From Glycomyces buryatensis (lineage in GTDB: Bacteria; Actinomycetota; Actinomycetes; Mycobacteriales; Micromonosporaceae): a DNA stretch of 64,000 nucleotides. Positions 1-64,000 of this stretch are shown here, piece after piece; the first letter of the stretch is position 1, and each line of letters opens with the position of its first letter. The DNA is taken from contig NZ_STGY01000029.1 in NCBI RefSeq assembly GCF_004912275.1, positions 1,259 through 65,258 on the forward strand. The letters run 5' to 3'. The notes under the pieces are model-generated. The model ran no database searches. It worked only from the letters and a program-made list of their open reading frames with translations, and was not told the origin of the DNA. The translations under genes and the position numbers were made by a program.

Positions 1-278
1 ACTAGTCAGTCTCAAACCTCTAAGAAGTTTCAGCTCCGACCGGAGCGACTCCAGAAACTTACCAGATCATTTTTTGGGCCGTTTTCGGCCCCCGATCCGT
101 TCGCTCGGAGATTTGCCTTTTTGGTTCTGGGCCAGGGCCTTTCGGCTTTCCTGTCCGTTTCCCCCTCGGGCAAAGACAAATTTACGCGACGGTGAACCGG
201 GGTTTGCAAGGGGGGTACGTGGTCGCCGACACATCCTCACAAACCCCGAGTTTCCGCAGGTAGAGCATGAAATCAGGG
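1..278. other. Intergenic edge sequence downstream of obg
   Basis: I see no convincing gene here. An interrupted inverted repeat, AAGTTTC (25-31) and GAAACTT (54-60) with GCTCC/GGAGC inside, could form a hairpin. It lacks a clear U-tract, so a terminator role is only possible. Confidence 0.3.
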
Positions 279-1742
279 CTATCCGCGGCGGCTCTTGCCG
301 CGCGCTTCCTTCTCTTTCTCGACTTCTTCGAGCAGTTGAGCGCGACGGGCCTTGCGGTCCGCCAGGCGCTCATCGGCGCCCTTGCGCTCATTGCGGTCGA
401 ACCTGATGTCGGTTCCGCGCGGTCCGGCGGTCGCAATGACGTTCGGGTCGGTCGGTTCCCACTCGAACTCGCTTTCGCCGATCTTCACGATCGAGCCGAC
501 GATGGCGCCTTGTTTCGCGAGTTCGACTTCAATGCCGAGATTCGCGAGTCGGTCCGAGAGGTAGCCAACGGCTTCTTCGTTCTTGAAGTCCGTCTGTCCC
601 ACCCAGCGCTCGGGCTTGTGTCCGGTGACGAGGAATTCGACATCCCCCTCATATGCCGGCACCAGCCTGCGGACCTCGAAGCCGGAGTCGTCAACCGCGT
701 GGGGTCGGATGACCGTGCGGGTCGACTCGATCGGCGGCTGCGCGTCCCGGTACTCCTCTACCGCCTTCGCGAAGGCGAAGTTCAATTCTCGGAGTCCCTC
801 ACGGCTGACCGCGCTCACCTGGAAGACGGGCCAGCCGTACTTCTCCAAGTCGGGCTGCACGTACTCGGCGAGCTCGCGCCCATCGGTGACGTCGATCTTG
901 TTGAGCACGATGATGCGGGGCCGCTCGGCGAGGCCGCCGTACTCGGCGAGCTCGTGTTCGAGCGCGTCGATGTCGGAGACCGGGTCGCGATCCGATTCGA
1001 GATTGGCGCAGTCGACCACGTGAGCCAAGACGGCGCAGCGCTCGATGTGCCGCAGGAACTCGAGGCCCAGGCCCTTGCCGGTCGCCGCTCCCGGGATGAG
1101 GCCCGGGACGTCGGCGATGGTGTAGGTCGTCTCTCCCGCCGACACGACACCGAGGTTCGGCGTCAAGGTCGTGAACGGGTAGTCGGCGATCTTGGGACGG
1201 GCCGCCGACATCGCGGCGATGAGGGAGGACTTGCCCGCAGACGGGAAGCCGACCAGTCCGACGTCGGCGACGCTCTTGAGTTCGAGGGTCACCTCCAGCT
1301 CGTCACCGGGCTCGCCGAGTTCGGCGAAGCCGGGGACCTTGCGTGCGGAGTTCGCCAGCCTGGCGTTGCCGCGACCGCCACGACCGCCGGAGGCGACCGT
1401 CATCTCGGTGCCGATGCCGGTGAGGTCGGCGAGCATCTCGCCGTTCGAATAGACGACGGTGCCGTTGGGGACGGAGACGCGGATGCTTTCGCCCGCGGCG
1501 CCGTCGCGGTTGGAGCCTGAACCCTGCTTGCCGTTGCCACCTTGCAGGCGGCTCTGGAAGTGGAAGTCCAGCAGCGTGTGGATATTGGGATCGACGACGA
1601 AGACCACATCACCGCCGTGGCCGCCGGTGCCTCCATCGGGGCCGCCGAGCGGCTTGAACTTCTCACGGTGGACCGACACACAGCCGTTGCCACCTTTACC
1701 GGCAAGGACCTGCAGTTTTACTCGGTCTACAAAACTTGTCAC
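279..1742 (-). CDS. obg: Obg family GTPase (ObgE/CgtA)
   Basis: This is a ribosome-associated GTPase needed for large-subunit maturation and for growth control. From a GTG start at 1742 it has 487 residues. Residues 1-160 form the glycine-rich Obg fold that begins [10 protein letters not shown]. The G domain has G1 GFPSAGKSS near residue 165, the G3 region DVPGLI and the G4 motif NKID. The C-terminus carries an OCT domain and a basic tail. An in-frame start at 1832 exists, but the extra 30 residues do not resemble the family, so I chose 1742. It is the first gene at the left edge; the usual partners rplU/rpmA and proB are not in view. Confidence 0.95.
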
Positions 1743-1856
1743 CGACCTAGCGTACCCACCGCTGGACCCCCAGAGACGAAGGCTGCCGCACGTGCTAAAG
1801 TTTCTCCTCGTGCGAGGGACACAGGCCAACAAGCCTGATAGTCACTCAATCATCTT

Positions 1857-1932
<76 letters not shown>

Positions 1933-1935
1933 CTA

Positions 1936-1961
1936 AAGGCCCAGGTGACTGGGCCTTTTTT
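1936..1961 (+). terminator. Intrinsic terminator of tRNA-Lys
   Basis: AAGGCCCAG pairs with CTGGGCCTT around a GTGA loop and is followed by a run of T. It begins four bases after the tRNA CCA end. Confidence 0.9.
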
Positions 1962-2106
1962 ATTGCCTTCGGCAGGCCTCTGGGTGCCCTTGCGCCGCTC
2001 CGGATCTGCTTCAAGACGGGCCGGAGCAGCCGAAACGGTTGCCCGTCCGGCAGTGTCTGGACTCACTGGATGTCGACACGGACACTCGGTGTGGCGGACC
2101 ACCTAC

Positions 2107-2742
2107 CTAGATCCAGCCCTGCTCCCAGGCGTGCTGCGCGGCCGCGTGGCGGGTGCGCTTGCCGAGCTTCTTCATCGCCGTCGAGAGGTAGTTGCGGACT
2201 GTCCCCGATGCGAGGTGGAGTTCCGCGGCGATCTCGTCGATCGTGCCGCCGCCCCTGGTCGCGCGGAGGAGTTCGAGTTCGCGCTCGGTCAACGGCGATC
2301 GGTCCTCGGTGAGGGCGGAGGCGGCGATCTCGGGGTCGATGTAGCGGCGTCCGGCATTGACGTCGCGGATGATGCGGGCGAGTTGATCCGCGGGCGTGGT
2401 CTTGGGGACGAACCCCGAGACTCCGGCGGCCAGCGCGCGGCGGAGAACGCCGGGCCGGGCGTGCCGGGTCACCAGGACCACTTTGGGGCCGTGGGTGTTT
2501 CGCGTGGCCGTCGGTCCGTCGGGGTTGCCGCCGAGGATGCGGGCCGCGGCCCATAGTCCGTCGCGGGGCGGCATCTCGAGGTCGAGGATCGCGACGTCGG
2601 GGGTGTGGAGCTCGGCGAGCGCTGCCGCGTCTTCGCCGTTGTCGGCCTGGATTACGACCGTCATGTCCTCTTCCAGGTCGAGCAGTGCCGCCAGCGCTTC
2701 CCGGATGAGCGTCTCGTCGTCGGCGACGAGGAGTCTGATCAC
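2107..2742 (-). CDS. LuxR/NarL-family two-component response regulator
   Basis: This is a DNA-binding response regulator of 211 residues. It starts with a receiver domain (MIRLLVADDE) whose phospho-acceptor Asp lies in VAILDLEMP near residue 54, with the switch Lys in GFVPKTTP near residue 113. The C-terminal LuxR helix-turn-helix has LTERELELL and SGTVRNYLSTAMKKLG. Its start overlaps the stop of the upstream histidine kinase gene (ATGA), so the two are translationally coupled. The divergent ABC exporter at 4052 is the obvious candidate target, by analogy with DesKR/LiaSR-type systems; this is inference. Confidence 0.93.
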   Translation of the reverse strand: MIRLLVADDETLIREALAALLDLEEDMTVVIQADNGEDAAALAELHTPDVAILDLEMPPRDGLWAAARILGGNPDGPTATRNTHGPKVVLVTRHARPGVLRRALAAGVSGFVPKTTPADQLARIIRDVNAGRRYIDPEIAASALTEDRSPLTERELELLRATRGGGTIDEIAAELHLASGTVRNYLSTAMKKLGKRTRHAAAQHAWEQGWI

Positions 2743-3965
2743 GCTGTGCCTTTCAAGCCGTCGGCGGTTTCGCGCGTGAGCGACGGCACCCCCGGGAGTG
2801 TGCCTGTCAGGGTGAACCGGTCGCCTTCGCGCCCGTGTGCGACGGTACCGCCGAAGGCCGCGAACCGTTCGGCCAGCATCGCCAGTCCGTTGCCGAGCTC
2901 GCCGACCTCGCTTGCACCGTCATTGGTGATCTCGACGGTCGCCGTCGTCCCATCCGCTTCTACCTGCAGGCTCGCCGTGGATGCCGCGGAATGCCGCAGC
3001 AGGTTCGTCGTTCCTTCCCGGACCAGAAGTCCGAGCAGCCGTTCCCGTTCGGGGTCGAGCCCGTGTGTCTCGGCGTTCACTTCGGCTTCGATGCCCGCCG
3101 ATTGCAGGATTCTGGCGGCCGAGTCGACTTCGTCGGCCAGTGAGACTCGTCGGTAGCCGCCGACGAGGGCGCGCATGTCTCTGAGGGCGGAGCGCCCGAG
3201 TTCTTCCATCGCTTCGAGTTCGGCGGCTGCGGCGTCCGGCCGATCGTTGATGAAGCGGCGCGCCAGTTGTGCCTTGAGCACGATGACCTGGAGGTGGCCG
3301 CCTTGGACGTCGTGCAGTTCGGCGGCGAAGCGCAGGCGTTCCTCGGCCACCGCGAGTTCGGCGGCGAGGCCGCGGCTCTGTTCGAGTTCGAGTGCCACGT
3401 TGTAGTTCCACCACTGGAAGACGACGCCGAAGATGATGCAGGGGAACATCAGCAGCGTGAGAAAGACCAGCATGGGCGCGGCCATGCCGATGCCTCCCAG
3501 TACTGCCGCGATGAGCGCCGCGGCCACTGTTACGGCTGTGGCGAAGCGGTTGCGGGTGCCGGGTCGGCGCCACAGGACGGGGCAGGACGCCAGGAGCCCG
3601 GCCGGGGCCGCCCAGGCCGCGAAGATCGTCGAGTCCCAGGCGCTGAAGGCGAGGCCGAACAGCAGAACCGCCGTCCCGGTCCAGAACAGCCTGGGCTGCG
3701 GTTGTCTCGTCTCTCCGGCGACGTAGCGGGCCAGCATGATGGTCGCCAACGTCGTCACAATGACCATTGCGGCGACCGTTACGCCGATCCACTGCCCCCA
3801 GTCGCTCGCTCCGGCCAAATACGCGCCGGCGATGAACAGCGTCAATGGGCCGCCGGACACGGTCGTCCAGAGGGTGTACTGGTAGAGGCGGCGCAGGTCT
3901 CGCACCGGCAGTTCGGAGTGGCCGTTCACGGGGTGATTGAAACACCCCGACTCCCAAAGTGACAA
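2739..3965 (-). CDS. Sensor histidine kinase (HisKA_3 type)
   Basis: This is a membrane histidine kinase of up to 408 residues. The N-terminal half contains about five to six hydrophobic segments and no evident extracytoplasmic sensor domain, so it may sense the membrane. The dimerisation/phospho-acceptor motif is ELHDVQGGHL near residue 218, and the HATPase region contains ITNDG and GNGLAML. It partners the response regulator through a 4-bp overlap. The start is uncertain: the longest frame begins with TTG at 3965, and in-frame GTG codons lie at 3929 and 3905, none with a strong ribosome binding site. GTG 3929 gives a more typical N-terminus. Confidence 0.9.
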   Translation of the reverse strand: MSLWESGCFNHPVNGHSELPVRDLRRLYQYTLWTTVSGGPLTLFIAGAYLAGASDWGQWIGVTVAAMVIVTTLATIMLARYVAGETRQPQPRLFWTGTAVLLFGLAFSAWDSTIFAAWAAPAGLLASCPVLWRRPGTRNRFATAVTVAAALIAAVLGGIGMAAPMLVFLTLLMFPCIIFGVVFQWWNYNVALELEQSRGLAAELAVAEERLRFAAELHDVQGGHLQVIVLKAQLARRFINDRPDAAAAELEAMEELGRSALRDMRALVGGYRRVSLADEVDSAARILQSAGIEAEVNAETHGLDPERERLLGLLVREGTTNLLRHSAASTASLQVEADGTTATVEITNDGASEVGELGNGLAMLAERFAAFGGTVAHGREGDRFTLTGTLPGVPSLTRETADGLKGTA

Positions 3966-4051
3966 ATGTCAGCCGGGCGGCACACATTTGCACGACGATC
4001 GGTGCGGTTTAGGCACTACCGGAGGCTGGGCGCGCGGCGGATCGTCAAGGT

Positions 4052-5017
4052 ATGAACGGAAACCCGACCCCACTCGTCACCCATGCGGCCCCGCCGGATT
4101 CCCCGATCGGCGCTGCCGGCGCCGTGGATGTCGCTGGACTGTCCTGCCGCTATGGGGATTTCACCGCCGTCGACGGCGTCTCGCTCGGTGTCGCGCCGGG
4201 TGAGTTGTTCGCGTTGCTGGGCACCAATGGCGCCGGCAAGACCACGACCATCGAGACATTGCAGGGGCTGCTTCGCCCGGCTTCGGGCCGGGTGTCGGTG
4301 CTCGGCCGGGATCCGTGGCGGCATCGGCGGGCGCTCGCCGGGGAAGTCGCGGTGATCGGTCAGAAGACCGGTTTCGCAGACGATCTCACCGCGGCGGAGA
4401 CGGTCAAGTTGTGGAACGACCTGCACGCGGGACGCACTGCGGTCGGTGCGCTGCTGGAGAAGGTGGAGCTCGATCACCGGGCAGCGGTCCGGGTGGGTGC
4501 GCTGTCGGGTGGTGAGCGGCGCCGTCTCGATCTGGCGATGGCGATCTCCACCGTGCCCAAGGTCCTGTTCGCGGATGAGCCGACCACCGGTCTCGATCCC
4601 AGGTCTCGCCGCCGTACCTGGGCGACGCTGCGGGAGCTCACCGAGTCGGGCACGGCGGTGCTGCTCACCACGCACTACTTGGACGAGGCCGCCGAGTTGG
4701 CCGACCGGGTCGCGATCATGCACGGGGGCCGCATCGTCCGCTCCGGCACGGTGGACGACATCGTCGCCGCCCATGACGCTCTCATTACCGCGCGTCTGCC
4801 TGCGGAACTCGGCCTCGACTCTCTTCCTGGTATGGCCGGGACGCTCGCCGTCGACGGCGGGGAGCTGCGGGTGCGCACCACGGATCTGCAAGGGGACTTG
4901 TACCGGCTCCTCGATTGGGCCGAGCGGTTCGCGGTCGAATTGCGCGGACTCAAGGCCGCGCCCGCCACCCTTGACGAGATCTTCGCCGAACTCGAAGACG
5001 TTCAGGAGAACCGATGA
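4052..5017 (+). CDS. ABC transporter ATP-binding protein (ABC-2 exporter)
   Basis: This is the nucleotide-binding subunit, 321 residues. It has Walker A GTNGAGKTT, the signature LSGGERRRLDL, Walker B VLFADEPTTGLD and the switch His in LLTTHYLDEA. The residues after 230 form the C-terminal extension usual for DrrA/CcmA-like exporters. The next gene, its permease, overlaps by 4 bp. The operon is divergent from the histidine kinase/response regulator pair, which suggests export of a drug or lipid-active compound under that system's control. The substrate is unknown. Confidence 0.93.
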   Translation: MNGNPTPLVTHAAPPDSPIGAAGAVDVAGLSCRYGDFTAVDGVSLGVAPGELFALLGTNGAGKTTTIETLQGLLRPASGRVSVLGRDPWRHRRALAGEVAVIGQKTGFADDLTAAETVKLWNDLHAGRTAVGALLEKVELDHRAAVRVGALSGGERRRLDLAMAISTVPKVLFADEPTTGLDPRSRRRTWATLRELTESGTAVLLTTHYLDEAAELADRVAIMHGGRIVRSGTVDDIVAAHDALITARLPAELGLDSLPGMAGTLAVDGGELRVRTTDLQGDLYRLLDWAERFAVELRGLKAAPATLDEIFAELEDVQENR

Positions 5018-5781
5018 GCACCAATGCTGTTGCCCCTGCCCGCCGCCGTCCGCACTGGTGGACGCTCGCGGTGGCCGAGTCCCGCCTGATCGGCCGCAAT
5101 CGGACGGTCATGGCGACCATCGTGATCATGCCGCTGGTTTTCGGTCTCATGTTGATGCAGTCGGGGCGCGGTTTCCTCGCATCGTCGACCGGGACGCTGG
5201 CCGCCACCCAGCTCGGGCTGTTGTTGATGTTCGGCGTTTTCATGGGGACGACCATGACGCTCGCCGCCCGCCGGGAGCAGCTTTACCTCAAGCGGCTGCG
5301 CACGTCCGCTGCCTCCACCGCGTCGATCGTGACGGGGCTGGCGGCGCCGCCGGTCTTCATCGCGTTGGCGCAGTTCGCGTTCCTGGCGGTCGTGACCGCT
5401 TGGTTCTGGAGTTCGGCGCCGGCCCATCCGGAGTTGTTGGTGCTGGCTTTCGTCGTCGGGGCGGTGACCGCGGTCGCGCTCGGCTTCCTGACGGCGTCGT
5501 TCACCAAGAATCCCGAGGCCGCTCAGATCACGGTGCTGCCGGGGATGATGCTGCTGATGGTCGGCATGGGCTGGGCTCTGGTGCGGCCGACCGGCGAGGT
5601 CGAGTGGTTTCAGATGGCGGTTCCCGGTGGTGCCGTGATCGAACTGGTCCGTGCCGCTTGGGACGGACCGGCCGGCGGTTATGCGGCGGCGGCGGCCGTC
5701 CCGGCCCTGCTCGCGTTGGCCGTCTCCGCTGTGGCGGTGGCCTTGGCCGCGGTGCTCTTCCGCTGGCAGCCCCGCACCTGA
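5014..5781 (+). CDS. ABC-2 type permease
   Basis: This is the membrane subunit of the exporter, 255 residues. It has a basic N-terminus (ARRRPHWW) and about six transmembrane helices. The first helix is ATIVIMPLVFGLMLM near residue 32, and the remainder run to the final helix near the C-terminus. Its start overlaps the stop of the ATPase gene (ATGA at 5014-5017), so the two subunits are coupled. It converges with the PP2C-like gene 18 bp downstream. Confidence 0.9.
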   Translation: MSTNAVAPARRRPHWWTLAVAESRLIGRNRTVMATIVIMPLVFGLMLMQSGRGFLASSTGTLAATQLGLLLMFGVFMGTTMTLAARREQLYLKRLRTSAASTASIVTGLAAPPVFIALAQFAFLAVVTAWFWSSAPAHPELLVLAFVVGAVTAVALGFLTASFTKNPEAAQITVLPGMMLLMVGMGWALVRPTGEVEWFQMAVPGGAVIELVRAAWDGPAGGYAAAAAVPALLALAVSAVAVALAAVLFRWQPRT

Positions 5782-5799
5782 CCGCGCTGACGCCTGTCC

Positions 5800-6600
5800 T
5801 CAGGCGGGATCGGTGACGGCGCCTGGTCGCAGGAGGACTCCGGTCGCGTCGTCGTGCCGTTTGGCCTTGCGGAGCAGCCGCGGGTCGTCGCGTTCTTCGC
5901 GACGCACCGCCTCGATGAGCGCGGGGATTCCTTCGGTCTCCGCCAGGTCCAGGATCTGTTCCCAGGTGCGGCCGTAGCGTTCGGCCAGGCGGGTGAGGCC
6001 GTCCGTGAACAGGCACGCGGTGTCGATATCGGCCAGGGGTGCGTCGCCGGTCCTGGCTTCGCGGGCGGCGTGGGGGTCGGCGGAGGCGACCCAGAATCCA
6101 TTGGGGCGATTGCGCACGCGGTCGATGTACTCGACGGAGTACCTGCGGAGGCCGCCGACGTCGACGACCGCGGGCGGGTCGGTCAGTCGCGCGAGCCGGT
6201 CATCGGACTCGACCTGCGGCGGGCTGCCCGGTTCGCGCCAGGCGATGGCGCAGTCCCCGAGCACCAGCCATTGGAAACGGCCGCCGCGGGCTCGCACGAT
6301 GGCGACCGTGGCGGCCGGTGAGACGGGGTTCGACAGGTCGCAGCTGTCGCCGTGGAGCGTGGCGACGACGGCGATAGCTTCGGCGAGCACCGATCGGAGG
6401 TCCTGGTCCCCCGTGGTGAAGCGCCCGGCCAGGGCGGCGCCGAGCGCCGCCACGTACCAGGGGACGTCGTGAACGCACCCGTCGTCGGGGTAGCGGGTAA
6501 CGCCGTCCAGGACCAGTGCCCAGGATTCGGCTACGAGGTAGTAGTCCTCGTTCGGGACGGAGCCGCCGGCCTGGGTGGCGGCCGAGGCCGGCGTCAGCAT
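5800..6600 (-). CDS. PP2C-like Ser/Thr protein phosphatase
   Basis: A 266-residue protein that I read as a PP2C-fold phosphatase from the order of its motifs. These are PNEDYYLV (metal Asp region), WALVLDGVT, SPAATVAIVR, LGDCAI, ACLFTDGLTR and a final KRHDDATGVLL (metal Asp pair). The acidic metal-binding positions appear kept, so it may be catalytically active. It would remove phosphate from Ser/Thr in partner proteins. The upstream neighbour on the same strand ends 16 bp before its start, so they may form one operon. The specific role is unknown. Confidence 0.75.
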   Translation of the reverse strand: MLTPASAATQAGGSVPNEDYYLVAESWALVLDGVTRYPDDGCVHDVPWYVAALGAALAGRFTTGDQDLRSVLAEAIAVVATLHGDSCDLSNPVSPAATVAIVRARGGRFQWLVLGDCAIAWREPGSPPQVESDDRLARLTDPPAVVDVGGLRRYSVEYIDRVRNRPNGFWVASADPHAAREARTGDAPLADIDTACLFTDGLTRLAERYGRTWEQILDLAETEGIPALIEAVRREERDDPRLLRKAKRHDDATGVLLRPGAVTDPA

Positions 6601-6616
6601 GGCGTCCCGGAGCCGA

Positions 6617-7372
6617 TTAGAGGACGTGCGCGGCGTAGTACGTTTCCACCTGGGCGATCATGCCGTCGAGCACCGCGATTGCTGCGTCCCTGTCGTATTC
6701 GGACTCTTCCATCATGGTGGTCGCCTCGACTTCGATGTTCGAGATGGCCAGGTTGATGCCGATCGTGGTGTAGTCGTAACTGGTGGACTCGTGGGTGTAG
6801 CCCGTGTCGCCGTAGGTGGTGTAGTCCTCGACCGTGTAGGTGTCGTCTTCGGCATACGAATCCTGCATGTCTTCCACCCAGCCGATGTTGAAATCGGAGT
6901 CGTCGGTGACGTCGACATAGAGGCGCAGCGTGTCGTAGTTGCTGGTATAGAAGCTGCAGGAGATGTTGGCCGTGTCGCCCGAGGTCGAGGCGGAGGTGGA
7001 GGACTCGTCTGGGTCCACCTCGTCGCCGATGAGCTCTTCGAATCCCGACGTGTCGTACAACTCGCAGTCCGACTCGGCGAGCGTGGCCTCGCCGTCCGTC
7101 ACGGGCTCGTCGCCGCCGTCAGTGGGGTCGTCGCCGCCTTCGGTGGTCTCCTCGGCCGACGATTCCGGCGCCGTCGTCGGATCCCCGCCGCCACCCTGAT
7201 TGGAGTCGTTGCTGCGCTGGACGATCAAGAGGACCACTGCCATTATGACCGCCAGGACCACGATCACCGTCACGCCGATGAGCCACAGGTTGTTGCCCTG
7301 CTGCTGCGGCGGCTGGGGTTGCTGCTGCCCGTAGGGGTTCGGGTAGCTCGGCTGCGTCGGGGGGTAAGACAT
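6617..7372 (-). CDS. Membrane-anchored protein with acidic extracytoplasmic domain
   Basis: The family is not recognised. From ATG 7372 it has 251 residues. A Pro/Gln/Tyr-rich cytoplasmic N-terminus (about 25 residues) is followed by one transmembrane helix (LWLIGVTVIVVLAVIMAVVL). Then comes a Ser/Thr/Asp/Glu-rich linker, and a roughly 150-residue folded region with two Cys (SDCELYD and SCSFYT) that could form a disulfide. The architecture resembles actinobacterial anchored DUF3558/sensor-like proteins, but I cannot assign it. A longer frame to 7483 was rejected because its first 37 residues are non-homologous in look and basic. Confidence 0.7.
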   Translation of the reverse strand: MSYPPTQPSYPNPYGQQQPQPPQQQGNNLWLIGVTVIVVLAVIMAVVLLIVQRSNDSNQGGGGDPTTAPESSAEETTEGGDDPTDGGDEPVTDGEATLAESDCELYDTSGFEELIGDEVDPDESSTSASTSGDTANISCSFYTSNYDTLRLYVDVTDDSDFNIGWVEDMQDSYAEDDTYTVEDYTTYGDTGYTHESTSYDYTTIGINLAISNIEVEATTMMEESEYDRDAAIAVLDGMIAQVETYYAAHVL

Positions 7373-7554
7373 TGGTTCGCTCCTGGGATCATCGTGCTTC
7401 CGTCTCACTTTAACCGCGCGTGTCCAACGGCCTGCACCAGGCAGTTCACCGGAGTGTCTTGGTCCGGTCGACCAACTGAACACGATTCACGGTTAAACTG
7501 GGAACGCGCCTTTCTCTGTGCGCGCCCAGCTCCCGACCCCGCGATTGGTCCACT

Positions 7555-8202
7555 ATGGCGAACGTCTTCCACCAGCGACTCGACGAGCTCGACGAGCTCC
7601 TGGTCGACATGGCCCGCCGCGTCGGCGAGGCCATCGAGCACGCCAGCGCGGCGCTGTTGGCGATCGACACCGAGGCCGCGGCGGCGATCGTGGCCGCCGA
7701 CGAGGACCTCAACGCGCTCCAGTTCCGGGTGGACGACCGGATCGTGGAGCTGATGACCCGCTACGAGCCGGTCGCGACCGACCTGCGATTCATTCTCGCT
7801 GCGGTGCGCATCTCGGTCGATCTGGAGCGGATGGGCGACCTGGCCAAGCACGTGGCGAAGTCGGTGCTGCTGCGGGCGCCGGCCCCGGCGATCCCCGATT
7901 CGCTGCGCGAGGACTTCGCGGGCATGGGGCAGGCCGCGGTGCGCATCTCGGAGAAGCTGGTGCGCGTCCTCGCCGAGCGCGACCAGATGGAGGCCACGCA
8001 GCTGGGCCTGGACGACGACGTGCTGGACGCGCTCCAGCAGCGCGTCCACGACCAGATCCCGGACCTCGGCTACGGCCCCCAGGTCGCCGTCGACGCGGCG
8101 CTGCTGGCCCGGTTCTTCGAGCGCTTCGGTGACCATGCGGTGCGCATTTCGCATCAGGTCGTGTACCTCGTGACCGGCGACGTTCACCTCGACCGTTCAT
8201 AA
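7555..8202 (+). CDS. phoU: Phosphate signalling protein PhoU
   Basis: This is a peripheral regulator that links Pst transporter activity to the PhoR/PhoP system. The 215-residue protein is all helical, with two repeats of the PhoU three-helix bundle. These contain the metal-binding E/DxxxD-type motifs: AADEDLNALQFRVDD near residue 46 and LGLDDDVLDALQQRVHDQ near residue 150. The length is normal. It lies directly upstream of pstS in the same direction, with a 212-bp gap that contains a PHO box. A single GTTCACC unit (7444-7450) lies upstream of phoU itself. Confidence 0.93.
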   Translation: MANVFHQRLDELDELLVDMARRVGEAIEHASAALLAIDTEAAAAIVAADEDLNALQFRVDDRIVELMTRYEPVATDLRFILAAVRISVDLERMGDLAKHVAKSVLLRAPAPAIPDSLREDFAGMGQAAVRISEKLVRVLAERDQMEATQLGLDDDVLDALQQRVHDQIPDLGYGPQVAVDAALLARFFERFGDHAVRISHQVVYLVTGDVHLDRS

Positions 8203-8299
8203 CGTTCAGATCACAGCCAGGTACCGCTCCGGTCGAATACCCTGCTCACAGGGGTGGTCGTCACCTCCGTGTTCTCATCGTTGCGAATCGCGCTCAGTC

Positions 8300-8328
8300 G
8301 TTCACCTTGAGTTCAACTCCAAGTCGCC
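8300..8328 (+). promoter_or_regulatory. PHO box (PhoP operator) upstream of pstS
   Basis: Three 7-bp units occur with an 11-bp period: GTTCACC (8300), GTTCAAC (8311) and AGTCGCC (8322, weaker). This matches the direct-repeat unit architecture of actinobacterial PhoP boxes. It lies 87 bp before the pstS start. Confidence 0.75.
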
Positions 8329-8414
8329 AGGTGAACACCGGCTCTCGGTTTGATGGTTGAGAACAGTGAAGCATTACCCGGTGCATCCCCGGGGATACGG
8401 AGTAGAGACCAGCT

Positions 8415-9467
8415 GTGAACATCAAACTGAACCGCAGAGCCATCTTCGGCACCCTTACCGCCAGCACCCTCGCGCTCAGCCTTGCGGCTTGTGGCGGAGG
8501 CGGCGACGAATCCGGCGACGGCGCGTCCGGCGAGATCAACGCCTCCGGCGCCAGCTTCCCCGAGGCCTACTACGCGGCGGCCATCGAAGGATTCGCCGAG
8601 GTCAACCCCGAGCTGAACGTCACCTACAACGCCACGGGTTCGAGCACCGGCAAGTCCGAGTTCGGCGAGGGCCTCAACGACTTCGCCGGTTCCGACTCTC
8701 TGGTCGGCGACGACGACGGGGTCGAGGCCGGCTCCTTCCAGTACCTCCCGACCGTGGCCGCCCCGATCACCGTGGCGTACAACCTCCCCAACGTCGAGGG
8801 CATCCAGATCGACCAGGAGACCCTCGCGGGCATCTTCCAGGGCGACATCACCGCCTGGAACGACCCCGCCATCGCCGCCACGAACGAGGGCCTCGAACTG
8901 CCCGAGACCCCGATCACCATCGCGCGCCGTTCCGACGGTTCGGGCACTACCAGTAACTTCACCACCTTCCTGGACGAGGCCACCGACACGTGGACGCTCG
9001 GCGCCGGCGACGAAGTCAGCTGGCCCGAAGGCTCCATCGGCGGCGAGAAGAACACCGGTGTGGCCCAGGTCCTTCAGCAGACCGAAGGCGCCATCGGCTA
9101 CATCGACCTGGCCGACGCCGCCGAGATCGGCCTCGTCACCGCGTCCATCGAGAACGCCGACGGCGCCTTCGTCGCCCCGACCCTGGAAGGCGCCACCGCC
9201 GCCCTGGCCGGCGCCGAAATCGCCGAGGACCTCTCCTACAACCCGCTGAACGCCACGGGCGCCGACGCCTACCCGATCACCGCGCCGACCTACATCCTCA
9301 TCCGCACCGAATACGAGGACGAGAACGTCGCCGCCGGTGTCAAGGAGTTCGTGAACTACCTGCTGACCGACGGCCAGGCACTGGCCGAAGGCGCCAACTT
9401 CGCCCCTCTGCCCGAGGAGCTCCAGACCCAGGCCCTCGACGCCCTGAACGCGACGATTGCCGACTAG
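8415..9467 (+). CDS. pstS: Phosphate ABC transporter substrate-binding lipoprotein PstS
   Basis: This is a periplasmic-type phosphate receptor anchored to the membrane, 350 residues, starting at GTG 8415. A signal peptide ends in the lipobox LAAC with Cys 26, followed by a Gly/Asp linker. Family motifs include GASFP, YNATGSSTGK and RRSDGSGTTS, which contact phosphate. The C-terminal part holds YPITAPTYILI, typical of PstS. It captures phosphate for PstCA. It is the first gene of pstSCA and sits behind a PHO box, so induction at low phosphate is expected. Confidence 0.95.
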   Translation: MNIKLNRRAIFGTLTASTLALSLAACGGGGDESGDGASGEINASGASFPEAYYAAAIEGFAEVNPELNVTYNATGSSTGKSEFGEGLNDFAGSDSLVGDDDGVEAGSFQYLPTVAAPITVAYNLPNVEGIQIDQETLAGIFQGDITAWNDPAIAATNEGLELPETPITIARRSDGSGTTSNFTTFLDEATDTWTLGAGDEVSWPEGSIGGEKNTGVAQVLQQTEGAIGYIDLADAAEIGLVTASIENADGAFVAPTLEGATAALAGAEIAEDLSYNPLNATGADAYPITAPTYILIRTEYEDENVAAGVKEFVNYLLTDGQALAEGANFAPLPEELQTQALDALNATIAD

Positions 9468-9551
9468 CAGCGCGTCCCCGATGACCCCAGCGACGCCCCC
9501 GGCGCCGATGGGGTCCTCGGCCGTTCCGCACCACGAATCGGAGTGAAAACC

Positions 9552-10535
9552 TTGACCCCAACGGCAACCCGCGAAGCCCCCTCCGAGGTCGACCTCGGAG
9601 GAGAGGCACGCGCCCGCCGGGCCGACCGGAGCTTCACCGGCCTGGTGACCGCGGCCGGGCTCACCGTCCTCATCGTGCTGGGCCTGATCCTGGTCACGAC
9701 CACGTTGAACGCCTGGCCCGCCATCTCGCTGGACCCGGTCAACTTCCTGACCGGGCGCACCTGGGACCCGAACGCGGACCTGTTCGGGACGGTCCCGTTC
9801 CTGTACGGCACCGTCGTGACCTCGCTGATCGGCATGATCATCGCGGTGCCGGTCTCCATCGGCATCGCCCTGTACATCACCGAGGTCGCCCACCGGCGGT
9901 TCCGCAAGTTCATCGTCACCGTCATCGACCTGCTCGCCACCGTGCCCTCGGTGGTCTTCGGCCTCGTCGGCGGACTCGTGGTGATTCCGGCCATCACGCC
10001 GGCCTACCAGTGGTTCGCCGGACTGGTCGCCCCGATTCCGGGCCTGAACGCGGTCTTCAGCGAGACCAACACCGGCCGCAACTACTTCACGGCCGGGCTG
10101 ATCCTCGCGGTCATGTGCATCCCGATCATCACCTCCATCTCGCGCGAGGTCTTCTCGACCGTGCCCGAGACGGACAAGCAGGCCGCCTACGCCTTGGGCG
10201 CGACCCGCTGGGAAATGATCAAGGGCGCGATCCTCCCCCACTCCTTCGGCGGACTCGTCGGCGCCTCGATGCTCGGCCTGGGTCGGGCGATGGGTGAGAC
10301 GATCGCGGTCTCCCTGGTCATCGGCGGCTCGCTCGGCATGACCCCCAACATGTTCGCGCCCGGCAACACGATGGCCTCGGTCATCGCGCAGCAGTGGGGC
10401 GAATCGAGCGGCCTGCACACCGACGCGCTCATCGGCATCGGCGTCCAGCTGTTCGCCATCACCGTCATCATCAACTTCCTCGCCCGCGCCGTGGTGCGCC
10501 GCGCCGAGATCAAGATGAAGGGGGCCCACTCATGA
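9552..10535 (+). CDS. pstC: Phosphate ABC transporter permease PstC
   Basis: This is one of the two membrane subunits of the phosphate importer, about 327 residues with six transmembrane helices. The cytoplasmic coupling motif is near EVFSTVPETDKQAAYALGAT, and the loop GLGRAMGETIAV is typical of PstC. I chose the TTG start at 9552 because GGAG at 9540-9543 is 8 nt upstream. A GTG at 9543, three codons earlier, overlaps that Shine-Dalgarno sequence. The stop overlaps the pstA start (ATGA at 10532-10535). Confidence 0.93.
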   Translation: MTPTATREAPSEVDLGGEARARRADRSFTGLVTAAGLTVLIVLGLILVTTTLNAWPAISLDPVNFLTGRTWDPNADLFGTVPFLYGTVVTSLIGMIIAVPVSIGIALYITEVAHRRFRKFIVTVIDLLATVPSVVFGLVGGLVVIPAITPAYQWFAGLVAPIPGLNAVFSETNTGRNYFTAGLILAVMCIPIITSISREVFSTVPETDKQAAYALGATRWEMIKGAILPHSFGGLVGASMLGLGRAMGETIAVSLVIGGSLGMTPNMFAPGNTMASVIAQQWGESSGLHTDALIGIGVQLFAITVIINFLARAVVRRAEIKMKGAHS

Positions 10536-11425
10536 CGAGCCTCTCCAGCACTCCGCCGGACCTGACGCGCCGCAACCTGTCGTGGCGCCGGTCGCTGGCC
10601 AACCGGACCTCCACGCTCCTCATCGGACTGTGCGTCGTGCTCGCGGCCTTCCCGCTGTTCCTGGTCATGTGGCAGGTCATCTCCCGCGGTGGCTCGTCGA
10701 TGAGCCTGGATTTCCTCACCGAGGAGATCCCCCGCAACTACCGCACCGCCGGCCCCGGCATGGGCCCGGCGATCGTGGGCACCCTGTTCATCACCGGCAT
10801 GGCAGCACTCATCGCCATCCCGATCGGCGTGCTCGGCGCGGTCTACCTCAACGAGTACGGCAAGAACAAGCCGCTGGCGCGGTTCATCCGCACCATGGCC
10901 GACGTCATGACCGGCGTCCCCTCGATCATGATGGGCCTGTTCATCTACGTCTCCTACGTGATCGTCATCGGCGAGCAGATCGGTTTCGCCGGTTCCCTGG
11001 CGCTGGCGTGCCTGATGCTGCCGATCGTGATCCGCTCGACCGAGGAGATGCTGCGGCTGGTTCCCGACGAGCTGCGGCAGGCCTCGGCCGGTCTGGGCGC
11101 GCGCAAGTGGCGCACGATCATGACCGTGGTGCTGCCGTCGGCCTCCTCGGGCATCACCTCCGGTGCGCTGCTGGCGATCGCCCGCGCCGCCGGCGAGACC
11201 GCGCCGATCATCGTCACGGTCGGCCTGACGTACATCTACAAGCCCGACCTGTTCTACGGCCAGAACACGAACCTGGCGGCGCAGATCTTCCGCAACGCCA
11301 GCCAGCCGTTCGCGGCCTCGCAGGAACGCGCCTGGGGTGCGGCCCTGACGCTGATGGGTTTGGTCTTCCTGTTCACGATCATCTCGCGCATCATCGCCTC
11401 GCGCTTCGCGATCGACAAGCGCTGA
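10532..11425 (+). CDS. pstA: Phosphate ABC transporter permease PstA
   Basis: The second membrane subunit of the phosphate importer, 297 residues. It has six hydrophobic helices, the motif MTGVPSIMMG and the coupling segment VPDELRQASAGLGARKW, followed by ARAAGETAPI. ATG 10532 overlaps the pstC stop. Open frame continues upstream to 10394, but that region is PstC in another frame. pstB does not follow; transcription ends at a bidirectional terminator. Confidence 0.94.
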   Translation: MTSLSSTPPDLTRRNLSWRRSLANRTSTLLIGLCVVLAAFPLFLVMWQVISRGGSSMSLDFLTEEIPRNYRTAGPGMGPAIVGTLFITGMAALIAIPIGVLGAVYLNEYGKNKPLARFIRTMADVMTGVPSIMMGLFIYVSYVIVIGEQIGFAGSLALACLMLPIVIRSTEEMLRLVPDELRQASAGLGARKWRTIMTVVLPSASSGITSGALLAIARAAGETAPIIVTVGLTYIYKPDLFYGQNTNLAAQIFRNASQPFAASQERAWGAALTLMGLVFLFTIISRIIASRFAIDKR

Positions 11426-11452
11426 GGCCCGGCCAGCCGGTTCTCCTCCGAT

Positions 11453-11496
11453 AACACCGAGGGCCCCGACCAGATCTGGTCGGGGCCCTCGGTGTT
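11453..11496. terminator. Bidirectional terminator between pstA and pstB
   Basis: A perfect 22-bp inverted repeat (AACACCGAGGG... centred between 11474 and 11475) ends in TT on one strand and the mirror on the other. It lies between the convergent ends of pstA and pstB. Confidence 0.85.
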
Positions 11497-11509
11497 TCCG
11501 CTTGTGTCC

Positions 11510-12388
11510 CTAGCCGAAGCGGCCGGTCACGTAGTTCTCGGTGCGCACGTCGGACGGGGTGGTGAAGATCCGCTGGGTGTCGTCGAACTCGACCAGGACC
11601 CCGGTGCGGGTGTCGCTGACCTCGTTGACCTCAGTGGAGAAGAATGCGGTCTTGTCGGACACCCGCGCGGCCTGCTGCATGTTGTGGGTGACGATGACGA
11701 TCGTGAACTGCTCGGCCAGGTCGACCATGAGCTCCTCGATGCGGGCCGTGGCGATCGGGTCGAGCGCCGAGCAGGGCTCGTCCATGAGGACCACCTCGGG
11801 CTGGAGCGCAATCGTGCGGGCGATGCACAGCCGCTGCTGCTGCCCGCCCGAGAGCGCCAGCGCCGACTTCTTGAGGTCGTCCTTGACCTCGTCCCACAGC
11901 GCGGCCTTGCGGAGCGAGTCCTCGACGATGTCGTCGCGCTCAGCGCGGGGCACGCCGTGGATCTTGGGCCCGTAGGAAACATTGTCAAAGATGGACTTGG
12001 GGAAGGGGTTGGCCTTCTGGAAGACCATGCCGATGCGGCGGCGCACCTCGACCGGGTCGACGCCGGACTCGTAGATGTCCTTGCCGTGGTAGGAGACCGT
12101 GCCTTCGACGCGGGCGCCGGGGATGAGGTCGTTCATGCGGTTGAGCGAGCGCAGCAGCGTGGACTTTCCGCAGCCGGAAGGTCCGATGAGCGCGGTGATC
12201 TCGTTCTTGGCGACGGTGAAGTTCACGTCCTTGACGGCTTTGAAGTCGCCGTAGAAGACGCCCACGTCCTTGATGTCGAATACGGTCGGGCCGCCGGTGC
12301 CGGGGCTCTCGTGCGCGGGCTGCGGCGCCATGTCGATACGACGGGAGCGCGCGTCGGGGCCGGCACCGGACAGAGTCGGGTCGCTCAT
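11510..12388 (-). CDS. pstB: Phosphate ABC transporter ATP-binding protein PstB
   Basis: This is the ATPase of the phosphate importer, 292 residues. It has Walker [10 protein letters not shown], the signature LSGGQQQRL, Walker [13 protein letters not shown] and the switch His in IVTHNMQQA. An N-terminal extension of about 35 residues precedes the core. It is transcribed towards pstSCA rather than following it, and it has its own PHO box at 12464-12492. Co-regulation therefore replaces co-transcription. Confidence 0.95.
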
Positions 12389-12463
12389 GGGGTCTCTCCT
12401 CCGCGAGGTGCAGTTTCAAACGTTCGGGGTGTCTCCGACGCTAAAACCGGCGGGTAGCGGACG

Positions 12464-12492
12464 GGGCGAATGGCGGTGAACCCGAGGTGAAC
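12464..12492 (-). promoter_or_regulatory. PHO box (PhoP operator) upstream of pstB
   Basis: On the minus strand two perfect GTTCACC units (12486-12492 and 12475-12481) and a weaker TTCGCCC (12464-12470) repeat every 11 bp. The box lies about 76 bp before the pstB start. It also faces the divergent gene at 12588. Confidence 0.82.
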
Positions 12493-12587
12493 GCGGGGCC
12501 GCGGGGGTGTTTCGGCGGCACCGCCCCGGACGAGGTGATTCGGCCGAAACCGGGCAGGGCGCCCGCGGCCGCGGGAATACTGTCCAC

Positions 12588-12974
12588 ATGAGTTTTCTGG
12601 TGCGGCTTGTGCTGACCGCGATCGCGCTGTGGCTGGCCACGGTGATCGTCGGGGGCATCTACCTGTTCGGCGACTCGACGCTGGCGAAGTTCTTCTCGCT
12701 GGTGTTGGTGGCCTTGGTGTTCACGGTGGTGAATGCGCTCGTCAAGCCGATCGTGATGATGGTCGGCTGCGCTCTGTACGTGCTGACGCTGGGCCTGTTC
12801 GGCCTGGTGGTGAACGCTCTGATGTTCTGGCTGACGGCCTGGATCTCCGAGCAGTTGTCACTGGGGTTCCATGTGGACGGGTTCTGGCCGGCGTTCTGGG
12901 GCGCGATCATCGTGTCGCTGGCGATGTGGGTGATGGATCTGCTGACGCCTCGCAAGGAGGACGCGGGAGCGTAA
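12588..12974 (+). CDS. Phage holin family 4-like small membrane protein
   Basis: A 128-residue integral membrane protein with four hydrophobic helices and the pattern of the PF04020 family (LVNALVKPIV then LGLFGLVVNALMFWL). The role of this widespread bacterial family is unknown; the holin name comes from weak similarity. The ATG at 12588 (MSFLVRL) was preferred to a longer GTG-rich frame starting at 12507. The C-terminus is charged and cytoplasmic. A 24-bp perfect stem terminator follows. Confidence 0.8.
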   Translation: MSFLVRLVLTAIALWLATVIVGGIYLFGDSTLAKFFSLVLVALVFTVVNALVKPIVMMVGCALYVLTLGLFGLVVNALMFWLTAWISEQLSLGFHVDGFWPAFWGAIIVSLAMWVMDLLTPRKEDAGA

Positions 12975-12984
12975 GAGCGCGATA

Positions 12985-13034
12985 CGACTAGGCCCCGTCG
13001 GGCGGCTCCCGAGCCGCCCGACGGGGCCTAGTCG
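12985..13034. terminator. Bidirectional terminator, 24-bp perfect stem
   Basis: CGACTAGGCCCCGTCGGGCG and four more bases (12985-13008) pair perfectly with 13011-13034 around a 2-nt loop. It separates two convergent genes. Confidence 0.85.
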
Positions 13035-13043
13035 TTGCTGCTG

Positions 13044-13517
13044 TTAGAACGGCAGACCGGTGGCCGGGCCGGTGGGGACGTCGCGAATGTTGTCGTCACG
13101 TCCGTTCCGGGCTCCGGCGCCGGGCGAGTTGAACGGCATGGGCCCCTGGGGTCCGGGAGCCTTGCCGAGCCTGCGGCGCATGACATTGAGGTTGTGCAGC
13201 CCGGCGAGCGCATAGGTTCGGATGCGCTCGAACTGCTTGGTCTTCTTGGCGGTCTTGAGCGCTACACCGGCATTGTGGTGAAGCTTGCGGGCGCGCACGA
13301 GCGCGGCGCCGGCCTCGGGGTCGGCGACCTGCACGGGCGCAATGGCGATCTGCGAGGTGAGGAGTTTGGTCCAGGCCTCGGCTTCTTCTTTGGCGCGGGC
13401 TTTTCGGCGGCGCCTGGTCTCGATGCTGGATCGCAGCCCGAGGACTGCCGCGAAGATGAGGACAAGGGCGAGAACTGCTCCGAACGCGGCGATTGCCACT
13501 TCAATGGCGCTTTCCAT
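13044..13517 (-). CDS. Single-span membrane protein of unknown function
   Basis: The family is not recognised. It has 157 residues. One N-terminal transmembrane helix (IAAFGAVLALVLIFAAVLGL) is followed by a very basic stretch (ETRRRRKARAKEE) and a helical cytoplasmic domain, then a Pro/Gly-rich tail. I chose ATG 13517 because a G-rich Shine-Dalgarno lies 5 nt upstream. GTG at 13523 is the alternative. It stands alone between a terminator and the divergent CDF exporter. Confidence 0.7.
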   Translation of the reverse strand: MESAIEVAIAAFGAVLALVLIFAAVLGLRSSIETRRRRKARAKEEAEAWTKLLTSQIAIAPVQVADPEAGAALVRARKLHHNAGVALKTAKKTKQFERIRTYALAGLHNLNVMRRRLGKAPGPQGPMPFNSPGAGARNGRDDNIRDVPTGPATGLPF

Positions 13518-13670
13518 CGTCACCCCCCGTGACCAGTGCTGATATGTCTCTGTTGAATATTATTCCATTGGCCGCCGACTTTTATGAAACTCCCCCTGGT
13601 TCACGTCGAGTCGGGCGTTTTCCGGTATTTCCGGCCTTCGGTGCGAGCCGGAACTATGGGACACGGCTTC

Positions 13671-13690
13671 ACATGCAAAAGTGCGCATGT
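13671..13690 (+). promoter_or_regulatory. Inverted repeat upstream of the CDF exporter
   Basis: ACATGC (13671-13676) and GCATGT (13685-13690) are separated by 8 bp, about 65 bp before the exporter start. The position fits an operator for a metal-responsive repressor; the regulator is unknown. Confidence 0.4.
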
Positions 13691-13753
13691 TAGCATTCGA
13701 TTTCGACGGGCATCCCCACCCGCCACACTCACCCTGACAGAGGAGGAACCCGC

Positions 13754-14662
13754 ATGGGCCACGACCACTCGCACGGCGCCGTCTCCCTCGGCGCCCGTCA
13801 CCGCGGACGGCTCTGGCTGGCACTGGCCCTGGCCGTCACGGTGGTGTTCGCCGAAGGGGTCGCGGCCTGGTACACCCACTCCCTGGCGCTGCTGTCCGAC
13901 GCCGCCCACGTCGCCAGCGACTCGCTCGGCATCGCGATGGCCCTGTCCGCCATCATCGCCGTCCGCAGGGCCGGCGCCGGGCCGAAGCGCACCTTCGGCC
14001 TCTACCGGCTCGAAGTCCTTGCCGCCCTCGCGAACACGCTGCTGCTGTTCGGCGTCGCGTCCTTCGTGGTGGTGCAGGCGATCCGGCGCATGGGGGACCC
14101 GCCCGAGGTCCAGGCCGGGCCGATGCTCACCGTCGCCTGCCTGGCACTGGCGGCCAACGTCACCTCGCTGCTCCTGCTCCGGTCGGGCGCGGCCGAGTCG
14201 ATCAACGTGCGAGGCGCCTACTTCGAGGTCCTGGGCGATGCGCTCAGCTCGCTGGGCGTCATCATCGCCGCGGTGGTCATCGCCCTCACCGACTGGTACT
14301 ACGCCGACAGCCTCATCGCCGTGGCCGTGGGCCTGTTCATCCTGCCCCGCGCGGCACGCCTGGGGCGGGACGCGCTGCGCATCCTACTCCAGCACGCCCC
14401 GGCCGGCGTGGACCTAAACGAGGTCAAATCCGCCTTGGCAACACTCGAAGGAGTGAATGAGGTGCACGATCTGCACCTGTGGACCCTCACCTCGGGTATG
14501 GACGTGGCGACCGTCCACCTGGGACTCGAATCCGAGGCCGATCCGGCGGCGGTCCTGGCCGAGGCACAGCAAACGCTGGCCAAACGCTTCGGAATCGAGC
14601 ACGCGACCGTCCAGATCGAGCCCGGGAGCGCCAATCGGGAATGCGAGACGCCGGGATGGTAA
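13754..14662 (+). CDS. Cation diffusion facilitator (CzcD-like metal exporter)
   Basis: This is a proton-coupled divalent metal efflux protein, 302 residues. A His-rich N-terminus (GHDHSHG) precedes six transmembrane helices and a cytoplasmic C-terminal metal-binding domain from about residue 210. The helix 2 site HVASD (His/Asp) is intact. In helix 5 the usual HxxxD motif reads EVLGD, so one His is a Glu. That could shift metal preference away from zinc. GAGGAGG lies just upstream of the ATG. Zinc, cobalt or cadmium export is typical of the family. Confidence 0.9.
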   Translation: MGHDHSHGAVSLGARHRGRLWLALALAVTVVFAEGVAAWYTHSLALLSDAAHVASDSLGIAMALSAIIAVRRAGAGPKRTFGLYRLEVLAALANTLLLFGVASFVVVQAIRRMGDPPEVQAGPMLTVACLALAANVTSLLLLRSGAAESINVRGAYFEVLGDALSSLGVIIAAVVIALTDWYYADSLIAVAVGLFILPRAARLGRDALRILLQHAPAGVDLNEVKSALATLEGVNEVHDLHLWTLTSGMDVATVHLGLESEADPAAVLAEAQQTLAKRFGIEHATVQIEPGSANRECETPGW

Positions 14663-14782
14663 CACCGACCGGTCGCTGTCTGGAAACCGATAGTGACGGA
14701 TATATGACGCGCGCTCAATATGCGGCTGGCTATCGTAGACACCGTCCTGGGGACTCGAAGTGCTCCTTGGAAGGAGGGGTCG

Positions 14783-14956
14783 ATGTTGACCCATGTATGG
14801 ATGAAGAGCAGCAGGTCCGGCCCGAACGGCGCCTGCGTTGAAGTAAGGCTGGCGAACGGTGCCGTGGAGATCAGGGACACCAAGCTGACGCGCAGTCCTA
14901 TTCTGCGAGCCAGCCGTGCCGACTGGCAGTCACTGCTGCGGCAGGAAGGCCGGTAG
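14783..14956 (+). CDS. DUF397 domain-containing small protein
   Basis: A 57-residue protein with the DUF397 pattern: W.KSSRSGPNGACVEV, then IRDTKL and an Ile/Leu-Arg-A-S-x-x-DW end. A strong Shine-Dalgarno (GAAGGAGG at 14770-14777) fixes ATG 14783. DUF397 proteins in actinomycetes usually sit beside XRE regulators of the DUF5753 type and are thought to act as their partners. Here the partner is convergent rather than upstream on the same strand. Confidence 0.88.
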   Translation: MLTHVWMKSSRSGPNGACVEVRLANGAVEIRDTKLTRSPILRASRADWQSLLRQEGR

Positions 14957-14967
14957 CAAGACCTGAG

Positions 14968-15005
14968 AAAGGGGCGGCCGCGGCATTCGCCGCGGCCGCC
15001 CCTTT
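14968..15005. terminator. Bidirectional terminator between DUF397 and XRE genes
   Basis: A perfect 17-bp stem, AAAGGGGCGGCCGCGGC with its complement, around an ATTC loop and ending in TTT on both strands. Confidence 0.85.
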
Positions 15006-15014
15006 ACGCATGGG

Positions 15015-15947
15015 CTACAGGGATTTGAGGCGTTCGGCCTGGGCCTCGATGAACTCCAGGCTGCGACCGGGATTCAGGGCGGCCGAGCGCAGGTTCCCGA
15101 AGATCTCGTGGAAGGGCTGGACGTCCTCGCCCTCTTCGTAGACGTCGCCATTGTGGCCCTCGATGTAGACCACGTCGGGATGGCGGTAGCCGGGGTCGAT
15201 CTCGCCGTTCGCCTCACCGAAGCCGAGGATCGTGAACGAGGACAGCATCCCGGGGTAGGCCCCGCCCTCGAACGGCAGCACCTGGAGGTGGACGTTCGGC
15301 AGCGAGGCGAGTTCGAGCAGATTCTGGAGCTGGTCGATCATGACCTTCGGACCGCCGAGGACGCGCCTGATGGCCGCCTCGTCGATGATGTTCCAGATCT
15401 TCAGGTCGTCCCGCAGGCGCTGCTGCCGCTCCATGCGCAGGCTGATGCGGTCGTCCATGTACCGCCGACCCTGCTCCAGCACGAAATCGAACGTGGCCTG
15501 GGCGTACTCACGGGTCTGCAAGAGCCCGTTGATGATCAACCCGTCGTACAGGTACAGATTGGAGGCGTCCTGCTCCAAGCCGATGTACGTGGCGTACGGC
15601 GGGGAGATGGTGTCGGAGTACCTGGCCCACCAGCCGCGCTTGCGGCCGTCCCGGGCGAGGCGCACCAGCTCCTCGATCTGCGCGGGGTCGGAGACGCCGT
15701 AAACCTCGGTGAGGGCCTGGACGTCGCGGGGCTTGATGCCCACCCGCCCGAGTTCCATGCGGTAGATGGTGGAGGTGGTGACCTCCAGCGCATCGGCCGC
15801 GTCCTGCGCCTCGGCGCCTGAGCGCTCGCGCAGCTCGCGGAGGATCCTCCCGGCCCGCCTGCGGCGCACCGTGGGACTACCGCCTGAAGGCATTGCCTTG
15901 CCCCCCAGCTTCTTCGGGTTGTCAGCGTCGTCGTTCGATGTTCCCAT
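15015..15947 (-). CDS. XRE-family regulator with DUF5753 (Scr1-type) domain
   Basis: This is a DNA-binding protein of 310 residues. An N-terminal helix-turn-helix (LRELRERSGAEAQDAADALE then STIYRMELGR) is followed by a DUF5753 domain (RYSDTISPPYATYIGLEQ, YDGLIINGLLQTREYA, LEFIEAQAERL). Such proteins pair with DUF397 proteins, here the convergent neighbour. ATG 15947 has an AGGG sequence 6 nt upstream. ATG 15893 (MPSGGSPTV) is the alternative start. The targets are unknown. Confidence 0.9.
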   Translation of the reverse strand: MGTSNDDADNPKKLGGKAMPSGGSPTVRRRRAGRILRELRERSGAEAQDAADALEVTTSTIYRMELGRVGIKPRDVQALTEVYGVSDPAQIEELVRLARDGRKRGWWARYSDTISPPYATYIGLEQDASNLYLYDGLIINGLLQTREYAQATFDFVLEQGRRYMDDRISLRMERQQRLRDDLKIWNIIDEAAIRRVLGGPKVMIDQLQNLLELASLPNVHLQVLPFEGGAYPGMLSSFTILGFGEANGEIDPGYRHPDVVYIEGHNGDVYEEGEDVQPFHEIFGNLRSAALNPGRSLEFIEAQAERLKSL

Positions 15948-16304
15948 TTGACACCCTGATCTCTCCGGAATCGGTGAGGACGCACCGGTGGAGGAGGACT
16001 TCTGGCCGCTCACCGGCTTGGACCTGCGGGGACAATTATTCGCCACCCGATCCGGTTATACCTCTTGCATCCAAAATCTGCATGTGCAATTCTACTGTAC
16101 GGAGGGGCTACCCGCCTCCACCGACTGTACCGATTCGGCACCGCGACTCGGCGAACCAGGTGCCCATACCGCTCGAAGGCAGCAGATTCCATTGGCCCGC
16201 AAGCGGTTCAATGATTCGAAAACCAGCTCGAAAGGCAGCCCGCGTTGCGAAGTCCGTACACACTTGACAATCCTCCCCCGGACGAACCCCCTGGTGGGGT
16301 CCCC
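15948..16304. other. Gene-free region upstream of the XRE regulator
   Basis: No supported gene. It must contain the promoter of the minus-strand XRE gene. TATAAC on the minus strand (16055-16060) is a possible -10 element but no good -35 was found. A TTGACA on the plus strand (16264-16269) lacks a partner. Confidence 0.3.
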
Positions 16305-16610
16305 GTGCCGAGTCTGTGGCGCGTGCAGTCCCGGTGGTGGAAGCGGCATACGCCCGCACTCGAACAGCGAGGCGCCAAGCGCCCGGTGTGCGAACACTGC
16401 AACCAGTCCTGGCCGTGCCACTCGTGGGCGTGCTGGGACGGCCAGCTCGGCGAGGCCGTCAGCCGGCCCGGCCAGGCGGCCCGAAGCCTTTCAGACGCAA
16501 TGCAAACGACTCCGATCGAGGTCGGACCGCGAACCGTCGAGCCGATCCCGGTGCGAGCCCGGGCGATGAAGCGGGCCATGACCCCTCGTGCCGAAAGAAG
16601 CGCCGCCTAG
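16305..16610 (+). CDS. Small Cys-rich protein with possible zinc site
   Basis: The family is not assigned. A protein of about 101 residues from GTG 16305, supported by GGTGGGG 5 nt upstream. A WRVQSRWW segment is followed by the motif VCEHCNQSWPCHSWACWD, with four Cys and a His in 18 residues. This suggests a small metal-binding knuckle. The C-terminus is basic. TTG codons at 16263 and 16245 are alternative starts. It sits between the XRE regulator and the Ser/Thr kinase. Similar short proteins occur near XRE/DUF397 loci in actinomycetes, as I recall. Confidence 0.6.
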   Translation: MPSLWRVQSRWWKRHTPALEQRGAKRPVCEHCNQSWPCHSWACWDGQLGEAVSRPGQAARSLSDAMQTTPIEVGPRTVEPIPVRARAMKRAMTPRAERSAA

Positions 16611-16679
16611 CGCGTAGCTTCGACGCCTTCCGGTCGTTAAACCCTGAGAGAGAATCCGACTCAAAGGGAAAGCCGCCGG

Positions 16680-18515
16680 ATGCTGAGCACGCGCAACCTC
16701 AAGGCAGGCGACGTCCTGGACGGGCGATACCGGCTCGAACGCCGCGTCGGCGGCGGCGGCATGGGCGACGTCTGGGAAGGCACCGACACGATCCTGTGGC
16801 GGACCGTCGCCATTAAGATTCTGTTGGCCGACCTGGTCGACGACCGCGGTTTCCGCGAACGCTTCCGCCGGGAGGCCAGGGCCATCGCCGTGATGAAGGG
16901 CCCCGGTGTCGTCGAGGTCTACGACTACGGCGAGATCGAGCACGAGGACGCCCAGATCGCGTACCTCATCATGGAATTCGTGGACGGCAAGCCGCTCTCG
17001 CGGCTGCTGGGACTGTGGGGGAAGCTCGGCTCCGCCGACGCGCTGCGCGTGATCGGCGGAGTCGCCGAGGCCCTCCAGGTCGCCCATGCCGCCGGGATCG
17101 TCCACCGGGACATCAAGCCGGGCAATATCCTCGTCCGCGCTGACGGCTCGGTCGTGTTGGTGGACTTCGGGATCGCCCGCGTCAACCACAACCTGACCCT
17201 CACCACCACCGGTGTCGTGCTGGGCACCGTCACCTACATGTCCCCCGAGCAGGCTGCCGGTGAGAACCTCACGGCCGCTTCGGATCTGTACTCGCTCGGT
17301 ATCGTCGCGCACCAGTGTCTGGCCGGCTCGCCGCCGTTCAAGGCCGACACGCCTCTGGGCGTGCTCTCGGCCCACCTGCGCAATCCGCCGCCGCCGCTAC
17401 CGGTCGACATACCGGTCGAGGTGACCCAGATCGTGCGCCGCGCCCTGGAGAAGGAGCCGTCGGCGCGCTGGGAGAACGCTGCCGAGTTCGCGCAGGCCTG
17501 CAGCGAGACGCGGGCGGCGATGATCGGCCCCGCCCCGCGCGCCGCGAACCCGCCGACCCGGGTCCAGCAGCCGCGCCCGCGCCCCGAGCCGATGGGGGCG
17601 ATGTCGCCGACCGGCGGCGCCCGGTCGGTCCCGGTCTCCCCCGTTTCACCGGTCTCCTCACTCTCGGGCCAGTACCCGCTGCCGCCGGTCACCGGCCAGC
17701 ATCCGATCCGCTACCGCACCGGGCAGCACCAGATCCCATCGAGCTCGGGTCAGCACCGATTGCCGCCGCAGACGGGCCAGCACCAGGTTCCCTCGCACAC
17801 CGGCGCCCACCGGGCCCCGAGCGGCATCCGCACCACCGGATCGCATCCGGTCTCCCCGCCACCGGCACCGCCAACGACTCCCGGCCAGGTCGCGAGCGCC
17901 GAAGAGCGCCCGAAGCGGCGCCGGCTGTGGATCACCTTGGCGGGCACGCTCGCCGCGATCGCGGCGGTCAGCGCCGTCGCCGCGGCCGGCCCGTGGGAGC
18001 GGCTGTTCGGCGACGGGGCCGTCCCCGCCGGGGAGACCGCGCCCGCTGAAGCCGACGTGCAGGGCCAGGACGCCGACGATCCGGACAACGGTTCCGAGGG
18101 AGACGCGCCGGACAATCCGGATGCACCCGACCACGACCCGTCGGCGACGGGCGAGGACGACACCGATGCCTCGGGCACCCAGAGTCCCAGCGCCGGAACC
18201 GGCCCCAGCCAGACCGAGTCGACCCTGCCGAGCACGAGCCCCAGCACCTCCCCCAGCGCGGCCCCGAAGGCCACCGTCCCGGGCGTGGTCGGCCAGACCG
18301 AATCCGAAGCGCGCCAGCACCTCGAGGAGTCCGACCTGGCAACCTCGGTGGTCTACGAGGGCGAGGGCGAAGCCCGTTGCGGCGTCGTCCGCCAGAACCC
18401 GAGCGCCGGCACCGAGGTCGCGCCCGACTCCACAGTGCAGATCACCGTCGAGCGCGCCGCCGACGCCGCCTCCTGCCGGACCGAGGAGGGAACGACCGAG
18501 GCGCCCGCCGGCTAG
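16680..18515 (+). CDS. Membrane Ser/Thr protein kinase with PASTA domain (PknB-like)
   Basis: A Hanks-type kinase, 611 residues. The kinase domain spans about residues 15-275: glycine loop VGGGGMGDV, Lys in TVAIKIL, catalytic HRDIKPGNIL near 141, VDFGIA, and SPEQ. The linker carries six 9-residue repeats. A transmembrane helix lies near residues 415-438 (WITLAGTLAAIAAVSAV), followed by an acidic Ser/Thr/Pro-rich stretch. One C-terminal PASTA domain (TVPGVVGQTESEAR to VQITVERA) probably senses cell-wall muropeptides. Typical PknB has four PASTA domains, so this is a short-sensor variant. It phosphorylates cytoplasmic Ser/Thr targets. Confidence 0.93.
   Translation: MLSTRNLKAGDVLDGRYRLERRVGGGGMGDVWEGTDTILWRTVAIKILLADLVDDRGFRERFRREARAIAVMKGPGVVEVYDYGEIEHEDAQIAYLIMEFVDGKPLSRLLGLWGKLGSADALRVIGGVAEALQVAHAAGIVHRDIKPGNILVRADGSVVLVDFGIARVNHNLTLTTTGVVLGTVTYMSPEQAAGENLTAASDLYSLGIVAHQCLAGSPPFKADTPLGVLSAHLRNPPPPLPVDIPVEVTQIVRRALEKEPSARWENAAEFAQACSETRAAMIGPAPRAANPPTRVQQPRPRPEPMGAMSPTGGARSVPVSPVSPVSSLSGQYPLPPVTGQHPIRYRTGQHQIPSSSGQHRLPPQTGQHQVPSHTGAHRAPSGIRTTGSHPVSPPPAPPTTPGQVASAEERPKRRRLWITLAGTLAAIAAVSAVAAAGPWERLFGDGAVPAGETAPAEADVQGQDADDPDNGSEGDAPDNPDAPDHDPSATGEDDTDASGTQSPSAGTGPSQTESTLPSTSPSTSPSAAPKATVPGVVGQTESEARQHLEESDLATSVVYEGEGEARCGVVRQNPSAGTEVAPDSTVQITVERAADAASCRTEEGTTEAPAG
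17664..17825 (+). repeat. Six tandem 27-bp repeats in the kinase linker
   Basis: They encode six consecutive 9-residue units: SGQYPLPPV, TGQHPIRYR, TGQHQIPSS, SGQHRLPPQ, TGQHQVPSH and TGAHRAPSG. The consensus (S/T)GQHx(I/L)P is basic and Pro-rich and lies between the kinase and transmembrane domains. Confidence 0.9.
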
Positions 18516-18540
18516 TTCGCACTAGCCGACAGGCGCCTCG
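18497..18540. terminator. Terminator overlapping the 3' end of the kinase gene
   Basis: CGAGGCGCC...GGCTAGT pairs with ACTAGCC...GGCGCCTCG and is followed by TTCTT. The left arm lies inside the last codons of the kinase gene. It separates the kinase from the convergent UPF0182 gene. Confidence 0.75.
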
Positions 18541-18557
18541 TTCTTCGCTCTCTTCAG

Positions 18558-21500
18558 TTACTGACCGGCCGCGTCGCGGGCCTCCTTGAGCTGGTCCAGT
18601 GCCGCGAACAACTCGTCCAGTGCGGCCCCGGCCTCAGCCTCGGTACCCGAGGTGCGGGCCTCCTCATAGGCCTCCTGCGCCGCGATGACGTCGTTGATCG
18701 CCTGCTCGACCTCCGGCGGCTCGGTGCCGTCGGACGTGGGCGTCTCGACGGGCGCCTCGGTGGTCGGCTCCTCCGTTGGTTCCTCGCCCGTGGCGTCCTC
18801 GTCCTCAGTGGTCTCGGTCGCCGGCGGGGCGCCCTCGATGAACTGCTGGACCACCGAATCGACCGCCTGGTCGAGGGTGTCCTCGTACCCGACGTAGCCG
18901 CCGTAGGAGATCGCGACCTTCTCGAGCACCGGCAGTGTCGTGTCACCGCCGCCGACCTGCCTGCGCAGATAGAGCGGTTCGGTGTACAGCACGCCGTCGC
19001 CGACCGGCAGCGCCAGCAGGTTGCCCCACTCCACTTGCAGGTCCGACTGCTGGTACTGGCGCAGGTCGTTGACCACGTCCCCTTGCGAGGTGATGATCTG
19101 GTGCATCTGTCTGACGGACTGGTTGTCGCCGCCGGATATCTGCTGGACGTTGAGGACCGGGTTGCCCTCACCGTTGTAGTAGCCGGCCATCATCGAGGCC
19201 AGGATGTTGTCACGCGAGATCGGCGTGAAAGTCCCCGTCAGCTGGAACTCCGGCTCTTCGAGCCCGAAGTTGGCGTACACGTAGTACGGCGGCTGCGAGA
19301 CGGCCGCGGGGCTCGACGGGTCGTCCGGGACCTGCCAGGCCTCGGAGTTCTCGATGAACTCGCCCGAGTTGTCGACGTGGTAGCGCTCGAGGATGGACCG
19401 CTGCACCTTGAACATGTCCTGGGCGTAGCGGAAGTGAGCCGAAAGCTCCTCCGGCGTCTCTTCCTTGGGCGTGATCAGGTCGCCGCCGTAGATCGAGTTC
19501 CAGGCCTTGAGGATCGGGTCCTCCTCGTCGAACTCGTACAGTTCGACCTCGCCGGAGTAGGCGTTGACCACGGCCTTGACCGAGGAGCGGATGTAGTTGA
19601 CGTCCTGGCTGTCCTGCGCCGTGACGCCCTGACCGGTGTAGGTGTCGGTCGTCGTCGCGGCGAGGTCGACCCGATCGGAGTACGGGAAGTTGTTCGCCGT
19701 GGTGTAGCCGTCGACGATCCACACGACCTCGCCGTCGACGACGGCCGGGTACGGGTCGGACTCGACGGTCAGGAACGGCGCGACGGCCTGGACCCGGTCG
19801 CGGACATTGCGGTTGTACAGCAGCTGCGAGTTGTCGTTGATGCGGTCCGAGAGCAGGAAGCGCGGTTCCTGGAGCTCCCAGGCGTACAGCAGCCGGTTCC
19901 AGAAGGAGCCGACATCGACGCCGGTGTCGCCCTGGAACGTGGTTCGCACGTCCTCCTCGACCACCTCGATGTCTTCCTCCTCCTCGGCCTGCTCGGCCTC
20001 CTCGGAGACGGAGACGTCGGCGGGGCGTTCGAACTCGACCGGGGTCTCGCCCTCGGGGACACCGACGATCGCGTAGTCGTCATTGAGCATCCCGAAGTAG
20101 ATCTGCGGGTAGTCGACCTTGATGTAGTCGTTGGTGGCCTCGCACCGGCCGGCATCGGACTCGCCCTCGCGCATCACCCCGGAGGTGAAGAACGGGTAGC
20201 CCTCGCAGTTCTCGCGGGTCGGCGCGGACACGAAGCCCCAGCCGTGGGTGTACACGGTATGGCGGACCGTCCAGTCCTGCTGGCTCTCGTTGTAGTTGGC
20301 GGGGTTGAGCTCCCGCAAGCCGACCACGAAGTCCTCGGTGACCTCTTCGCCATCGTCATTGGTGTAGGTGTAGCGGTCGACGTCGAGCTTGTCGGAGAAG
20401 TCGTAGAAGCTGCGCGGCTGCTGGCGCTGCGTGAACGCGTCCGAGACCACGAACGGGTCGATCAGGCGCATGTTCGCGACGGTGGCCGCGTCGGCGGCCT
20501 CCGGGTCGTTCAACACCTCGGCGTCCGGCGCCGACGAGACGTCGTACGTGGACACGTTGAGGACGTCCTCTTGGAGGTCGAAGGCGTATCTCGTGCCTTC
20601 GATGGTGTGCTGGACGTACTCGCCTTCGCGCTGCGGCACGTTCGGCTCGACCTGGAAGTTGCGGACCACGGCCGGGTAGATGCCGCCGGCCGCGATCGCG
20701 GTGACCACGACGAGGCCGAGCGCCGTCAGCGGCAGAGCAAGGCTCCTTGTGAAGCCCCAGGAGAAGATCAGGATGACCACGGCCGCGATGACCGATACCC
20801 AGATGAGCGCGTTCTTCGCGTTCATCAGGGCGTTGATCTCGGTGTAGCCGCCACCGACGATATTGGTGACCGAGTTCAACTGCGTCGCGAAGTCGAAGCG
20901 GTCGAAGTAGTACGCGACCGCCTTGAGCCCCAGGAACAGTGCCACCAGGACCGACAGGTGGATGCGGGCCGCGTTCGTCATGCGGTCGCCGGTGCCGGAG
21001 AAGCGCAGCGCGCCGTACAGGTAATAGGCGCTCAGCGAGGCCAGGAGCCCGACGACGACGGCCGCGAAGCCGAAGCCGATCAGGAACTGCCAGAACGGGA
21101 GCCGGAAGATGTAGAACCCGGCGTCCATGTGGAGGACCGGGTCCTCCCAGCCGAACGATCCGCCCTCGCGGAACAGCAGCCAGGTCTCCCAGCGGGACTG
21201 GGCCGACATGCCGGCGAAGATGCCGACGACGACGGCGAGCCCGGCGATCCACCAGCCGGCCTTGGGCGAGAGGAGTTCGCGGTATCGCTCCAGGCCCTCC
21301 TGCTCGGAGGTGGCCGGCCAGGTGTCCGGCCGGAAGCGATAGGCGATGTACAGGTTCGCAGCGGTCCACGCGGCCATGGCGAGGGTGAACACCCCGAACA
21401 GGCCGATGCGGTTCCACATCATCGTCGAGAACACCGTGGTGTAGTCGATCGAGTCGTACCACAGGTAGTTGGTGCGCAGGCTGACCAACCAGCCGAGCAC

Positions 21501-21590
21501 CGACAACATGACTATGGCGCCCACGAGGAGGATCAGGACGTACCGTCCTCGTCGGCTCATCCGTGGGGGTGTGGGCGTCCGGTTCGCCAC
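18558..21590 (-). CDS. UPF0182 family large membrane protein
   Basis: A protein of about 1010 residues and the homologue of M. tuberculosis Rv3193c (COG1615). The N-terminal third holds about seven transmembrane helices, starting with YVLILLVGAIVMLSVLGWLV. A large extracytoplasmic domain follows, with motifs such as NPANYNESQQDWTVRHTVYT and THGWGFVSAP. The tail is acidic and Thr/Glu/Pro-rich. I chose GTG 21590 because AAAGGAG lies 9 nt upstream; a TTG three codons earlier sits on that site. The function is unknown. It lies beside the PDZ/Lon protease gene, as in mycobacteria. Confidence 0.92.
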   Translation of the reverse strand: MANRTPTPPRMSRRGRYVLILLVGAIVMLSVLGWLVSLRTNYLWYDSIDYTTVFSTMMWNRIGLFGVFTLAMAAWTAANLYIAYRFRPDTWPATSEQEGLERYRELLSPKAGWWIAGLAVVVGIFAGMSAQSRWETWLLFREGGSFGWEDPVLHMDAGFYIFRLPFWQFLIGFGFAAVVVGLLASLSAYYLYGALRFSGTGDRMTNAARIHLSVLVALFLGLKAVAYYFDRFDFATQLNSVTNIVGGGYTEINALMNAKNALIWVSVIAAVVILIFSWGFTRSLALPLTALGLVVVTAIAAGGIYPAVVRNFQVEPNVPQREGEYVQHTIEGTRYAFDLQEDVLNVSTYDVSSAPDAEVLNDPEAADAATVANMRLIDPFVVSDAFTQRQQPRSFYDFSDKLDVDRYTYTNDDGEEVTEDFVVGLRELNPANYNESQQDWTVRHTVYTHGWGFVSAPTRENCEGYPFFTSGVMREGESDAGRCEATNDYIKVDYPQIYFGMLNDDYAIVGVPEGETPVEFERPADVSVSEEAEQAEEEEDIEVVEEDVRTTFQGDTGVDVGSFWNRLLYAWELQEPRFLLSDRINDNSQLLYNRNVRDRVQAVAPFLTVESDPYPAVVDGEVVWIVDGYTTANNFPYSDRVDLAATTTDTYTGQGVTAQDSQDVNYIRSSVKAVVNAYSGEVELYEFDEEDPILKAWNSIYGGDLITPKEETPEELSAHFRYAQDMFKVQRSILERYHVDNSGEFIENSEAWQVPDDPSSPAAVSQPPYYVYANFGLEEPEFQLTGTFTPISRDNILASMMAGYYNGEGNPVLNVQQISGGDNQSVRQMHQIITSQGDVVNDLRQYQQSDLQVEWGNLLALPVGDGVLYTEPLYLRRQVGGGDTTLPVLEKVAISYGGYVGYEDTLDQAVDSVVQQFIEGAPPATETTEDEDATGEEPTEEPTTEAPVETPTSDGTEPPEVEQAINDVIAAQEAYEEARTSGTEAEAGAALDELFAALDQLKEARDAAGQ

Positions 21591-21630
21591 TCTAAGCAAC
21601 TCCTTTGTGTCTATTGGAGCCGACGCGGAT

Positions 21631-22602
21631 TCAGCAGGTCATGACGTCCTCGCCGGCCGCGATGGACTCAAGCGCCGAGACCGCTTCCGCGAGCGTCTCC
21701 ACCCTGACAATAGTCATGTCACCGGCCAATGCCGAAGCGGCGTCCTCACAGTCCGCTGCCGGCGAGAGGAAGACATCGACTCCCGCCTCCTCTGAGGCGG
21801 TGATCTTCTGCTGGACGCCGCCGATCGCCCCGACGTTCCCCTGTGGATCGATCTCGCCGGTGCCCGCGACGACCATTCCGTCGGTCAGATCGGCCTCCGT
21901 TACCCGGTCGACGATGCCGAGCGCGAAGATCAGACCGGCCGAGGGCCCGCCGATGTCGAGCGCCTCGGTGTCGATCTCAATGCCGTACGGGTCCTCATAC
22001 GACGACTCCAATTCGACGTCGCCGAGGACCACATCGGGGACGTCAACGTTCTGTCCGTCACGCTGAACCGTGACGTCAGTTTCGCTGTCGGCGAAATTCT
22101 CCAAGGCATCCAAGGACTCGACGGGCTCGCCGCCGACCGCGGTCACGACATCGTCGGCGCGCAGACTCCCCGAGTCGGCCACCACCGTGAGCACCGCCGG
22201 CTCTCCGAGGTACCCCAGCGCGGCCTGCTCGGCGTTCGACTGCGACTCGACCCAGTCCGCCTGGTTCTCCTCATTGATCTCCTCCTGGGACCGGTCCGGG
22301 GGATAGACCAGGTCGCGGGGGATGATCGCGTACTCATTGGACATCCAATAGCCCAGCGCCTTTGCCAAGCTGACCGACTGCGTGACCCGCACCGTCGTCA
22401 ATCGCAGCTCGCCCTCGGAGGGGTATTCGACATCGGCGCTGATGATCTCGCGCTCTTCGCCGTCGACCTCTTCGAGCCCGAGCACGTCCTCGGTGGGGCC
22501 CGGACCGAACACCACGTAGGCCACGTCCATGGCGAGCGCCTGCCAGGTCAGGAGTGCCACCAGGGCCGCACCGAGCAGGACTGTGATTCCACGCCTTCGC
22601 AT
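21631..22602 (-). CDS. YlbL-like PDZ/Lon-type membrane serine protease
   Basis: A 324-residue S16-family protein. It has one N-terminal transmembrane helix (ITVLLGAALVALLTW) and then a PDZ domain (about residues 130-205). The Lon-type proteolytic domain has the nucleophile in GGPSAGLIF and the catalytic Lys in GGVQQKI. Homologues include B. subtilis YlbL and Rv3194c; they act outside the membrane on unfolded or regulatory proteins. ATG 22602 is chosen over a longer frame to 22734, which would run into the divergent gene. It shares a short divergent promoter region (22603-22715) with the DUF2342 gene. Confidence 0.92.
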   Translation of the reverse strand: MRRRGITVLLGAALVALLTWQALAMDVAYVVFGPGPTEDVLGLEEVDGEEREIISADVEYPSEGELRLTTVRVTQSVSLAKALGYWMSNEYAIIPRDLVYPPDRSQEEINEENQADWVESQSNAEQAALGYLGEPAVLTVVADSGSLRADDVVTAVGGEPVESLDALENFADSETDVTVQRDGQNVDVPDVVLGDVELESSYEDPYGIEIDTEALDIGGPSAGLIFALGIVDRVTEADLTDGMVVAGTGEIDPQGNVGAIGGVQQKITASEEAGVDVFLSPAADCEDAASALAGDMTIVRVETLAEAVSALESIAAGEDVMTC

Positions 22603-22715
22603 GGGCGGAAGCCTACATGGCACAGGCCATGTGGACGTTCGGCCGTGAGCGTAAACGGGCGGTTCAGATCGCCAGGCCATGGTTTTCCAGGCCCCGTCTG
22701 ACGTACGGTTGGCCC

Positions 22716-24014
22716 ATGGGCTCCGACATTCCATTCGGCTTCGGCAATCTGGGCGGCGACCTGCCCGACCCGAACGATCCGCGGGTGCAGCAGATGATGC
22801 AGCAGCTGCAACAGATGATGGCGCAATCGCTGTCGTCCGGTCCGGTCAACTGGCAGCTGGCCAAGCAACTGGCCGAGTCAGAGTTGGCCTCCGAGAACAC
22901 CGTGGGCCCGGCCGACCAGGCCGCGGTCTCCGAAGCGGTGCGCCTCGCCGACCTGTGGCTCGACGCCGCGACCGCCTGGCCGAGCGGAGTCACGGCCACC
23001 GACGCGTGGACCCGCAAGCAGTGGATCGACCAGACCGAGGCCTCTTGGAAGCAGCTCGCGGAGCCGCTCGCCGGGCAAATGGGCGAGGCGATGCAGACGC
23101 TGGTCCCCGAGGAGATGTCCGGGATGCTCGGCCCGATGGCCGACCTCATGAAGGGCGTCGGCTCGGCACTCTTCGGCGCGCAGATGGGACAGGCGCTGGC
23201 CAAGCTGGCCGGCGAGGTCCTCTCTTCTACGGATGTCGGTCTGCCGCTGGGCAAGACGGGCGTGGCCGCGCTGCTGCCGAACAATGTCGCCGCTTACGCC
23301 GAGGGCCTGGAGCTCCCGGTGGAAGAGGTGCGGTTGTTCGTGGCGCTGCGCGAGGCCGCCACGCACCAGCTGTACACGCACGCCCCTTGGCTGCGTTCGC
23401 ATCTGCTCGGAGCGCTCGACGCCTATGCCCGCGAGATCCGCATCGACGAGTCTGCGATCGAAGAGGCCATGTCGGAGATCGACCCGACCGACCCCGAGGC
23501 CGCGGCCACGATGGACCTCTCCGAGGTCTTCAAGCCCGAGGACACCGAGCAGCAGAAGGCGGCGCTGGCGCGGCTGGCGACGACCCTCGCTCTGGTGACC
23601 GGCTGGATCAACGTGGTGGTGGCCGAGGCGGCCGACGGACGGCTGCCGACGATCGACCGGCTGCTGGAATCGGCGCGCCGGCGCCGGGCGTCCGGCGGTC
23701 CGGCGGAGCAGACGTTCGAGGCGCTCGTGGGTCTCCAGCTGGACCCGACGAAGGTCCGCGCGGCGACGCGGCTCTGGAAGTCGCTGGGCGAGGCCCGCGG
23801 CATCGAGGGACGCGAGGGCGTGTGGGCCCACCCGGACCTGATGCCGGGTGCGTCCGATCTTGAGCACCCTGAAGGCTTCGTGACGGTTTCCGAGGCCATG
23901 GGCGACTTGGACATGTCCATGTTCGACCAGCTCGCGGTCAACGACCCGCGCCCTCCGGAAGAGGACGAGGGCGACGAAGGCGACGAGGGCGAAGCCGACA
24001 AGGACAAGCCGTAG
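22716..24014 (+). CDS. Zinc-dependent metalloprotease family protein (DUF2342)
   Basis: A 432-residue protein of the actinobacterial DUF2342/TIGR03624 family and homologue of Rv3195. It starts with a Gly/Gln/Met-rich segment (MMQQLQQMM). The family core motif is REAATHQLYTHAPWL, whose His residues are the likely metal ligands, followed by helical segments. The C-terminus is very acidic. No substrate is established. ATG 22716 (MGSDIPFG) was chosen over an upstream ATG at 22617. It is divergent from the PDZ/Lon protease gene. Confidence 0.88.
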   Translation: MGSDIPFGFGNLGGDLPDPNDPRVQQMMQQLQQMMAQSLSSGPVNWQLAKQLAESELASENTVGPADQAAVSEAVRLADLWLDAATAWPSGVTATDAWTRKQWIDQTEASWKQLAEPLAGQMGEAMQTLVPEEMSGMLGPMADLMKGVGSALFGAQMGQALAKLAGEVLSSTDVGLPLGKTGVAALLPNNVAAYAEGLELPVEEVRLFVALREAATHQLYTHAPWLRSHLLGALDAYAREIRIDESAIEEAMSEIDPTDPEAAATMDLSEVFKPEDTEQQKAALARLATTLALVTGWINVVVAEAADGRLPTIDRLLESARRRRASGGPAEQTFEALVGLQLDPTKVRAATRLWKSLGEARGIEGREGVWAHPDLMPGASDLEHPEGFVTVSEAMGDLDMSMFDQLAVNDPRPPEEDEGDEGDEGEADKDKP

Positions 24015-24113
24015 CCCGAATCAGGCTCGACGACAATCGCGACCGGGCTGGGGGTTCTCACGCACCTCCTTGGGCCGGTCGCTCGCCGTGTGTCCCGAAG
24101 TGCGAGGTAGGCC

Positions 24114-24641
24114 CTAGACGACCTCGTTCTCGACGTCCGCGATGCCTTCGAGGTAGCCGCGGGCCCGCTCTGCCTTGGAGTAGCGGCTGACCAGGTCCCA
24201 GAACGGCCGGGAGTGATCGGCGTGGACCAGGTGGGCCAGTTCGTGGAGCAGGACGTAGTCGAGCACCCAGGACGGCATCATGGTGAGCCGCCGCGAGATC
24301 CGGATGGTGCCGTCGGCGGGAGTGCACGAACCCCAGCGCCGATGCTGGTTCTCGACCCACTTGACACTGACGGGATCGGCGCAATTGGGGTATTCGGGGT
24401 AGTAGCGCCGAGCGAGCCTGACGGCCCTGGTCCGTAGCGCTGCGTCGCTCGCACGCACGCTGCGGGCCTCTTTCTTCTGGAGCTTTTCCAGCATGTGGTC
24501 GATCCACTCGCGTTCTTCTCGTTCGGAGAAGGCATCGGGAATCATCACGACCACGCGGCCACGTTCTTCGTAGGCCGCCACGGTGGCACGACGCTTTGTT
24601 GAGCGCCGCACTTCAACGGGGGGATGGACTTTGCGCGCCAT
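24114..24641 (-). CDS. YgjP-type M48-like metallopeptidase
   Basis: A 175-residue protein with the YgjP/WLM-type zinc peptidase core. The motif HELAHLVHADHS gives HExxH plus a downstream His, and WGSCTPADGTIRISRRL precedes it as in the family. The N-terminus is basic. It probably acts in the cytoplasm; no signal peptide is visible. It is a single gene between the DUF2342 gene and the small zinc-ribbon gene. Confidence 0.88.
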   Translation of the reverse strand: MARKVHPPVEVRRSTKRRATVAAYEERGRVVVMIPDAFSEREEREWIDHMLEKLQKKEARSVRASDAALRTRAVRLARRYYPEYPNCADPVSVKWVENQHRRWGSCTPADGTIRISRRLTMMPSWVLDYVLLHELAHLVHADHSRPFWDLVSRYSKAERARGYLEGIADVENEVV

Positions 24642-24721
24642 GAACGCACATTAATCCGTGGGGGTGACATTCGCATAACACGAAAGTCGCGATTATGTCG
24701 GTAGAAGTGTAAATGGCAAGA

Positions 24722-24764
24722 AAATCCCCTCGTCAATTCCCATCATCTGGGACTAGACGAGGGG
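24722..24764 (-). terminator. Terminator of the DUF5679 gene
   Basis: On the minus strand CCCCTCGTC pairs with GACGAGGGG, with an inner TCCCA/TGGGA stem, followed by ATTTTCTT. It lies 21 bp after the DUF5679 stop codon. Confidence 0.75.
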
Positions 24765-24784
24765 GCCGGGCCATTCGCCCGCGA

Positions 24785-24949
24785 TCACGAAGCCTTGCCG
24801 AGGATCCGGTTCATCTTGGTGCCGCAGACCGGGCACGTCCCCTTGGCCATCCGCCGGCCCGAATCGGACACGACCACGTGGCCCTCGAAGTCACGCTTCT
24901 CGCGGCACTTGACGCAATAGCCGTTGTAGGTCTCGGTAGCTTGAGCCAC
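24785..24949 (-). CDS. DUF5679 small zinc-ribbon protein
   Basis: A 54-residue protein read directly from the minus strand. It begins VAQATETYNGYCVKCREK and ends CPVCGTKMNRILGKAS. Two CxxC pairs (YCVKC and CPVC) form a likely zinc ribbon. GTG 24949 has AGGGGGAG 5 nt upstream. Such proteins are small and widespread in actinobacteria and their role is unknown. It has its own terminator and appears monocistronic. Confidence 0.85.
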   Translation of the reverse strand: MAQATETYNGYCVKCREKRDFEGHVVVSDSGRRMAKGTCPVCGTKMNRILGKAS

Positions 24950-25269
24950 TGGATCTCCCCCTTGCTGAGCGCGATCACTCTGTGCGACCGCCTGGCCTCA
25001 GAATGCCACAAATTTCACGCGTGTAAGCCAGGGCGCGCCGCTTCACCCACGCGGGGGCCAGGCGTGAAACCGCCGCACGTCGCCGTGCACCCCCGCCCAC
25101 CTGCCCCCCGGCTCCGCCAGGCGTGTGTTTGCCGGGCCGCCACGCCTGGCCGATTTCTCCCGCTTCGATACAGACACGGGACCGGTTTCATGTACGGCGA
25201 GTACAGAAAGCACGACGTGTCGGCTTCTCGGCGGGCGGATGGTGGGTTCGGCGTGAGAGCATTGGGAAC
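24950..25269. other. Gene-free region with three copies of GCCAGGCGTG
   Basis: No gene is supported. The 10-mer GCCAGGCGTG occurs at 25057-25066 and 25116-25125, and inverted at 25141-25150. The last two can form a 10-bp stem. The region should hold the promoters of the divergent DUF5679 and ABC1 genes. Confidence 0.4.
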
Positions 25270-26643
25270 GTGAGCGACAGGCATGGACCCTCCCATTCAG
25301 GCGACGACCTCCCTCGCCGCGCCTTCAGCCGTGGCATGAAGCTCGCGTCCCTCCCTTTGGGGCTGGCCGGGCGCGCGACCGTCGGCCTGGGCAAGCGCGT
25401 CACCGGGCTGGCCGACGAGATCCTCGGCGAGCAGGCGCAGCGGCGCACCGCGGAACACGTCTTCAGCGTCCTCGGCCAGCTCAAGGGCGGGGCGATGAAG
25501 CTGGGGCAGGCCCTCTCGATCTTCGAGGCCGCGCTGCCGGAGCACCTGGCCGCTCCCTATCGGCAGGCGCTGACCAAGCTCCAGAACTCGGCCCCTCCCC
25601 TGCCGGCGGCCAGCGTCCACGGCGTGCTCGAGCGCCAGATGGGCGCGGACTGGCGCGATCGATTCTCCGAATTCGACGACACCCCGGCCGCGGCGGCGAG
25701 CATCGGTCAGGTCCACCGTGCGATCTGGGAGGACGGCCGCGAGGTCGCCGTCAAGATCCAGTACCCCGGGGCCGGCGACGCCCTGCGCACGGACCTGCGA
25801 CACCTGTCGCGGATGGCCCCGATGTTCAAGGTGTTGCAGCCGAACTTCGACGTCAAGCGCATCACCGTGGAGCTGCGGGAGCGGCTGCTCGAAGAGCTCG
25901 ACTACGAGCTGGAGGCCGACGCCCAGCGCAAGTTCGCCGACGCCTTTCGGGGCGACGAGCAGATCCGGGTGCCCGAGGTGGTGCACGCGAGCCCCGAGGT
26001 CCTGATCACAGAGTGGGTCACCGGGACTCCATTGGCGACGGTCATCTCCGAGGGCAGTGAGGAAGAGCGCGATCGGGCCGGGCTGCTGCTCACCACGCTG
26101 CACTTCTCGGCCCCGAAGCGGGCCGGGATGCTGCACGCCGACCCGCACCCGGGGAACTTCGCGCTCGCCGACGACGGCCGGCTCATCGTGTACGACTTCG
26201 GGGCGGCCGCGCGGATGCCGGGTGGAATGCCGTTCCAGGTGGGGCGCTTGACGAAGCTGACTCTCGAGGGCAAGGCCGAGGAGGTCGTGGAGGGTCTGCG
26301 CGGCGAGGGATTCGTGCCGCAGGACCTGATCGTCGACGCCCCGGCGATGCTCGAATTCCTGCGGCCCATGCTGGCGCCGTTGGGGAGCGAGGAGTTCCGG
26401 TTCTCGCGCGAGTGGCTGCGCGGGGAGAGCACTCGGCTGACGAATCAGAAGTCCGAGGCCTACAAGTTCGGCAAGCAGCTGAGCTTCCCGCCGTCGTACC
26501 TCCTCATTCACCGGGTGACCATGGGCTCGATAGGAGTCCTGTGTCAACTCGGCGCGAAGGCAAGGTGGAGGGACATTCTGGAGGAATGGCTCCCCGGCTT
26601 CGCCGACCCGGGAGCGATCGAAGGCGACCACCCCACCGCCTGA
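25270..26643 (+). CDS. ABC1/UbiB (AarF-like) atypical kinase
   Basis: A 457-residue ABC1-family protein, homologue of Rv3197. It has the family motifs KxGQ (GGAMKLGQALS), the Ala-rich loop AAAASIGQVH replacing a kinase glycine loop, the Lys in VAVKIQYPG, the catalytic-loop analogue HADPHPGNF and YDFGAA. Bacterial UbiB-like proteins bind ATP and affect isoprenoid or quinone metabolism. In mycobacteria this gene lies beside whiB7. GTG 25270 was chosen because upstream in-frame sequence is unlike the family; ATG 25336 is possible. Confidence 0.9.
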   Translation: MSDRHGPSHSGDDLPRRAFSRGMKLASLPLGLAGRATVGLGKRVTGLADEILGEQAQRRTAEHVFSVLGQLKGGAMKLGQALSIFEAALPEHLAAPYRQALTKLQNSAPPLPAASVHGVLERQMGADWRDRFSEFDDTPAAAASIGQVHRAIWEDGREVAVKIQYPGAGDALRTDLRHLSRMAPMFKVLQPNFDVKRITVELRERLLEELDYELEADAQRKFADAFRGDEQIRVPEVVHASPEVLITEWVTGTPLATVISEGSEEERDRAGLLLTTLHFSAPKRAGMLHADPHPGNFALADDGRLIVYDFGAAARMPGGMPFQVGRLTKLTLEGKAEEVVEGLRGEGFVPQDLIVDAPAMLEFLRPMLAPLGSEEFRFSREWLRGESTRLTNQKSEAYKFGKQLSFPPSYLLIHRVTMGSIGVLCQLGAKARWRDILEEWLPGFADPGAIEGDHPTA

Positions 26644-26673
26644 CACCGCACCGCACCGCACCGCACCGCACCG
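26644..26673 (+). repeat. Pentanucleotide tandem repeat (CACCG)6
   Basis: Six perfect copies of CACCG begin directly after the ABC1-kinase TGA. Such a tract may vary in copy number by slippage, but it is outside the coding frame. Confidence 0.9.
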
Positions 26674-26789
26674 CAATCGTCGTACCTCCAAGGCACCGTT
26701 GAGAATGGGGGGTCGTCATGCGCGACACACCCGACCGCGGGGTGAGCCCCCGCACTTCCTTGCAAAACTAAATGAGACGGGCAAAACGA

Positions 26790-26821
26790 AAGGGGCCCAT
26801 CCCTTTCAGGATGAGCCCCTT
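26790..26821 (-). terminator. Terminator of the whiB7 transcript
   Basis: AAGGGGCCCATCC pairs imperfectly with GGATGAGCCCCTT around a 6-nt loop. On the minus strand it is followed by TTTCGTTTT. It lies 23 bp after the small ORF coupled to whiB7. Confidence 0.75.
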
Positions 26822-26844
26822 CAGCCAACGCGAGGTCAACGGCG

Positions 26845-27024
26845 TCAAAGCCGCGAGTGCCCCGCTTCCTTCCAGAGACTGCGCATCCGGATTCGTCCTA
26901 CGCGGCCGAACAGCAGATTCGCCGAACTCACCGGTCGGCTCACCTCGACCTCCCGGATCGGGAGTTCGAGGTCTTGGACACCGACGTCACTCTTGAGGTG
27001 GCGGCTCAGGTAATCAACCGTCAT
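26845..27024 (-). CDS. Small protein translationally coupled to whiB7
   Basis: A 59-residue ORF (MTVDYLSRHLKSDVGVQ...) whose ATG overlaps the whiB7 stop as ATGA (27021-27024). It is followed by a terminator, so it would be the last cistron of the whiB7 transcript. It is rich in charged residues with no Cys and no membrane segment. I do not recognise a family. The exact overlap and position before the terminator are the support; codon phase was not computed. Confidence 0.5.
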   Translation of the reverse strand: MTVDYLSRHLKSDVGVQDLELPIREVEVSRPVSSANLLFGRVGRIRMRSLWKEAGHSRL

Positions 27025-27380
27025 GACACCTTCACCCCCGCGAGCGCCAGTTCCTTGGTCCGCGCGTCGAGCTCGGCCTGCGCGGCCTGCTCGATCACCG
27101 CGGCGTCCTTGCGGGGCCGTCCACGCGGCCGCTTGCGGGCAACGACATTGCCCTTCTCGAAGATCTCGCCGCCCCAGACACCCCAGGGCTCGTGGCGCTC
27201 CAGGGCGCCGGCCAGGCACGCCACCCGCACGGGGCAGTCGGTGCACAGGGACTTGGCGAATTCGAGCTCGGTGGGGGACTCCGAGAACCACAGGTCCGCG
27301 TCGTACTCGCGGCAAGCCAGGTCGCCGCCAATCTCGGCGGCCTGTTCGCGCAGCTCAGGTCCGATGAGGGTGTCAGTCAT
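27021..27380 (-). CDS. whiB7: WhiB7 redox-sensitive transcription regulator
   Basis: A 119-residue Wbl protein. Four Cys (LACREY, SLCTDCPVRVAC) should bind a 4Fe-4S cluster. The turn GVWGGE follows, and an AT-hook-like RPRGRPRK marks it as WhiB7/WblC. WhiB7 binds SigA and activates antibiotic-resistance genes. Its position between the ABC1-kinase gene and uvrD2 is as in mycobacteria. ATG 27380 has GAGGAG upstream; longer frames would enter the leader. Upstream lie an intrinsic terminator and a long leader ORF, suggesting attenuation control. Confidence 0.93.
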   Translation of the reverse strand: MTDTLIGPELREQAAEIGGDLACREYDADLWFSESPTELEFAKSLCTDCPVRVACLAGALERHEPWGVWGGEIFEKGNVVARKRPRGRPRKDAAVIEQAAQAELDARTKELALAGVKVS

Positions 27381-27518
27381 GAACTCGCTCTCCTCTCTCA
27401 TCTCGTTCGGCATCGTTGCTGGTCGCATCCGTGTTTGCTGAGGACTCAATTGCTTCGCAATCTGTCTCGTGTTCGTGCTGTGTGCTGTGTGGGTGGGCCG
27501 CGACCAGGTTTTTGCCAT

Positions 27519-27555
27519 AAAAAATGGCCGCGATCCCTATGCGGGATTCGCGGCC
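27519..27555 (-). terminator. Intrinsic terminator in the whiB7 leader (attenuator)
   Basis: On the minus strand GGCCGCGAATCCC (27555-27543) pairs with GGGATCGCGGCC (27537-27526), with one bulged A, and ATTTTTT follows (27525-27519). It lies 139 bp before the whiB7 ATG and 22 bp after the leader ORF stop. An 8-nt duplicate of the 3' arm (27496-27503) allows a competing fold. Confidence 0.8.
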
Positions 27556-27576
27556 TCGAGAGAGACAATCGGGCTT

Positions 27577-27879
27577 CTATAAGCCCTTTTGAGGTTCTCG
27601 AGGCGGTCTCCCGCGGGTGACTCCGTGACGCTTAGCGCTGACTGCCGGCTGGAACCAACCGGTCTGGCCGGCAGTAGAGCCACCGGTCCAACGACGGTCA
27701 ACGAGCGCGACGGCGCCCATATCCGTGTTATTGACATTCGTCATGCCAGCGACCGTGGGTTCGACGGTTGCGGGCAGAGTGATGCCACTGATCGAAGCGG
27801 GGACGGGCGCTAGCTGCAGATACGCCACGATGCTCTTCGAGTCAATCGTGGTGTCTTCGTTAAGAATGTTCGGCAACAT
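27577..27879 (-). CDS. 100-codon leader ORF upstream of whiB7
   Basis: A 100-residue ORF (MLPNILNEDTTIDSKSIVAY...) with one of the best ribosome binding sites in the window: AAGGAGG 8 nt before ATG 27879. I recognise no family. The first 45 residues are hydrophobic and Thr/Ile/Val-rich; the last 20 are Arg/Pro-rich (GRPPREPQ). The stop codon lies in the loop of a GGGCTT/AAGCCC hairpin (27571-27586). It is the only ORF in the uvrD2-whiB7 interval. By analogy with the wblC/whiB7 leaders of Streptomyces and mycobacteria it is a candidate uORF whose translation tunes read-through. It could instead be an independent small gene. Confidence 0.6.
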   Translation of the reverse strand: MLPNILNEDTTIDSKSIVAYLQLAPVPASISGITLPATVEPTVAGMTNVNNTDMGAVALVDRRWTGGSTAGQTGWFQPAVSAKRHGVTRGRPPREPQKGL

Positions 27880-27934
27880 CGTCAGTCCCTCCTTCCGAGA
27901 TCAGTGGTCGCCATTTCGGTACTTGCATCTCCTC

Positions 27935-27970
27935 GTGCCGGTGTTTGAGGTACAGACCTCAATCCGGCAC
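27935..27970 (-). promoter_or_regulatory. Structured 5' region of the whiB7 leader
   Basis: GTGCCGG and CCGGCAC flank an inner TTGAGGT/ACCTCAA stem with a 4-nt loop, giving a 14-bp composite hairpin without a U-tract. It lies 56 bp before the leader ORF start. The role is unknown. Confidence 0.5.
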
Positions 27971-28056
27971 CGGCAACGCTACGCCGGATGGCTCCGGGAA
28001 CGCAACGCCTTTTATAGCGGTTCGTAAAAGAAATTTCTTGCCCCCGCCCGGGGCCA

Positions 28057-30201
28057 TCAGTCCACTCCTTGAGAGATCGCGACGGCCTCCTCGACCGATC
28101 CGCCCTTGACCAGGCACAACACCGCCGGACCGTACTTGTCCAACTTGGACTTGCCGATGCCGTGGAGCGCGGCCAATTGCGTGTCGGATGTCGGACTTTG
28201 CTCCGCGATGGCGATCAAGGTCACATCCGTGAAGACGGTGAAGGCCGGCTTGCCGTCCTCCTTGGCCACACGGACTCTCCACTCTCGCATGCGCTCGAAC
28301 AGTTCTTCATCCATTGTGGCTGGACAATCGGAGCAATGACCCAGCTTGCGGTCGCGGGCGTCGGTCAGGGGCTTGCCGCAGCCGGTGCAGTCGAGAACCT
28401 TCGCGGCCTTCTTGGACTTCTGGCGCACGGCCGGGGTCTTCGGGTCGGGCATGCGGGGGAAGCCGCCCAGACCGAGCGGGGCGAGGAAGCGACAGAGTTT
28501 GCGCTCCCGCCCGCCGGGGTTGCGCGCCAGGCCGTACGACAGCTGAAGTCGCTCGCGGGCGCGGGTGATGCCGACGTACAGGAGCCGGCGCTCTTCCTCC
28601 TGCGCGGCATCGGTGCGGGCGAACGTGGTCGGAAGCGTGCCGTCGGCCAGGCCGACCAGGAACACCGCGTCCCACTCCAGGCCCTTGGCCGCGTGCAGGC
28701 TGGCGAGGGTCACGCCCTCGACGGCGGGCGCGTGCTGCTCGGAGGCCCGGCGGCCCAGCTCGGCGCAGAACTCCTCCAGCGTCGGGTCCGAGTCGTTCTC
28801 GTTGTTCGCTTCACGCTGCTCGGTGAACTGCACCGCGAGGCCCGCCAGCGCGGTCACGGCTTCGTACGCTTCGCGTTGGGCCCCACCGGAAGGCGCTGCG
28901 TCCGGGCGCCAGCCGACCGCTTCGAGTGCGGCCGGGACGGCCTCGGCCAGGGGCATCTCACCGATGTCGGTCTTGACGGCCGAGCGCAGGGCGACGATCG
29001 CCTGGCGCACCTCGGGGCGGTCGTAGAAGCGGGCGGCGCCGGTGACGACGGTCGGGACGCCGTAGTTGGCAAGGGCCTCCTCATATGCCTGGGACTGGGC
29101 GTTGGTGCGGTACAGGACCGCGATCTCGGAGGCGCTGAGGCCGGAGGAGATGAGTTGGGAGCAGCGCCGGGCGACCATATCGGCCTCCTCGGCTTCGTCG
29201 GCGTAGGTCTCGGCGAAGACGTCGGGGCCGGAGGGCCGCTGGCCGATGAGTTCGAGCCGCATGGCGGCCTCGCGGCCCTTGGATTCGGCGATGATCTGGT
29301 TGGCCAGGCCGACGACCTGCGGGGTGGAGCGGTAGTCGCGGACGAGCCGGACGAGCGAGGCGTCCCGGTGGCGGCGGGTGAAGTCGAGCAGGTACTTCGA
29401 GGTGGCGCCGGTGAAGGAGTAGATGGTCTGGCTGGCGTCGCCGACGACGGTGATGTCGTTGCGGTCGCCCATCCAGGCGTCGAGCAGGCGCTGCTGGAGG
29501 GGGGTGACGTCCTGGTACTCGTCGACGACGAAGAAGCGGTACTGGCTGCGGATGCGGTCGGCGGTGGCCTCGTCCTCGGTGATCATGTCGGCGGTGTGGG
29601 CGAGCACGTCGGCGAAGTCCATGACGCCGGCGCGGCGCTTGGACTCGACGTAGGCGGCGTAGACCTTGGCGACGTCCTCGGGGGCGGCGGGGGCGTCGCG
29701 GCCGATCTTGGCGATGGCGCCGACGTAGTCGTCGGGGCCGATGAGTGAGGATGCGGCCCATTCGATCTCGGTGGCGAGGTCGAAGTTCTTATTGCGGGTG
29801 GTCTGGAGTCCGGCGCGGGCGGCGGCGATGCCGATGAACTTGAGCGTCGAGCCCGCCAGTTCGGGCAGTTGGCCGCCGAAGCGGCGCGTCCCGAAGTAGC
29901 GCAGTTGGCGCAGTGCGGCGGAGTGAAAGGTGCGGGCGTTGACGCCCGAGACGCCGAGTCCCCGTAGGCGGTCGCGCATCTCCCCCGCCGCGCGGGCGGT
30001 GAAGGTGACGGCCGTGACGTGCTGGCCGCGCATGTCGCCGCGGTTGACGCGCCAGGCGATGCGGTGGGTGACCGCTCGGGTCTTGCCGGTTCCGGCGCCG
30101 GCGAGGATGCAGACCGGTCCGGGGTCGGCGGTCACCGCCTGGCGCTGCTCAGGGTCGAGTTCGGCAAGCAGTTCGTCGAGTTCCCGGTCGCGCGAAGTCA
30201 C
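28057..30201 (-). CDS. uvrD2: ATP-dependent DNA helicase UvrD2
   Basis: A 714-residue SF1A helicase. It has Walker A AGAGTGKT near residue 36, DEYQD (Walker B), the motif III region GDASQTIYSF, VRDYRSTPQVV, and LHAAKGLEWDAVF. Helicase motif VI is GITRARERL. The C-terminal part carries the UvrD2-specific tetracysteine CTGCGKPL...HCSDC and an HRDC domain (LAALHGIGKSKLDKYG). It unwinds DNA 3'-5' in repair. GTG 30201 (VTSRDRELDE) was chosen; longer frames lack family sequence. It is upstream of whiB7 on the same strand, as in mycobacteria. Confidence 0.95.
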   Translation of the reverse strand: MTSRDRELDELLAELDPEQRQAVTADPGPVCILAGAGTGKTRAVTHRIAWRVNRGDMRGQHVTAVTFTARAAGEMRDRLRGLGVSGVNARTFHSAALRQLRYFGTRRFGGQLPELAGSTLKFIGIAAARAGLQTTRNKNFDLATEIEWAASSLIGPDDYVGAIAKIGRDAPAAPEDVAKVYAAYVESKRRAGVMDFADVLAHTADMITEDEATADRIRSQYRFFVVDEYQDVTPLQQRLLDAWMGDRNDITVVGDASQTIYSFTGATSKYLLDFTRRHRDASLVRLVRDYRSTPQVVGLANQIIAESKGREAAMRLELIGQRPSGPDVFAETYADEAEEADMVARRCSQLISSGLSASEIAVLYRTNAQSQAYEEALANYGVPTVVTGAARFYDRPEVRQAIVALRSAVKTDIGEMPLAEAVPAALEAVGWRPDAAPSGGAQREAYEAVTALAGLAVQFTEQREANNENDSDPTLEEFCAELGRRASEQHAPAVEGVTLASLHAAKGLEWDAVFLVGLADGTLPTTFARTDAAQEEERRLLYVGITRARERLQLSYGLARNPGGRERKLCRFLAPLGLGGFPRMPDPKTPAVRQKSKKAAKVLDCTGCGKPLTDARDRKLGHCSDCPATMDEELFERMREWRVRVAKEDGKPAFTVFTDVTLIAIAEQSPTSDTQLAALHGIGKSKLDKYGPAVLCLVKGGSVEEAVAISQGVD

Positions 30202-30396
30202 CCCGCCAGTGTGGCAGAAGGCTGTGACAGCTCTGCTGCCGTCCGCGCCGCCGGGCCTGGGCGGGTGACGCACCTCGCTTGCGGCGCATCGCTGATGCTC
30301 ATTCGAAAAATGTAATGGCGGATACACCGCGGCGGCGGTCTGGGCGGAATGCCGGAGGCAAGGCGAGCGTTAATCTCGATGTACGGAGGAGGTTTC

Positions 30397-30630
30397 ATGG
30401 TCACCATGTACAGCACCACCTGGTGCGGCTACTGCAAGCGGCTCAAGACGCTGCTCGATCGCGATGGGATCGAGTACAGCGAGGTCAATATCGAGCAGGA
30501 CCCGGCGGCCGCAGAGTGGGTCATGGGCGTCAACGGCGGGAACCAGACCGTCCCGACATTGCGATTCAGTGACGGTTCGGCGCTGACCAATCCCTCTCTG
30601 GGACAAGTAAAAGCCAAGCTCGCGGCTTGA
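30397..30630 (+). CDS. mrx1: Mycoredoxin (glutaredoxin-like, CGYC)
   Basis: A 77-residue glutaredoxin-fold protein with the active site TTWCGYCKRL at residues 9-12 and the cis-Pro motif TVPTLRF. It reduces mycothiol mixed disulfides and depends on mycothiol. GGAGGAGG lies 4 nt before ATG 30397, which decides the start against an upstream ATG at 30349. It is divergent from uvrD2, the same arrangement as Rv3198A/uvrD2. Confidence 0.93.
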   Translation: MVTMYSTTWCGYCKRLKTLLDRDGIEYSEVNIEQDPAAAEWVMGVNGGNQTVPTLRFSDGSALTNPSLGQVKAKLAA

Positions 30631-30699
30631 CGTGTGCCACATGCCGAGACTATGGTCACGTTTAGGACACAGAGCCGGTACGATGTCCTATAGTTGAGT

Positions 30700-30777
30700 C
30701 ATCAAGCTTGCTTGGCTGCTTCGAGGGGTGGCAGCCAAGCATTTCAGGCCCGGGATGGATCCGTCCCGGGCCTTTTT
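30700..30777 (+). ncRNA. Candidate small RNA with G-rich loop hairpin
   Basis: A 10-bp perfect hairpin (GCTTGGCTGC 30710-30719, GCAGCCAAGC 30731-30740) presents the loop TTCGAGGGGTG. Five bases later comes an intrinsic terminator, AGGCCCGGGA/TCCCGGGCCT plus TTTT (30746-30777). Upstream, TATAGT (30689-30694) is a possible -10 element, and TAGGACA/TGTCCTA (30663-30690) forms an inverted repeat. It may instead be the trailer of mrx1. No known family was recognised; the 6C RNA has C-rich loops, unlike this strand. Confidence 0.45.
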
Positions 30778-30894
30778 CCTACCCTTCACAAAGCGCGCAG
30801 GTCTCCGCCCCACAACAGCATCGACTGGCTCCCGGCGGGCTCATCCCCGGCCGGCCGCTAGCCGCCCACCTGCCTGGACCCTGTTGGAGGCCAT

Positions 30895-31851
30895 ATGACC
30901 TCGCCCCGCGCCGCCTTCGGCGTCATGCTCATTCTGCTCGCGTCGGTCTTCTTCGGGGTCTGCGGACCTTTCGGCAAGACGATCATCCAGGCGGGCCTCT
31001 CCCCCATCCAGGTGACGTGGCTGCGCATCGTCGGCGTCGGCCTCTTCGCCGTCGCGGCCGCGTTTCTCCCGCTCTACCGGGCCCGCAAGGACGGCTTGAA
31101 GCTCCCGCTCGGGGCGCTCGCCCTGTTCGGCCTCACCGCGATCGCCGGCGTCCAGGCCTTCTACTTCATCGCCGTCGAGCGCCTGCCCGTCGGCATCGCC
31201 CTGCTCCTGGAGTTCATGGGCCCCATCGTGGTCGTCGCCTGGGTCCGCTTCGTGCGCCGCAATCCGCTGCCGCGAGCCGCCGTCATCGGGACGCTGCTGT
31301 CGATCGTCGGACTGTGCATCGTGGTGGAGGTCTGGACCGGCCTGCGCCTCGACGCGATCGGGCTGCTGGCCGGCTCGGCCGCCGCGGCCTGCCAGGCCAC
31401 CTACTTCCTCGCGGGCGAGAAGCTGACCGCCAAGGTCGACGTGCGCGTCCTGCTCGCCATCGGCTTCACCACGGGTGCGATCGCGTTGGCGCCCTTGGCC
31501 GCCCCGTGGGCGATGGACTTCGCGGCCCTGAACGAGCCGGTCAAGCTCGGCGGCATCGACACCGTCGCCGCGGTGAGCCTGGTCCTGCTCGTGTTGTCCA
31601 CGGCCGTCGCCTATGCGACCGGGCTGACCGGGCTGCGGTTCCTGTCGGCGCCGGTCGCAGGGGCGCTCGGGTACTCCGAAGTCGTCGTGGCCGCACTGGC
31701 GGCGTGGGCGCTGCTCGGCGAGTCGCTGACGGTGCCGCAGATCATCGGCGGACTCGTCGTCATCGCCGGGGTGTTCACGGCGCAGCGGGCCGTGGCGTCC
31801 AAGCGCGAGATCGATGAGGACAATGCCGAACCGGTCGTCTCGAAGGTCTGA
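30895..31851 (+). CDS. EamA/DMT-family transporter
   Basis: A 318-residue membrane protein with ten predicted helices arranged as two EamA halves (residues about 10-140 and 150-290). The start segment is LILLASVFFGVCGPFGK and a second-half marker is SAPVAGALGYSEVVVAALAAW. The RhtA/YddG-like family exports small metabolites such as amino acids. GGAGG precedes the ATG. It stands between mrx1 and nudC, which converges with it. Confidence 0.9.
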   Translation: MTSPRAAFGVMLILLASVFFGVCGPFGKTIIQAGLSPIQVTWLRIVGVGLFAVAAAFLPLYRARKDGLKLPLGALALFGLTAIAGVQAFYFIAVERLPVGIALLLEFMGPIVVVAWVRFVRRNPLPRAAVIGTLLSIVGLCIVVEVWTGLRLDAIGLLAGSAAAACQATYFLAGEKLTAKVDVRVLLAIGFTTGAIALAPLAAPWAMDFAALNEPVKLGGIDTVAAVSLVLLVLSTAVAYATGLTGLRFLSAPVAGALGYSEVVVAALAAWALLGESLTVPQIIGGLVVIAGVFTAQRAVASKREIDEDNAEPVVSKV

Positions 31852-31880
31852 CTCGGCGTTCCAGGGGTGTTCGAGAACCC

Positions 31881-32765
31881 CTAGGACTCGTCGAGCCACG
31901 TCCCGATCAGGAAGCGCGCGATCGAGATCTTGATGGCACTGGGGATCTCTTCCTCGGTGTCGACCCACATCTCGCGGACCTCTTCGCGGGTGAACCAGCG
32001 GGCGTCGGCGATCTCGTCGGCCTGGAGCACCAGCTCCTGGGACGGGTCGGCGGTGGCCCGGTAGGCGAGCATGAGCGAACGCGGGTAGGGCCAGGGCTGG
32101 CTGGAGACGTATTCGAGCCGGTCGAGCTTGAACCCGATCTCCTCCGAGACTTCGCGGTGGACCGCGGCCTCGGCCGACTCGCCCGGCTCTACGAACCCGG
32201 CGATACAGGCGTAGCGGCCGCGCCGGGTGGAGCCCGGCTGGGACGAGGACTTCGGGCCGGCCCAGCGCTGGTGCTGGGCCAGCAGCGCCTTGTCGGCGCC
32301 GTCGTCGATGAGGACGATGACGGCGGGGTCGGTGCGCGGGAAGACGGGACGGCCCGAGTCGGCGGCCAGTTCCCACCCGGCCGCGCGGGCCCGCAGCGGT
32401 TCACCGGTCGCCGGATGGAACCGATACGCGTTGCGCCAGTGCATGACCCCGATGGCCTCGACCGCGATCGCCAGGTCCCGCTCGTCCCACGCGCCGCCGA
32501 TCCAGCGGGTCGGCAGGCCGTCGGGGACGGGAGCGATGACGGCGAACACCGCCGGTTCCTCGCCGCCGAGGTAGATCCGCTCGCCCTCGGGAGCGGTTTC
32601 GGCGTCCCAGTAGTGGAGTCCGGCGGAATCGGCGTCGATGCGGTCGGCATCGGGGTCGCAGACGACGATCTGCGCGCGCGGCCAGGCCGCGTCGAGCCAG
32701 TCGGGGTCGCTTCGGTGCTCGGCGCAGCGATCGAGCACGTCGATCGCCAACGGCGGGTGGTTCAT
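31881..32765 (-). CDS. nudC: NudC-like NAD+/NADH diphosphatase (Nudix)
   Basis: A 294-residue Nudix hydrolase that cleaves NAD(H) to NMN(H) and AMP, or removes NAD caps from RNA. The Nudix box GFVEPGESAEAAVHREVSEE is complete. The NudC signature SQPWPYPRSLM follows 18 residues later. The region that normally carries a four-Cys zinc ribbon reads RFHPATGEPL ... SGRPVFPRTDP and contains no Cys, so the zinc site is lost. Its start overlaps the stop of the upstream M16 peptidase gene (ATGA, 32762-32765). Confidence 0.92.
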   Translation of the reverse strand: MNHPPLAIDVLDRCAEHRSDPDWLDAAWPRAQIVVCDPDADRIDADSAGLHYWDAETAPEGERIYLGGEEPAVFAVIAPVPDGLPTRWIGGAWDERDLAIAVEAIGVMHWRNAYRFHPATGEPLRARAAGWELAADSGRPVFPRTDPAVIVLIDDGADKALLAQHQRWAGPKSSSQPGSTRRGRYACIAGFVEPGESAEAAVHREVSEEIGFKLDRLEYVSSQPWPYPRSLMLAYRATADPSQELVLQADEIADARWFTREEVREMWVDTEEEIPSAIKISIARFLIGTWLDES

Positions 32766-34084
32766 CGCGCCTCGATGGCGCCGACCTCGGCGAGCGAGTC
32801 CCTGATCTCGGCGCCGTCGCCGAGGATGACGGTGACCGCCCTCTCGGGGCTCATCCGCTCGCCCGCGACTCGCTTGATGTCCTCGGGTGTGACCGAACGC
32901 AGCCGCTCGGAGTGCTCGGCCAGCCACGACAGCGGCAGGCCGGCGGCGGCCAGCGCGGAGATGTAGTTGGCGACGCCGGACTGGGTGGCGGTGGCGAGCT
33001 TGATCGACCCGAGCGCGTAGCGGCGGGCGAGGTCGAGCTCGTCCTGGCTCGGCGGATTGTCGGCCATGCCGCGCAGTTCGGCGTACAGCTCTGCGAGGGC
33101 GGGGGCGGTGACCTCGGTGGCGACGTCGACGGCGGTGAGCTGGAAGGAGCCAGCCGGGTTGTGGTCCACGTGGGATCTCGGCGAGTAGCCGTAGCCCTTG
33201 GACTCGCGCAGGTTCATCACCAGGCGGGAGGTGAAGTAGCCGCCGTAGATGAGGTTGGCCAGGTGTTGGGCGGCGTTGTCGGGGTGGCTGCGGTCGATGG
33301 CGGGGTAGGCGACGCGCAGGGCGGACTGGACCGAGTCGGGCCGGTCGACCAGGACGATCGGGCCGGGCCGCAGGTCCGGCAGGGATTCCATGGTGCGCGG
33401 TTCTCCGGCACCGTTCCAGGCGGAGAGGTACTTCTCGACGGCGGCCCAGGCGGCGTCGGGGTCGATGTCGCCGACGATGACGAGGCGGGCGCCGGCGGGG
33501 TGGATCCGGGAGGCGTGCAGTGCCTGCACGGCCTGGCGGGTGACGGCGGCGACCTCGTCGGCGCCGGGCTGCTGGTGGCCGTAGGGGTGGTCGCCCCACA
33601 GGCGGGCGTCGAGGGCGCGCGAGACGAGGAAGTCGGGCTGCTGCTCGGCGACGGAGAGGCTGTCGATCATGCGGGAGCGTTCGACTTCGAGCGGTCCGTC
33701 GGGATAGTCGGCGGCGGTCAGCAGCTCGCCGAGGATGCCGAGGAGTTCGGGCAGTCCGGTGGCGAGGCTGTTGCCGGACACGGCGATCCGGTCGGGGTCG
33801 GAGCCGGCGCCGAGAGCGCCCCCGACGGTCTGGAGCCGCTGGGCGATCTCGGTCATCGAGGCGTTCTCGGTGCCGGAGAACAGGGCCGAGGCCAGCAGGT
33901 CGGCGGCGGCGAGGTCGGCGTGGGCGGCCGGGATCGACAGGCGGATCTCGGCGAGCGGGACGCCGGGGCGGCGGACCAGGTTCACCTGGAGTCCGTTGGG
34001 GAGCGACTGCCGGATCGGCGTCGGCAGGCTCAACGGGACCTCGGGTGCGAGGCCGGGCACGGTCTTGGTGATCGGGTCGCTCAT
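32762..34084 (-). CDS. M16 family peptidase-like protein, probably inactive half
   Basis: A 440-residue M16 (insulinase/processing-peptidase) protein. It lacks the HxxEH zinc motif at the expected N-terminal position, where it reads HADLAAADLLASALF. It keeps an M16 C-lobe pattern (NLRESKGYGYSPRSHVD). M16B peptidases often work as pairs of one active and one inactive subunit. The partner with HLFEH lies directly upstream with a 4-bp overlap, so the two probably form one enzyme. Confidence 0.9.
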   Translation of the reverse strand: MSDPITKTVPGLAPEVPLSLPTPIRQSLPNGLQVNLVRRPGVPLAEIRLSIPAAHADLAAADLLASALFSGTENASMTEIAQRLQTVGGALGAGSDPDRIAVSGNSLATGLPELLGILGELLTAADYPDGPLEVERSRMIDSLSVAEQQPDFLVSRALDARLWGDHPYGHQQPGADEVAAVTRQAVQALHASRIHPAGARLVIVGDIDPDAAWAAVEKYLSAWNGAGEPRTMESLPDLRPGPIVLVDRPDSVQSALRVAYPAIDRSHPDNAAQHLANLIYGGYFTSRLVMNLRESKGYGYSPRSHVDHNPAGSFQLTAVDVATEVTAPALAELYAELRGMADNPPSQDELDLARRYALGSIKLATATQSGVANYISALAAAGLPLSWLAEHSERLRSVTPEDIKRVAGERMSPERAVTVILGDGAEIRDSLAEVGAIEAR

Positions 34085-35382
34085 TGTTCGCCTCCCGGGA
34101 CGACTTCGAGGATGGCGCGGCGCTGCGGCGTCATCGACGCCGCCGCACCGGCCACGGATTCGGCGGTGACCTCGCCGAGCAGGGCCGCGAAGCGGGTGGC
34201 GACGCGGGCGTCGCCGTGGAAGATCTCGGCGGTGGCGAGGCGGCGCGAGCGTCCCATGACGGAGTCGTCGCCGCGCAGGAGCTGGGCCGCGACGCGGGCC
34301 TTGACCCGGTCGAGCTCGGCTTCGTCGACGCCTTCGGCCACGCGGGCGAGCTCGGCGTCCACGGTGGCCAGGAGGCCGTCGACGTCGGTGGCCGGTGGCA
34401 GGAACGCCTGTATGAGCAGCGCGGTCGGGCCGCGGGACGCGAAGGGCTCGGCCATGAAGGTGGCGTGAGCGGCCACGGCGGTGGCGGTGCGGTCCTGGTG
34501 GACCAGGCGCTCGACCAGCCGGGAGGCGTCGCCGTCGGTGAGCAGCTCGCCGAGGACGACGTACGGCAGGAACTCGTCCATCTCGGTGACCGGGTCGGGG
34601 GTGCGCCAGGCCATCGCGACGGCCGGGAGCGTCGCCCTTTCATCCGCATAGGATTCGCGGCGTTCGCCGTCGAGGTCCGGCTCGTTGAACGACGGGAGCA
34701 CCGGCGCGGGCCGGGACTCCACGTCACCGAAGTGGCGCTGGACCAGTTCGCGGGCGGTGTCGAGCTGGAAGTCCCCGGCGACCGAGAGCACCGCGTTCGA
34801 GGCCGGATAGAAGGCGTCGAAGAATGCCTGCGCGTCGGCGACCGTGGCCGCCTCGAGGTCGCCGAAGGAGCCGTAGCCGTCGTGCGCGTTGGGGAAGGTG
34901 TCGAACATGACCGGCGGGAGCTTGAGCCAGGGGAAGCCGCCGTAGGGGCGGTTCAGGACATTGACCCGAATCTCCTCCTTGACGACCGAGACCTGGTTCT
35001 CGAGGTTCTCCTCGGTGATCGCCGGGCCCCGCATCCGGTCCGACTCCAGGAACAGCGCCAGCTCGAGCCCGTTGGAGGGCAGCAGGTTGAAGTAGTCGGT
35101 GTAGTCGATGTGGGTGGAGCCGTTGAAGGTCCCGCCCGCCGACTGGACGTGCCGCATGTGCTCGGCCTTGCCGACATTGTGCGAGCCCTGGAACATCATG
35201 TGCTCGAACAGGTGGGCGAAACCGGTGCGGCCCTCGGGCTCGCTCCGCATGCCCACGTCGTACACCACCGCCACCCCGACCACCGGCGCACCGGGATCGG
35301 GCGCCAGGACCACCCGCAACCCGTTGTCGAGCCGGTACGTCTCGATCGCGAACGCCGGGGCGGGAATCGTCGCAACAGTCAT
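34081..35382 (-). CDS. M16 family zinc metallopeptidase, catalytic subunit
   Basis: A 433-residue M16 peptidase with the inverted zinc motif HLFEH followed by MMFQGSHN, and the downstream Glu region in NLENQVSVVKEE. It also has the M16 motif GDFQLDTARELVQRHFG. It probably degrades short peptides, possibly in the cytoplasm since no signal peptide is seen. It leads a three-gene coupled operon with the inactive partner and nudC. It is divergent from metNIQ. Confidence 0.93.
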   Translation of the reverse strand: MTVATIPAPAFAIETYRLDNGLRVVLAPDPGAPVVGVAVVYDVGMRSEPEGRTGFAHLFEHMMFQGSHNVGKAEHMRHVQSAGGTFNGSTHIDYTDYFNLLPSNGLELALFLESDRMRGPAITEENLENQVSVVKEEIRVNVLNRPYGGFPWLKLPPVMFDTFPNAHDGYGSFGDLEAATVADAQAFFDAFYPASNAVLSVAGDFQLDTARELVQRHFGDVESRPAPVLPSFNEPDLDGERRESYADERATLPAVAMAWRTPDPVTEMDEFLPYVVLGELLTDGDASRLVERLVHQDRTATAVAAHATFMAEPFASRGPTALLIQAFLPPATDVDGLLATVDAELARVAEGVDEAELDRVKARVAAQLLRGDDSVMGRSRRLATAEIFHGDARVATRFAALLGEVTAESVAGAAASMTPQRRAILEVVPGGEQ

Positions 35383-35400
35383 GGCGTGACCCTATCTCAG

Positions 35401-35412
35401 CGAGGGCCCTCG
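35401..35412. promoter_or_regulatory. Palindrome CGAGGGCCCTCG
   Basis: A perfect 12-bp palindrome between the divergent M16 gene and the metN promoter. A second copy of its core (GAGGGCCCTC) sits at 35554-35563, at the leader ORF stop codon. It is a possible operator or RNA element. Confidence 0.35.
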
Positions 35413-35440
35413 CAGAGCGCGCGGCGTTCGTCACAGACTC

Positions 35441-35469
35441 TTGGCGCCGGGACGTTCACCCGCTTTACT
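35441..35469 (+). promoter_or_regulatory. Promoter of the metNIQ leader
   Basis: TTGGCG (35441-35446) and TTTACT (35464-35469) are spaced by 17 bp, matching a housekeeping-sigma promoter. The expected start point lies 7-9 bases further, at the GTG of the leader ORF. Confidence 0.6.
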
Positions 35470-35477
35470 TGCCAACT

Positions 35478-35555
35478 GTGAACGGACAGCACTTCGAACG
35501 AGCCTGCGACGCGGACCGCGCCGCCGCTCAGTGCTGCCGAATGTGCGCTGGCTGA
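35478..35555 (+). CDS. Leaderless Cys-rich leader peptide (uORF) of metNIQ
   Basis: A 25-codon ORF reading VNGQHFERACDADRAAAQCC then RMCAG. Four of its Cys codons lie in the second half of the peptide or at its middle, with a consecutive pair and a Met near the end. There is no Shine-Dalgarno; the GTG sits 8 nt after the -10 element, as expected for leaderless translation. Cys-rich leaderless uORFs in mycobacteria attenuate sulfur genes when cysteine is plentiful. Here it precedes metN by 60 bp. The function is inferred; no canonical terminator follows. Confidence 0.55.
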   Translation: MNGQHFERACDADRAAAQCCRMCAG

Positions 35556-35587
35556 GGGCCCTCGTAACGCCGCGCCCCGAAGCGGCG
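35554..35587 (+). promoter_or_regulatory. Hairpins between the leader ORF and metN
   Basis: GAGGGCCCTC (35554-35563) is a palindrome overlapping the leader stop. CGCCGC/GCGGCG (35568-35587) forms a 6-bp stem with an 8-nt loop. No U-tract follows, so control of metN translation or of Rho access is more likely than an intrinsic terminator. Confidence 0.4.
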
Positions 35588-35615
35588 AATCCCCCAGCGA
35601 AAGCGATCTTCTTCA

Positions 35616-36392
35616 ATGCCTCCTTCTGCGGCCACGCCCAGCATCCGATTGTCCGGCGCCACCAAGCGTTACGGCGACGTCATCGCGCTCGACGGCGTCG
35701 ACCTGGCGGTCGCGCCCGGCGAGATCTTCGGAATCCTGGGCCGATCCGGCGCCGGCAAGTCGACCCTGCTGCGCACCGTCAACCTCCTGACCCGACCCGA
35801 CACGGGCACCGTCGAGGTCGCCGGCTCCGACCTGACCGCCCTGTCGGGGCGGCGGCTGCGGGCCGCTCGGGCGAAGACCGCCATGATCTTCCAGCACTTC
35901 AACCTGCTGTCGAACCGCAATGCGACGTCGAACGTGGCGCTCCCGCTGCGATTCGCCGGGGTGCCCCGGGCGCGTCGCCGCGAGCGGGCGCTCGAACTGC
36001 TCGACCTGGTCGGGCTCGCCGACAAGGCGAAGGTCTATCCGGGGCAGCTCTCGGGCGGGCAGCGCCAGCGCCTGGCGATCGCCCGCGCTCTCGCGGCCGA
36101 CCCCGAGGTGCTGCTTTCGGACGAGGCCACGAGCGCGCTCGACACCGAGACCACCGACGAGATCCTCGACCTGCTCGCGCGGCTCAACCGCGAGCTGGGG
36201 CTGACGATCCTGCTCATCACCCACGAACTCGAGGTCATCACCCGCATCTGCGACCGCGCGGCGGTCATGGAGGCCGGGCGGTTCGTGGAGACGGGATGGA
36301 CCTCCGAGCTGCTGGCCGACGCGGATTCGCGGCTCGGCTCGCAGGCGCGGCGCCTGGCGGCCCGCCTGGTCGGAGAGGAGATCGTCAAGTGA
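35616..36392 (+). CDS. metN: Methionine-type ABC importer ATPase MetN
   Basis: A 258-residue ATPase of the methionine uptake family. It has Walker [10 protein letters not shown], the signature [15 protein letters not shown], Walker [13 protein letters not shown] and the switch His in ITHELEV. Typical MetN has about 340 residues with a C-terminal NIL domain that binds methionine and inhibits transport. This protein ends shortly after the core, so that feedback domain is absent. The stop overlaps the GTG start of metI. An upstream leader peptide may supply regulation instead. Confidence 0.92.
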
Positions 36393-37042
36393 ATTCTCAG
36401 ATGGCCGAACGCCTTTACGAGGCACTGCTGGAGACGCTCCACATCGTCGCGGTGGCGGGGCTGTGGACGCTCGTCGGCGGACTCGTCCTCGGCGTGATCC
36501 TGTACGTCACCTCCAAGACCGGGCCGCGCCCGCTGGCCGTGCTCAACGCGCCGCTGGGCCTGGTCGTCAATATCGGCCGCAGCGCCCCGTTCGTGATCCT
36601 CATGGTCGCGATCGTGCCGCTGACCAGGGCCATTACCGGCACCACGATCGGAACCGCGGCGGCGATCGTGCCGCTGGCGGTGGCGTCGATCCCGTTCTTC
36701 GCCCGCCTGGTCGAGTCGGCCCTGCTGGAAGTCCAGCCGGGCCTGATCGAGGCCGCCCGCTCCATGGGCGCCTCCGTGCCGGCCCTGGTGTGGCGGGTCG
36801 TCCTGCCCGAGTCCACGCCCGGTCTCATCCGCGGCTTCACCGTCACGCTCGTCGCCGTCATCTCGTATTCGGCGATGGCCGGCATCGTCGGCGGCGGCGG
36901 ACTGGGCGACCTCGCCTACCGCTACGGCTACCAGCGCTTCCAGACCGAGTACATGATCTGGCCGCTCATCATCCTGGTCGTACTCGTCCAGATGTTCCAA
37001 ATCCTCGGCGACCGGTGCGCCCGCACCCTCGACCGCCGCTAA
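36389..37042 (+). CDS. metI: Methionine-type ABC importer permease MetI
   Basis: A 217-residue membrane permease with five transmembrane helices. It has the family motif [19 protein letters not shown] and the coupling helix [15 protein letters not shown], ending in [17 protein letters not shown], all typical of MetI. GTG 36389 overlaps the metN stop and has GAGGAG 8 nt upstream. Open frame extends far upstream but only as metN in another frame. Confidence 0.94.
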
Positions 37043-37081
37043 GAAAAAACCACCGATCCCCACATCTCCAAGGAGAGAACT

Positions 37082-37915
37082 GTGTTCAACCGTCGTGCCC
37101 TCATTGGCGCATCCGTCGCCGCCGCCAGCGCTTTGGCCCTGTCCGCCTGCGGTACCGACTCCGCTTCGGAGGCAACCGAGACCAACGGCACCGTGACCGT
37201 GGCCGCCACGCCCGTCCCGCACGCGGACATCCTGAACTTCATCTCGGAGAACCTGGCCGAGGACGCCGGGCTCACCATCGAGGTCGAGGAGTTCACCGAC
37301 TACGTGCAGCCGAACGTCGCCACCGCCGACGGCTCGGTCGACGCCAACTTCTTCCAGACCGAGCCTTACCTGGAGGAGTACAACGTGGCCAACGGCACGG
37401 ACCTGACCACGATCGCGCCGGTCCACATCGAGCCGCTGGGTCTGTACTCCGACAAGGTGACCTCCCTGGACGACCTCGCCGACGGCGCCCTGGTCGCCAT
37501 CCCCGGCGACGGCTCCAACGGCGGCCGGGCCCTGGCCCTGCTCGCCGACGCCGGCCTGATCACCCTCGCCGACGGCGTGGACCCCGTCCTCGCCACCGAG
37601 GACGACGTCGCCGACAACCCGAAGAACCTGGAGTTCAAACCGCTCGAAGCGGCCCAGCTGGCCCGCTCCCTGCAGGACGTCGACGCGGCGGTCATCAATG
37701 GCAACTACGCCCTCGAAGCCGAGCTCAGCCCGGCAGAGGACGCCCTGTTCAGCGAGTCCCCCGAGGACAACCCGTACGCGAACTACCTCGTCACCACCGA
37801 GGCCAACGCCGACAACGAGGACGTCGCCAAGCTCGCCGAGCTCCTCCAGTCCGACGAGGTGAGGCAGTTCATCGAGGACACCTACTCCGACGGTTCCGTC
37901 GTCCCGGCCTCCTAA
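37082..37915 (+). CDS. metQ: Methionine-type ABC importer lipoprotein MetQ/NlpA
   Basis: A 277-residue substrate-binding lipoprotein starting at GTG 37082. The signal peptide ends at the lipobox ALSAC. The mature protein has the NlpA pattern: VAATPVPHADIL, EFTDYVQPN, VDANFFQTEPYL and AIPGDGSNGGRAL. It delivers methionine, its D-form or a related thiol amino acid to MetNI. The Cys-rich leader raises the possibility of cystine as a substrate. The end is followed by a hairpin that also frames the tRNA-Trp promoter. Confidence 0.93.
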   Translation: MFNRRALIGASVAAASALALSACGTDSASEATETNGTVTVAATPVPHADILNFISENLAEDAGLTIEVEEFTDYVQPNVATADGSVDANFFQTEPYLEEYNVANGTDLTTIAPVHIEPLGLYSDKVTSLDDLADGALVAIPGDGSNGGRALALLADAGLITLADGVDPVLATEDDVADNPKNLEFKPLEAAQLARSLQDVDAAVINGNYALEAELSPAEDALFSESPEDNPYANYLVTTEANADNEDVAKLAELLQSDEVRQFIEDTYSDGSVVPAS

Positions 37916-37941
37916 CCAGGCAAAACAGCCAAGGAACCCGG

Positions 37942-37971
37942 TTGCACCGGTCTGGCCGCACCACGTAAGAT
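37942..37971 (+). promoter_or_regulatory. Promoter of tRNA-Trp
   Basis: TTGCAC (37942-37947) and TAAGAT (37966-37971) are 18 bp apart, about 32 bp before the tRNA. The -10 element lies in the loop of the metQ terminator hairpin. Confidence 0.55.
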
Positions 37972-37988
37972 AGTTGCGGCCAGACCGG
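37947..37988 (+). terminator. Hairpin after metQ (likely terminator)
   Basis: CCGGTCTGGCCGCA (37947-37960) pairs perfectly with 37975-37988 around a 14-nt loop. No U-tract follows. It ends 15 bp before the tRNA-Trp. Confidence 0.55.
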
Positions 37989-38002
37989 GAACGGCCTGGC
38001 AA

Positions 38003-38075
38003 AGGGGTGTGGCGCAATTGGCAGCGCAGCGGCCTCCAAAGCCGAAGGTTGCAGGTTCGATTCCTGTCACCCCTG
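38003..38075 (+). tRNA. tRNA-Trp (CCA)
   Basis: Acceptor arms AGGGGTG (38003-38009) and CACCCCT (38068-38074) pair. The anticodon loop is CTCCAAA with anticodon CCA, the T-loop is TTCGATTC and the discriminator is G. The 3' CCA is not encoded. It marks the border between conserved and accessory-looking sequence. Confidence 0.95.
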
Positions 38076-38091
38076 CAGATAGGCCGTAAGA

Positions 38092-38127
38092 CGAAGGGTC
38101 TCTCCGGAACACCGGAGGGGCCCTTCG
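38092..38127 (+). terminator. Terminator of tRNA-Trp
   Basis: CGAAGGG and CTCCGG pair with CCGGAG and CCCTTCG around AACA. The downstream tract is pyrimidine-rich (CTCTACCTGTT) rather than pure T. Confidence 0.6.
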
Positions 38128-38237
38128 CTCTACCTGTTGGAGTCAATGGCGTTATGTCCGACTTCCTACGTTCTTGGCACACGGATCGCGTCAAGTTGAG
38201 GGATGCGCGGACCGTCTGCATGTGCGAACATCGATAG

Positions 38238-38660
38238 ATGAGTGCGCCCGTCCAACTCACCGACGACCAACGCAAGCATCTTGATTTCATCCAGTCCTCG
38301 ATCGCACGGATGTCGAGCTCGTCGACGACCGTGAAAGGCTGGGGCATAACGGTTTCGATGACTGCATTCGGCCTGGCGGCGGCAGGGGCGATACCGCTGG
38401 TCTCGGTGCTGGGGCTGACGGCGATGGCCTTCTTCGGCTTCCTGGACTGCCGGTATCTGCGGGAGGAGCGCCTCTTCCGCGAGCTCTACAACGATGCGCG
38501 GCAGGGACTGGTGGAAACGTATTCGATGGACCGCAGCGCCTACCTGGGCCGCTGCCGTTGGCCCGCCGTCGTCAGATCCTGGTCCATCACCAGTTTCTAT
38601 GTCCCTTTAGCGCTGGTCGGCGGCGCTTCACTGACGTGGTCACTGGTCCAACCGGTGTAG
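38238..38660 (+). CDS. Two-helix membrane protein of unknown function
   Basis: A 140-residue protein. The N-terminal amphipathic region (HLDFIQSSIARMSSSSTTVKGW) is followed by two close transmembrane helices (residues about 40-75) and a charged segment (LREERLFRELYNDAR). A third hydrophobic stretch lies near the end. Proteins with the HLxFIQxxIxRM start are widespread and unassigned, and I recall them near defence genes, which is weak evidence. Its 3' end overlaps the convergent HIT gene by 64 bp. Confidence 0.75.
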   Translation: MSAPVQLTDDQRKHLDFIQSSIARMSSSSTTVKGWGITVSMTAFGLAAAGAIPLVSVLGLTAMAFFGFLDCRYLREERLFRELYNDARQGLVETYSMDRSAYLGRCRWPAVVRSWSITSFYVPLALVGGASLTWSLVQPV

Positions 38661-39154
38661 CCGCGGCCCAATCGGCGGCGGATCTCCGCGGCCGTCTCGT
38701 CCAGGTCCGCATCGAACACCGGAGGTGCCGTCGGCCAGAGTCGCGGTAGAGCGTCGCCCTCCCAGCGGGGGACCAGGTGGATGTGCAGGTGCATGACCGT
38801 CTGCGACGCCGCCGCGCCATTCGATTGCACCACGTTGAGCCCCTGCGGATGCAGTGTGGCGCGGAGGGCGTCCGCGACGATCACCGTCCAGTGAGCGAGC
38901 GTCGCGGCCAATCCCAGATTCAGCGCCCAGATCTCGGGAACATGCACCCGAGGGATGAGCAGCGTGTGTCCGATCGCGGCGGGTGACAGGGGGAAGAATC
39001 CGACCACCGTGTCAGTCCGCAGCACCTCGCGGGCTTCGGCCTCACCGGAGGCAATGCGGCAGAATTCACAGTCGTCGTCCGCTGCGATCACATCCTGCCC
39101 AGACGCATGCTCACGGTTCAGATCGGGAACCGGCACGGGCGTCCCGTCTGCCAC
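38597..39154 (-). CDS. HIT family nucleotide-binding protein
   Basis: A protein of about 185 residues with the histidine triad HLHIHLVP preceded by QTVMHLH, and an N-terminal CEFCRIASGE zinc-like start typical of HIT proteins. A PRVHVPEIW segment matches the IPxxH element. HIT proteins hydrolyse nucleotide conjugates such as AMP-lysine. GTG 39154 has AAAGGCGG 7 nt upstream and is preferred to GTG 39178. The C-terminus overlaps the convergent membrane protein gene. Confidence 0.88.
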   Translation of the reverse strand: MADGTPVPVPDLNREHASGQDVIAADDDCEFCRIASGEAEAREVLRTDTVVGFFPLSPAAIGHTLLIPRVHVPEIWALNLGLAATLAHWTVIVADALRATLHPQGLNVVQSNGAAASQTVMHLHIHLVPRWEGDALPRLWPTAPPVFDADLDETAAEIRRRLGRGYTGWTSDHVSEAPPTSAKGT

Positions 39155-39224
39155 GATGCCACCGCCTTTCCAGCCCACCGGAACTGGAGCTGACCGATGT
39201 CCGGGCGAACCTCGGCAGCATATA

Positions 39225-39266
39225 CCGTCTCGGGCCGGTTCGCGGACCGCTGCCGCCCCGAGACGG
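39225..39266 (-). terminator. Hairpin after the TIR operon
   Basis: CCGTCTCGGG (39225-39234) pairs with CCCGAGACGG (39257-39266). It lies 23 bp past the last gene of the TIR operon. The U-tract is poor. Confidence 0.5.
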
Positions 39267-39288
39267 TGATACCCGGTTGAACGAAGCC

Positions 39289-39792
39289 TTACTCACTCAC
39301 CGTCGCAGCCCACTCCTGCACCGGTTTGGTGCACGACTCCGAATCCGTGCCGCACTGGCCCTCGTTCCAGGCGTAGAACATCAACGCGGACAACAGGAGC
39401 ACGATGGCGATGTGGAGCCTTGCCAACTTCGTGAAGCCGGCCGAGAGGCTCCGGACACTGTTCAACGTCCAGTCCGCCGCCGACGCGATGGAATCGTCGA
39501 CGTTGCAGATCAACGTGGGCACCGGCTTGTCCGCGGCGCGAAACGCCACTGTCGGCACCACCAGGACCGTCAGAGCGGCACACGCCAGCCCCGTTGCGAC
39601 ACCCCGAAGCGCGTGGTCGAGAAGCTTGCTCGCCCAGATGACGCCCTTGCGGACCAACAGCACCATCACGAGCAGCAGGGCAACGGCGAACAGCGGCAGT
39701 CGCACCACCTCCGAGACTTCGGGCGGGAGCATCCCGACCGGAACGTCGACCAACGCGGCGAGCCGGTCGACCGAGGACGTCAGCATCTGCAC
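39289..39792 (-). CDS. Small multi-span membrane protein of the TIR operon
   Basis: A 167-residue protein with no recognised family. It has three hydrophobic helices (LPLFAVALLLVMVLLV, ATGLACAALTVLVVPTVAF and IAIVLLLSALMFYAW). The segment between helices 2 and 3 is about 30 residues, and the tail has two Cys (QCGTDSESC) that may form a disulfide outside. Its GTG start is 2 bp from the stop of the SPFH-like gene, so it is the last cistron of the four-gene TIR operon. A membrane effector or anchor role is inferred. Confidence 0.75.
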   Translation of the reverse strand: MQMLTSSVDRLAALVDVPVGMLPPEVSEVVRLPLFAVALLLVMVLLVRKGVIWASKLLDHALRGVATGLACAALTVLVVPTVAFRAADKPVPTLICNVDDSIASAADWTLNSVRSLSAGFTKLARLHIAIVLLLSALMFYAWNEGQCGTDSESCTKPVQEWAATVSE

Positions 39793-39794
39793 CG

Positions 39795-40730
39795 CTAGTC
39801 CCCGTCCTCTTCGGTCTTGGCACCTTTGGGGCCCTCGGCGTCCAGCGCCCGCCGCTCACCGGCCTCGATCGAACCCTTCGTCGGGCCGGGCGGCTCCAAG
39901 GTCTCCACCAGCGCCCTGGTCGTCGCGTCGACGAACTTGGCGGCCTGGCCCGAAGGGAACATCTCCTTCTCGGCCATGGTTTTCGCCAACTCGATGACGG
40001 CGGCTCGGCGAGTATTCGACCTGTCGATGGTCATGGCCGCCACCTCTCGGGCGCTCTCGGGATCGCTCGCGAGCAGATTGGCGATGGTCCCGTTGTCGCC
40101 CTGCTCAAGGACCTCCATGTACGCCTCCACGTTGCGCTTGTGGAGTTTGATCCGGTTCTCCTGGAGGGCCTCCTCCACGCGCGCCTTCAGCGGGTTGACG
40201 TCGAGGGTGGTGGCCGCATCGTGGTGTTCACGAGGGAGCCTGAGCCCGATCCTCGAGACGGTCATCCTGATGCCCTCTTCGAGGTCGAGCGCCTTGCCGT
40301 GGAACATGTCGTTGAGGCGGCTCTCGGCGTCCATCACCTCGAGTGGTTTGAAGCCGCGCGTGATCGTCGGCAGCTCGTCCAGCAGCCGCTGGCGGCAAAG
40401 GGCCTGCGCGTCATCGGCGGCTTCCCTGACGACCGTCGCGGGATCGCTGACCCGCCACTCGTAACTCGCGGTGAAGGTGAATTCGAGCGTCAAGGAGCAC
40501 GACGGCAGCGTGCCGGTGAACGAGTCGGTGTGCTTCGAGACGTCGACCACGAAGTACTCGCCGGGCCTGCGCCACAGCAGCTCGCCGTAGGTGAACGGCG
40601 AGGTCGTAGGGACCAGCCCCCCGTTTTGCAGCCGGTAGACCAGGGCGGTCCCGGGCGCTGGCGCCGGGCTGCCCCGGAAGCTGAAGCGGGAGATGGGTTG
40701 CCGATCTTTGATGGGGTTCATGTGGTTCAT
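39795..40730 (-). CDS. SPFH/Band7-like protein of the TIR operon
   Basis: A 311-residue protein. Residues about 30-160 show a Band7/SPFH-like pattern (PGEYFVVDVSKHTDSF, LTLEFTFTASYEWRVSDPATVV, LLDELPTITRGF). A charged helical region follows (ALQENRIKLHKRNVEAYMEV), then an acidic tail. SPFH proteins form ring-like membrane scaffolds. No transmembrane helix is visible, so anchoring may come from the downstream small membrane protein. Its start overlaps the stop of the large NTPase-like gene (ATGA). The family assignment is by pattern and moderately sure. Confidence 0.6.
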   Translation of the reverse strand: MNHMNPIKDRQPISRFSFRGSPAPAPGTALVYRLQNGGLVPTTSPFTYGELLWRRPGEYFVVDVSKHTDSFTGTLPSCSLTLEFTFTASYEWRVSDPATVVREAADDAQALCRQRLLDELPTITRGFKPLEVMDAESRLNDMFHGKALDLEEGIRMTVSRIGLRLPREHHDAATTLDVNPLKARVEEALQENRIKLHKRNVEAYMEVLEQGDNGTIANLLASDPESAREVAAMTIDRSNTRRAAVIELAKTMAEKEMFPSGQAAKFVDATTRALVETLEPPGPTKGSIEAGERRALDAEGPKGAKTEEDGD

Positions 40731-42931
40731 GCCTTCCGGTCGAGGATCGCTAGCAGGACGGCCGCGAAGTCGGGTGCGATGTGATCGTTGGTCCGCCAAT
40801 TCGTGGCGTGGAATCTCAGTTCGTCGCTCTCCATCGGACTCGGCGCCGCGTCCTGGCACAGTCGTGCCAAGGCGTTCCGCAGGGGCTCGGAACGCTCGGC
40901 GGCCGAGGCCCAATTGCGCAGGACCGCCCGGATGGCCCCGGCGAATCCGGGGGCGAGGAGAGCCGCTCCGAGCAGGCGCGCGATGCCCTCGCGCAGCGCG
41001 GGCGAGTCTCCGGAGTCCGCCAGCCAGAGCAGCAGCGGCCAACGCGACGTGCCGCTCCCGTCCTGAATGGTGATCTGGAGCCTGGCGCACTGGAGGAAGC
41101 TCGCCACCCCGGCTCGACGGCGGCCCGCGGATTGATCTTGGGCCCATTCGTCGATGAGGCGGACGAGCTCGGCTCGGCGTTCTGGGCCCGCCTCGGCGAT
41201 CAGTTCCCGGACGCTCAGTCCGATCGCCACGGCGAGCCCGCGATCGGCCTTCTTCGCCAGGCCCCCGAGCCGCTCGTCGGGGCCGCCGGGCATCGCGGGT
41301 CCGACGGCCGAGCCCAGCGCCCTCGTCGCGGCCATCCTCAGTGGTCGCGAATCGCTGCCGCACCAGTCCTTCACCAGGTCGATCACTTGAGAGGAATTCG
41401 CAGCGGATCCGACCAGCATCGACAGTGCCACGACCGCGTGTTCGCGCCGGTCGCCGCGGCCGCTCCTGGCCCAGCGGGCGATCACCTCGCGGCGGACGCG
41501 GGGAAAGTCGAACTGGCCGAGGTAGCCGATGGCCGCGGCCGCCCGAACCCCGGCGTCGATGCCGGAACCGGCGGTCATCGACTCCAGCCAAGGCAGCAGG
41601 AGATCGGCGTAGTCGTCGTATTCGCGCCACACGTAGTCGAGCACGCGGGTCGGGTATCCGGCGTCGATGAACTCGGCGACGGGGATCGCCGAGCGCCCCC
41701 GGCGCTGACGCGGTTCGCGGACCGACACGTGAGCCCGCGCCTGCACGAGCCGTTCGCTGCGGCGGGCCGGGCGATGCTTTCGTCCGGGCTGCGGTTCCTC
41801 TCCGTATTCCCCATTCCAGGCGCGCTGGAGCTTGGTCGCCGCGCGCCTGATGGTGTCGTACGGAGCGCCGTTGAACACCGACAGCGCGCAGACGGTCGTC
41901 ATCGTCTGCGAGTCGTCGGCGATGGCGTCGATCCATGCCTCGACGTCCCGGGTGGAGCGGTCCTCGAAGTTCGCCCGCGCGTCCTTGACCGTGCCGCGCC
42001 CGGCTGCGACGTCGGCGAGATCGTGGGCGAGAGCGACGAGCAGATGCGCGTCGAATCCGTCGGACTCCATGGTTCGGAGCCACTCCCCCAGACCCTCGGT
42101 TTCGAGCAGGCGACGAGTCTCCTCGGGGGCCTCGATGAGCTCGTTGAGGTGGTTCTCGACGAGTTCGTCGGCCGGCGGCGGGGATTCCAGGCGCAGCGCG
42201 AGGCGCTCGATGCCGTGGTCGAACAGCCTGGTGGAGTCGTCGATGATGACCACGGCCTTCGAATGGCGTTCTGCGAGTTGCTGCTCCATCCGCTTGAGGT
42301 CGAGTGAGCTGAGACCGGCGACCTGGTCCGGGGTGAGCGGGTCGACGATGAATCCGGCCCCCTCCGGGAGCTCCTCGATCGGCAGGGCCGTCAGCTCGGC
42401 TTCGAGCTTGACCTCGTAGATCGAGCGGAACTGCGCCAGCAGCCGGATGGCGGTGGTGGTGGCGCCCCAGCGAGGGTGGATGCGCGCGACCAGCAGGTCG
42501 CCGCCCCGCAGCCGTGCATCGAGGTCCGGGAAGCCGCTGGGGCGCACGAACACCCGCGAGATCCCGTCGAGGACGTACTGCGGAATCGGCGGGGCCAGTT
42601 CCGCAGTCTGCTCCTCCCGGCCGTAGTTGTTGATGTTGATGTCGCCTTGAGCGACCAGGGAGTCATTGATGGACCGGGCGTTGAAACGGTACTTCCTCGG
42701 GGACGTTTCGCCTCCGGTGCCGACCTTGCGGTAGGCCAGGTACGGGTCGAAGTTGCCCCGAGCCGCGGCGCGTGCGTAGTCGAGCTCGTCGACCTTCGCA
42801 GCGCGATCGTCGTCGTCGGCTTCGGTCAGGTCGAAGTCATCGTCGATGGCTGAGGCCAGCGGATCCCCTTGGGGCGCTGAGGTCGCCGCCGCCTCGTCGG
42901 TGCCGAACGGCTTAGCGGAATCGTCGGACAT
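40727..42931 (-). CDS. Large degenerate P-loop protein with HEAT-like repeats
   Basis: A 734-residue protein. An acidic N-terminus is followed by a QGDININNYG motif near residue 90. A P-loop-NTPase-like domain then has a Walker A position reading HPRWGATTTA (no GK[ST]) and a Walker B reading KAVVIIDDST. The C-terminal half has HEAT-like repeats (GVRAAAAIGYLGQFD, EHAVVALSMLVGSA, PLRMAATRALGSAV). This resembles inactive-STAND sensor proteins of bacterial conflict systems. ATG 42931 has AAGGAG 6 nt upstream; ATG 42937 overlaps that site. It overlaps the end of the TIR gene by 20 bp. Confidence 0.65.
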   Translation of the reverse strand: MSDDSAKPFGTDEAAATSAPQGDPLASAIDDDFDLTEADDDDRAAKVDELDYARAAARGNFDPYLAYRKVGTGGETSPRKYRFNARSINDSLVAQGDININNYGREEQTAELAPPIPQYVLDGISRVFVRPSGFPDLDARLRGGDLLVARIHPRWGATTTAIRLLAQFRSIYEVKLEAELTALPIEELPEGAGFIVDPLTPDQVAGLSSLDLKRMEQQLAERHSKAVVIIDDSTRLFDHGIERLALRLESPPPADELVENHLNELIEAPEETRRLLETEGLGEWLRTMESDGFDAHLLVALAHDLADVAAGRGTVKDARANFEDRSTRDVEAWIDAIADDSQTMTTVCALSVFNGAPYDTIRRAATKLQRAWNGEYGEEPQPGRKHRPARRSERLVQARAHVSVREPRQRRGRSAIPVAEFIDAGYPTRVLDYVWREYDDYADLLLPWLESMTAGSGIDAGVRAAAAIGYLGQFDFPRVRREVIARWARSGRGDRREHAVVALSMLVGSAANSSQVIDLVKDWCGSDSRPLRMAATRALGSAVGPAMPGGPDERLGGLAKKADRGLAVAIGLSVRELIAEAGPERRAELVRLIDEWAQDQSAGRRRAGVASFLQCARLQITIQDGSGTSRWPLLLWLADSGDSPALREGIARLLGAALLAPGFAGAIRAVLRNWASAAERSEPLRNALARLCQDAAPSPMESDELRFHATNWRTNDHIAPDFAAVLLAILDRKA

Positions 42932-43517
42932 TGACATCTCCTTGACTGAGGATCGAGTTTTTGACCCCTCCCTTGACGCGCATGGACCGGCGCTGGTCGA
43001 CGACCGTCGTCGCGGACGGCGATCCCCCGTTCGTCGAACCATCGGTCTGGGGCAGGGTCGGCACGAACCGCTTCATCTCGACCACCAGTGCCGCGAGGTC
43101 GGCCTCGGTGTGCTCCCGTCGCAGGCGCATCCGCTTCTTCCTTGCAAGCGCCGCGATGTCCTTCGGCAATTGGGGATCGGCCGGGAATTCAGCGCCGTCG
43201 AGTAGGACCGGCACCACGTGCAGGTTCCACTTGAACGCCTTGCGGACCTCCCATCGGACGAAGTCCTTCCAGTTGTCGAGCCGCCGGTTGCCGTCGATGT
43301 CCTTGACTTCGAACCAGTTGGGTCCGATCTCGACGATCAGGACCGTGCTCGCTCTGAGTCGCCGCCGGATCCGCTCGGGGACGTCGTCGCCCGCCTTGAC
43401 CGTTTCGGGGTCGAAGAACACGCGATCCTCACCGAAGACGGGGACCAGGCCCTTGTGGACCAAGGGTGCGGCGTAGCCGTCGTTCACGGCCCGGTAGCTG
43501 ATGAAGACTCCGCTCAT
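42912..43517 (-). CDS. TIR domain protein
   Basis: A 201-residue protein, first gene of the four-gene operon. The TIR domain (about residues 1-150) has GVFISYRAVN, FGEDRVFFDPETVKAGDD, VLIVEIGPNWF, and the helix DFVRWEVRKAF whose Glu aligns with the catalytic Glu of NAD-cleaving TIR domains. The C-terminus ends in NSILSQGDVNV, a motif echoed in the next protein (SLVAQGDINI), suggesting a shared contact. ATG 43517 has AAAGGAG 5 nt upstream. TIR effectors deplete NAD or make nucleotide signals in immunity; the role here is inferred. Confidence 0.88.
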   Translation of the reverse strand: MSGVFISYRAVNDGYAAPLVHKGLVPVFGEDRVFFDPETVKAGDDVPERIRRRLRASTVLIVEIGPNWFEVKDIDGNRRLDNWKDFVRWEVRKAFKWNLHVVPVLLDGAEFPADPQLPKDIAALARKKRMRLRREHTEADLAALVVEMKRFVPTLPQTDGSTNGGSPSATTVVDQRRSMRVKGGVKNSILSQGDVNVRRFR

Positions 43518-43665
43518 CAGCACTCCTTTCATCTCGGCACGCGAGGGGTCCAGGGCGCCGTCAGGCAACCTTGAAAGGAAAGTTCCCGAATAGAGATTCG
43601 GCCTGAGGTTGAGGTTGACTCCAATGACCTCGCGTGCAAATCTGGCCCGACGCTACATTCCTTAA

Positions 43666-43682
43666 TGAGCGCTTATCGCTCA
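43666..43682. promoter_or_regulatory. Palindrome TGAGCG-N5-CGCTCA
   Basis: A perfect 6-bp-arm palindrome in the divergent region between the TIR operon and the regulator gene. It is 16 bp before the chosen regulator start. TACATT at 43654-43659 is a possible -10 element. The palindrome is a candidate autoregulatory operator. Confidence 0.45.
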
Positions 43683-43697
43683 ACACCGGAGTCACCG

Positions 43698-44633
43698 ATG
43701 CCGGAACCGTCGTCGAAGCAGCACCAACGGAACACCAGTCTTTACCTCCAGGAACTCCTCGCCTCAGAGTCGTACTCCTTTCACTGGCGCCGCTACCCGA
43801 CTGAACGCCAGCGTCAGCTGCCCCGCATCTCGGTCGCCAGGGTTCTAGCCGGATACTTGCTGCGCAGGGGCGAGACATTCAACGAAAAGGGGATTCGCGA
43901 CAAGGTCTCGCGCGCGTTCAGCTCACGTGAACCGATCATTCCCGAGGACACGCTCAAACTGTTCATACAGGCGTTCGAGATCAGCGACATCGACGCCGAG
44001 ACGCTGCGAAAGCTTCGGCGCGGTGAGGGACTCCAGCGCGTGGCCGTCCGCGATCTGCCCGAACCGGAAAACGGCCTGCCTCCGCCTCCGCCGTATCAAA
44101 TCATCGGGCTCCGTGAATACCACTACATCGGATCTGACGGAAATCCGACAATCCATCGAACGATTCGCGATATCCGCTCGACGGCCGACCGCCTGGAATC
44201 CATTCGTTACACATTCGATACCGATCAGGTCGACGTCAAACAGATCAACGGCGGCACGCCCAGTGATCCCTACCTGCTGCCGAATGGACTCTCCACGGTT
44301 GACATAACCCTGCCGCGGCCACTCGGCATCGCCGATGATCACTCGATTGAATTCGTGACCCGATTCAAGAACCGCGAACTACTCGACCCGAACTTCCGTC
44401 GCGTGGCCCACCGGAGGATCGAGGGCCTGTCGATCCGCGTCGAGTTCCATCCCGAGTGTCTGCCCGCCAAGGTCTGGTGGGCCGAATGGAAGGACTACCG
44501 ACCCCCGAACGACGAGGTGATCAGCCGACAGCCGGTCGCTCTGGACGCGGAGCACGCCGTCTACCACCGCCTCCACGCCGCGGAACGCGCGGTGGTCGGT
44601 TTCGAGTGGGAGTTCAGCGGCTTGGAGGGCTAA
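43698..44633 (+). CDS. XRE-like regulator with conserved C-terminal domain
   Basis: A 311-residue protein divergent from the TIR operon. The N-terminal 110 residues are helical with an HTH-like element (ISVARVLAGYLLRRGETFNEKGIRDKV split by turns) and the segment TLKLFIQAFEIS. The C-terminal domain (residues 130-311) has LREYHYIGSDG, VDITLPRPLG and EFHPECLPAKVWWAEW. Streptomyces has similar unassigned proteins, as I recall. ATG 43698 has GGAG 6 nt upstream; ATG 43665 lies inside a palindrome. It probably regulates or senses for the TIR operon. Confidence 0.65.
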   Translation: MPEPSSKQHQRNTSLYLQELLASESYSFHWRRYPTERQRQLPRISVARVLAGYLLRRGETFNEKGIRDKVSRAFSSREPIIPEDTLKLFIQAFEISDIDAETLRKLRRGEGLQRVAVRDLPEPENGLPPPPPYQIIGLREYHYIGSDGNPTIHRTIRDIRSTADRLESIRYTFDTDQVDVKQINGGTPSDPYLLPNGLSTVDITLPRPLGIADDHSIEFVTRFKNRELLDPNFRRVAHRRIEGLSIRVEFHPECLPAKVWWAEWKDYRPPNDEVISRQPVALDAEHAVYHRLHAAERAVVGFEWEFSGLEG

Positions 44634-44950
44634 CTGCGTCACTAGCACGGCACTGTTCGACCTGATCGACCTGGTCACCTACGAGGCCGGTTCGACCGGG
44701 ATAGAGACCGCAACGAGGTCATGCACGGCCCTCACCTGCAGGTACAGGTTCCCGTAGGCCTCGATGAGGCCTGCAAGTCTCTGAATAGGGAAAACGTCCC
44801 CGGTTTCGATCACAGGATCGAGACCAGGGGCGTTTCTTTTGATCCATAGGTAAGCGATTACATGCGGCCGTACGCGGCTGATGGCGAAATATCGCGGCTG
44901 GTACGCGGCTCGGCAATCCGGCCTGTCTATGTGGACAGACGCCGACTCCT
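44634..44950. other. Gene-free region with a possible gene fragment
   Basis: A minus-strand frame ending at 44679 reads like a protein C-terminus (GDVFPIQRLAGLIEAYGNLY) but has no start before the IS110 remnant. It may be the tail of a gene cut by that element. The rest shows nothing. Confidence 0.25.
44792..44840 (+). terminator. Intrinsic terminator downstream of the regulator
   Basis: AAACG and CCCCGGTTTCGATC pair with GATCGAGACC and GGGGCGTTT around ACAG, followed by CTTTT. It lies 159 bp past the regulator stop. Confidence 0.65.
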
Positions 44951-45457
44951 CTGCCAGCCCGTTCCCGACTTGCGCGAGCGACTGCGCGGCCGGGCCGGCC
45001 GCGAGCTCGTCGCCGTCCTGGCCCGAACCCGCCCCGCCGGCGATCCGGCCGATCCCCAAACGGCGCACCGCATCGCGCTGGGCCGCCTGGCTCGCCGCTA
45101 TCAGGCCCTGGACGTCGAGATCAAGGAGGCCGACACCGAGATCCGGGCCCTGGTCGCCGGGGCCGCTCCGGATCTTCTGGAGCTGCCCGGGCTCGGCCCC
45201 GAGACCGCCGGACAACTGCTGACCAGCGCCGGCGACAACCCCGACCGGCTCCGTTCCGAGGCCGCGTTCGCCCACCTCTGCGGAGCCGCACCGGTCCCGG
45301 CCTCCTCCGGACGCACCAACCGGCACCGGCTCAATCGCGGCGGTGACCGCGCTGCGAACAACGCCCTACACACCATCGTGCTGGTCCGCATGAAATACGA
45401 CCAGCACACCCGCGACTACGTCGCACGACGCACCCTCCAAGGCATGACCAAATCAGC
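44950..45457 (+). pseudogene. IS110-family transposase remnant
   Basis: The frame contains the middle and C-terminal (Transposase_20) parts of an IS110 enzyme: ELVAVLARTRPAGDPADP, LLELPGLGPETAGQLL, LCGAAPVPASSGRTNRHRLN and GGDRAANNALHTIVLVRMKY. The N-terminal RuvC-like DEDD half is missing, and the similarity stops at GMTK (45457). No intact ends were found, so it is an old fragment. Confidence 0.85.
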
Positions 45458-45579
45458 GTCCGCAGCGTCAGACGCGTGGTTCGGGACTCCAGCGGCCGCG
45501 GCGCCGTTATCGGTCGCCCGGAGCCCGCCGCTGGAACCGCTCGAAGGGCACGCGGTCGAAAATGAAGCGGCTGGCGGTG

Positions 45580-46443
45580 TCAGGCGGTCGTCGAGCTGTG
45601 TTCGGGCGCCGACCAGGAGCCGAGGAGGCGGAGCGCTTCGTGTGATGCGGTGCCGGGTTCGGCCGACCACAGGACCAGTTGCTGGTCGGGATCGCCGGTG
45701 TGGGCGAACATGTCCCAGTTGAGGGTCATCTCGCCGACCACGGGGTGGTCGATTGCCTTGGTACAGATGCTCTTAGTGGCGACTTGGTGCTCGGCCCACC
45801 AGCGACGGAAGTCGTTGTCCTGCACCGAAAGCTCGCCGACGAGGGCGGCCAGCGCGGGGTCGTCGGGGTGTTCGGCGGCCTCCAGGCGCAGGTGGGCGAC
45901 GCTGTAGCGGGCGATGAGCTCCCAGTCTTTGAAGAACTCGCGGGAGCCGGGCTCGCTGAACAGGAGCCGCACGTAGTTGCGGCGTTCGGGCGGCATCGTC
46001 GCGAAGTCGCCGATGAGGGCCGCGGCGAGGGCGTTCCAGGCGAGGATGTCCATGCGTCGGCCGAAGATGACGGCCGGGACGTCGGTGAGCTGGTCGAGGA
46101 GGCGCTGGAGCTGCGGCCGGACCTTCTGGGCAGTGCGGCGCCTGGGGCGGGCCGTCTGTTTTCCCGCGAGTTTGAACAGGTAGGCACGCTGGACCTCATC
46201 GAGGCGCAGCACGCGGGCGAGCGCCGTCAGGACGGGCGCGGAGGCGTTGATGCGGCCCTGCTCGAGCCGCGTGTAGTAGTCGTTGCTGATGGCGGCCAGC
46301 TGCGCGACCTCCTCGCGGCGCAGGCCCGGGACACGTCGCACGGCGGCGGTCCCAGGGAGTCCGACAGTCTCAGGGGTGAGTTCGGCGCGGCGGGCCTTGA
46401 GGAACTCGCCGAGTTCGTTGAGGTGCGGGTCGCTGCCGGTCAT
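45580..46443 (-). CDS. MmyB-like XRE transcription regulator
   Basis: A 287-residue regulator. The N-terminal HTH has VPGLRREEVAQLAAIS then YYTRLEQGR, characteristic of the MmyB family. The C-terminal ligand-binding MmyB domain holds DILAWNALAAALIGDF and NYVRLLFSEPGSREFF. Members usually repress an adjacent divergent oxidoreductase gene and respond to fatty-acid-like ligands. The neighbour at 46606 is an aldo/keto reductase in that divergent position. Confidence 0.92.
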   Translation of the reverse strand: MTGSDPHLNELGEFLKARRAELTPETVGLPGTAAVRRVPGLRREEVAQLAAISNDYYTRLEQGRINASAPVLTALARVLRLDEVQRAYLFKLAGKQTARPRRRTAQKVRPQLQRLLDQLTDVPAVIFGRRMDILAWNALAAALIGDFATMPPERRNYVRLLFSEPGSREFFKDWELIARYSVAHLRLEAAEHPDDPALAALVGELSVQDNDFRRWWAEHQVATKSICTKAIDHPVVGEMTLNWDMFAHTGDPDQQLVLWSAEPGTASHEALRLLGSWSAPEHSSTTA

Positions 46444-46474
46444 CGGACCAGTGTGACAGGTCAGGCGGCGTTCA

Positions 46475-46492
46475 GACAGGGAGAGATCTGTC
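46475..46492. promoter_or_regulatory. Inverted repeat GACAG-N8-CTGTC
   Basis: It lies 32 bp upstream of the MmyB-like gene in the divergent promoter region. It is a candidate operator for that regulator. Confidence 0.35.
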
Positions 46493-46605
46493 CTAGGCAG
46501 CAGCCGTCCCAGGAGGGAATTCGACCATTGGCACGGCTCGAAGTCGCGGTGATGATCGTTCCGGGTGCCGGTAGCCGGCTTCCGCTACGCGATGAGGAGA
46601 CGAAC

Positions 46606-47586
46606 ATGGAATACACGCGACTGGGCGAATCGGGTCTGAAGGTCAGTCGGCTGGCGCTCGGGTGCATGAGTTTCGGGGTGCCCGGCGGGTGGTCGCCGTG
46701 GACCCTCCAGGGCGAGGACGCCGAGGCGATCTTCAAGCAGGCCGTGGAGCTGGGCATCACGTTCTGGGACACCGCCAACGCCTACGGGGCGGGTTCCTCG
46801 GAGGAGCTGGTCGGGCAGGCGATGCGGAAGTTCTCGCGCCGTGAGGACATCGTGCTCGCGACCAAGGTCTTCTTCCCCATGCACGAGGGCGCGGGCGGCT
46901 CGGGCCTGTCGCGGAAGGCGATCTTCGAGCAGGTCGACGCCTCACTCGAGCGGCTCGGCACCGATTATGTCGACCTGCTCCAGATCCACCGCTTCGACCC
47001 CGAGACCTCGGTCGAGGAGACCATGGAGGCCCTGCACGACGTGGTGAAGTCCGGCAAGGCCCTCTATGTCGGCGCCTCGTCGATGTGGGCGTGGCAGTTC
47101 GCCAAGATGCAGTACAGCGCCCGGGCGAACGGCTGGACTCCGTTCGTCTCGATGCAGGACCAGTACAGTCTGCTCCAGCGCGAGGACGAGCGCGAGATGT
47201 TCGGTCTCCTCGAGGACGAGGGCGTGGGCTCGATGCCGTGGAGCCCGCTCGCCGCGGGCCGGGTTGCACGCCCCTGGGGAGCGAAGGGCACTTCGCGTTC
47301 GGATGTCACCGGCGACACCGACTTCGACGGGCGCCCGACGGTCTTCAACACCGACAAGGCGATCGTGGACGCGGTCGGCAAGATCGCGGCCGACCGCGGG
47401 GTCTCGATGGCGACGATCGCGATGGCCTGGGTCCTGAAGAACCCGGTCGTCGACGCGCCGATCATCGGCGCGACCAAGGCGCACCACCTCACCGATGCGG
47501 TCGCCGCGCTGGACATCGCACTCACCGACGCGGAGATCGCCTCGCTCGAGGAACCGTACACGGCCCGCCCCCACACCTTCTTCTAA
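46606..47586 (+). CDS. Aldo/keto reductase
   Basis: A 326-residue NADPH-dependent oxidoreductase with a TIM-barrel. The catalytic residues are seen as Asp in FWDTANAYGAGSS, Tyr in the same segment, Lys in DIVLATKVFF and His in LLQIHRFDPE. The NADPH-binding end is IIGATKAHHL. It resembles the YajO/YhdN-type subfamily and ends HTFF. Start ATG 46606 (MEYTRLGESGLKVS) is typical. It probably lies under the divergent MmyB-like regulator. Confidence 0.93.
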   Translation: MEYTRLGESGLKVSRLALGCMSFGVPGGWSPWTLQGEDAEAIFKQAVELGITFWDTANAYGAGSSEELVGQAMRKFSRREDIVLATKVFFPMHEGAGGSGLSRKAIFEQVDASLERLGTDYVDLLQIHRFDPETSVEETMEALHDVVKSGKALYVGASSMWAWQFAKMQYSARANGWTPFVSMQDQYSLLQREDEREMFGLLEDEGVGSMPWSPLAAGRVARPWGAKGTSRSDVTGDTDFDGRPTVFNTDKAIVDAVGKIAADRGVSMATIAMAWVLKNPVVDAPIIGATKAHHLTDAVAALDIALTDAEIASLEEPYTARPHTFF

Positions 47587-47636
47587 CCGAATCGCCGGGG
47601 GCGCGAGCCCCCCGGCCCGAACGCATAGGAGCATCC

Positions 47637-48584
47637 GTGAAACTCAAGAAACGCGCTCGTCGGCTACTCGTGGCCACTGCCGCGGCCACCGCGCTGGCGG
47701 CTACCTCGCTCGCCGCGATAAGCGCCGCATCCGCCTTCCCGGCCTCGGACGATGCAGCGGGTGCCACCGCCGCCTCCGCCGAACACGGGGGTGCCTACCA
47801 GGAGGCGTATCAGAAGTACGTCGCGGTAGAGGTCCTCGAGGGCGTGTTCGAGCGGGGCGACACCGATGTGGTGGACCGCTACGTATGGGACGACTACATC
47901 CAGCACAACCCAGTGGCCACCGACGGCGCGGAGACGCTGAAGAACCTCGGGGTCGAACTGGCCGAGCAGTTTCCCGACGCCGAGTACGACGTCCAGCGGG
48001 TCCTGTCCGAGGACGATCTAGTGGTCGTCCACTCGAACGTCAAGATGACCCCCGACACGCTCGGCATGGCCGTGGTCGACATCTTCCGCTTCGACGGCCA
48101 GAGGATCCGCGAGCACTGGGACTCCGGTCAGAACGTCCCGGAAGAGGACTCGGTCAGCGGCAACGACATGTTCTCGCAGGTCACTCCCGTGAAGTGGTGG
48201 CCGAGTCCCGAGGCTGAGGAGTCCAGCCGGGAGGTCGTCACCGCATACGTGGAAGGTCTGTCCGAACAGGACGTGACGGTGGTGGACGAGTTCGTCGCCG
48301 ACGACTACGTCCAGCACAACCCGAATTTCCCGAACGGCGCCGAGGAGTTGAAGAGCGGCCTGGCTGACTTCTTCGAGCAGAACCCGGAGTCGAGCTACGA
48401 CGTCAAGCGAGTCATCACCGACGGCGAGTTCGTGGCGGTCCACGCGCACCTGAAGAACAACCCTGACGACCTTGGGATGGCGGTCGTCGACTTGTACCTG
48501 GTGCGGGACGGACAGATTCGCGAGCACTGGGACACGCTCCAACCGGTCCCGGCGGAATCGGCCAACGACAACACCATGTTTTAG
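47637..48584 (+). CDS. Secreted protein with two SnoaL/NTF2-like domains
   Basis: A 315-residue protein. A long Ala-rich signal peptide (LLVATAAATALAATSLAAI) precedes two homologous domains (about residues 50-170 and 190-310). Each has the pattern DDYIQHNP or DDYVQHNP, then VVVHSNVKM or VAVHAHLKN, GMAVVDIFR or GMAVVDLYL, and IREHWD. Single SnoaL-like domains are common, but a secreted tandem copy is less so. GTG 47637 has AGGAG upstream. The stop codon TAG coincides with the left end of an IS701-like element, so a few C-terminal residues may have been lost. Confidence 0.85.
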   Translation: MKLKKRARRLLVATAAATALAATSLAAISAASAFPASDDAAGATAASAEHGGAYQEAYQKYVAVEVLEGVFERGDTDVVDRYVWDDYIQHNPVATDGAETLKNLGVELAEQFPDAEYDVQRVLSEDDLVVVHSNVKMTPDTLGMAVVDIFRFDGQRIREHWDSGQNVPEEDSVSGNDMFSQVTPVKWWPSPEAEESSREVVTAYVEGLSEQDVTVVDEFVADDYVQHNPNFPNGAEELKSGLADFFEQNPESSYDVKRVITDGEFVAVHAHLKNNPDDLGMAVVDLYLVRDGQIREHWDTLQPVPAESANDNTMF

Positions 48585-48605
48585 TACTCCAGTGAGAGTT
48601 CGGGG
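48582..48605 (+). repeat. Left terminal inverted repeat of element A
   Basis: It begins TAGTACTCCAGTGAGAG and ends in TTCGGGG, and supplies the stop codon of the upstream NTF2-like gene. Confidence 0.7.
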
Positions 48606-48619
48606 TTTGAGCTGCGGGG

Positions 48620-49679
48620 ATGCCAACGCTGGACATGAGGACGGCCGTCGTGATCATTGTTGTTGTGACGCAACTGAAGAGCACGACGGCCGTTGAATTG
48701 AGTGTAGCCGTGGAACGGTGGCGGGAGGGCCTGGACGCGCTGCTGGCCCGGACTGCTCCGGCATTTCGCCGCATCGAAACCCGTCTGAACGCGAAGCGCC
48801 TGGTGAATGCGTTGATGGCGCATCTGGAACGGCGGAACTGCTGGACGCTTGCCGAGCAGGCCGGCGAGGCCGGACCGTGGCGGTTCCAGCACCTGCTCTC
48901 CCGCGCGAAGTGGAACGATGCCCAGGTCCGCAGCGAGTTCCGGGCCTACGTGTCCGAGCACTTGAACACAGTCGGCGGCCTGCGGGTCCTCGCCGTCGAC
49001 GAGACCGGCGATGTCAAGAAAGGCGCATCGACGGTCGGGGTGCAGCGGCAGTGCTCGGGGACCGCGGGCCGGATCGAGAACTGCCAGCTGGCCGTCTACC
49101 TCGCCCTCGCCACGCAGGCCGGGCACGCGGCGGTCGATGGGCGCCTCTATCTGCCGAAAGTGTGGGCTGACGATGCTCAGCGGCGTGAGAGAGCCGGAGT
49201 ACCTGAGGACGTCGTGTTCGCGACCAAGCCCGAGTTGGCCGCCGACATGATCGAGGCCGCGCTCGACGCGGGCATCGCTGCGGACTTCGCGACCGGCGAT
49301 GAGGCCTATGGCATCAACTCCGGTGGACGCCGGTCACCGTCGCCGGAATGCGCTGGAGGATCGAAGAATCGTTCCAGGGCGCGAAGGAACTCGCCGCGCT
49401 CGATGAGCACCAGGTGAGGACCTGGACCTCCTGGCACCGGTGGGTCACCTCGCCATGCTCGCCTACGGCTTCCTCGCCATCACCCGCACCACCGAGGACA
49501 CCGAGACCGAACCGGACATGATCGCCTTGACCTGCAACGAGATCCGCCACCTCCTGGCCAGCGAAGCAGCGCCGCGGATCGGCTGGGAGCATCGCCTCCG
49601 CTGGTCGACCTGGCGACGCCGCCACCAGGCCACCGCCAAACGACTGCATTACCAGCGGCAACACACCCTCGCCGCATGA
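48620..49679 (+). pseudogene. IS701-family transposase, fragmented
   Basis: The N-terminal and central parts (to 49314) are recognisable: RLNAKRLVNALMAHLERRNC, the catalytic region VLAVDETGDVKKGASTVG, RIENCQLAVYLAL and GDEAYG. Then a deletion and frameshift occur. The catalytic-Glu region AGMRWRIEESFQGAKELAAL continues in another frame (49330 on), and a second shift near 49440 leads to the C-terminus (LAMLAYGFLAITRT). It is non-functional as it stands. Confidence 0.88.
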
Positions 49680-49694
49680 AAACCCGAACCTACA
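49680..49694 (+). repeat. Internal copy of the element A right end
   Basis: AAACCCGAACCTACA here is identical to 50245-50259 inside the right terminal repeat. It directly follows the transposase stop, where an ordinary IS would end. Confidence 0.7.
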
Positions 49695-50214
49695 CCTGCA
49701 AATACTCCGGTGGCGGTTTCCGCGGATTGGATAATGGCGTTGCCGAAGGCGGCGCAGTGCTTCGCAGTGACGCCTCATATTGTCGCCGGTCGAAAACGAA
49801 CGGACCCAACCCAGCAAGATCCCAGGATTTCCGCATTCCGTTGAAGAACCCCGACCAGGTCACGCTCGTATTGGTCACGTCGACACGCGCAGAAAGCGGC
49901 CAGCAGCCCCACAGCCCGCACGGGCAGCCGAGCAGCACCGTGTCACCCTCGTTGCAGTAAGACAGCTCCGGCTCCCCGAGAAAGTGCAGGCTCGGCCAGA
50001 AGACCCCATCCGACAACCCCAGGCCGACGTAACCCCCGGAGGAAGGCGCCTCATCCTCATCGCCGTCGACCTCCGCCAATGCCAACGGCCGCTCGATCGG
50101 ACGCACCAACTCCTGCAGCCGCACCCCATCGATCAAAATCGCCAACCATGGCACCCCAAGCGCCTCAGAACCAGGAGCATCGGCAGCTTCGACCACGAAC
50201 TCGATCCTGTTCAC
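49690..50214 (-). CDS. Cargo protein of element A, unknown function
   Basis: A 174-residue protein starting at GTG 50214, with AGAGGTG 6 nt upstream. It begins MNRIEFVVEA. It contains VPWLAILIDGVRLQELV, a Cys/Gly/Trp segment (LLGCPCGLWGCWPL) and SGFFNGMRKSWDLAG. It is probably a soluble globular protein. I recall similar unassigned proteins in Streptomyces genomes as stand-alone genes. Here it lies between a copy of the right IS end and the true right end, on the opposite strand from the transposase. The last codons overlap the internal repeat. Confidence 0.7.
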   Translation of the reverse strand: MNRIEFVVEAADAPGSEALGVPWLAILIDGVRLQELVRPIERPLALAEVDGDEDEAPSSGGYVGLGLSDGVFWPSLHFLGEPELSYCNEGDTVLLGCPCGLWGCWPLSARVDVTNTSVTWSGFFNGMRKSWDLAGLGPFVFDRRQYEASLRSTAPPSATPLSNPRKPPPEYLQV

Positions 50215-50244
50215 CGGCTACACCTCTCAGCTGCTCAACGCCTG

Positions 50245-50271
50245 AAACCCGAACCTACAACTGGAGTACTA
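50245..50271 (-). repeat. Right terminal inverted repeat of element A
   Basis: It reads AAACCCGAACCTACA then ACTGGAGTACTA on the plus strand. Its complement matches the left end at 12 of 12 terminal bases and again at GTTCGGG. Confidence 0.7.
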
Positions 50272-50379
50272 ATGGCGGGAGAGGTCAAGAGTCCAGTTCT
50301 CGATACGATAGAAAGTTCAATGGACCAGCCTCCGAAGGATCTCCGGGAGTTGTTGGACGGGTTAGCCAAGGCGAATTAG
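50272..50379 (+). CDS. Possible 35-residue ORF beside element A
   Basis: The ATG follows directly on the right terminal repeat. The product reads MAGEVKSPVLDTIESSMDQP then PKDLRELLDGLAKAN, which looks protein-like. It may be the 3' fragment of a gene split by the element. No ribosome binding site is visible. Confidence 0.3.
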   Translation: MAGEVKSPVLDTIESSMDQPPKDLRELLDGLAKAN

Positions 50380-50433
50380 CAATTCTTCATTACCCTGTGA
50401 ATTGACAGAGGCCGGGTTCATTAAGAGCGTGTC

Positions 50434-50826
50434 TCAGTTGGCGAGTTTCTTGTAGCAGGTGAGGGCTGCTGCGAGGGCGAGGAATGCGGCGAAGAGGCGG
50501 CCGTGGCGTTCGTATCGGATGGTGAGACGACGATAGCCGCCGAGCCAGGAGATGGTGCGTTCGACGGCCCAGCGGTGGCGGCTGAGCCGGGCGGAGGACT
50601 CGATGCTGCGGCGGGCGATGCGGTCGCCGATCCGGCGTTCGCGCAGGGCCCGGTGGCAGTCGGGGATGTCGTAAGCCTTGTCCGCGTGCAGCTTCGCCGG
50701 CTTGCGGCGCCTGGGCCCGCGCCGCGACTTGATCTTCGGGATCCCCTGCCCCAACGGTTCGAGGGCTTGCGAATCATGGAGGTTAGCCGCTGAGACGCCG
50801 AGCGAGAGCGGCAGGCCTGATCGGTC
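50434..50826 (-). pseudogene. IS5-family transposase C-terminal remnant
   Basis: The last 130 residues of the chimeric frame match an IS5-type enzyme: LSLGVSAANLHDSQALEPL, the second catalytic Asp in LHADKAYD, and the catalytic Glu in RWAVERTISWLGGYRRL. GAGCGTGTCTCA just downstream (about 50424) resembles an IS5 terminal repeat. The N-terminal half is absent and is replaced, in frame, by ISAs1 sequence. Confidence 0.82.
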
Positions 50827-51484
50827 GGTGAGGTTGCGGAAGGCGGTCAGGGCACGGGATGCGGAGTCGGTCCGGGTCCGGCACGCGTCTTCACGGAAGG
50901 CGATGTCTCTGACCAGGTGGGACCTGTTCTCTATGGTCCAATGTCCCCGGATGAGTACGGCGAGATCGGCCGGGTCGGCTTGGTGGGCGTCGAGGCTGGT
51001 GACGGCGCGGGGGAACAGCAGCTGCCCGAGCGCGGGGTCGATGCCGCAGGTCTTGATCGGGCGTGACTCGCTGCGCCCGTGGCCGGTCTCGGGGTTGTCT
51101 TCGGTGAGCGAGTGGCGCGCGGCCAGCCAGGCGGATACGGCCCGATCCAGTGCTTCGGTGTCGATGCGGCGCAGTACCGCCGTCAGGCACCCGCGCGAGG
51201 GCGCGGTACGGGTTCGGAGCGGATGGCGACGCACTCGCAGCGCGGCCAGAACCTCGGCCGGGGCGTCGGCGACCCATTCGGCGATCTCGGCCGGGCTCGA
51301 CCGACCCGCCAGCACCGCCGCGGCACACGGCCAGCACGGACCCGATCGGGTGCCACCGGCCCTGCCGCCCACGCGGGTCGGGCACCCACGACAGGTACTC
51401 CCGCAGGTCGGGCAGCTCGTCGAGTTGGAGCGGCCCCACCGCCGACAAGGATTCGAGGACACAGGAAGATACCGGAGCGGGCAT
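50827..51484 (-). pseudogene. ISAs1-family transposase remnant
   Basis: The N-terminus (ATG 51484; ELPDLREYLSWVPDPRGRQG) is in one frame. A frameshift near 51330 leads into ADAPAEVLAALRVRRHPLR, TEALDRAVSAWLAARHSL, HGRSESRPIKTC and GHWTIENRSHLVRD. The central catalytic segment of a normal ISAs1 enzyme is missing. The remnant joins the IS5 fragment at 50826. Confidence 0.82.
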
Positions 51485-51627
51485 GGAACTCCTTGCGGAC
51501 CAACGGATTCGATACCCAAATGGTCCACTGTTCGGCGCCCGTCTTCGTCTGCTCCCCAATCAAACCCACCGAGGCAGGCCCAGAACGCGCCTACCCGCCC
51601 CGAACCCGCGAAGCCGAACAACCTGCG

Positions 51628-52563
51628 TCAGCTTGCGGAGAAGTACTGATCGTTGTCCAAATCGAATAGCAGGCCGGGCTGCGCGGGCTCCCAGCCGAGA
51701 GTCCGGCGGGTGACGAGATTGGACACTGGGAAGCTCTGCGTGACTATGTTCGCAAGGAAGCCAAAGTATCCCGGCACCATCAGTTCGTCCGCGGGAATGC
51801 TCACGGCGGGTAGGCCCAGACGGCTGCCAATGGCCTCGGCGATCTCGCGGAGCGGGATGGCCCCGTCCCCGACCGCGTGCCAGTATTTGCCGGCCGGGCC
51901 CTTCTCCAGCGCCAAACGGAACAAGGAGGCGGCATCGCGGATATGCACGGCGTTCCACACGTTCTTGCCGTATCCGGGATAGCCGGCGAAGCCCTTCTCC
52001 TTCGCGAGCGCGATCAGCATGGGAAGGAAGCCGGCACGATCGGTCGTGCTGTGCGCGATGTTCGCGATCCGCACGACCGAGGACCGCACTCCCCGCTCAG
52101 CGAGACCGACCACGGCGGTCTCCACGGCGTTGCGAGCCCGCAGGGTGCCCTTGTGCTCATCCCCGACAGGAAGGGCCGGGTCCTCCTCGGTGGCCGGTCG
52201 GCCCAGGTTCCCGGGCGAGCCGATGCTCCCCGCCGCGACCAGCGGTTTCCCGGTTCCCGCCAATGCCTCGCCGTACGCGCGCATGATCGGGAGCTCCGCG
52301 GCGGCCACGGCGTCGATCCCGCCGGAGGGAAGCAGGTCTCGCCTGTGCGCGACGTGGATGACGCCGTCGGAATCTGCGGCCGCCTCCTTGAGCCCGTCGA
52401 GGTCCTGGAGGTCGCCGCGGCGTACCTTCGCGCCGAGCGCGGACAGCGCCGCCGCAGCGGTATCCGACCGGGCCAGGCCGGTGACCTCGTGCCCGGCGTC
52501 GATGAGTTCGGGGATGATGTACGAGCCGGAATGGCCGGTCCCGCCAGTGACGAAAACGTGCAT
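51628..52563 (-). CDS. NAD(P)-binding epimerase/NmrA-like SDR
   Basis: A 311-residue atypical or extended SDR. The dinucleotide motif is FVTGGTGHSGSYI. The body resembles nucleoside-sugar epimerase-like reductases (GVIHVAHRRD, VVRIANIAHS, NAVHIRDAASLFRLALEKG). The usual YxxxK is not evident, so it may be a non-catalytic or modified type. It is the last of three oxidoreductase genes on the minus strand next to a divergent LysR gene. Confidence 0.88.
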   Translation of the reverse strand: MHVFVTGGTGHSGSYIIPELIDAGHEVTGLARSDTAAAALSALGAKVRRGDLQDLDGLKEAAADSDGVIHVAHRRDLLPSGGIDAVAAAELPIMRAYGEALAGTGKPLVAAGSIGSPGNLGRPATEEDPALPVGDEHKGTLRARNAVETAVVGLAERGVRSSVVRIANIAHSTTDRAGFLPMLIALAKEKGFAGYPGYGKNVWNAVHIRDAASLFRLALEKGPAGKYWHAVGDGAIPLREIAEAIGSRLGLPAVSIPADELMVPGYFGFLANIVTQSFPVSNLVTRRTLGWEPAQPGLLFDLDNDQYFSAS

Positions 52564-52615
52564 GCTACTGCTCCTTGTAGGTGAGGTGGCGCGAGAAGTG
52601 GTGGCGCGGGGGCGC

Positions 52616-53245
52616 TCACCCGAGGTTGTTGATGCCGAGGGAGAAGTCGAAGTTCCCCACGCCGTAGCGAGCCAAGCCCATCGTCAACAGGCCCGCTCCT
52701 TCAACCCAGTGGGCCATGCTCAGGTCGCCAGTGTCCCGCGGGCGCTGTCCGAGGCTTTCGATGAACGCGGACACGCGTGCCTTTGCCTGCGGGTCGTCGC
52801 CGGCCATGAACACGTCCACCGGGCCGCCTTGGGCCAGGACATGGCGGAAAAGAGTGTTGAACGCCTTCACGACATGGGCGCTCGCGGGCGCGGCCTCGGC
52901 CACCCTCTGCGCGATGGAGGTGTCGTGAGGGACGGCCAGCCCGGTGCCGGTGGCGTTGAAGGGGTTGGTGATGTCGACGATGATCTTGCCTGCCAGCGCG
53001 TCCCCGAACTCGCGGACGGCTGGCACGGCGCCGTCGGCCAGCACCGCGAGGACGACGATGTCGCCTGCCGGGGCGGCACCGAATGTCCCGGCTGTGGCGC
53101 CGCCACCGAGTGTCTTGGCCAGTGCCGCGGACTTGGCCGCGTCGCGGCCGATCACCTCGACGGTGTGGCCGCCCTTGAGTGCCAGGGTGCCGATGGCGCT
53201 GGCCATGTTCCCCGAGCCGATGATGCTGATGCTGATGCTGCTCAT
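52616..53245 (-). CDS. NADPH-dependent F420 reductase-like protein
   Basis: A 209-residue Rossmann-fold protein with the nucleotide motif SIIGSGNMASAIG. The following features belong to the F420-dependent NADP oxidoreductase/NAD(P)-binding family: DIVVLAVLADGAV, VDITNPFN, HVVKAFNTLF and VFMAGDDPQAK. It may move reducing equivalents between NADP and F420 or act as a related reductase. It is the middle gene of the group controlled by the LysR regulator, with 52 bp to the next gene. Confidence 0.85.
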   Translation of the reverse strand: MSSISISIIGSGNMASAIGTLALKGGHTVEVIGRDAAKSAALAKTLGGGATAGTFGAAPAGDIVVLAVLADGAVPAVREFGDALAGKIIVDITNPFNATGTGLAVPHDTSIAQRVAEAAPASAHVVKAFNTLFRHVLAQGGPVDVFMAGDDPQAKARVSAFIESLGQRPRDTGDLSMAHWVEGAGLLTMGLARYGVGNFDFSLGINNLG

Positions 53246-53329
53246 GATGTGTCGTCTCCTCCTGGTTTCGCTTCATCTCGTTCGCGCCGGGTCAGGCCCA
53301 GTGCGTCGGCCTGTTGAGGTGTCTCCCGG

Positions 53330-54064
53330 TCAGATCGCCGTGGTGCCGCCGTCGGCGACCAGCTCCAGCCCGTTCACATAACTCGAATCGTCCGAGGCGA
53401 GGAACAGCGCGACCGCCGCAATCTCCTCAGGGCGGCCCATCGTTCCCCGCGGGATCAGCGACTCGAATGCCGCTTTCGCCTCCTCGTCGAACAGTTCCTC
53501 CTGCTTCGCAGTGGCGACCTGGCCGGGGGTCAGTACGTTCACCCGGATCCGCCTGTCCTTCAACTCGTTGAGCCACACGCGGGCCCAGGCCTGCTGCACA
53601 GCCTTGCTCCCCGCGTACAGACTCCAGCCGGGGAAGGCCCCGAGCGAAGCGTTCGACCCTGTCATGAAGATCGAGCCCTCGTCGTTGATCAGCGGCAGCG
53701 CCTTCTGCACCGTGAACAGCGTCCCGCGGGCGTTCAGCCAGAAGGAGGCATGGAACTGCTCTTCGGTGATCTCGCCGAGCTTGCCCGGCTCGCCCATCCC
53801 GGCACTCGCCCACAGGACGTCGATCGAGCCCTTTTCCCGCTTGACCGTGTCGTACAAGTGGTCAAGGTCGTCCAGGTCGGACGCATCGCCCTGCACAGCG
53901 GTCACGTTCCGGCCGATCCGCTTGACGGCGTCGTCCAGCGCGTCCTGCCGCCGGCCCATGATGAAGACATGGGCTCCTTCGTCAACAAACAACTCGGCAC
54001 CGGCCAGCGCCAGGCCGGTTGATCCACCGGTGATCACCGCCACCTTGCCATCGAGCTTTCCCAC
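53330..54064 (-). CDS. Short-chain dehydrogenase/reductase
   Basis: A 244-residue classical SDR. The coenzyme motif reads VITGGSTGLALAGAELF, where the usual GxG of TGxxxGxG is GLA, a slight variant. The active site has YAGSK (Tyr and Lys), the Ser in MTGSNASLG and NxxG-like LNARG. It ends SSYVNGLELVADGGTTAI. GTG 54064 has AAGGGAG 5 nt upstream; ATG 54088 is an alternative start. It is the first gene of the three-gene oxidoreductase group, divergent from lysR. Confidence 0.92.
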   Translation of the reverse strand: MGKLDGKVAVITGGSTGLALAGAELFVDEGAHVFIMGRRQDALDDAVKRIGRNVTAVQGDASDLDDLDHLYDTVKREKGSIDVLWASAGMGEPGKLGEITEEQFHASFWLNARGTLFTVQKALPLINDEGSIFMTGSNASLGAFPGWSLYAGSKAVQQAWARVWLNELKDRRIRVNVLTPGQVATAKQEELFDEEAKAAFESLIPRGTMGRPEEIAAVALFLASDDSSYVNGLELVADGGTTAI

Positions 54065-54206
54065 GACCACTCCCTTGCGTTGATGCATGTCCCGATTCAC
54101 CGAATTGGCTCGGTCCCCATCGACGATGCCACTGGTCAGAGCGCTTGTCCAAGACCTGTTTCAGCCGCGGTGATACCTTGGGGGCATTGCCGGACCGGGA
54201 GGCTCC

Positions 54207-55118
54207 ATGGATCTGGACCTACGCAAGCTGCGCTACTTCGTCGCCGTCGCCGACCGGCTGCACTTCGGCCGCGCCGCCGAGGAGCTGCACATCGCGCAGC
54301 CCGCGCTCAGTCGGCAGATCCGCGCTCTGGAAAAGGATCTCGGCTCCCCGTTGTTTATTAGGGACAGTCATGGTGTGGCGCTGACCGACGCGGGCCGACA
54401 ACTACTGGCCGACGCCGGTCCGATGCTCGCCTCCGCGCAAGCGGTCCGCCGCCGGGTGAACGTGGCCGCCCGCGGCAGCGAGCGGCTGATGGTCGGCTTC
54501 CGGGCAGGCATCCCGGTCATCCCGGCGGCACGGGCGTTCGAGGCCCAGCACCCGGACGTGGTCGTGGACGTGCAGCGGATCGAACGGGACGACCAGGCCG
54601 CGATGTTGCTCGACGGTCGCATCGACGTCGCCTACGTGCGGCTGCCCATCGACGAGACCGGACTGCGCGTCACCTCGCTGTACACTGAACCGCGAGTGGC
54701 GGTGCTGCCCACCGGACACCGGTTGGCAGGCAAGGAGGAGGTCACCGAGGCCGACCTGGTCGGCGAACCGCTGGTCTGGCATGGCGTCCCGAGCACGCAG
54801 CCCACCAGGCGCCCGCACCCCAACGCCGGATACCGGGTGCGCGGGGTGGACGAGACGCTCGAGCATGTCGCGGCTGGCAGGGGCATCTCGTATCTGGCTC
54901 GTTCGGCGACCGTGTTCTACTCACATCCGGACATCGTCTATGTGCCCATCCCGGATCTGGCGCCTGAACAGGTGTGCCTCGCGATGGCGGCATCGCGCAC
55001 GTCGCAAGTGGTCGATGACTTCTTCACCGCAGCTGAGTCGACGGCCGCGATCACGGCAGAATGCGGGAACTACGAAATGTGGCAGCTCGTAAGCGAAGCC
55101 GTTCTAAAACAAAGTTGA
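54207..55118 (+). CDS. LysR-family transcription regulator
   Basis: A 303-residue LTTR. The N-terminal winged HTH has LRYFVAVADRLHFGRAAEEL and PALSRQIRALEKDLGS. The co-inducer domain follows (ERLMVGFRAGIPVIPAARAF, VDVAYVRLPIDETGL). It is divergent from the three oxidoreductase genes with a 142-bp gap, the classic LTTR arrangement, so it probably controls them. The ligand is unknown. Confidence 0.94.
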   Translation: MDLDLRKLRYFVAVADRLHFGRAAEELHIAQPALSRQIRALEKDLGSPLFIRDSHGVALTDAGRQLLADAGPMLASAQAVRRRVNVAARGSERLMVGFRAGIPVIPAARAFEAQHPDVVVDVQRIERDDQAAMLLDGRIDVAYVRLPIDETGLRVTSLYTEPRVAVLPTGHRLAGKEEVTEADLVGEPLVWHGVPSTQPTRRPHPNAGYRVRGVDETLEHVAAGRGISYLARSATVFYSHPDIVYVPIPDLAPEQVCLAMAASRTSQVVDDFFTAAESTAAITAECGNYEMWQLVSEAVLKQS

Positions 55119-55410
55119 ACGTCCCCACCGGGGTGGTGGAGACGTTCTGTGTTCTCGGTCGGGTACCGGGCGGCTCGCTGGAGTCGACAACCTCGCCCGC
55201 ACTATCCGACACAACCAGCAAAACCATTGCAGGCCAGTGCCAGTCATCGGAATCGCGACATCACCGGACAAGACCGGTTTTCAATCACGCCCTGGGGCCG
55301 GCACCGACGGGGAGCGTCAGTGCCTTCGTGTTCGAGTTGGCGCGCCAGACGGGCGAACACCCTGGGCCGCAACCCCGAAAACGGCTCGATCCAGCACTCC
55401 TCGGCAGCGG
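55119..55410. other. Gene-free region after lysR
   Basis: A GAACGTC...GACGTTC hairpin with a CCCACC/GGTGG inner stem lies right after the LysR stop (about 55117-55147) and may be its terminator. The rest shows no supported gene. Confidence 0.4.
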
Positions 55411-56196
55411 TCACCACACCCACCCGGACATCCTAAACCGTTGGGCCACAACCAATAACAGGACAGTCTTCAGGCGGCCATATGCTGCGGCCACGAATGC
55501 GACGGCGGCGGGCGCCGCCAGTCCAGTCCGCCCCTCACTCTGGTGGGCGAGGGCCGCGGTGACGACCGCATCATTCCCGTGCCGGGCCTGATACCATCGG
55601 CCGCCGTCGACCTTCGAAACCAGTTGCCCGTCATCGGCGAATCGCAGCGCCCGACAGGCGTTGAGGACCGCATAGGTCGCCTCCCCTTGGTCCAGCCCCC
55701 ACCGCAGTTCACCGAGCATCGCAGCACCGACGCGGTCGGCGGGCACAGGGCCGAACACCTCGGCAGGCGGCGGACCGTGCACGGCGAGGGCATGCTCGCG
55801 GCACACGGCGCAGTGCAGGATCAGGTCGGTGTCATCGCCGTTGCCGGCCCCGGGGATAACGACAGTCTCGGTCGCGTTGGTCCGGATGTGCACCTCGAAG
55901 GGGCAGGAATCGAGACTGGCCGCTGTCGCTGCGGTGATGACGCTCATCTCCAGCCCCGTGCCCGGGCACCGCGCCGCGGTCGCTGCCACGGCCTCGCCCA
56001 TGGCCTGCTGGTCGGACCTGCTGCCGGGCTCGGCGATGACGGCCAGCACGTCCACGTCACTGCGGGAGGCGCGGAACCCTCCCAACACCGCAGAGCCATG
56101 CACGTAGACGCCGACCAGGTCGGGACACGCATCGGCAAGTACCGACGAGACCTCGGAGACATAGCGGACAACGTCGGAGGGAGTATCGGGAGCCAT
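55411..56196 (-). CDS. Aminoglycoside adenylyltransferase-like nucleotidyltransferase
   Basis: A 261-residue protein resembling the ANT(3'')/ANT(9) group. The nucleotidyltransferase motif is GSAVLGGFRASRSDVDVL near residue 32, with the two catalytic Asp in SDVDV. The C-terminal helical domain has ELRWGLDQGEATYAVLNACR and KVDGGRWYQARHG, common in AadA-like enzymes. It could modify streptomycin or spectinomycin or be a housekeeping relative. ATG 56196 is chosen over 56277. It is a stand-alone gene. Confidence 0.85.
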   Translation of the reverse strand: MAPDTPSDVVRYVSEVSSVLADACPDLVGVYVHGSAVLGGFRASRSDVDVLAVIAEPGSRSDQQAMGEAVAATAARCPGTGLEMSVITAATAASLDSCPFEVHIRTNATETVVIPGAGNGDDTDLILHCAVCREHALAVHGPPPAEVFGPVPADRVGAAMLGELRWGLDQGEATYAVLNACRALRFADDGQLVSKVDGGRWYQARHGNDAVVTAALAHQSEGRTGLAAPAAVAFVAAAYGRLKTVLLLVVAQRFRMSGWVW

Positions 56197-56314
56197 GAAG
56201 CCGAGCCTATCTCCGGATGAGTCACGGGACACGACAGGCACCGCCAAGGGACCTCGTTGACCCAGCACTACGCCCATTTGCGGGACAACCTTTAGCCCAG
56301 ACCCGGCGAAAACA

Positions 56315-56848
56315 TCACCGCATGTCCTCTAGGGTCGGAGCCTCACTGTAGTAGAACTCTTCACAGTCCTTCTCTTTGGGCGTGTCGTACGTTCCATCTT
56401 GATTGAGGACTTCTGAGCAGTACCTCTCGTGCTCATAATATTCGGCAAACACCAAATACTCATCCTCGTACAGTGGAGTATCCGGCCAGATATCCGTCAT
56501 CCAGCAGATGTCGTCCGGCTCGTCGTTGAACTCGATAGCCCAATCCTCGCAGGACTTCATACCCGGTTCGAGATCACTCGCATTCTCGTCCCAGCCATCT
56601 GAAAAGGCGTCTTCCACTGCACGTTCCACATCTTCTTCGCGTTGCGCGAATTCCTCGCGTGTCAGCTGCTCGGTAGTGAGCGGGTCAAGCGTATCGGTGT
56701 CGACGTTGCAGACGTTCCACTCAGAGCTTGCTTGCTCGGGAGTAAGCCATTCTTGACAGGTTCTAGTTTCTTCGCTGCCATAGGCGACAACAGTCGCTAG
56801 ACCTATCGCTACCCCGGCGGCACGTGCCGTATATTGTGCGCGCTTCAT
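56315..56848 (-). CDS. Secreted acidic protein of unknown function
   Basis: A 177-residue protein with no recognised family. A short signal-like start (MKRAQYTARAAGVAIGLATVV) is followed by an acidic mature region with six Cys (CQEW, VCNV, SCED, ICWM, YCSE, DCEE). These could form three disulfides. GGGAGG lies 5 nt before ATG 56848. Its upstream region is cut off by element B, whose left end lies only 38 bp away, so its promoter may be lost or provided by the element. Confidence 0.7.
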   Translation of the reverse strand: MKRAQYTARAAGVAIGLATVVAYGSEETRTCQEWLTPEQASSEWNVCNVDTDTLDPLTTEQLTREEFAQREEDVERAVEDAFSDGWDENASDLEPGMKSCEDWAIEFNDEPDDICWMTDIWPDTPLYEDEYLVFAEYYEHERYCSEVLNQDGTYDTPKEKDCEEFYYSEAPTLEDMR

Positions 56849-56973
56849 GATTCCTCCCAGGGATTCTCATGCTCGCTTTCGCCTCTAATACTCCATCCGT
56901 GATTCGTGACAGGTCTTGAAACGGATGGGATTGGGGCGCAGGAAGGAACAGCCGCTCTCGCACGCTTCATGTC

Positions 56974-57297
56974 GTGAGACAAGAAGAGACGAGCGCGGCG
57001 GCTGAGGCCAAGATACTTGAGGAAGTGTTCGATGCCGCCGGGCAGGCGGTGTTCGATGCGATGGCCGACCTGTTTCCCTCGCGGCCGTGCCGGATGAGCG
57101 CCCGCGACTACACGAAGGGCCTGCTGGCGAGCCTGGAACGGAAGAACTGCGTCACGATCGCCGAATGGGCCGGGCATTCCAGCCCGGACCGGCTGCACTA
57201 CCTGCTCGAACGCGCGTGTTGGGAGGAGCGGGAGCTGCGGGTCCGCATCGGCGCCCTCGTCGCTGAGTTTCTCGACAGCGAGCGATCCGCCACTATC
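56974..57297 (+). pseudogene. IS701-like transposase, N-terminal fragment
   Basis: The fragment (GTG 56974) has DAMADLFPSRPCRMSARDYT, GLLASLERKNCVTIAEWAGH and RLHYLLERACWEERELR, matching the N-terminal region of IS701-type transposases. It stops before the first catalytic Asp, just upstream of the cargo gene's 3' end. Confidence 0.82.
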
Positions 57298-57336
57298 CGT
57301 GGAGATCGGCATGCTCGGCCGGGAGGCCGAGAAACG

Positions 57337-58422
57337 TCAGCCGGACCCATCAATATCGAGCACGCCCACTTCGCTGCCGCGCACGAACAGCACGTACACG
57401 TACTCGTCGTCGCCGTAGTCATCGACCGGTTCCGTCGGCGGCCACCTGGTGGGCAAATACCCCTTCACCGCGACGAGCGCGTCGCCCAGTCGGTCCTCGA
57501 TGACATCGACCAGGTCGTCGACGAGATGGGTGACGACATGGCCGGCCGGAATCTCGGGCATCTCGTCGATGCCGTCCCACGAGCCGTCCCACATTTCGAC
57601 AAGAGAGAGCCGGGCGATGTTGTGAAGCGCGGCCCGCAATTCGGTGAATGTGATCGGGCGAAACGTCGGGGCTTCATCGGCATGGTCTTCTGCGTCCTCG
57701 CGGGTGGCCGACCACCATCGCGTGGCAACGGCGAGGAGGTCCTTGTCCTCGGCGCCGCGCTCGGGAAGCGCGCCGATGCGGAACCTGAAGTCGACGGGGT
57801 TGTTGTTGTTCACCATGAGGTGCCCGCTCATGAGCGTGGCGAGACAGGAGATCCGGGTGCGGAAGGCGCCGTCGGCACCGTCGTCCGCGACGACCGGCGG
57901 CGGCTGCACCGTCGGCGCCGACGCGAGGGTGATCCGCGCCGTTCCGAAGTAGTCGCGGCTCAACAGATGCAGGTCCGGATCGTCGCTGGTTGTGGTGAGA
58001 CGGAGCAGACCGCCATACGCGCCGTCCAGCATCTCCTTCGCCAGATACCGGGCCAACGACATCCGGCGCGCGTCCTCGACATGGATCGCCCTGGCGATGA
58101 GCGAGACCAATTCCTCGAGCGCCGTGGAATGGCCGCCGTTGGGCAACCCGCGGGCGTATGGGACGGCGCCCGAGACCTCCGGCAGGTTCGCGATCGTGGC
58201 AAGCTCCTCGGGGGAAGTCGGCCATGGCTCGTCGCGGCGATCGCCGATCGTATCGGGCACGAGTCTTGACGTCCACCCGGGTGTCGATTGCGGTGCCCAT
58301 GAGGCGAGCAACCACAAGGCCGAGACAAGCATCCACTGATGGCTCGATGGCCGACGATCCCCGGGCCAGTACCCAGGGTCCGGTCGGCGCCATGAGTCGT
58401 TGAAAGCCGTGGCGATCTCCAC
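57337..58422 (-). CDS. Cargo protein of element B, unknown function
   Basis: A 361-residue protein starting at GTG 58422 with GGAGG 8 nt upstream. No family is recognised. It has an N-terminal Trp-rich segment (VSALWLLASWAPQSTPGW), a helical middle (LEELVSLIARAIHVEDARRM), a polyAsn stretch (HLMVNNNNPVDF) and an acidic C-terminus (YGDDEYVYVLFVRGSEVGVL). It is probably soluble. An upstream ATG at 58482 is possible. It lies inside the IS ends and on the strand opposite to the transposase, as in element A. Confidence 0.7.
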   Translation of the reverse strand: MEIATAFNDSWRRPDPGYWPGDRRPSSHQWMLVSALWLLASWAPQSTPGWTSRLVPDTIGDRRDEPWPTSPEELATIANLPEVSGAVPYARGLPNGGHSTALEELVSLIARAIHVEDARRMSLARYLAKEMLDGAYGGLLRLTTTSDDPDLHLLSRDYFGTARITLASAPTVQPPPVVADDGADGAFRTRISCLATLMSGHLMVNNNNPVDFRFRIGALPERGAEDKDLLAVATRWWSATREDAEDHADEAPTFRPITFTELRAALHNIARLSLVEMWDGSWDGIDEMPEIPAGHVVTHLVDDLVDVIEDRLGDALVAVKGYLPTRWPPTEPVDDYGDDEYVYVLFVRGSEVGVLDIDGSG

Positions 58423-58563
58423 TCGAACAACCTCCGTCACGGCCCGTGCGAGTCGAGCCCCTCGCGACCCAACCACTGCCACGGACCGCAGCGACCATAC
58501 CTAAGCGCTGCAACGACACCAGACCCTCACCATCCGCGGCAATCAACTTTCACGGATGGAGTA

Positions 58564-58578
58564 CTAGGACCGTCCTAG
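58564..58578 (+). promoter_or_regulatory. Palindrome CTAGGAC-C-GTCCTAG
   Basis: A perfect 7-1-7 palindrome upstream of the ABC exporter, abutting the right end of element B. It fits a repressor operator; the regulator is not in view. Confidence 0.45.
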
Positions 58579-58620
58579 GACCAATGTCCTACTGCGCCAA
58601 TGCAACGCTCTTGGGACTAT

Positions 58621-58650
58621 CCGGTGATTCAGGCTCGCCGGAATCACCGG
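58621..58650 (+). promoter_or_regulatory. Inverted repeat CCGGTGATTC/GAATCACCGG
   Basis: A perfect 10-bp stem with a 10-bp spacer, 41 bp before the ABC exporter start. It may be an operator or an RNA hairpin in the leader. Confidence 0.45.
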
Positions 58651-58691
58651 GCAGACCCCAGTCCGAGCCCGTCAGATGAGAGGACGGCCAG

Positions 58692-60320
58692 GTGCGATTC
58701 GACGACCACGGCATCGCGTTCACCGCGTCTGCGGACTCAACCCCGAACGACCCGTGGAAGTTCATCTTCTGGCTTCTCCGACCGAACGTCGGCAGATTGG
58801 CTGTCGCCGTGATCGCGCTCGCCGTGGCCGCCGCAGTCCACATGACGGTGCCGTGGTTCCTCGCCCGCGTGGTCGACGACGGCATCATCGCAGAGGACCG
58901 CGGGGCGCTGCTGACGTGGGCCTTCGCCATGCTCGCCATCGCCTTGATCAATCCGATCGCCTATGTGATCGGCTACCGGCAGATGTCGCTGGCCGAAGCC
59001 GCCGCCCGCCGCAGCACCGCGGTGCACCTCACGGACCGCCTGAACGGCGAGGGCGGCGGCGCCGCTTCCGGTGAGATCGTGAACCTGGTGACCGGCGACA
59101 GCGAAGGCGCGGCCTCCATACATTCCACTGTCGGACACGGGCTGATGAACCTCGTCGCGTTCGTGCTCGGGACGGTGTTGGTGTGGCGGATCAATCCGTG
59201 GCTGGGTGTCGTGATCGGCGTGGGGGTGGTGGCAACCGTCTTGATCGCCGGCCCGCTGTTGGGCCGACTCCAGCAGCGCTGGAACGACTACCGGGAATCG
59301 CTGGCCGATCTGACCGGACAGGCGGCAGACATGGTCGCCGGTCTGCGCGTACTGCGTGGCATCGGCGGGGAGCCGCGGTTCTTTGAGCGCTACCGAACCC
59401 GATCGGCGGCTCTGCGAGATTCGGCCTACCGCGTCACCGACCACAGCTCGTGGGTGCAGGCCCTGCAGCAGGCCGTCCCCTTGGCCTACATCAGTGCGGT
59501 GACCTGGATCGGCGCCCGACTCGCCCTGTCCGGGGCGATCAGCGTAGGCGAGTTGGGCGCGGCGTTCGGCTACGCCACCGGCCTGGTCATGTACTCCAAT
59601 TCGCTCCTCGGCAACGCCCATGCCATGGTCGGCACGCGTGTCGCCGCCGGTCGCATCTCGACGATGCTGGGCGATGACTCCCGCCAGTTCGAGCCTGTCG
59701 GCTCACGGGCCGCGGCCACCGGGCCACTGCACGATCCGCTCACCGGATTCACCATTCCCGAAGGGGCTCTGACCGTCGTCACCACCGCGCGCAGCGCCAT
59801 CGCGGGGGCACTGATGCGGCGACTGGCCCGGTACGACGACTCGGAGGCGACCTGGGACGGCGTCCCGCTCAACGAGTACGACCTCGCGACCGTACGTGAG
59901 GAGATCCTGCTGCTCGACCACGACGACTACCTATTCCCCGGCACCGTCGGCGGGGTGGTTCACACAGACGCGGACCGGGTCCGACTCGCACTGCGGACGG
60001 CCTGCGCGACCGACATCGGTGATGCTGACCGCCTCGTCGCGGACCGGGGCATGAACCTTTCGGGAGGCCAACGGCAGCGCCTGGTGTTGGCCAGGGCCAT
60101 TGCGGCCGAACCGTCGGTGCTCTTGGCGGTGGACCCGACCGGAGCGGTCGACGCCGCCACCGAGGCACGGATCGCAGAACTGGTCGCGTCGGCCAGGCGC
60201 GGACGCACCACCGCAGTGGTCACCAATTCACCGCTGTGGATCGCTCAGGCCGACCGGGTCATCAACCTGACCGACGAACCGGCCGGATCCCCGGTCGCCG
60301 CGAGAACCGAGTCGTCGTGA
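58692..60320 (+). CDS. ABC exporter half-transporter with degenerate ATPase
   Basis: A 542-residue type IV half-transporter. The transmembrane domain has six helices (residues about 25-310). In the ATPase domain the Walker A position reads VVTTARSAIAGALM (no GxGKS), and the Walker B region reads LLAVDPTGAVD (DE replaced). The signature [14 protein letters not shown] is intact. Its partner overlaps by 4 bp and has the complementary defects, as expected for a heterodimeric exporter. The substrate may be a peptide or siderophore-like compound. Confidence 0.9.
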   Translation: MRFDDHGIAFTASADSTPNDPWKFIFWLLRPNVGRLAVAVIALAVAAAVHMTVPWFLARVVDDGIIAEDRGALLTWAFAMLAIALINPIAYVIGYRQMSLAEAAARRSTAVHLTDRLNGEGGGAASGEIVNLVTGDSEGAASIHSTVGHGLMNLVAFVLGTVLVWRINPWLGVVIGVGVVATVLIAGPLLGRLQQRWNDYRESLADLTGQAADMVAGLRVLRGIGGEPRFFERYRTRSAALRDSAYRVTDHSSWVQALQQAVPLAYISAVTWIGARLALSGAISVGELGAAFGYATGLVMYSNSLLGNAHAMVGTRVAAGRISTMLGDDSRQFEPVGSRAAATGPLHDPLTGFTIPEGALTVVTTARSAIAGALMRRLARYDDSEATWDGVPLNEYDLATVREEILLLDHDDYLFPGTVGGVVHTDADRVRLALRTACATDIGDADRLVADRGMNLSGGQRQRLVLARAIAAEPSVLLAVDPTGAVDAATEARIAELVASARRGRTTAVVTNSPLWIAQADRVINLTDEPAGSPVAARTESS

Positions 60321-62068
60321 GCAGGAGCGAATCCCACCGGTTGCCGACCAGTGAACCCCGCGAGGTGCGCCGAGCGGCCATCGAACTGTTCGGACACGAA
60401 AAAGGCACGGTCGCGCTCGCGTGCCTGCTCTACCTGGCCGCGGCCGGAGCCGGGGCGGCGCTGCCGGTGATGCTGGGCCGTGTCATTGACGGCATCGGCG
60501 ACGGATGGTCCGCGGGCCGGATCGACCTGGTGTGCGCGGTGCTCTTCGGCTGCATCGGCGCCCAGATGATCCTCGTACGCGTCGGCCGGCGAGTCTCGCA
60601 CCGCTTCGGCGACCGATCGGCCGCCCGCGTCCGAGAACGGGCACTGGGGCGGGCGCTCCGCCTGCCGCTCGGCACGATCGAACGCGCCGGCACCGGCGAC
60701 CTGACCACCCGCACCACAGGGGACGTCGCCGCGGTGGCGGGACTGCTCCGATACACCGGCCCTGAGGTCGTGGCCGCAATCATCGAGCTGATCGTCCTCA
60801 TCGTCGCGGCCTTCGTGATCGACCCACTCCTGGCGTTGGGGCTGGCCGCCGTATTGCCGCCGCTCGCACTGGTATCCCGCTGGTACCTGCGGGCCGCACG
60901 TCAGACGTTCCTGGCCGAACGAGCGGCCATGAGCGAACTGGCGGACGCCCTGACCGCGTCGTCCAGCGGTGCGCGCACGGTTGCGGCGCACCACCTCCAG
61001 GCCGAACGCGGGGAGCTGGGACACCGGCTGGCGCGGGCGCACTACCGGACGCTGCGGCGGATCATCAGCCTCCAGAGCCGGTTCCTGCCCTCGCTCGACC
61101 TCGCCTACCTGCTGCCGGTCTTCGCGGTGCTCATCGGCGGCGGGCTATGGGCACTGTCGGGCGGCGTCAAGGTCGGCGCGGTCGTCGCCTCCACTATGCT
61201 GGCCTACCGCCTGGCCGGGCCATTGGACCGGATCATGTACTCGCTGACGGAGTTCCAGTCCGCCGGAGCGGCCCTCGCCCGCGTCGAGGGCATCGGCAAG
61301 GTGCCCTTGGAAGATCGGCCCGGCCGCCCGATCGGCACCGCGATCGAACTCGCCGACGTCCGTTTCGGATACGACGACCACCACGATGTGCTCCACGCTC
61401 TGAGTCTGCGCCCGAGGGTCGGGGAGCACCTCGCCGTCGTCGGACCGTCGGGGGCGGGCAAGTCGACCGTGGCCCGCCTGATCGCCGGAATCGAACCACC
61501 GCGATCCGGGACCGCGACGATCGGCGGGGTCGGCAGTGCCACCATCGAGTTGGAATCGCTACGCCGCAACGTCATCCTGGTGACACAGGAGCACCACGTC
61601 TTCCACGCGAGCCTGCGCGACAACCTCGCTCTCGCAGCTGACCGCGACGACGATGCGCTACGCGAAGCGTTGCACCGAGTCGGAGCGGCATGGGCAACCG
61701 ATCTGCCGGACGGCCTTGACACCGTCGTCGGCGGCGACGCCCACCGGCTCACCCCCGCACAGGCACAGCAGCTTGCGCTGGCTCGAGTGGTGCTGGCCGA
61801 TCCCGAGATCGTGATCCTTGACGAGGCGACCGCCGGGCTCGACGCCGACGCAGTCGGCGAGACCGAGGCGGCCCTGTCAGCGGCATTGAGCGGTCGGACA
61901 GTCATCACGATCGCCCACCAGCTGCAGGTCGCACGCGGCGCCGACCGCATCGCGGTCGTGGACAACGGCCGGGTGGTCGAAACAGGGACGCACACCGGGC
62001 TCGTCCACCGAGGCGGCGTGTACGCAGGACTGTGGGAGGCGTGGAACCGTGGCAGGCAGTCGAATTGA
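60317..62068 (+). CDS. ABC exporter half-transporter, catalytic subunit
   Basis: A 583-residue half-transporter starting at GTG 60317, overlapping its partner. It has six transmembrane helices and an ATPase with intact Walker A GPSGAGKST and Walker B VILDEATAGLD. The signature reads LTPAQAQQL instead of LSGGQ. Together with the partner this leaves one working composite ATP site. A truncated PPTase-like frame overlaps its end. Confidence 0.9.
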   Translation: MSRSESHRLPTSEPREVRRAAIELFGHEKGTVALACLLYLAAAGAGAALPVMLGRVIDGIGDGWSAGRIDLVCAVLFGCIGAQMILVRVGRRVSHRFGDRSAARVRERALGRALRLPLGTIERAGTGDLTTRTTGDVAAVAGLLRYTGPEVVAAIIELIVLIVAAFVIDPLLALGLAAVLPPLALVSRWYLRAARQTFLAERAAMSELADALTASSSGARTVAAHHLQAERGELGHRLARAHYRTLRRIISLQSRFLPSLDLAYLLPVFAVLIGGGLWALSGGVKVGAVVASTMLAYRLAGPLDRIMYSLTEFQSAGAALARVEGIGKVPLEDRPGRPIGTAIELADVRFGYDDHHDVLHALSLRPRVGEHLAVVGPSGAGKSTVARLIAGIEPPRSGTATIGGVGSATIELESLRRNVILVTQEHHVFHASLRDNLALAADRDDDALREALHRVGAAWATDLPDGLDTVVGGDAHRLTPAQAQQLALARVVLADPEIVILDEATAGLDADAVGETEAALSAALSGRTVITIAHQLQVARGADRIAVVDNGRVVETGTHTGLVHRGGVYAGLWEAWNRGRQSN

Positions 62069-62320
62069 GGCTTCGGGAGAATGCCTGGTCTGGATCGCCG
62101 GCACCAACCGGGTCGATCCCCGGTTTCTCACCTGGTGCTCGCCACTCGAGCGCGGGTGCCTCCACTCCTACCGCCACGCGGAGGACCGCGACCGATTCCC
62201 CATCGGCGTCGAAGTGACGAGGCTGGCGGTATCGGCGCTCACCGGCATCGATCCTGAAACAGTCCGCATCGAACGGACCTGCGATCGATGCGGAGCGGCC
62301 CACGACGGGGACGCAATTAC
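62049..62320 (+). pseudogene. Truncated 4'-phosphopantetheinyl transferase-like frame
   Basis: From GTG 62049 the frame reads like the N-terminal subdomain of an Sfp-type PPTase: SPLERGCLHSYRHAEDRDRF, VTRLAVSALTGIDPETV and the Cys motif CDRCGAAHDGD (usually CxxCGxPHG). The catalytic half (Mg-binding Asp/Glu, WxxKE) is missing because the similarity ends near 62320. A complete PPTase would load carrier proteins of peptide or polyketide synthases, fitting an exporter neighbour. Confidence 0.6.
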
Positions 62321-62388
62321 ATCGAGATCTCTCGATTTCCAGCTCCGACAGCCGCGGATTCAGGCCGTCGGCCGGATACGGTTCATGT

Positions 62389-62844
62389 ATGGCCTACAGC
62401 TATTTTTCCCAGGACGACGCTACGGCCGCCCTCCGGTCCACGCTGGCGCACGCGCAGCGACTCCCGGCATTGTCGGCACTACTCGACGGCGACCTGCTGT
62501 GGGACCAATCGGCGCACCAACTCGTGTGCATGGTCGATTCCTGGATCGACGGCTCCAGATACGGGCGTCGAATGCACACTTGCACGGGCCGCCGCGTCAT
62601 CAACGACAGCGACCTCGCGCGCGGGTTCTCCAACGGCGCCAAGACCGCCGAACCCGAACTCGTGGCCGCGGCGGCCGACGAGGTCCTCGACATCATTGTT
62701 GCCTGCATCTCCGCGGTCGACGATTCCAGGGCGTCGGCCGCGGTCACCGCGGCGCTCCATGGCGGCTTGGCGGAGTCCCCGTCTCGAAAGCCGATGTTCA
62801 CGGCGCTGCGGGAACGGCAGCTCGCGCGCACGACCCAGCTCTGA
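62389..62844 (+). CDS. Protein of unknown function (151 residues)
   Basis: The family is not recognised. It begins MAYSYFSQDDATAALRS and is mostly helical. It has two Cys (VCMVDSW, HTCTGRR) and a second half rich in Ala (AAAADEVLDIIVACISAV). No membrane segment or signal peptide is visible. It lies between the PPTase-like remnant and the convergent SWIM gene. Confidence rests on a clean frame; no ribosome binding site is strong. Confidence 0.5.
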   Translation: MAYSYFSQDDATAALRSTLAHAQRLPALSALLDGDLLWDQSAHQLVCMVDSWIDGSRYGRRMHTCTGRRVINDSDLARGFSNGAKTAEPELVAAAADEVLDIIVACISAVDDSRASAAVTAALHGGLAESPSRKPMFTALRERQLARTTQL

Positions 62845-62871
62845 GCGGAGGTGGCTCCCGAGGCGGATCCC

Positions 62872-63534
62872 TCATGTAGCCCCGACGCCGTCGGGGAGGT
62901 CTGCTTCGACCAGGGCCGTCATGGCCGTCCCCGCCGCCACTGCGGCGATGGATTCGAGGGCTTCGAGGTCGACACCGGTGCCGGGCCTGGGCGGGCAGTA
63001 GCAGGGCTCGCCGACTGCGTCGGGGGCGCTGACCGCATCGGGCAACGTCTGGAGGGGGCGGGCGAACGCGTCGGCCGGGTCGATCGCGTCGGTCGCGAGT
63101 TCGGTTCCCCACCGGCTCCGCCCGGCCGTTCGGTCCTCTGGTGACGCGAGTGGTTCGGCGGGGAGCGGCACGCTGTTGCCGCCTGCGGCGCGGAGGGTGC
63201 GCAGCACCGACGGGTCCTCATCGATGATCCGGCCGATGCGGAAGACCACCGCCACCACGTGCTTGCACGGCCGGACCGGGTCCGGACAGTCACAGCCGGC
63301 TTCGATCCGGTCGGGTCCCGGCAAGATGATCTCGACGCGGTAGCGGCTGGTGCCGCTGCCGTCCACGGTCGCCAGGGCGCGGCCGGGCTCGAACTCGGGC
63401 TCGGGAACGCGGCCGGGGGTCGCATAGGCCAGCCCGCGTTCGAGCCTGCCCGAGTCCGCCTTCCGCAGTACAGGTTCGGCGATATTGAGCCAGTTCTGGC
63501 CCCATGGGGTGGTCACGTTGCGGCCGAAGCTCAT
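62872..63534 (-). CDS. SWIM zinc finger protein
   Basis: A 220-residue protein that begins [15 protein letters not shown]. The SWIM motif is [16 protein letters not shown] near residue 80, giving CxCxnCxH. SWIM proteins of this type accompany SNF2-family helicases in actinobacteria and bind DNA or protein. ATG 63534 overlaps the stop of the upstream SNF2 gene (63531), so the two are translationally coupled and probably work together. The C-terminal region is acidic. Confidence 0.9.
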
Positions 63535-64000
63535 CGGGTCTCCTCCAGTCGGACGAGTTCGTGGAGCTGGGCGTCGCTCAGCTCGGTCAGCGCGGACTCG
63601 CCCGAACCGACCACCGTTTCGGCAAGGGCGCGTTTGGACCCCAAGAGGGCCGCGACGCGCTCTTCGAGGGTGCCTTCGCAGACGAGGCGGTGGACCTGGA
63701 CCGCCTGGGTCTGGCCGATCCGGTAGGCCCGGTCGGTGGCCTGGTCCTCGGCGGCGGGGTTCCACCACCGGTCGAAGTGGACGACATGGGAGGCGCGGGT
63801 GAGGTTCAGCCCCACCCCGGCGGCCTTGAGCGACAAGAGCATCACCGGCATCTCACCCGCCTGGAACCGCTCGACCATCGCCTCCCGGCGCCCCACGGGC
63901 GTGCCGCCGTACAGGAACTCCGCTTCGATGCCCCTGCGGCTCAAGTGTGTCGAGAGGAGGTGCCCCATTTGGGCATACTGGGTGAACACGAGCGTGGCCG
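63531..64000 (-). CDS. SNF2 family helicase, C-terminal part (continues past the window)
   Basis: Only the C-terminal 156 residues are in view. They carry the SNF2 helicase C-terminal motifs: [62 protein letters not shown] and [13 protein letters not shown]. The ORF is open to base 64000, so the N-terminal ATPase domain lies beyond the edge. It remodels DNA-protein complexes or acts in repair. It is coupled by a 4-bp overlap to the SWIM gene. Confidence 0.93.

Follow-up and report, generated by a model that had tools for sequence, protein, structure and literature searches.

Amyloid-signalling NLR/effector pairs are encoded by adjacent genes that share a matching motif of 20-40 amino acids, located at the C-terminus of the effector and the N-terminus of the receptor; according to the available sections of these reports, the BASS-motif pairs occur mainly in actinobacteria and cyanobacteria, and TIR domains are among their rarer effectors (PMC7889193, PMC8086366). 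In the EAD-coupled and MoxR-vWA ternary systems, the excerpts at hand describe a second adaptor copy on the effector encoded next door, the two copies of a pair being the more similar, enzymes that include cNMP cyclases, nucleoside phosphorylases and TIR domains, and Band7 and HEAT as named superstructure domains (PMC7159879, PMC8195603). The operon analyzed here lies in a window of 64,000 nucleotides (the whole stretch of DNA considered) from the soil bacterium Glycomyces buryatensis and, as far as those sections go, its family is similar to the amyloid-motif pairs in having short matching motifs on the adjacent effector C-terminus and receptor N-terminus. The receptor, however, differs in carrying HEAT repeats, no recognisable NB-ARC/NACHT domain and nearly always an SPFH neighbour, and the commonest head enzymes are cyclase-like and TIR proteins instead of the Bell effectors of the published excerpts. 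Membership in the BASS/amyloid NLR signalosomes is not claimed, since the receptor lacks a recognisable NB-ARC/NACHT. The motifs, compared with a single BASS3 peptide, carry no assignment to BASS1-10. Besides, the paired adaptor, the overlapping enzyme list and the Band7/HEAT domains resemble the EAD and MoxR-vWA systems as the excerpts present them, whereas the adaptor, at ~25 residues, appears to be a short tag and not an EAD domain, and the HEAT-SPFH core pair was not found in the available parts of those descriptions (PMC7159879, PMC8195603). Neither MoxR nor vWA gave a Pfam match among the four proteins of the window, and vWA appeared only in a sub-branch of relatives.

The preliminary description of this DNA had proposed a set of four genes that overlap or abut each other, and both the open reading frames and codon-usage gene calling bear it out on the minus strand at the same coordinates (Table 1), our own caller predicting all four genes. 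The TIR and HEAT-protein genes overlap by 20 bases, so that the tail codons of the former run into the start of the latter, the HEAT-protein and SPFH genes overlap by four bases, and a gap of two bases separates the SPFH and membrane-protein genes. The SPFH gene start was called at 40721 in one run and at 40730 in another.

Table 1. Features of the operon and its surroundings in the Glycomyces buryatensis window.
Feature	Coordinates	Strand	Evidence or remark
tRNA-Trp	38003..38076	+	Left edge of the variable region holding the operon
Membrane protein, 167 aa, predicted anchor of the SPFH protein	39289..39792	-	Three hydrophobic regions, residues about 24-58, 61-87 and 116-142
SPFH (Band 7-like) protein, 311 aa	39795..40730 (alternative start 40721)	-	hhalign, Foldseek
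SPFH domain proper, residues 24-170	40221..40661	-	hhalign range; model residues about 56-169 in SPFH Foldseek rows
HEAT protein with atypical P-loop, 734 aa, predicted receptor/scaffold	40727..42931	-	Homologue searches, solenoid fold
Helical HEAT-type solenoid, residues about 460-695	40847..41554	-	Predicted model and Foldseek
P-loop-like stretch HPRWGATTTA	42449..42478	-	Gly invariant, Lys replaced
Cognate N-terminal tag of HEAT protein, INDSLVAQGDININNY	42623..42670	-	Tag alignment, pair statistics
TIR protein, 201 aa; putative NAD hydrolase, predicted to be the effector enzyme	42912..43517	-	Pfam TIR_2, Glu90, SARM1 relation
C-terminal tag of TIR protein, VKNSILSQGDVNVRRF	42918..42965	-	Best alignment to own neighbour's N-terminal region, rank 1 of 46
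Divergent gene, possible regulator	43665..44633 (start 43665 or 43698)	+	Same divergent position as homologue in G. paridis
IS110-type remains	44862-45722		Insertion-sequence debris, one side of the operon
DDE remains	48620-49417 and 50434-51315		Insertion-sequence debris, same side as IS110-type

The TIR assignment made from the open reading frame was confirmed by Pfam (TIR_2, 32.2 bits, cut-off 28). The best solved relatives of its profile are SARM1 NAD hydrolases (E 5.5e-15), and its D-x-V-x-x-E stretch aligns with DWVHKE of SARM1, the Glu of which we take to be catalytic in that enzyme. Pfam, the alignment and the SARM1 comparison agree that the fold and this Glu are both present, and Glu90 is unchanged in 10/10 aligned TIR heads; the protein is thus a putative NAD hydrolase.

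The large protein had been described as STAND-like, with HEAT-like repeats and a P-loop lacking the Walker A Lys. The repeats find support in a predicted solenoid modelled with confidence (ten-residue pLDDT means of 60-90) and in Foldseek, where the best matches are HEAT/ARM proteins (CAND1, the PP2A A subunit and karyopherin; best E 6.5e-4), even though the Pfam HEAT match is sub-threshold (23.2 bits, cut-off 27.7). The low TM-scores stem from the poor quality of the model outside the solenoid; overall it has a mean pLDDT of 50.3 and a pTM of 0.43, with low confidence in the N-terminal half. The missing Lys also holds for most of the family, since the Gly of the stretch is kept in 46/46 rows and is followed by R in 35, K in 6, A in 2, G in 2 and S in 1, and the P-loop is probably non-hydrolysing. 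A STAND-like relation is weakly suggested by a profile match to AAA_16 that spans 18 columns around the P-loop (score 32.9, Prob 40; 30 shuffles reached at most 16.1). The absent Lys departs from a STAND NTPase, and the N-terminal half of the model is too poor for a reading of STAND modules after the P-loop. NB-ARC and NACHT gave no Pfam match in the window protein up to E 1 or in 12 family members (A1) up to E 0.01. A role as sensor or receptor would be compatible with this architecture.

The SPFH-like nature of the third product stands on profile-profile comparison and fold, and not on Pfam, as Band_7 had no match in 19 family members and the family lies below Pfam detection. Against Band_7, hhalign gave Prob 90.5 and a score of 49.6, compared with at most 21.5 for 40 column shuffles and at most 26.3 for five other families, and Foldseek returned HflK/C and stomatin (prob 0.93-1.00 among the best 15 rows) with a moderate model (mean pLDDT 56, pTM 0.37); together these results support a predicted SPFH fold. 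Structure prediction here drew on alignments of three rows. The protein is similar to the scaffolds stomatin, HflK/C and prohibitin in fold and in having a membrane protein encoded next door, a pairing that also appears in the title of the QmcA-YbbJ structure entry, but it differs from them in its lack of a strongly hydrophobic segment and of Pfam detection. The neighbouring product shows the three hydrophobic regions expected of the three-helix membrane protein previously proposed, and its homologues lie directly after SPFH in L048, L049, L050 and L113 and beside SPFH in L065-L067. The SPFH protein may act as a membrane platform within a complex.

Homologues of the HEAT protein were found in 25/151 related genomes and, by profile, in 25/200 genomes drawn from the order (own genome included in both), with a patchy presence in the genus (4/22 Glycomyces genomes). 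An SPFH-type gene comes next downstream in 43 of the 49 full-length relatives read in context, 38 of them plain and 5 fused to vWA. The four genes do recur together across genera, as expected if they form one system: five loci have the exact set of enzyme, HEAT, SPFH and membrane protein, the enzyme being TIR in four of them, among these the window, and a nucleoside phosphorylase in the fifth. The commonest head gene in the other loci encodes a cyclase-like protein (22/49), and the head of L075 is of transcription-factor type (BTAD, Trans_reg_C). A quick tree required 6 changes between TIR and cyclase; in the all-label table, branches with SH-aLRT of at least 95 force at least 5 changes. Both core genes also occur on a Streptomyces plasmid, where their annotation reads 'hypothetical protein', and PADLOC of 2023, the one defence library tried, had no match for the HEAT, SPFH or membrane protein.

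The C-terminal ~25 residues of the enzyme resemble, locus by locus, a segment in the N-terminal part of the neighbouring HEAT protein. Across 46 pairs the mean score was 43.3 for cognate and 27.4 for non-cognate combinations and, after row and column means were subtracted, the residual of 15.6 (permutation SD 0.97) was reached in 0/20,000 permutations, which ignore kinship of the loci. The excess was also present within TIR heads (17) and within cyclase heads (22), again with 0/20,000 in each class, and the same test on three control segments of the 46 pairs gave none. The cognate partner ranked first in 15/46 pairs and in the top three in 28/46, while a later pair from the Streptomyces plasmid ranked 6 of 47 and 8 of 47; alignment gave no convincing tag for L060, L119 and L126. 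In the 22/46 pairs scoring at least 40, codons were shared at 147/280 identical-residue positions against 152.4 expected; codons in the matched tags are randomised, and therefore the match has been kept as protein. The matching of cognate tags is established statistically, and a physical contact, perhaps of amyloid or beta-solenoid form, may underlie it.

A Crp-type cNMP-binding regulator (one member checked in Pfam) stands beside 18/22 cyclase loci and 0/18 TIR loci (Fisher p 7e-8), so the output neighbour fits the enzyme type. Relatives of PycTM (PF18967; the two proteins tested both exceed its Pfam cut-off) accompany 10/22 cyclase loci, and NsdA-family relatives lie near 12/18 TIR loci and 3/9 others, the L117 member reaching 143.6 bits (cut-off 75). 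Profile comparison matches the cyclase-like heads to PF00211 proteins, and two Asp that presumably have a metal role are conserved in 20 and 21 of the 22 heads; no cyclase match was obtained for L070 and L118 (Pfam, PADLOC) or L052 (PADLOC). These sister loci resemble Pycsar in their PycTM relatives and PF00211-like heads but differ in being wired to the HEAT-SPFH core. The window locus itself was rejected as Pycsar, as its five scanned proteins had no pyrimidine cyclase match, nor any cyclase match in Pfam, PADLOC or NCBIfam. Its TIR is weakly ThsB-like (PADLOC E 1.7e-4; ThcB4 E 0.036), and Thoeris membership was also rejected, given a ThsB_TIR score below the cut-off (16.9 bits against 21.2) and no ThsA match among the five proteins.

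The tags, the enzyme swapping and the Pycsar-like cyclase branch, all absent from the preliminary description, carry most of the mechanistic information. We consider it probable that the operon is a receptor-effector signalling unit of conflict or immune type, in which a homotypic tag couples the enzyme to a HEAT receptor placed on an SPFH platform, and which may serve in defence. The family would then work like the amyloid-motif NLR pairs or the EAD systems, but with a receptor that is not a recognisable NLR. The HEAT protein would sit with an SPFH oligomer held at the membrane by the three-helix protein; a trigger sensed by the solenoid would cluster the receptors and expose the N-terminal tag, which would recruit and align the effector via its matching C-terminal tag, possibly by a homotypic beta-type contact. 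Clustered TIR domains would be activated and cleave NAD, leading to NAD loss or an ADP-ribose-type signal. In the sister loci the tagged output of the same wiring may be a nucleoside phosphorylase, a BTAD protein or an enzyme resembling nucleotidyl cyclases, which mostly has a cNMP-binding regulator and often PycTM beside it.

That the matching tails reflect chance or lineage-shared low-complexity composition instead of pairing appears very improbable. The tags are indeed rich in G (2.6x) and N (3.8x), and at least one first-ranked pair (L058) aligned through a Pro/Gly/Ala-rich stretch and not the tag, but composition would not be expected to leave the cognate excess that persisted overall and within each enzyme class after removal of row and column means, with flat control regions. 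A stronger contender, which we regard as possible though doubtful, is that the tags are ordinary dimer or trimer beta modules for constitutive assembly, such as beta-solenoid caps, and not triggered or amyloid contacts. Many tags show a repetitive G/N/A pattern, which we take to resemble short beta-roll repeats, and similarity to the one verified amyloid (BASS3) peptide was near chance overall (7/92 at 0.05) and marginal for the window (shuffle p 0.023/0.033). Against it, the tags are placed as in the amyloid-signalling NLR pairs, as far as the report's excerpts show (PMC7889193).

The operon might also serve stress or developmental signalling, the second messenger of the tagged enzyme being read by a neighbouring regulator that switches genes without cell suicide. 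The DNA-binding Crp-type receptors, the NsdA relatives and the L075 head would suit such a role, which we nevertheless judge unlikely: Pfam names PycTM as a Pycsar effector, the TIR is of SARM1 type, and the patchy presence and variable location are in agreement with defence.

Taken together, the swapped enzyme and its matched partner across actinobacteria point to a modular, immune-like signalling system not described before. More tentatively, it may represent a widespread actinobacterial class of immune signalosomes, in which a HEAT receptor on an SPFH membrane platform would be tied by a beta handshake, encoded in the tag sequence, to a transcription factor or to one of several exchangeable enzymes that make nucleotide signals (TIR, cyclase, phosphorylase), with a reader fitted to the messenger. 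If true, a branch of Pycsar-like cyclases would be under receptor control via an amyloid-like adaptor not carried by a classical NLR. The family is a natural experiment in effector swapping, as the tag of one receptor-platform core stays matched to that of the enzyme even though the enzymes have unrelated folds, and receptor choice and activation of effectors are therefore testable by short tag swaps. To our knowledge, SPFH proteins have seldom been linked to bacterial immunity, and these loci suggest a role for them as platforms at the membrane from which TIR and cyclase enzymes signal.

Regarding the surroundings, tRNA-Trp follows metQ in 12/12 fetched congeners, and the operon beyond it is absent from all 12. 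Insertion-sequence debris had been said to surround the operon; it is present on one side, while the other holds a HIT gene and the tRNA. An operator-like palindrome with 6-base arms does occur at 43666-43682, but two such repeats in the 210-base stretch were equalled or exceeded in 34/300 shuffles (mean 0.49), and the same place in G. paridis has other short repeats in its stead. The divergent gene had been called XRE-like, a label that Pfam and NCBIfam did not sustain, neither giving a significant family or reaching a cut-off; its homologue in G. paridis lies at L050:5074-5991.

The core genes of the system, encoding the HEAT protein (predicted receptor) and the SPFH protein (predicted membrane platform), form a conserved gene set, and the TIR, SPFH and HEAT folds are assigned at the confidence stated for each. 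In the window, each of the four genes overlaps or abuts the next, with the coding sequence for the TIR tail extending across the start of the following gene. Relatives of the HEAT and SPFH proteins occur in 25 and 16 of 151 related genomes, respectively, and a search with a HEAT profile of 200 genomes sampled from the order gave hits in 25 (own genome included in all three counts); in a phylum-wide draw of 149 genomes, the profile matched the own genome and, weakly and partially, one other. Across the window and the 54 other neighbourhoods examined, the SPFH gene directly follows 38 of the 49 full-length HEAT genes, and a fusion of SPFH with a vWA domain follows 5 more. The complete four-gene set with a TIR gene was found in the window and in neighbourhoods L048, L050 and L113, while that of L049 carries a nucleoside phosphorylase instead (PF01048, 69.4 bits), and these five loci form one clade in a quick tree (SH-aLRT 100). 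Moreover, a Streptomyces angustmyceticus plasmid has the gene order regulator-TIR-HEAT-SPFH-OmpA, with both core genes annotated as 'hypothetical'.

Coordinates of the window features and of related loci in numbered neighbourhoods (L)
Feature	Location	Strand
TIR protein, 734-residue HEAT protein, SPFH protein and three-hydrophobic-region protein	window 43517 to 39289	minus
tRNA-Trp	window 38003-38076	
140-aa protein with a hydrophobic region	window 38238-38660	plus
Homologue of the 140-aa protein	L048:2756-3223	
Second, divergent HEAT locus of the window's genome, distant from the window	L127:5368-7710 (G000:C85)	
SPFH and membrane-protein pairs without a HEAT gene	L065:5462-6705; L066:5499-6472	
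Gene for a 123-aa hydrophobic-looking protein replacing the SPFH gene, two TIR-headed loci	L131:8372-8743; L132:4372-4743	
736-aa neighbour, N-terminal motif resembling a RHIM/BASS3-type tag (by eye)	L130:9050-11260	

Some loci depart from this arrangement. In the L127 locus, the head (the gene preceding the one for the HEAT protein) encodes a 176-aa protein of unknown type, and a 255-aa protein there may be a diverged SPFH protein (by eye). A sub-branch (L052, L055, L057 and L058) has SPFH-vWA fusions and/or additional vWA and PP2C-like genes downstream. The L065 and L066 pairs adjoin Trypsin_2 proteins with NACHT-type matches, and the SPFH platform may thus serve receptors other than the HEAT protein.

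The head enzyme has been swapped repeatedly. By family label, the 49 loci have 22 cyclase-like, 17 TIR and 7 other heads, 3 HEAT genes having no same-strand neighbour ahead, and L113 adds an 18th TIR head. Profile comparison matched the cyclase-like heads to PF00211 proteins (Prob 94.8, score 56.1, against at most 16.2 in 30 shuffles), and two Asp residues are kept in 20 and 21 of the 22. The tree requires six changes between TIR and cyclase, and in the table of all labels at least five head changes are forced by well-supported branches.

Despite this exchange, head and receptor carry cognate tags, stretches of about 25 residues at the head C-terminus and near the HEAT-protein N-terminus, whose likeness within many loci was first seen by reading. 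With row and column means removed, the likeness observed for 46 head/receptor pairs (27 in a first run) was reached in none of 20,000 permutations, with the same outcome within TIR (17) and within cyclase heads (22). The cognate excess was absent from the control segments (head residues 75-120 from the end and two other HEAT-protein parts). Cognate pairs ranked first in 15 of the 46 cases and among the top three in 28, the window pair being rank 1 of 46; the first rank of L058 is due to low-complexity sequence, and in a few loci no clear tag is seen. The likeness is old and kept at the protein level, since codon sharing at identical residues does not exceed the level expected from codon usage: among the 22 pairs with scores of at least 40, the codon is shared at 147 of 280 such positions, against 152.4 expected. 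The tags are enriched in Gly and Asn and depleted in Leu. Compared with a single experimentally tested BASS3 peptide, taken from Table 2 of PMC8086366, the two window tags showed marginal similarity (p 0.023 and 0.033), and all tags together were near chance (7 of 92 at 0.05).

Regulators and effectors fitting the presumed messenger of the head (readers) follow enzyme type. Within five genes of the locus, relatives of Crp-type cNMP-binding regulators accompany 18 of 22 cyclase loci, and relatives of the L118 PycTM protein 10 of 22, both being found at 0 of 18 TIR and 0 of 9 other loci; NsdA-type regulator relatives accompany 12 of 18 TIR, 0 of 22 cyclase and 3 of 9 other loci. Two PycTM proteins and one Crp protein were checked against Pfam, and all three passed the cut-off. 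The distribution of these relatives is as expected for head enzymes that actively produce signals. The window belongs to none of the three sets within five genes.

The arrangement follows the same logic as amyloid-motif NLR pairs (PMC7889193, PMC8086366) and EAD coupling (PMC7159879, PMC8195603), but the receptor here fails the NB-ARC/NACHT test, and the system has an SPFH partner and enzymes as output. Such a system may act in defence, through sensing, clustering and NAD cleavage at a membrane site.

The genomic setting is consistent with a variable island. At its left edge, the tRNA-Trp follows metQ in all 12 congeners fetched (metQ matches were found in 20 genomes besides the window's own), and is likely an insertion hotspot of the genus Glycomyces. 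Beyond it, gene content differs from the window in all 12, with no gene matching the operon and, in three, one gene each matching a different window gene. In the three congeners having a HEAT relative (G004, G011 and G017), it lies on a different contig from metQ. Transposase remains lie right of the operon, and the divergent gene facing it, of no known family, has a homologue at the same place in G. paridis. Additionally, the 140-aa protein, without a Pfam or NCBIfam family match, is possibly an accessory of the system; its sole homologue in the set (E 1e-13) comes from a different genus, where it likewise adjoins this four-gene system.
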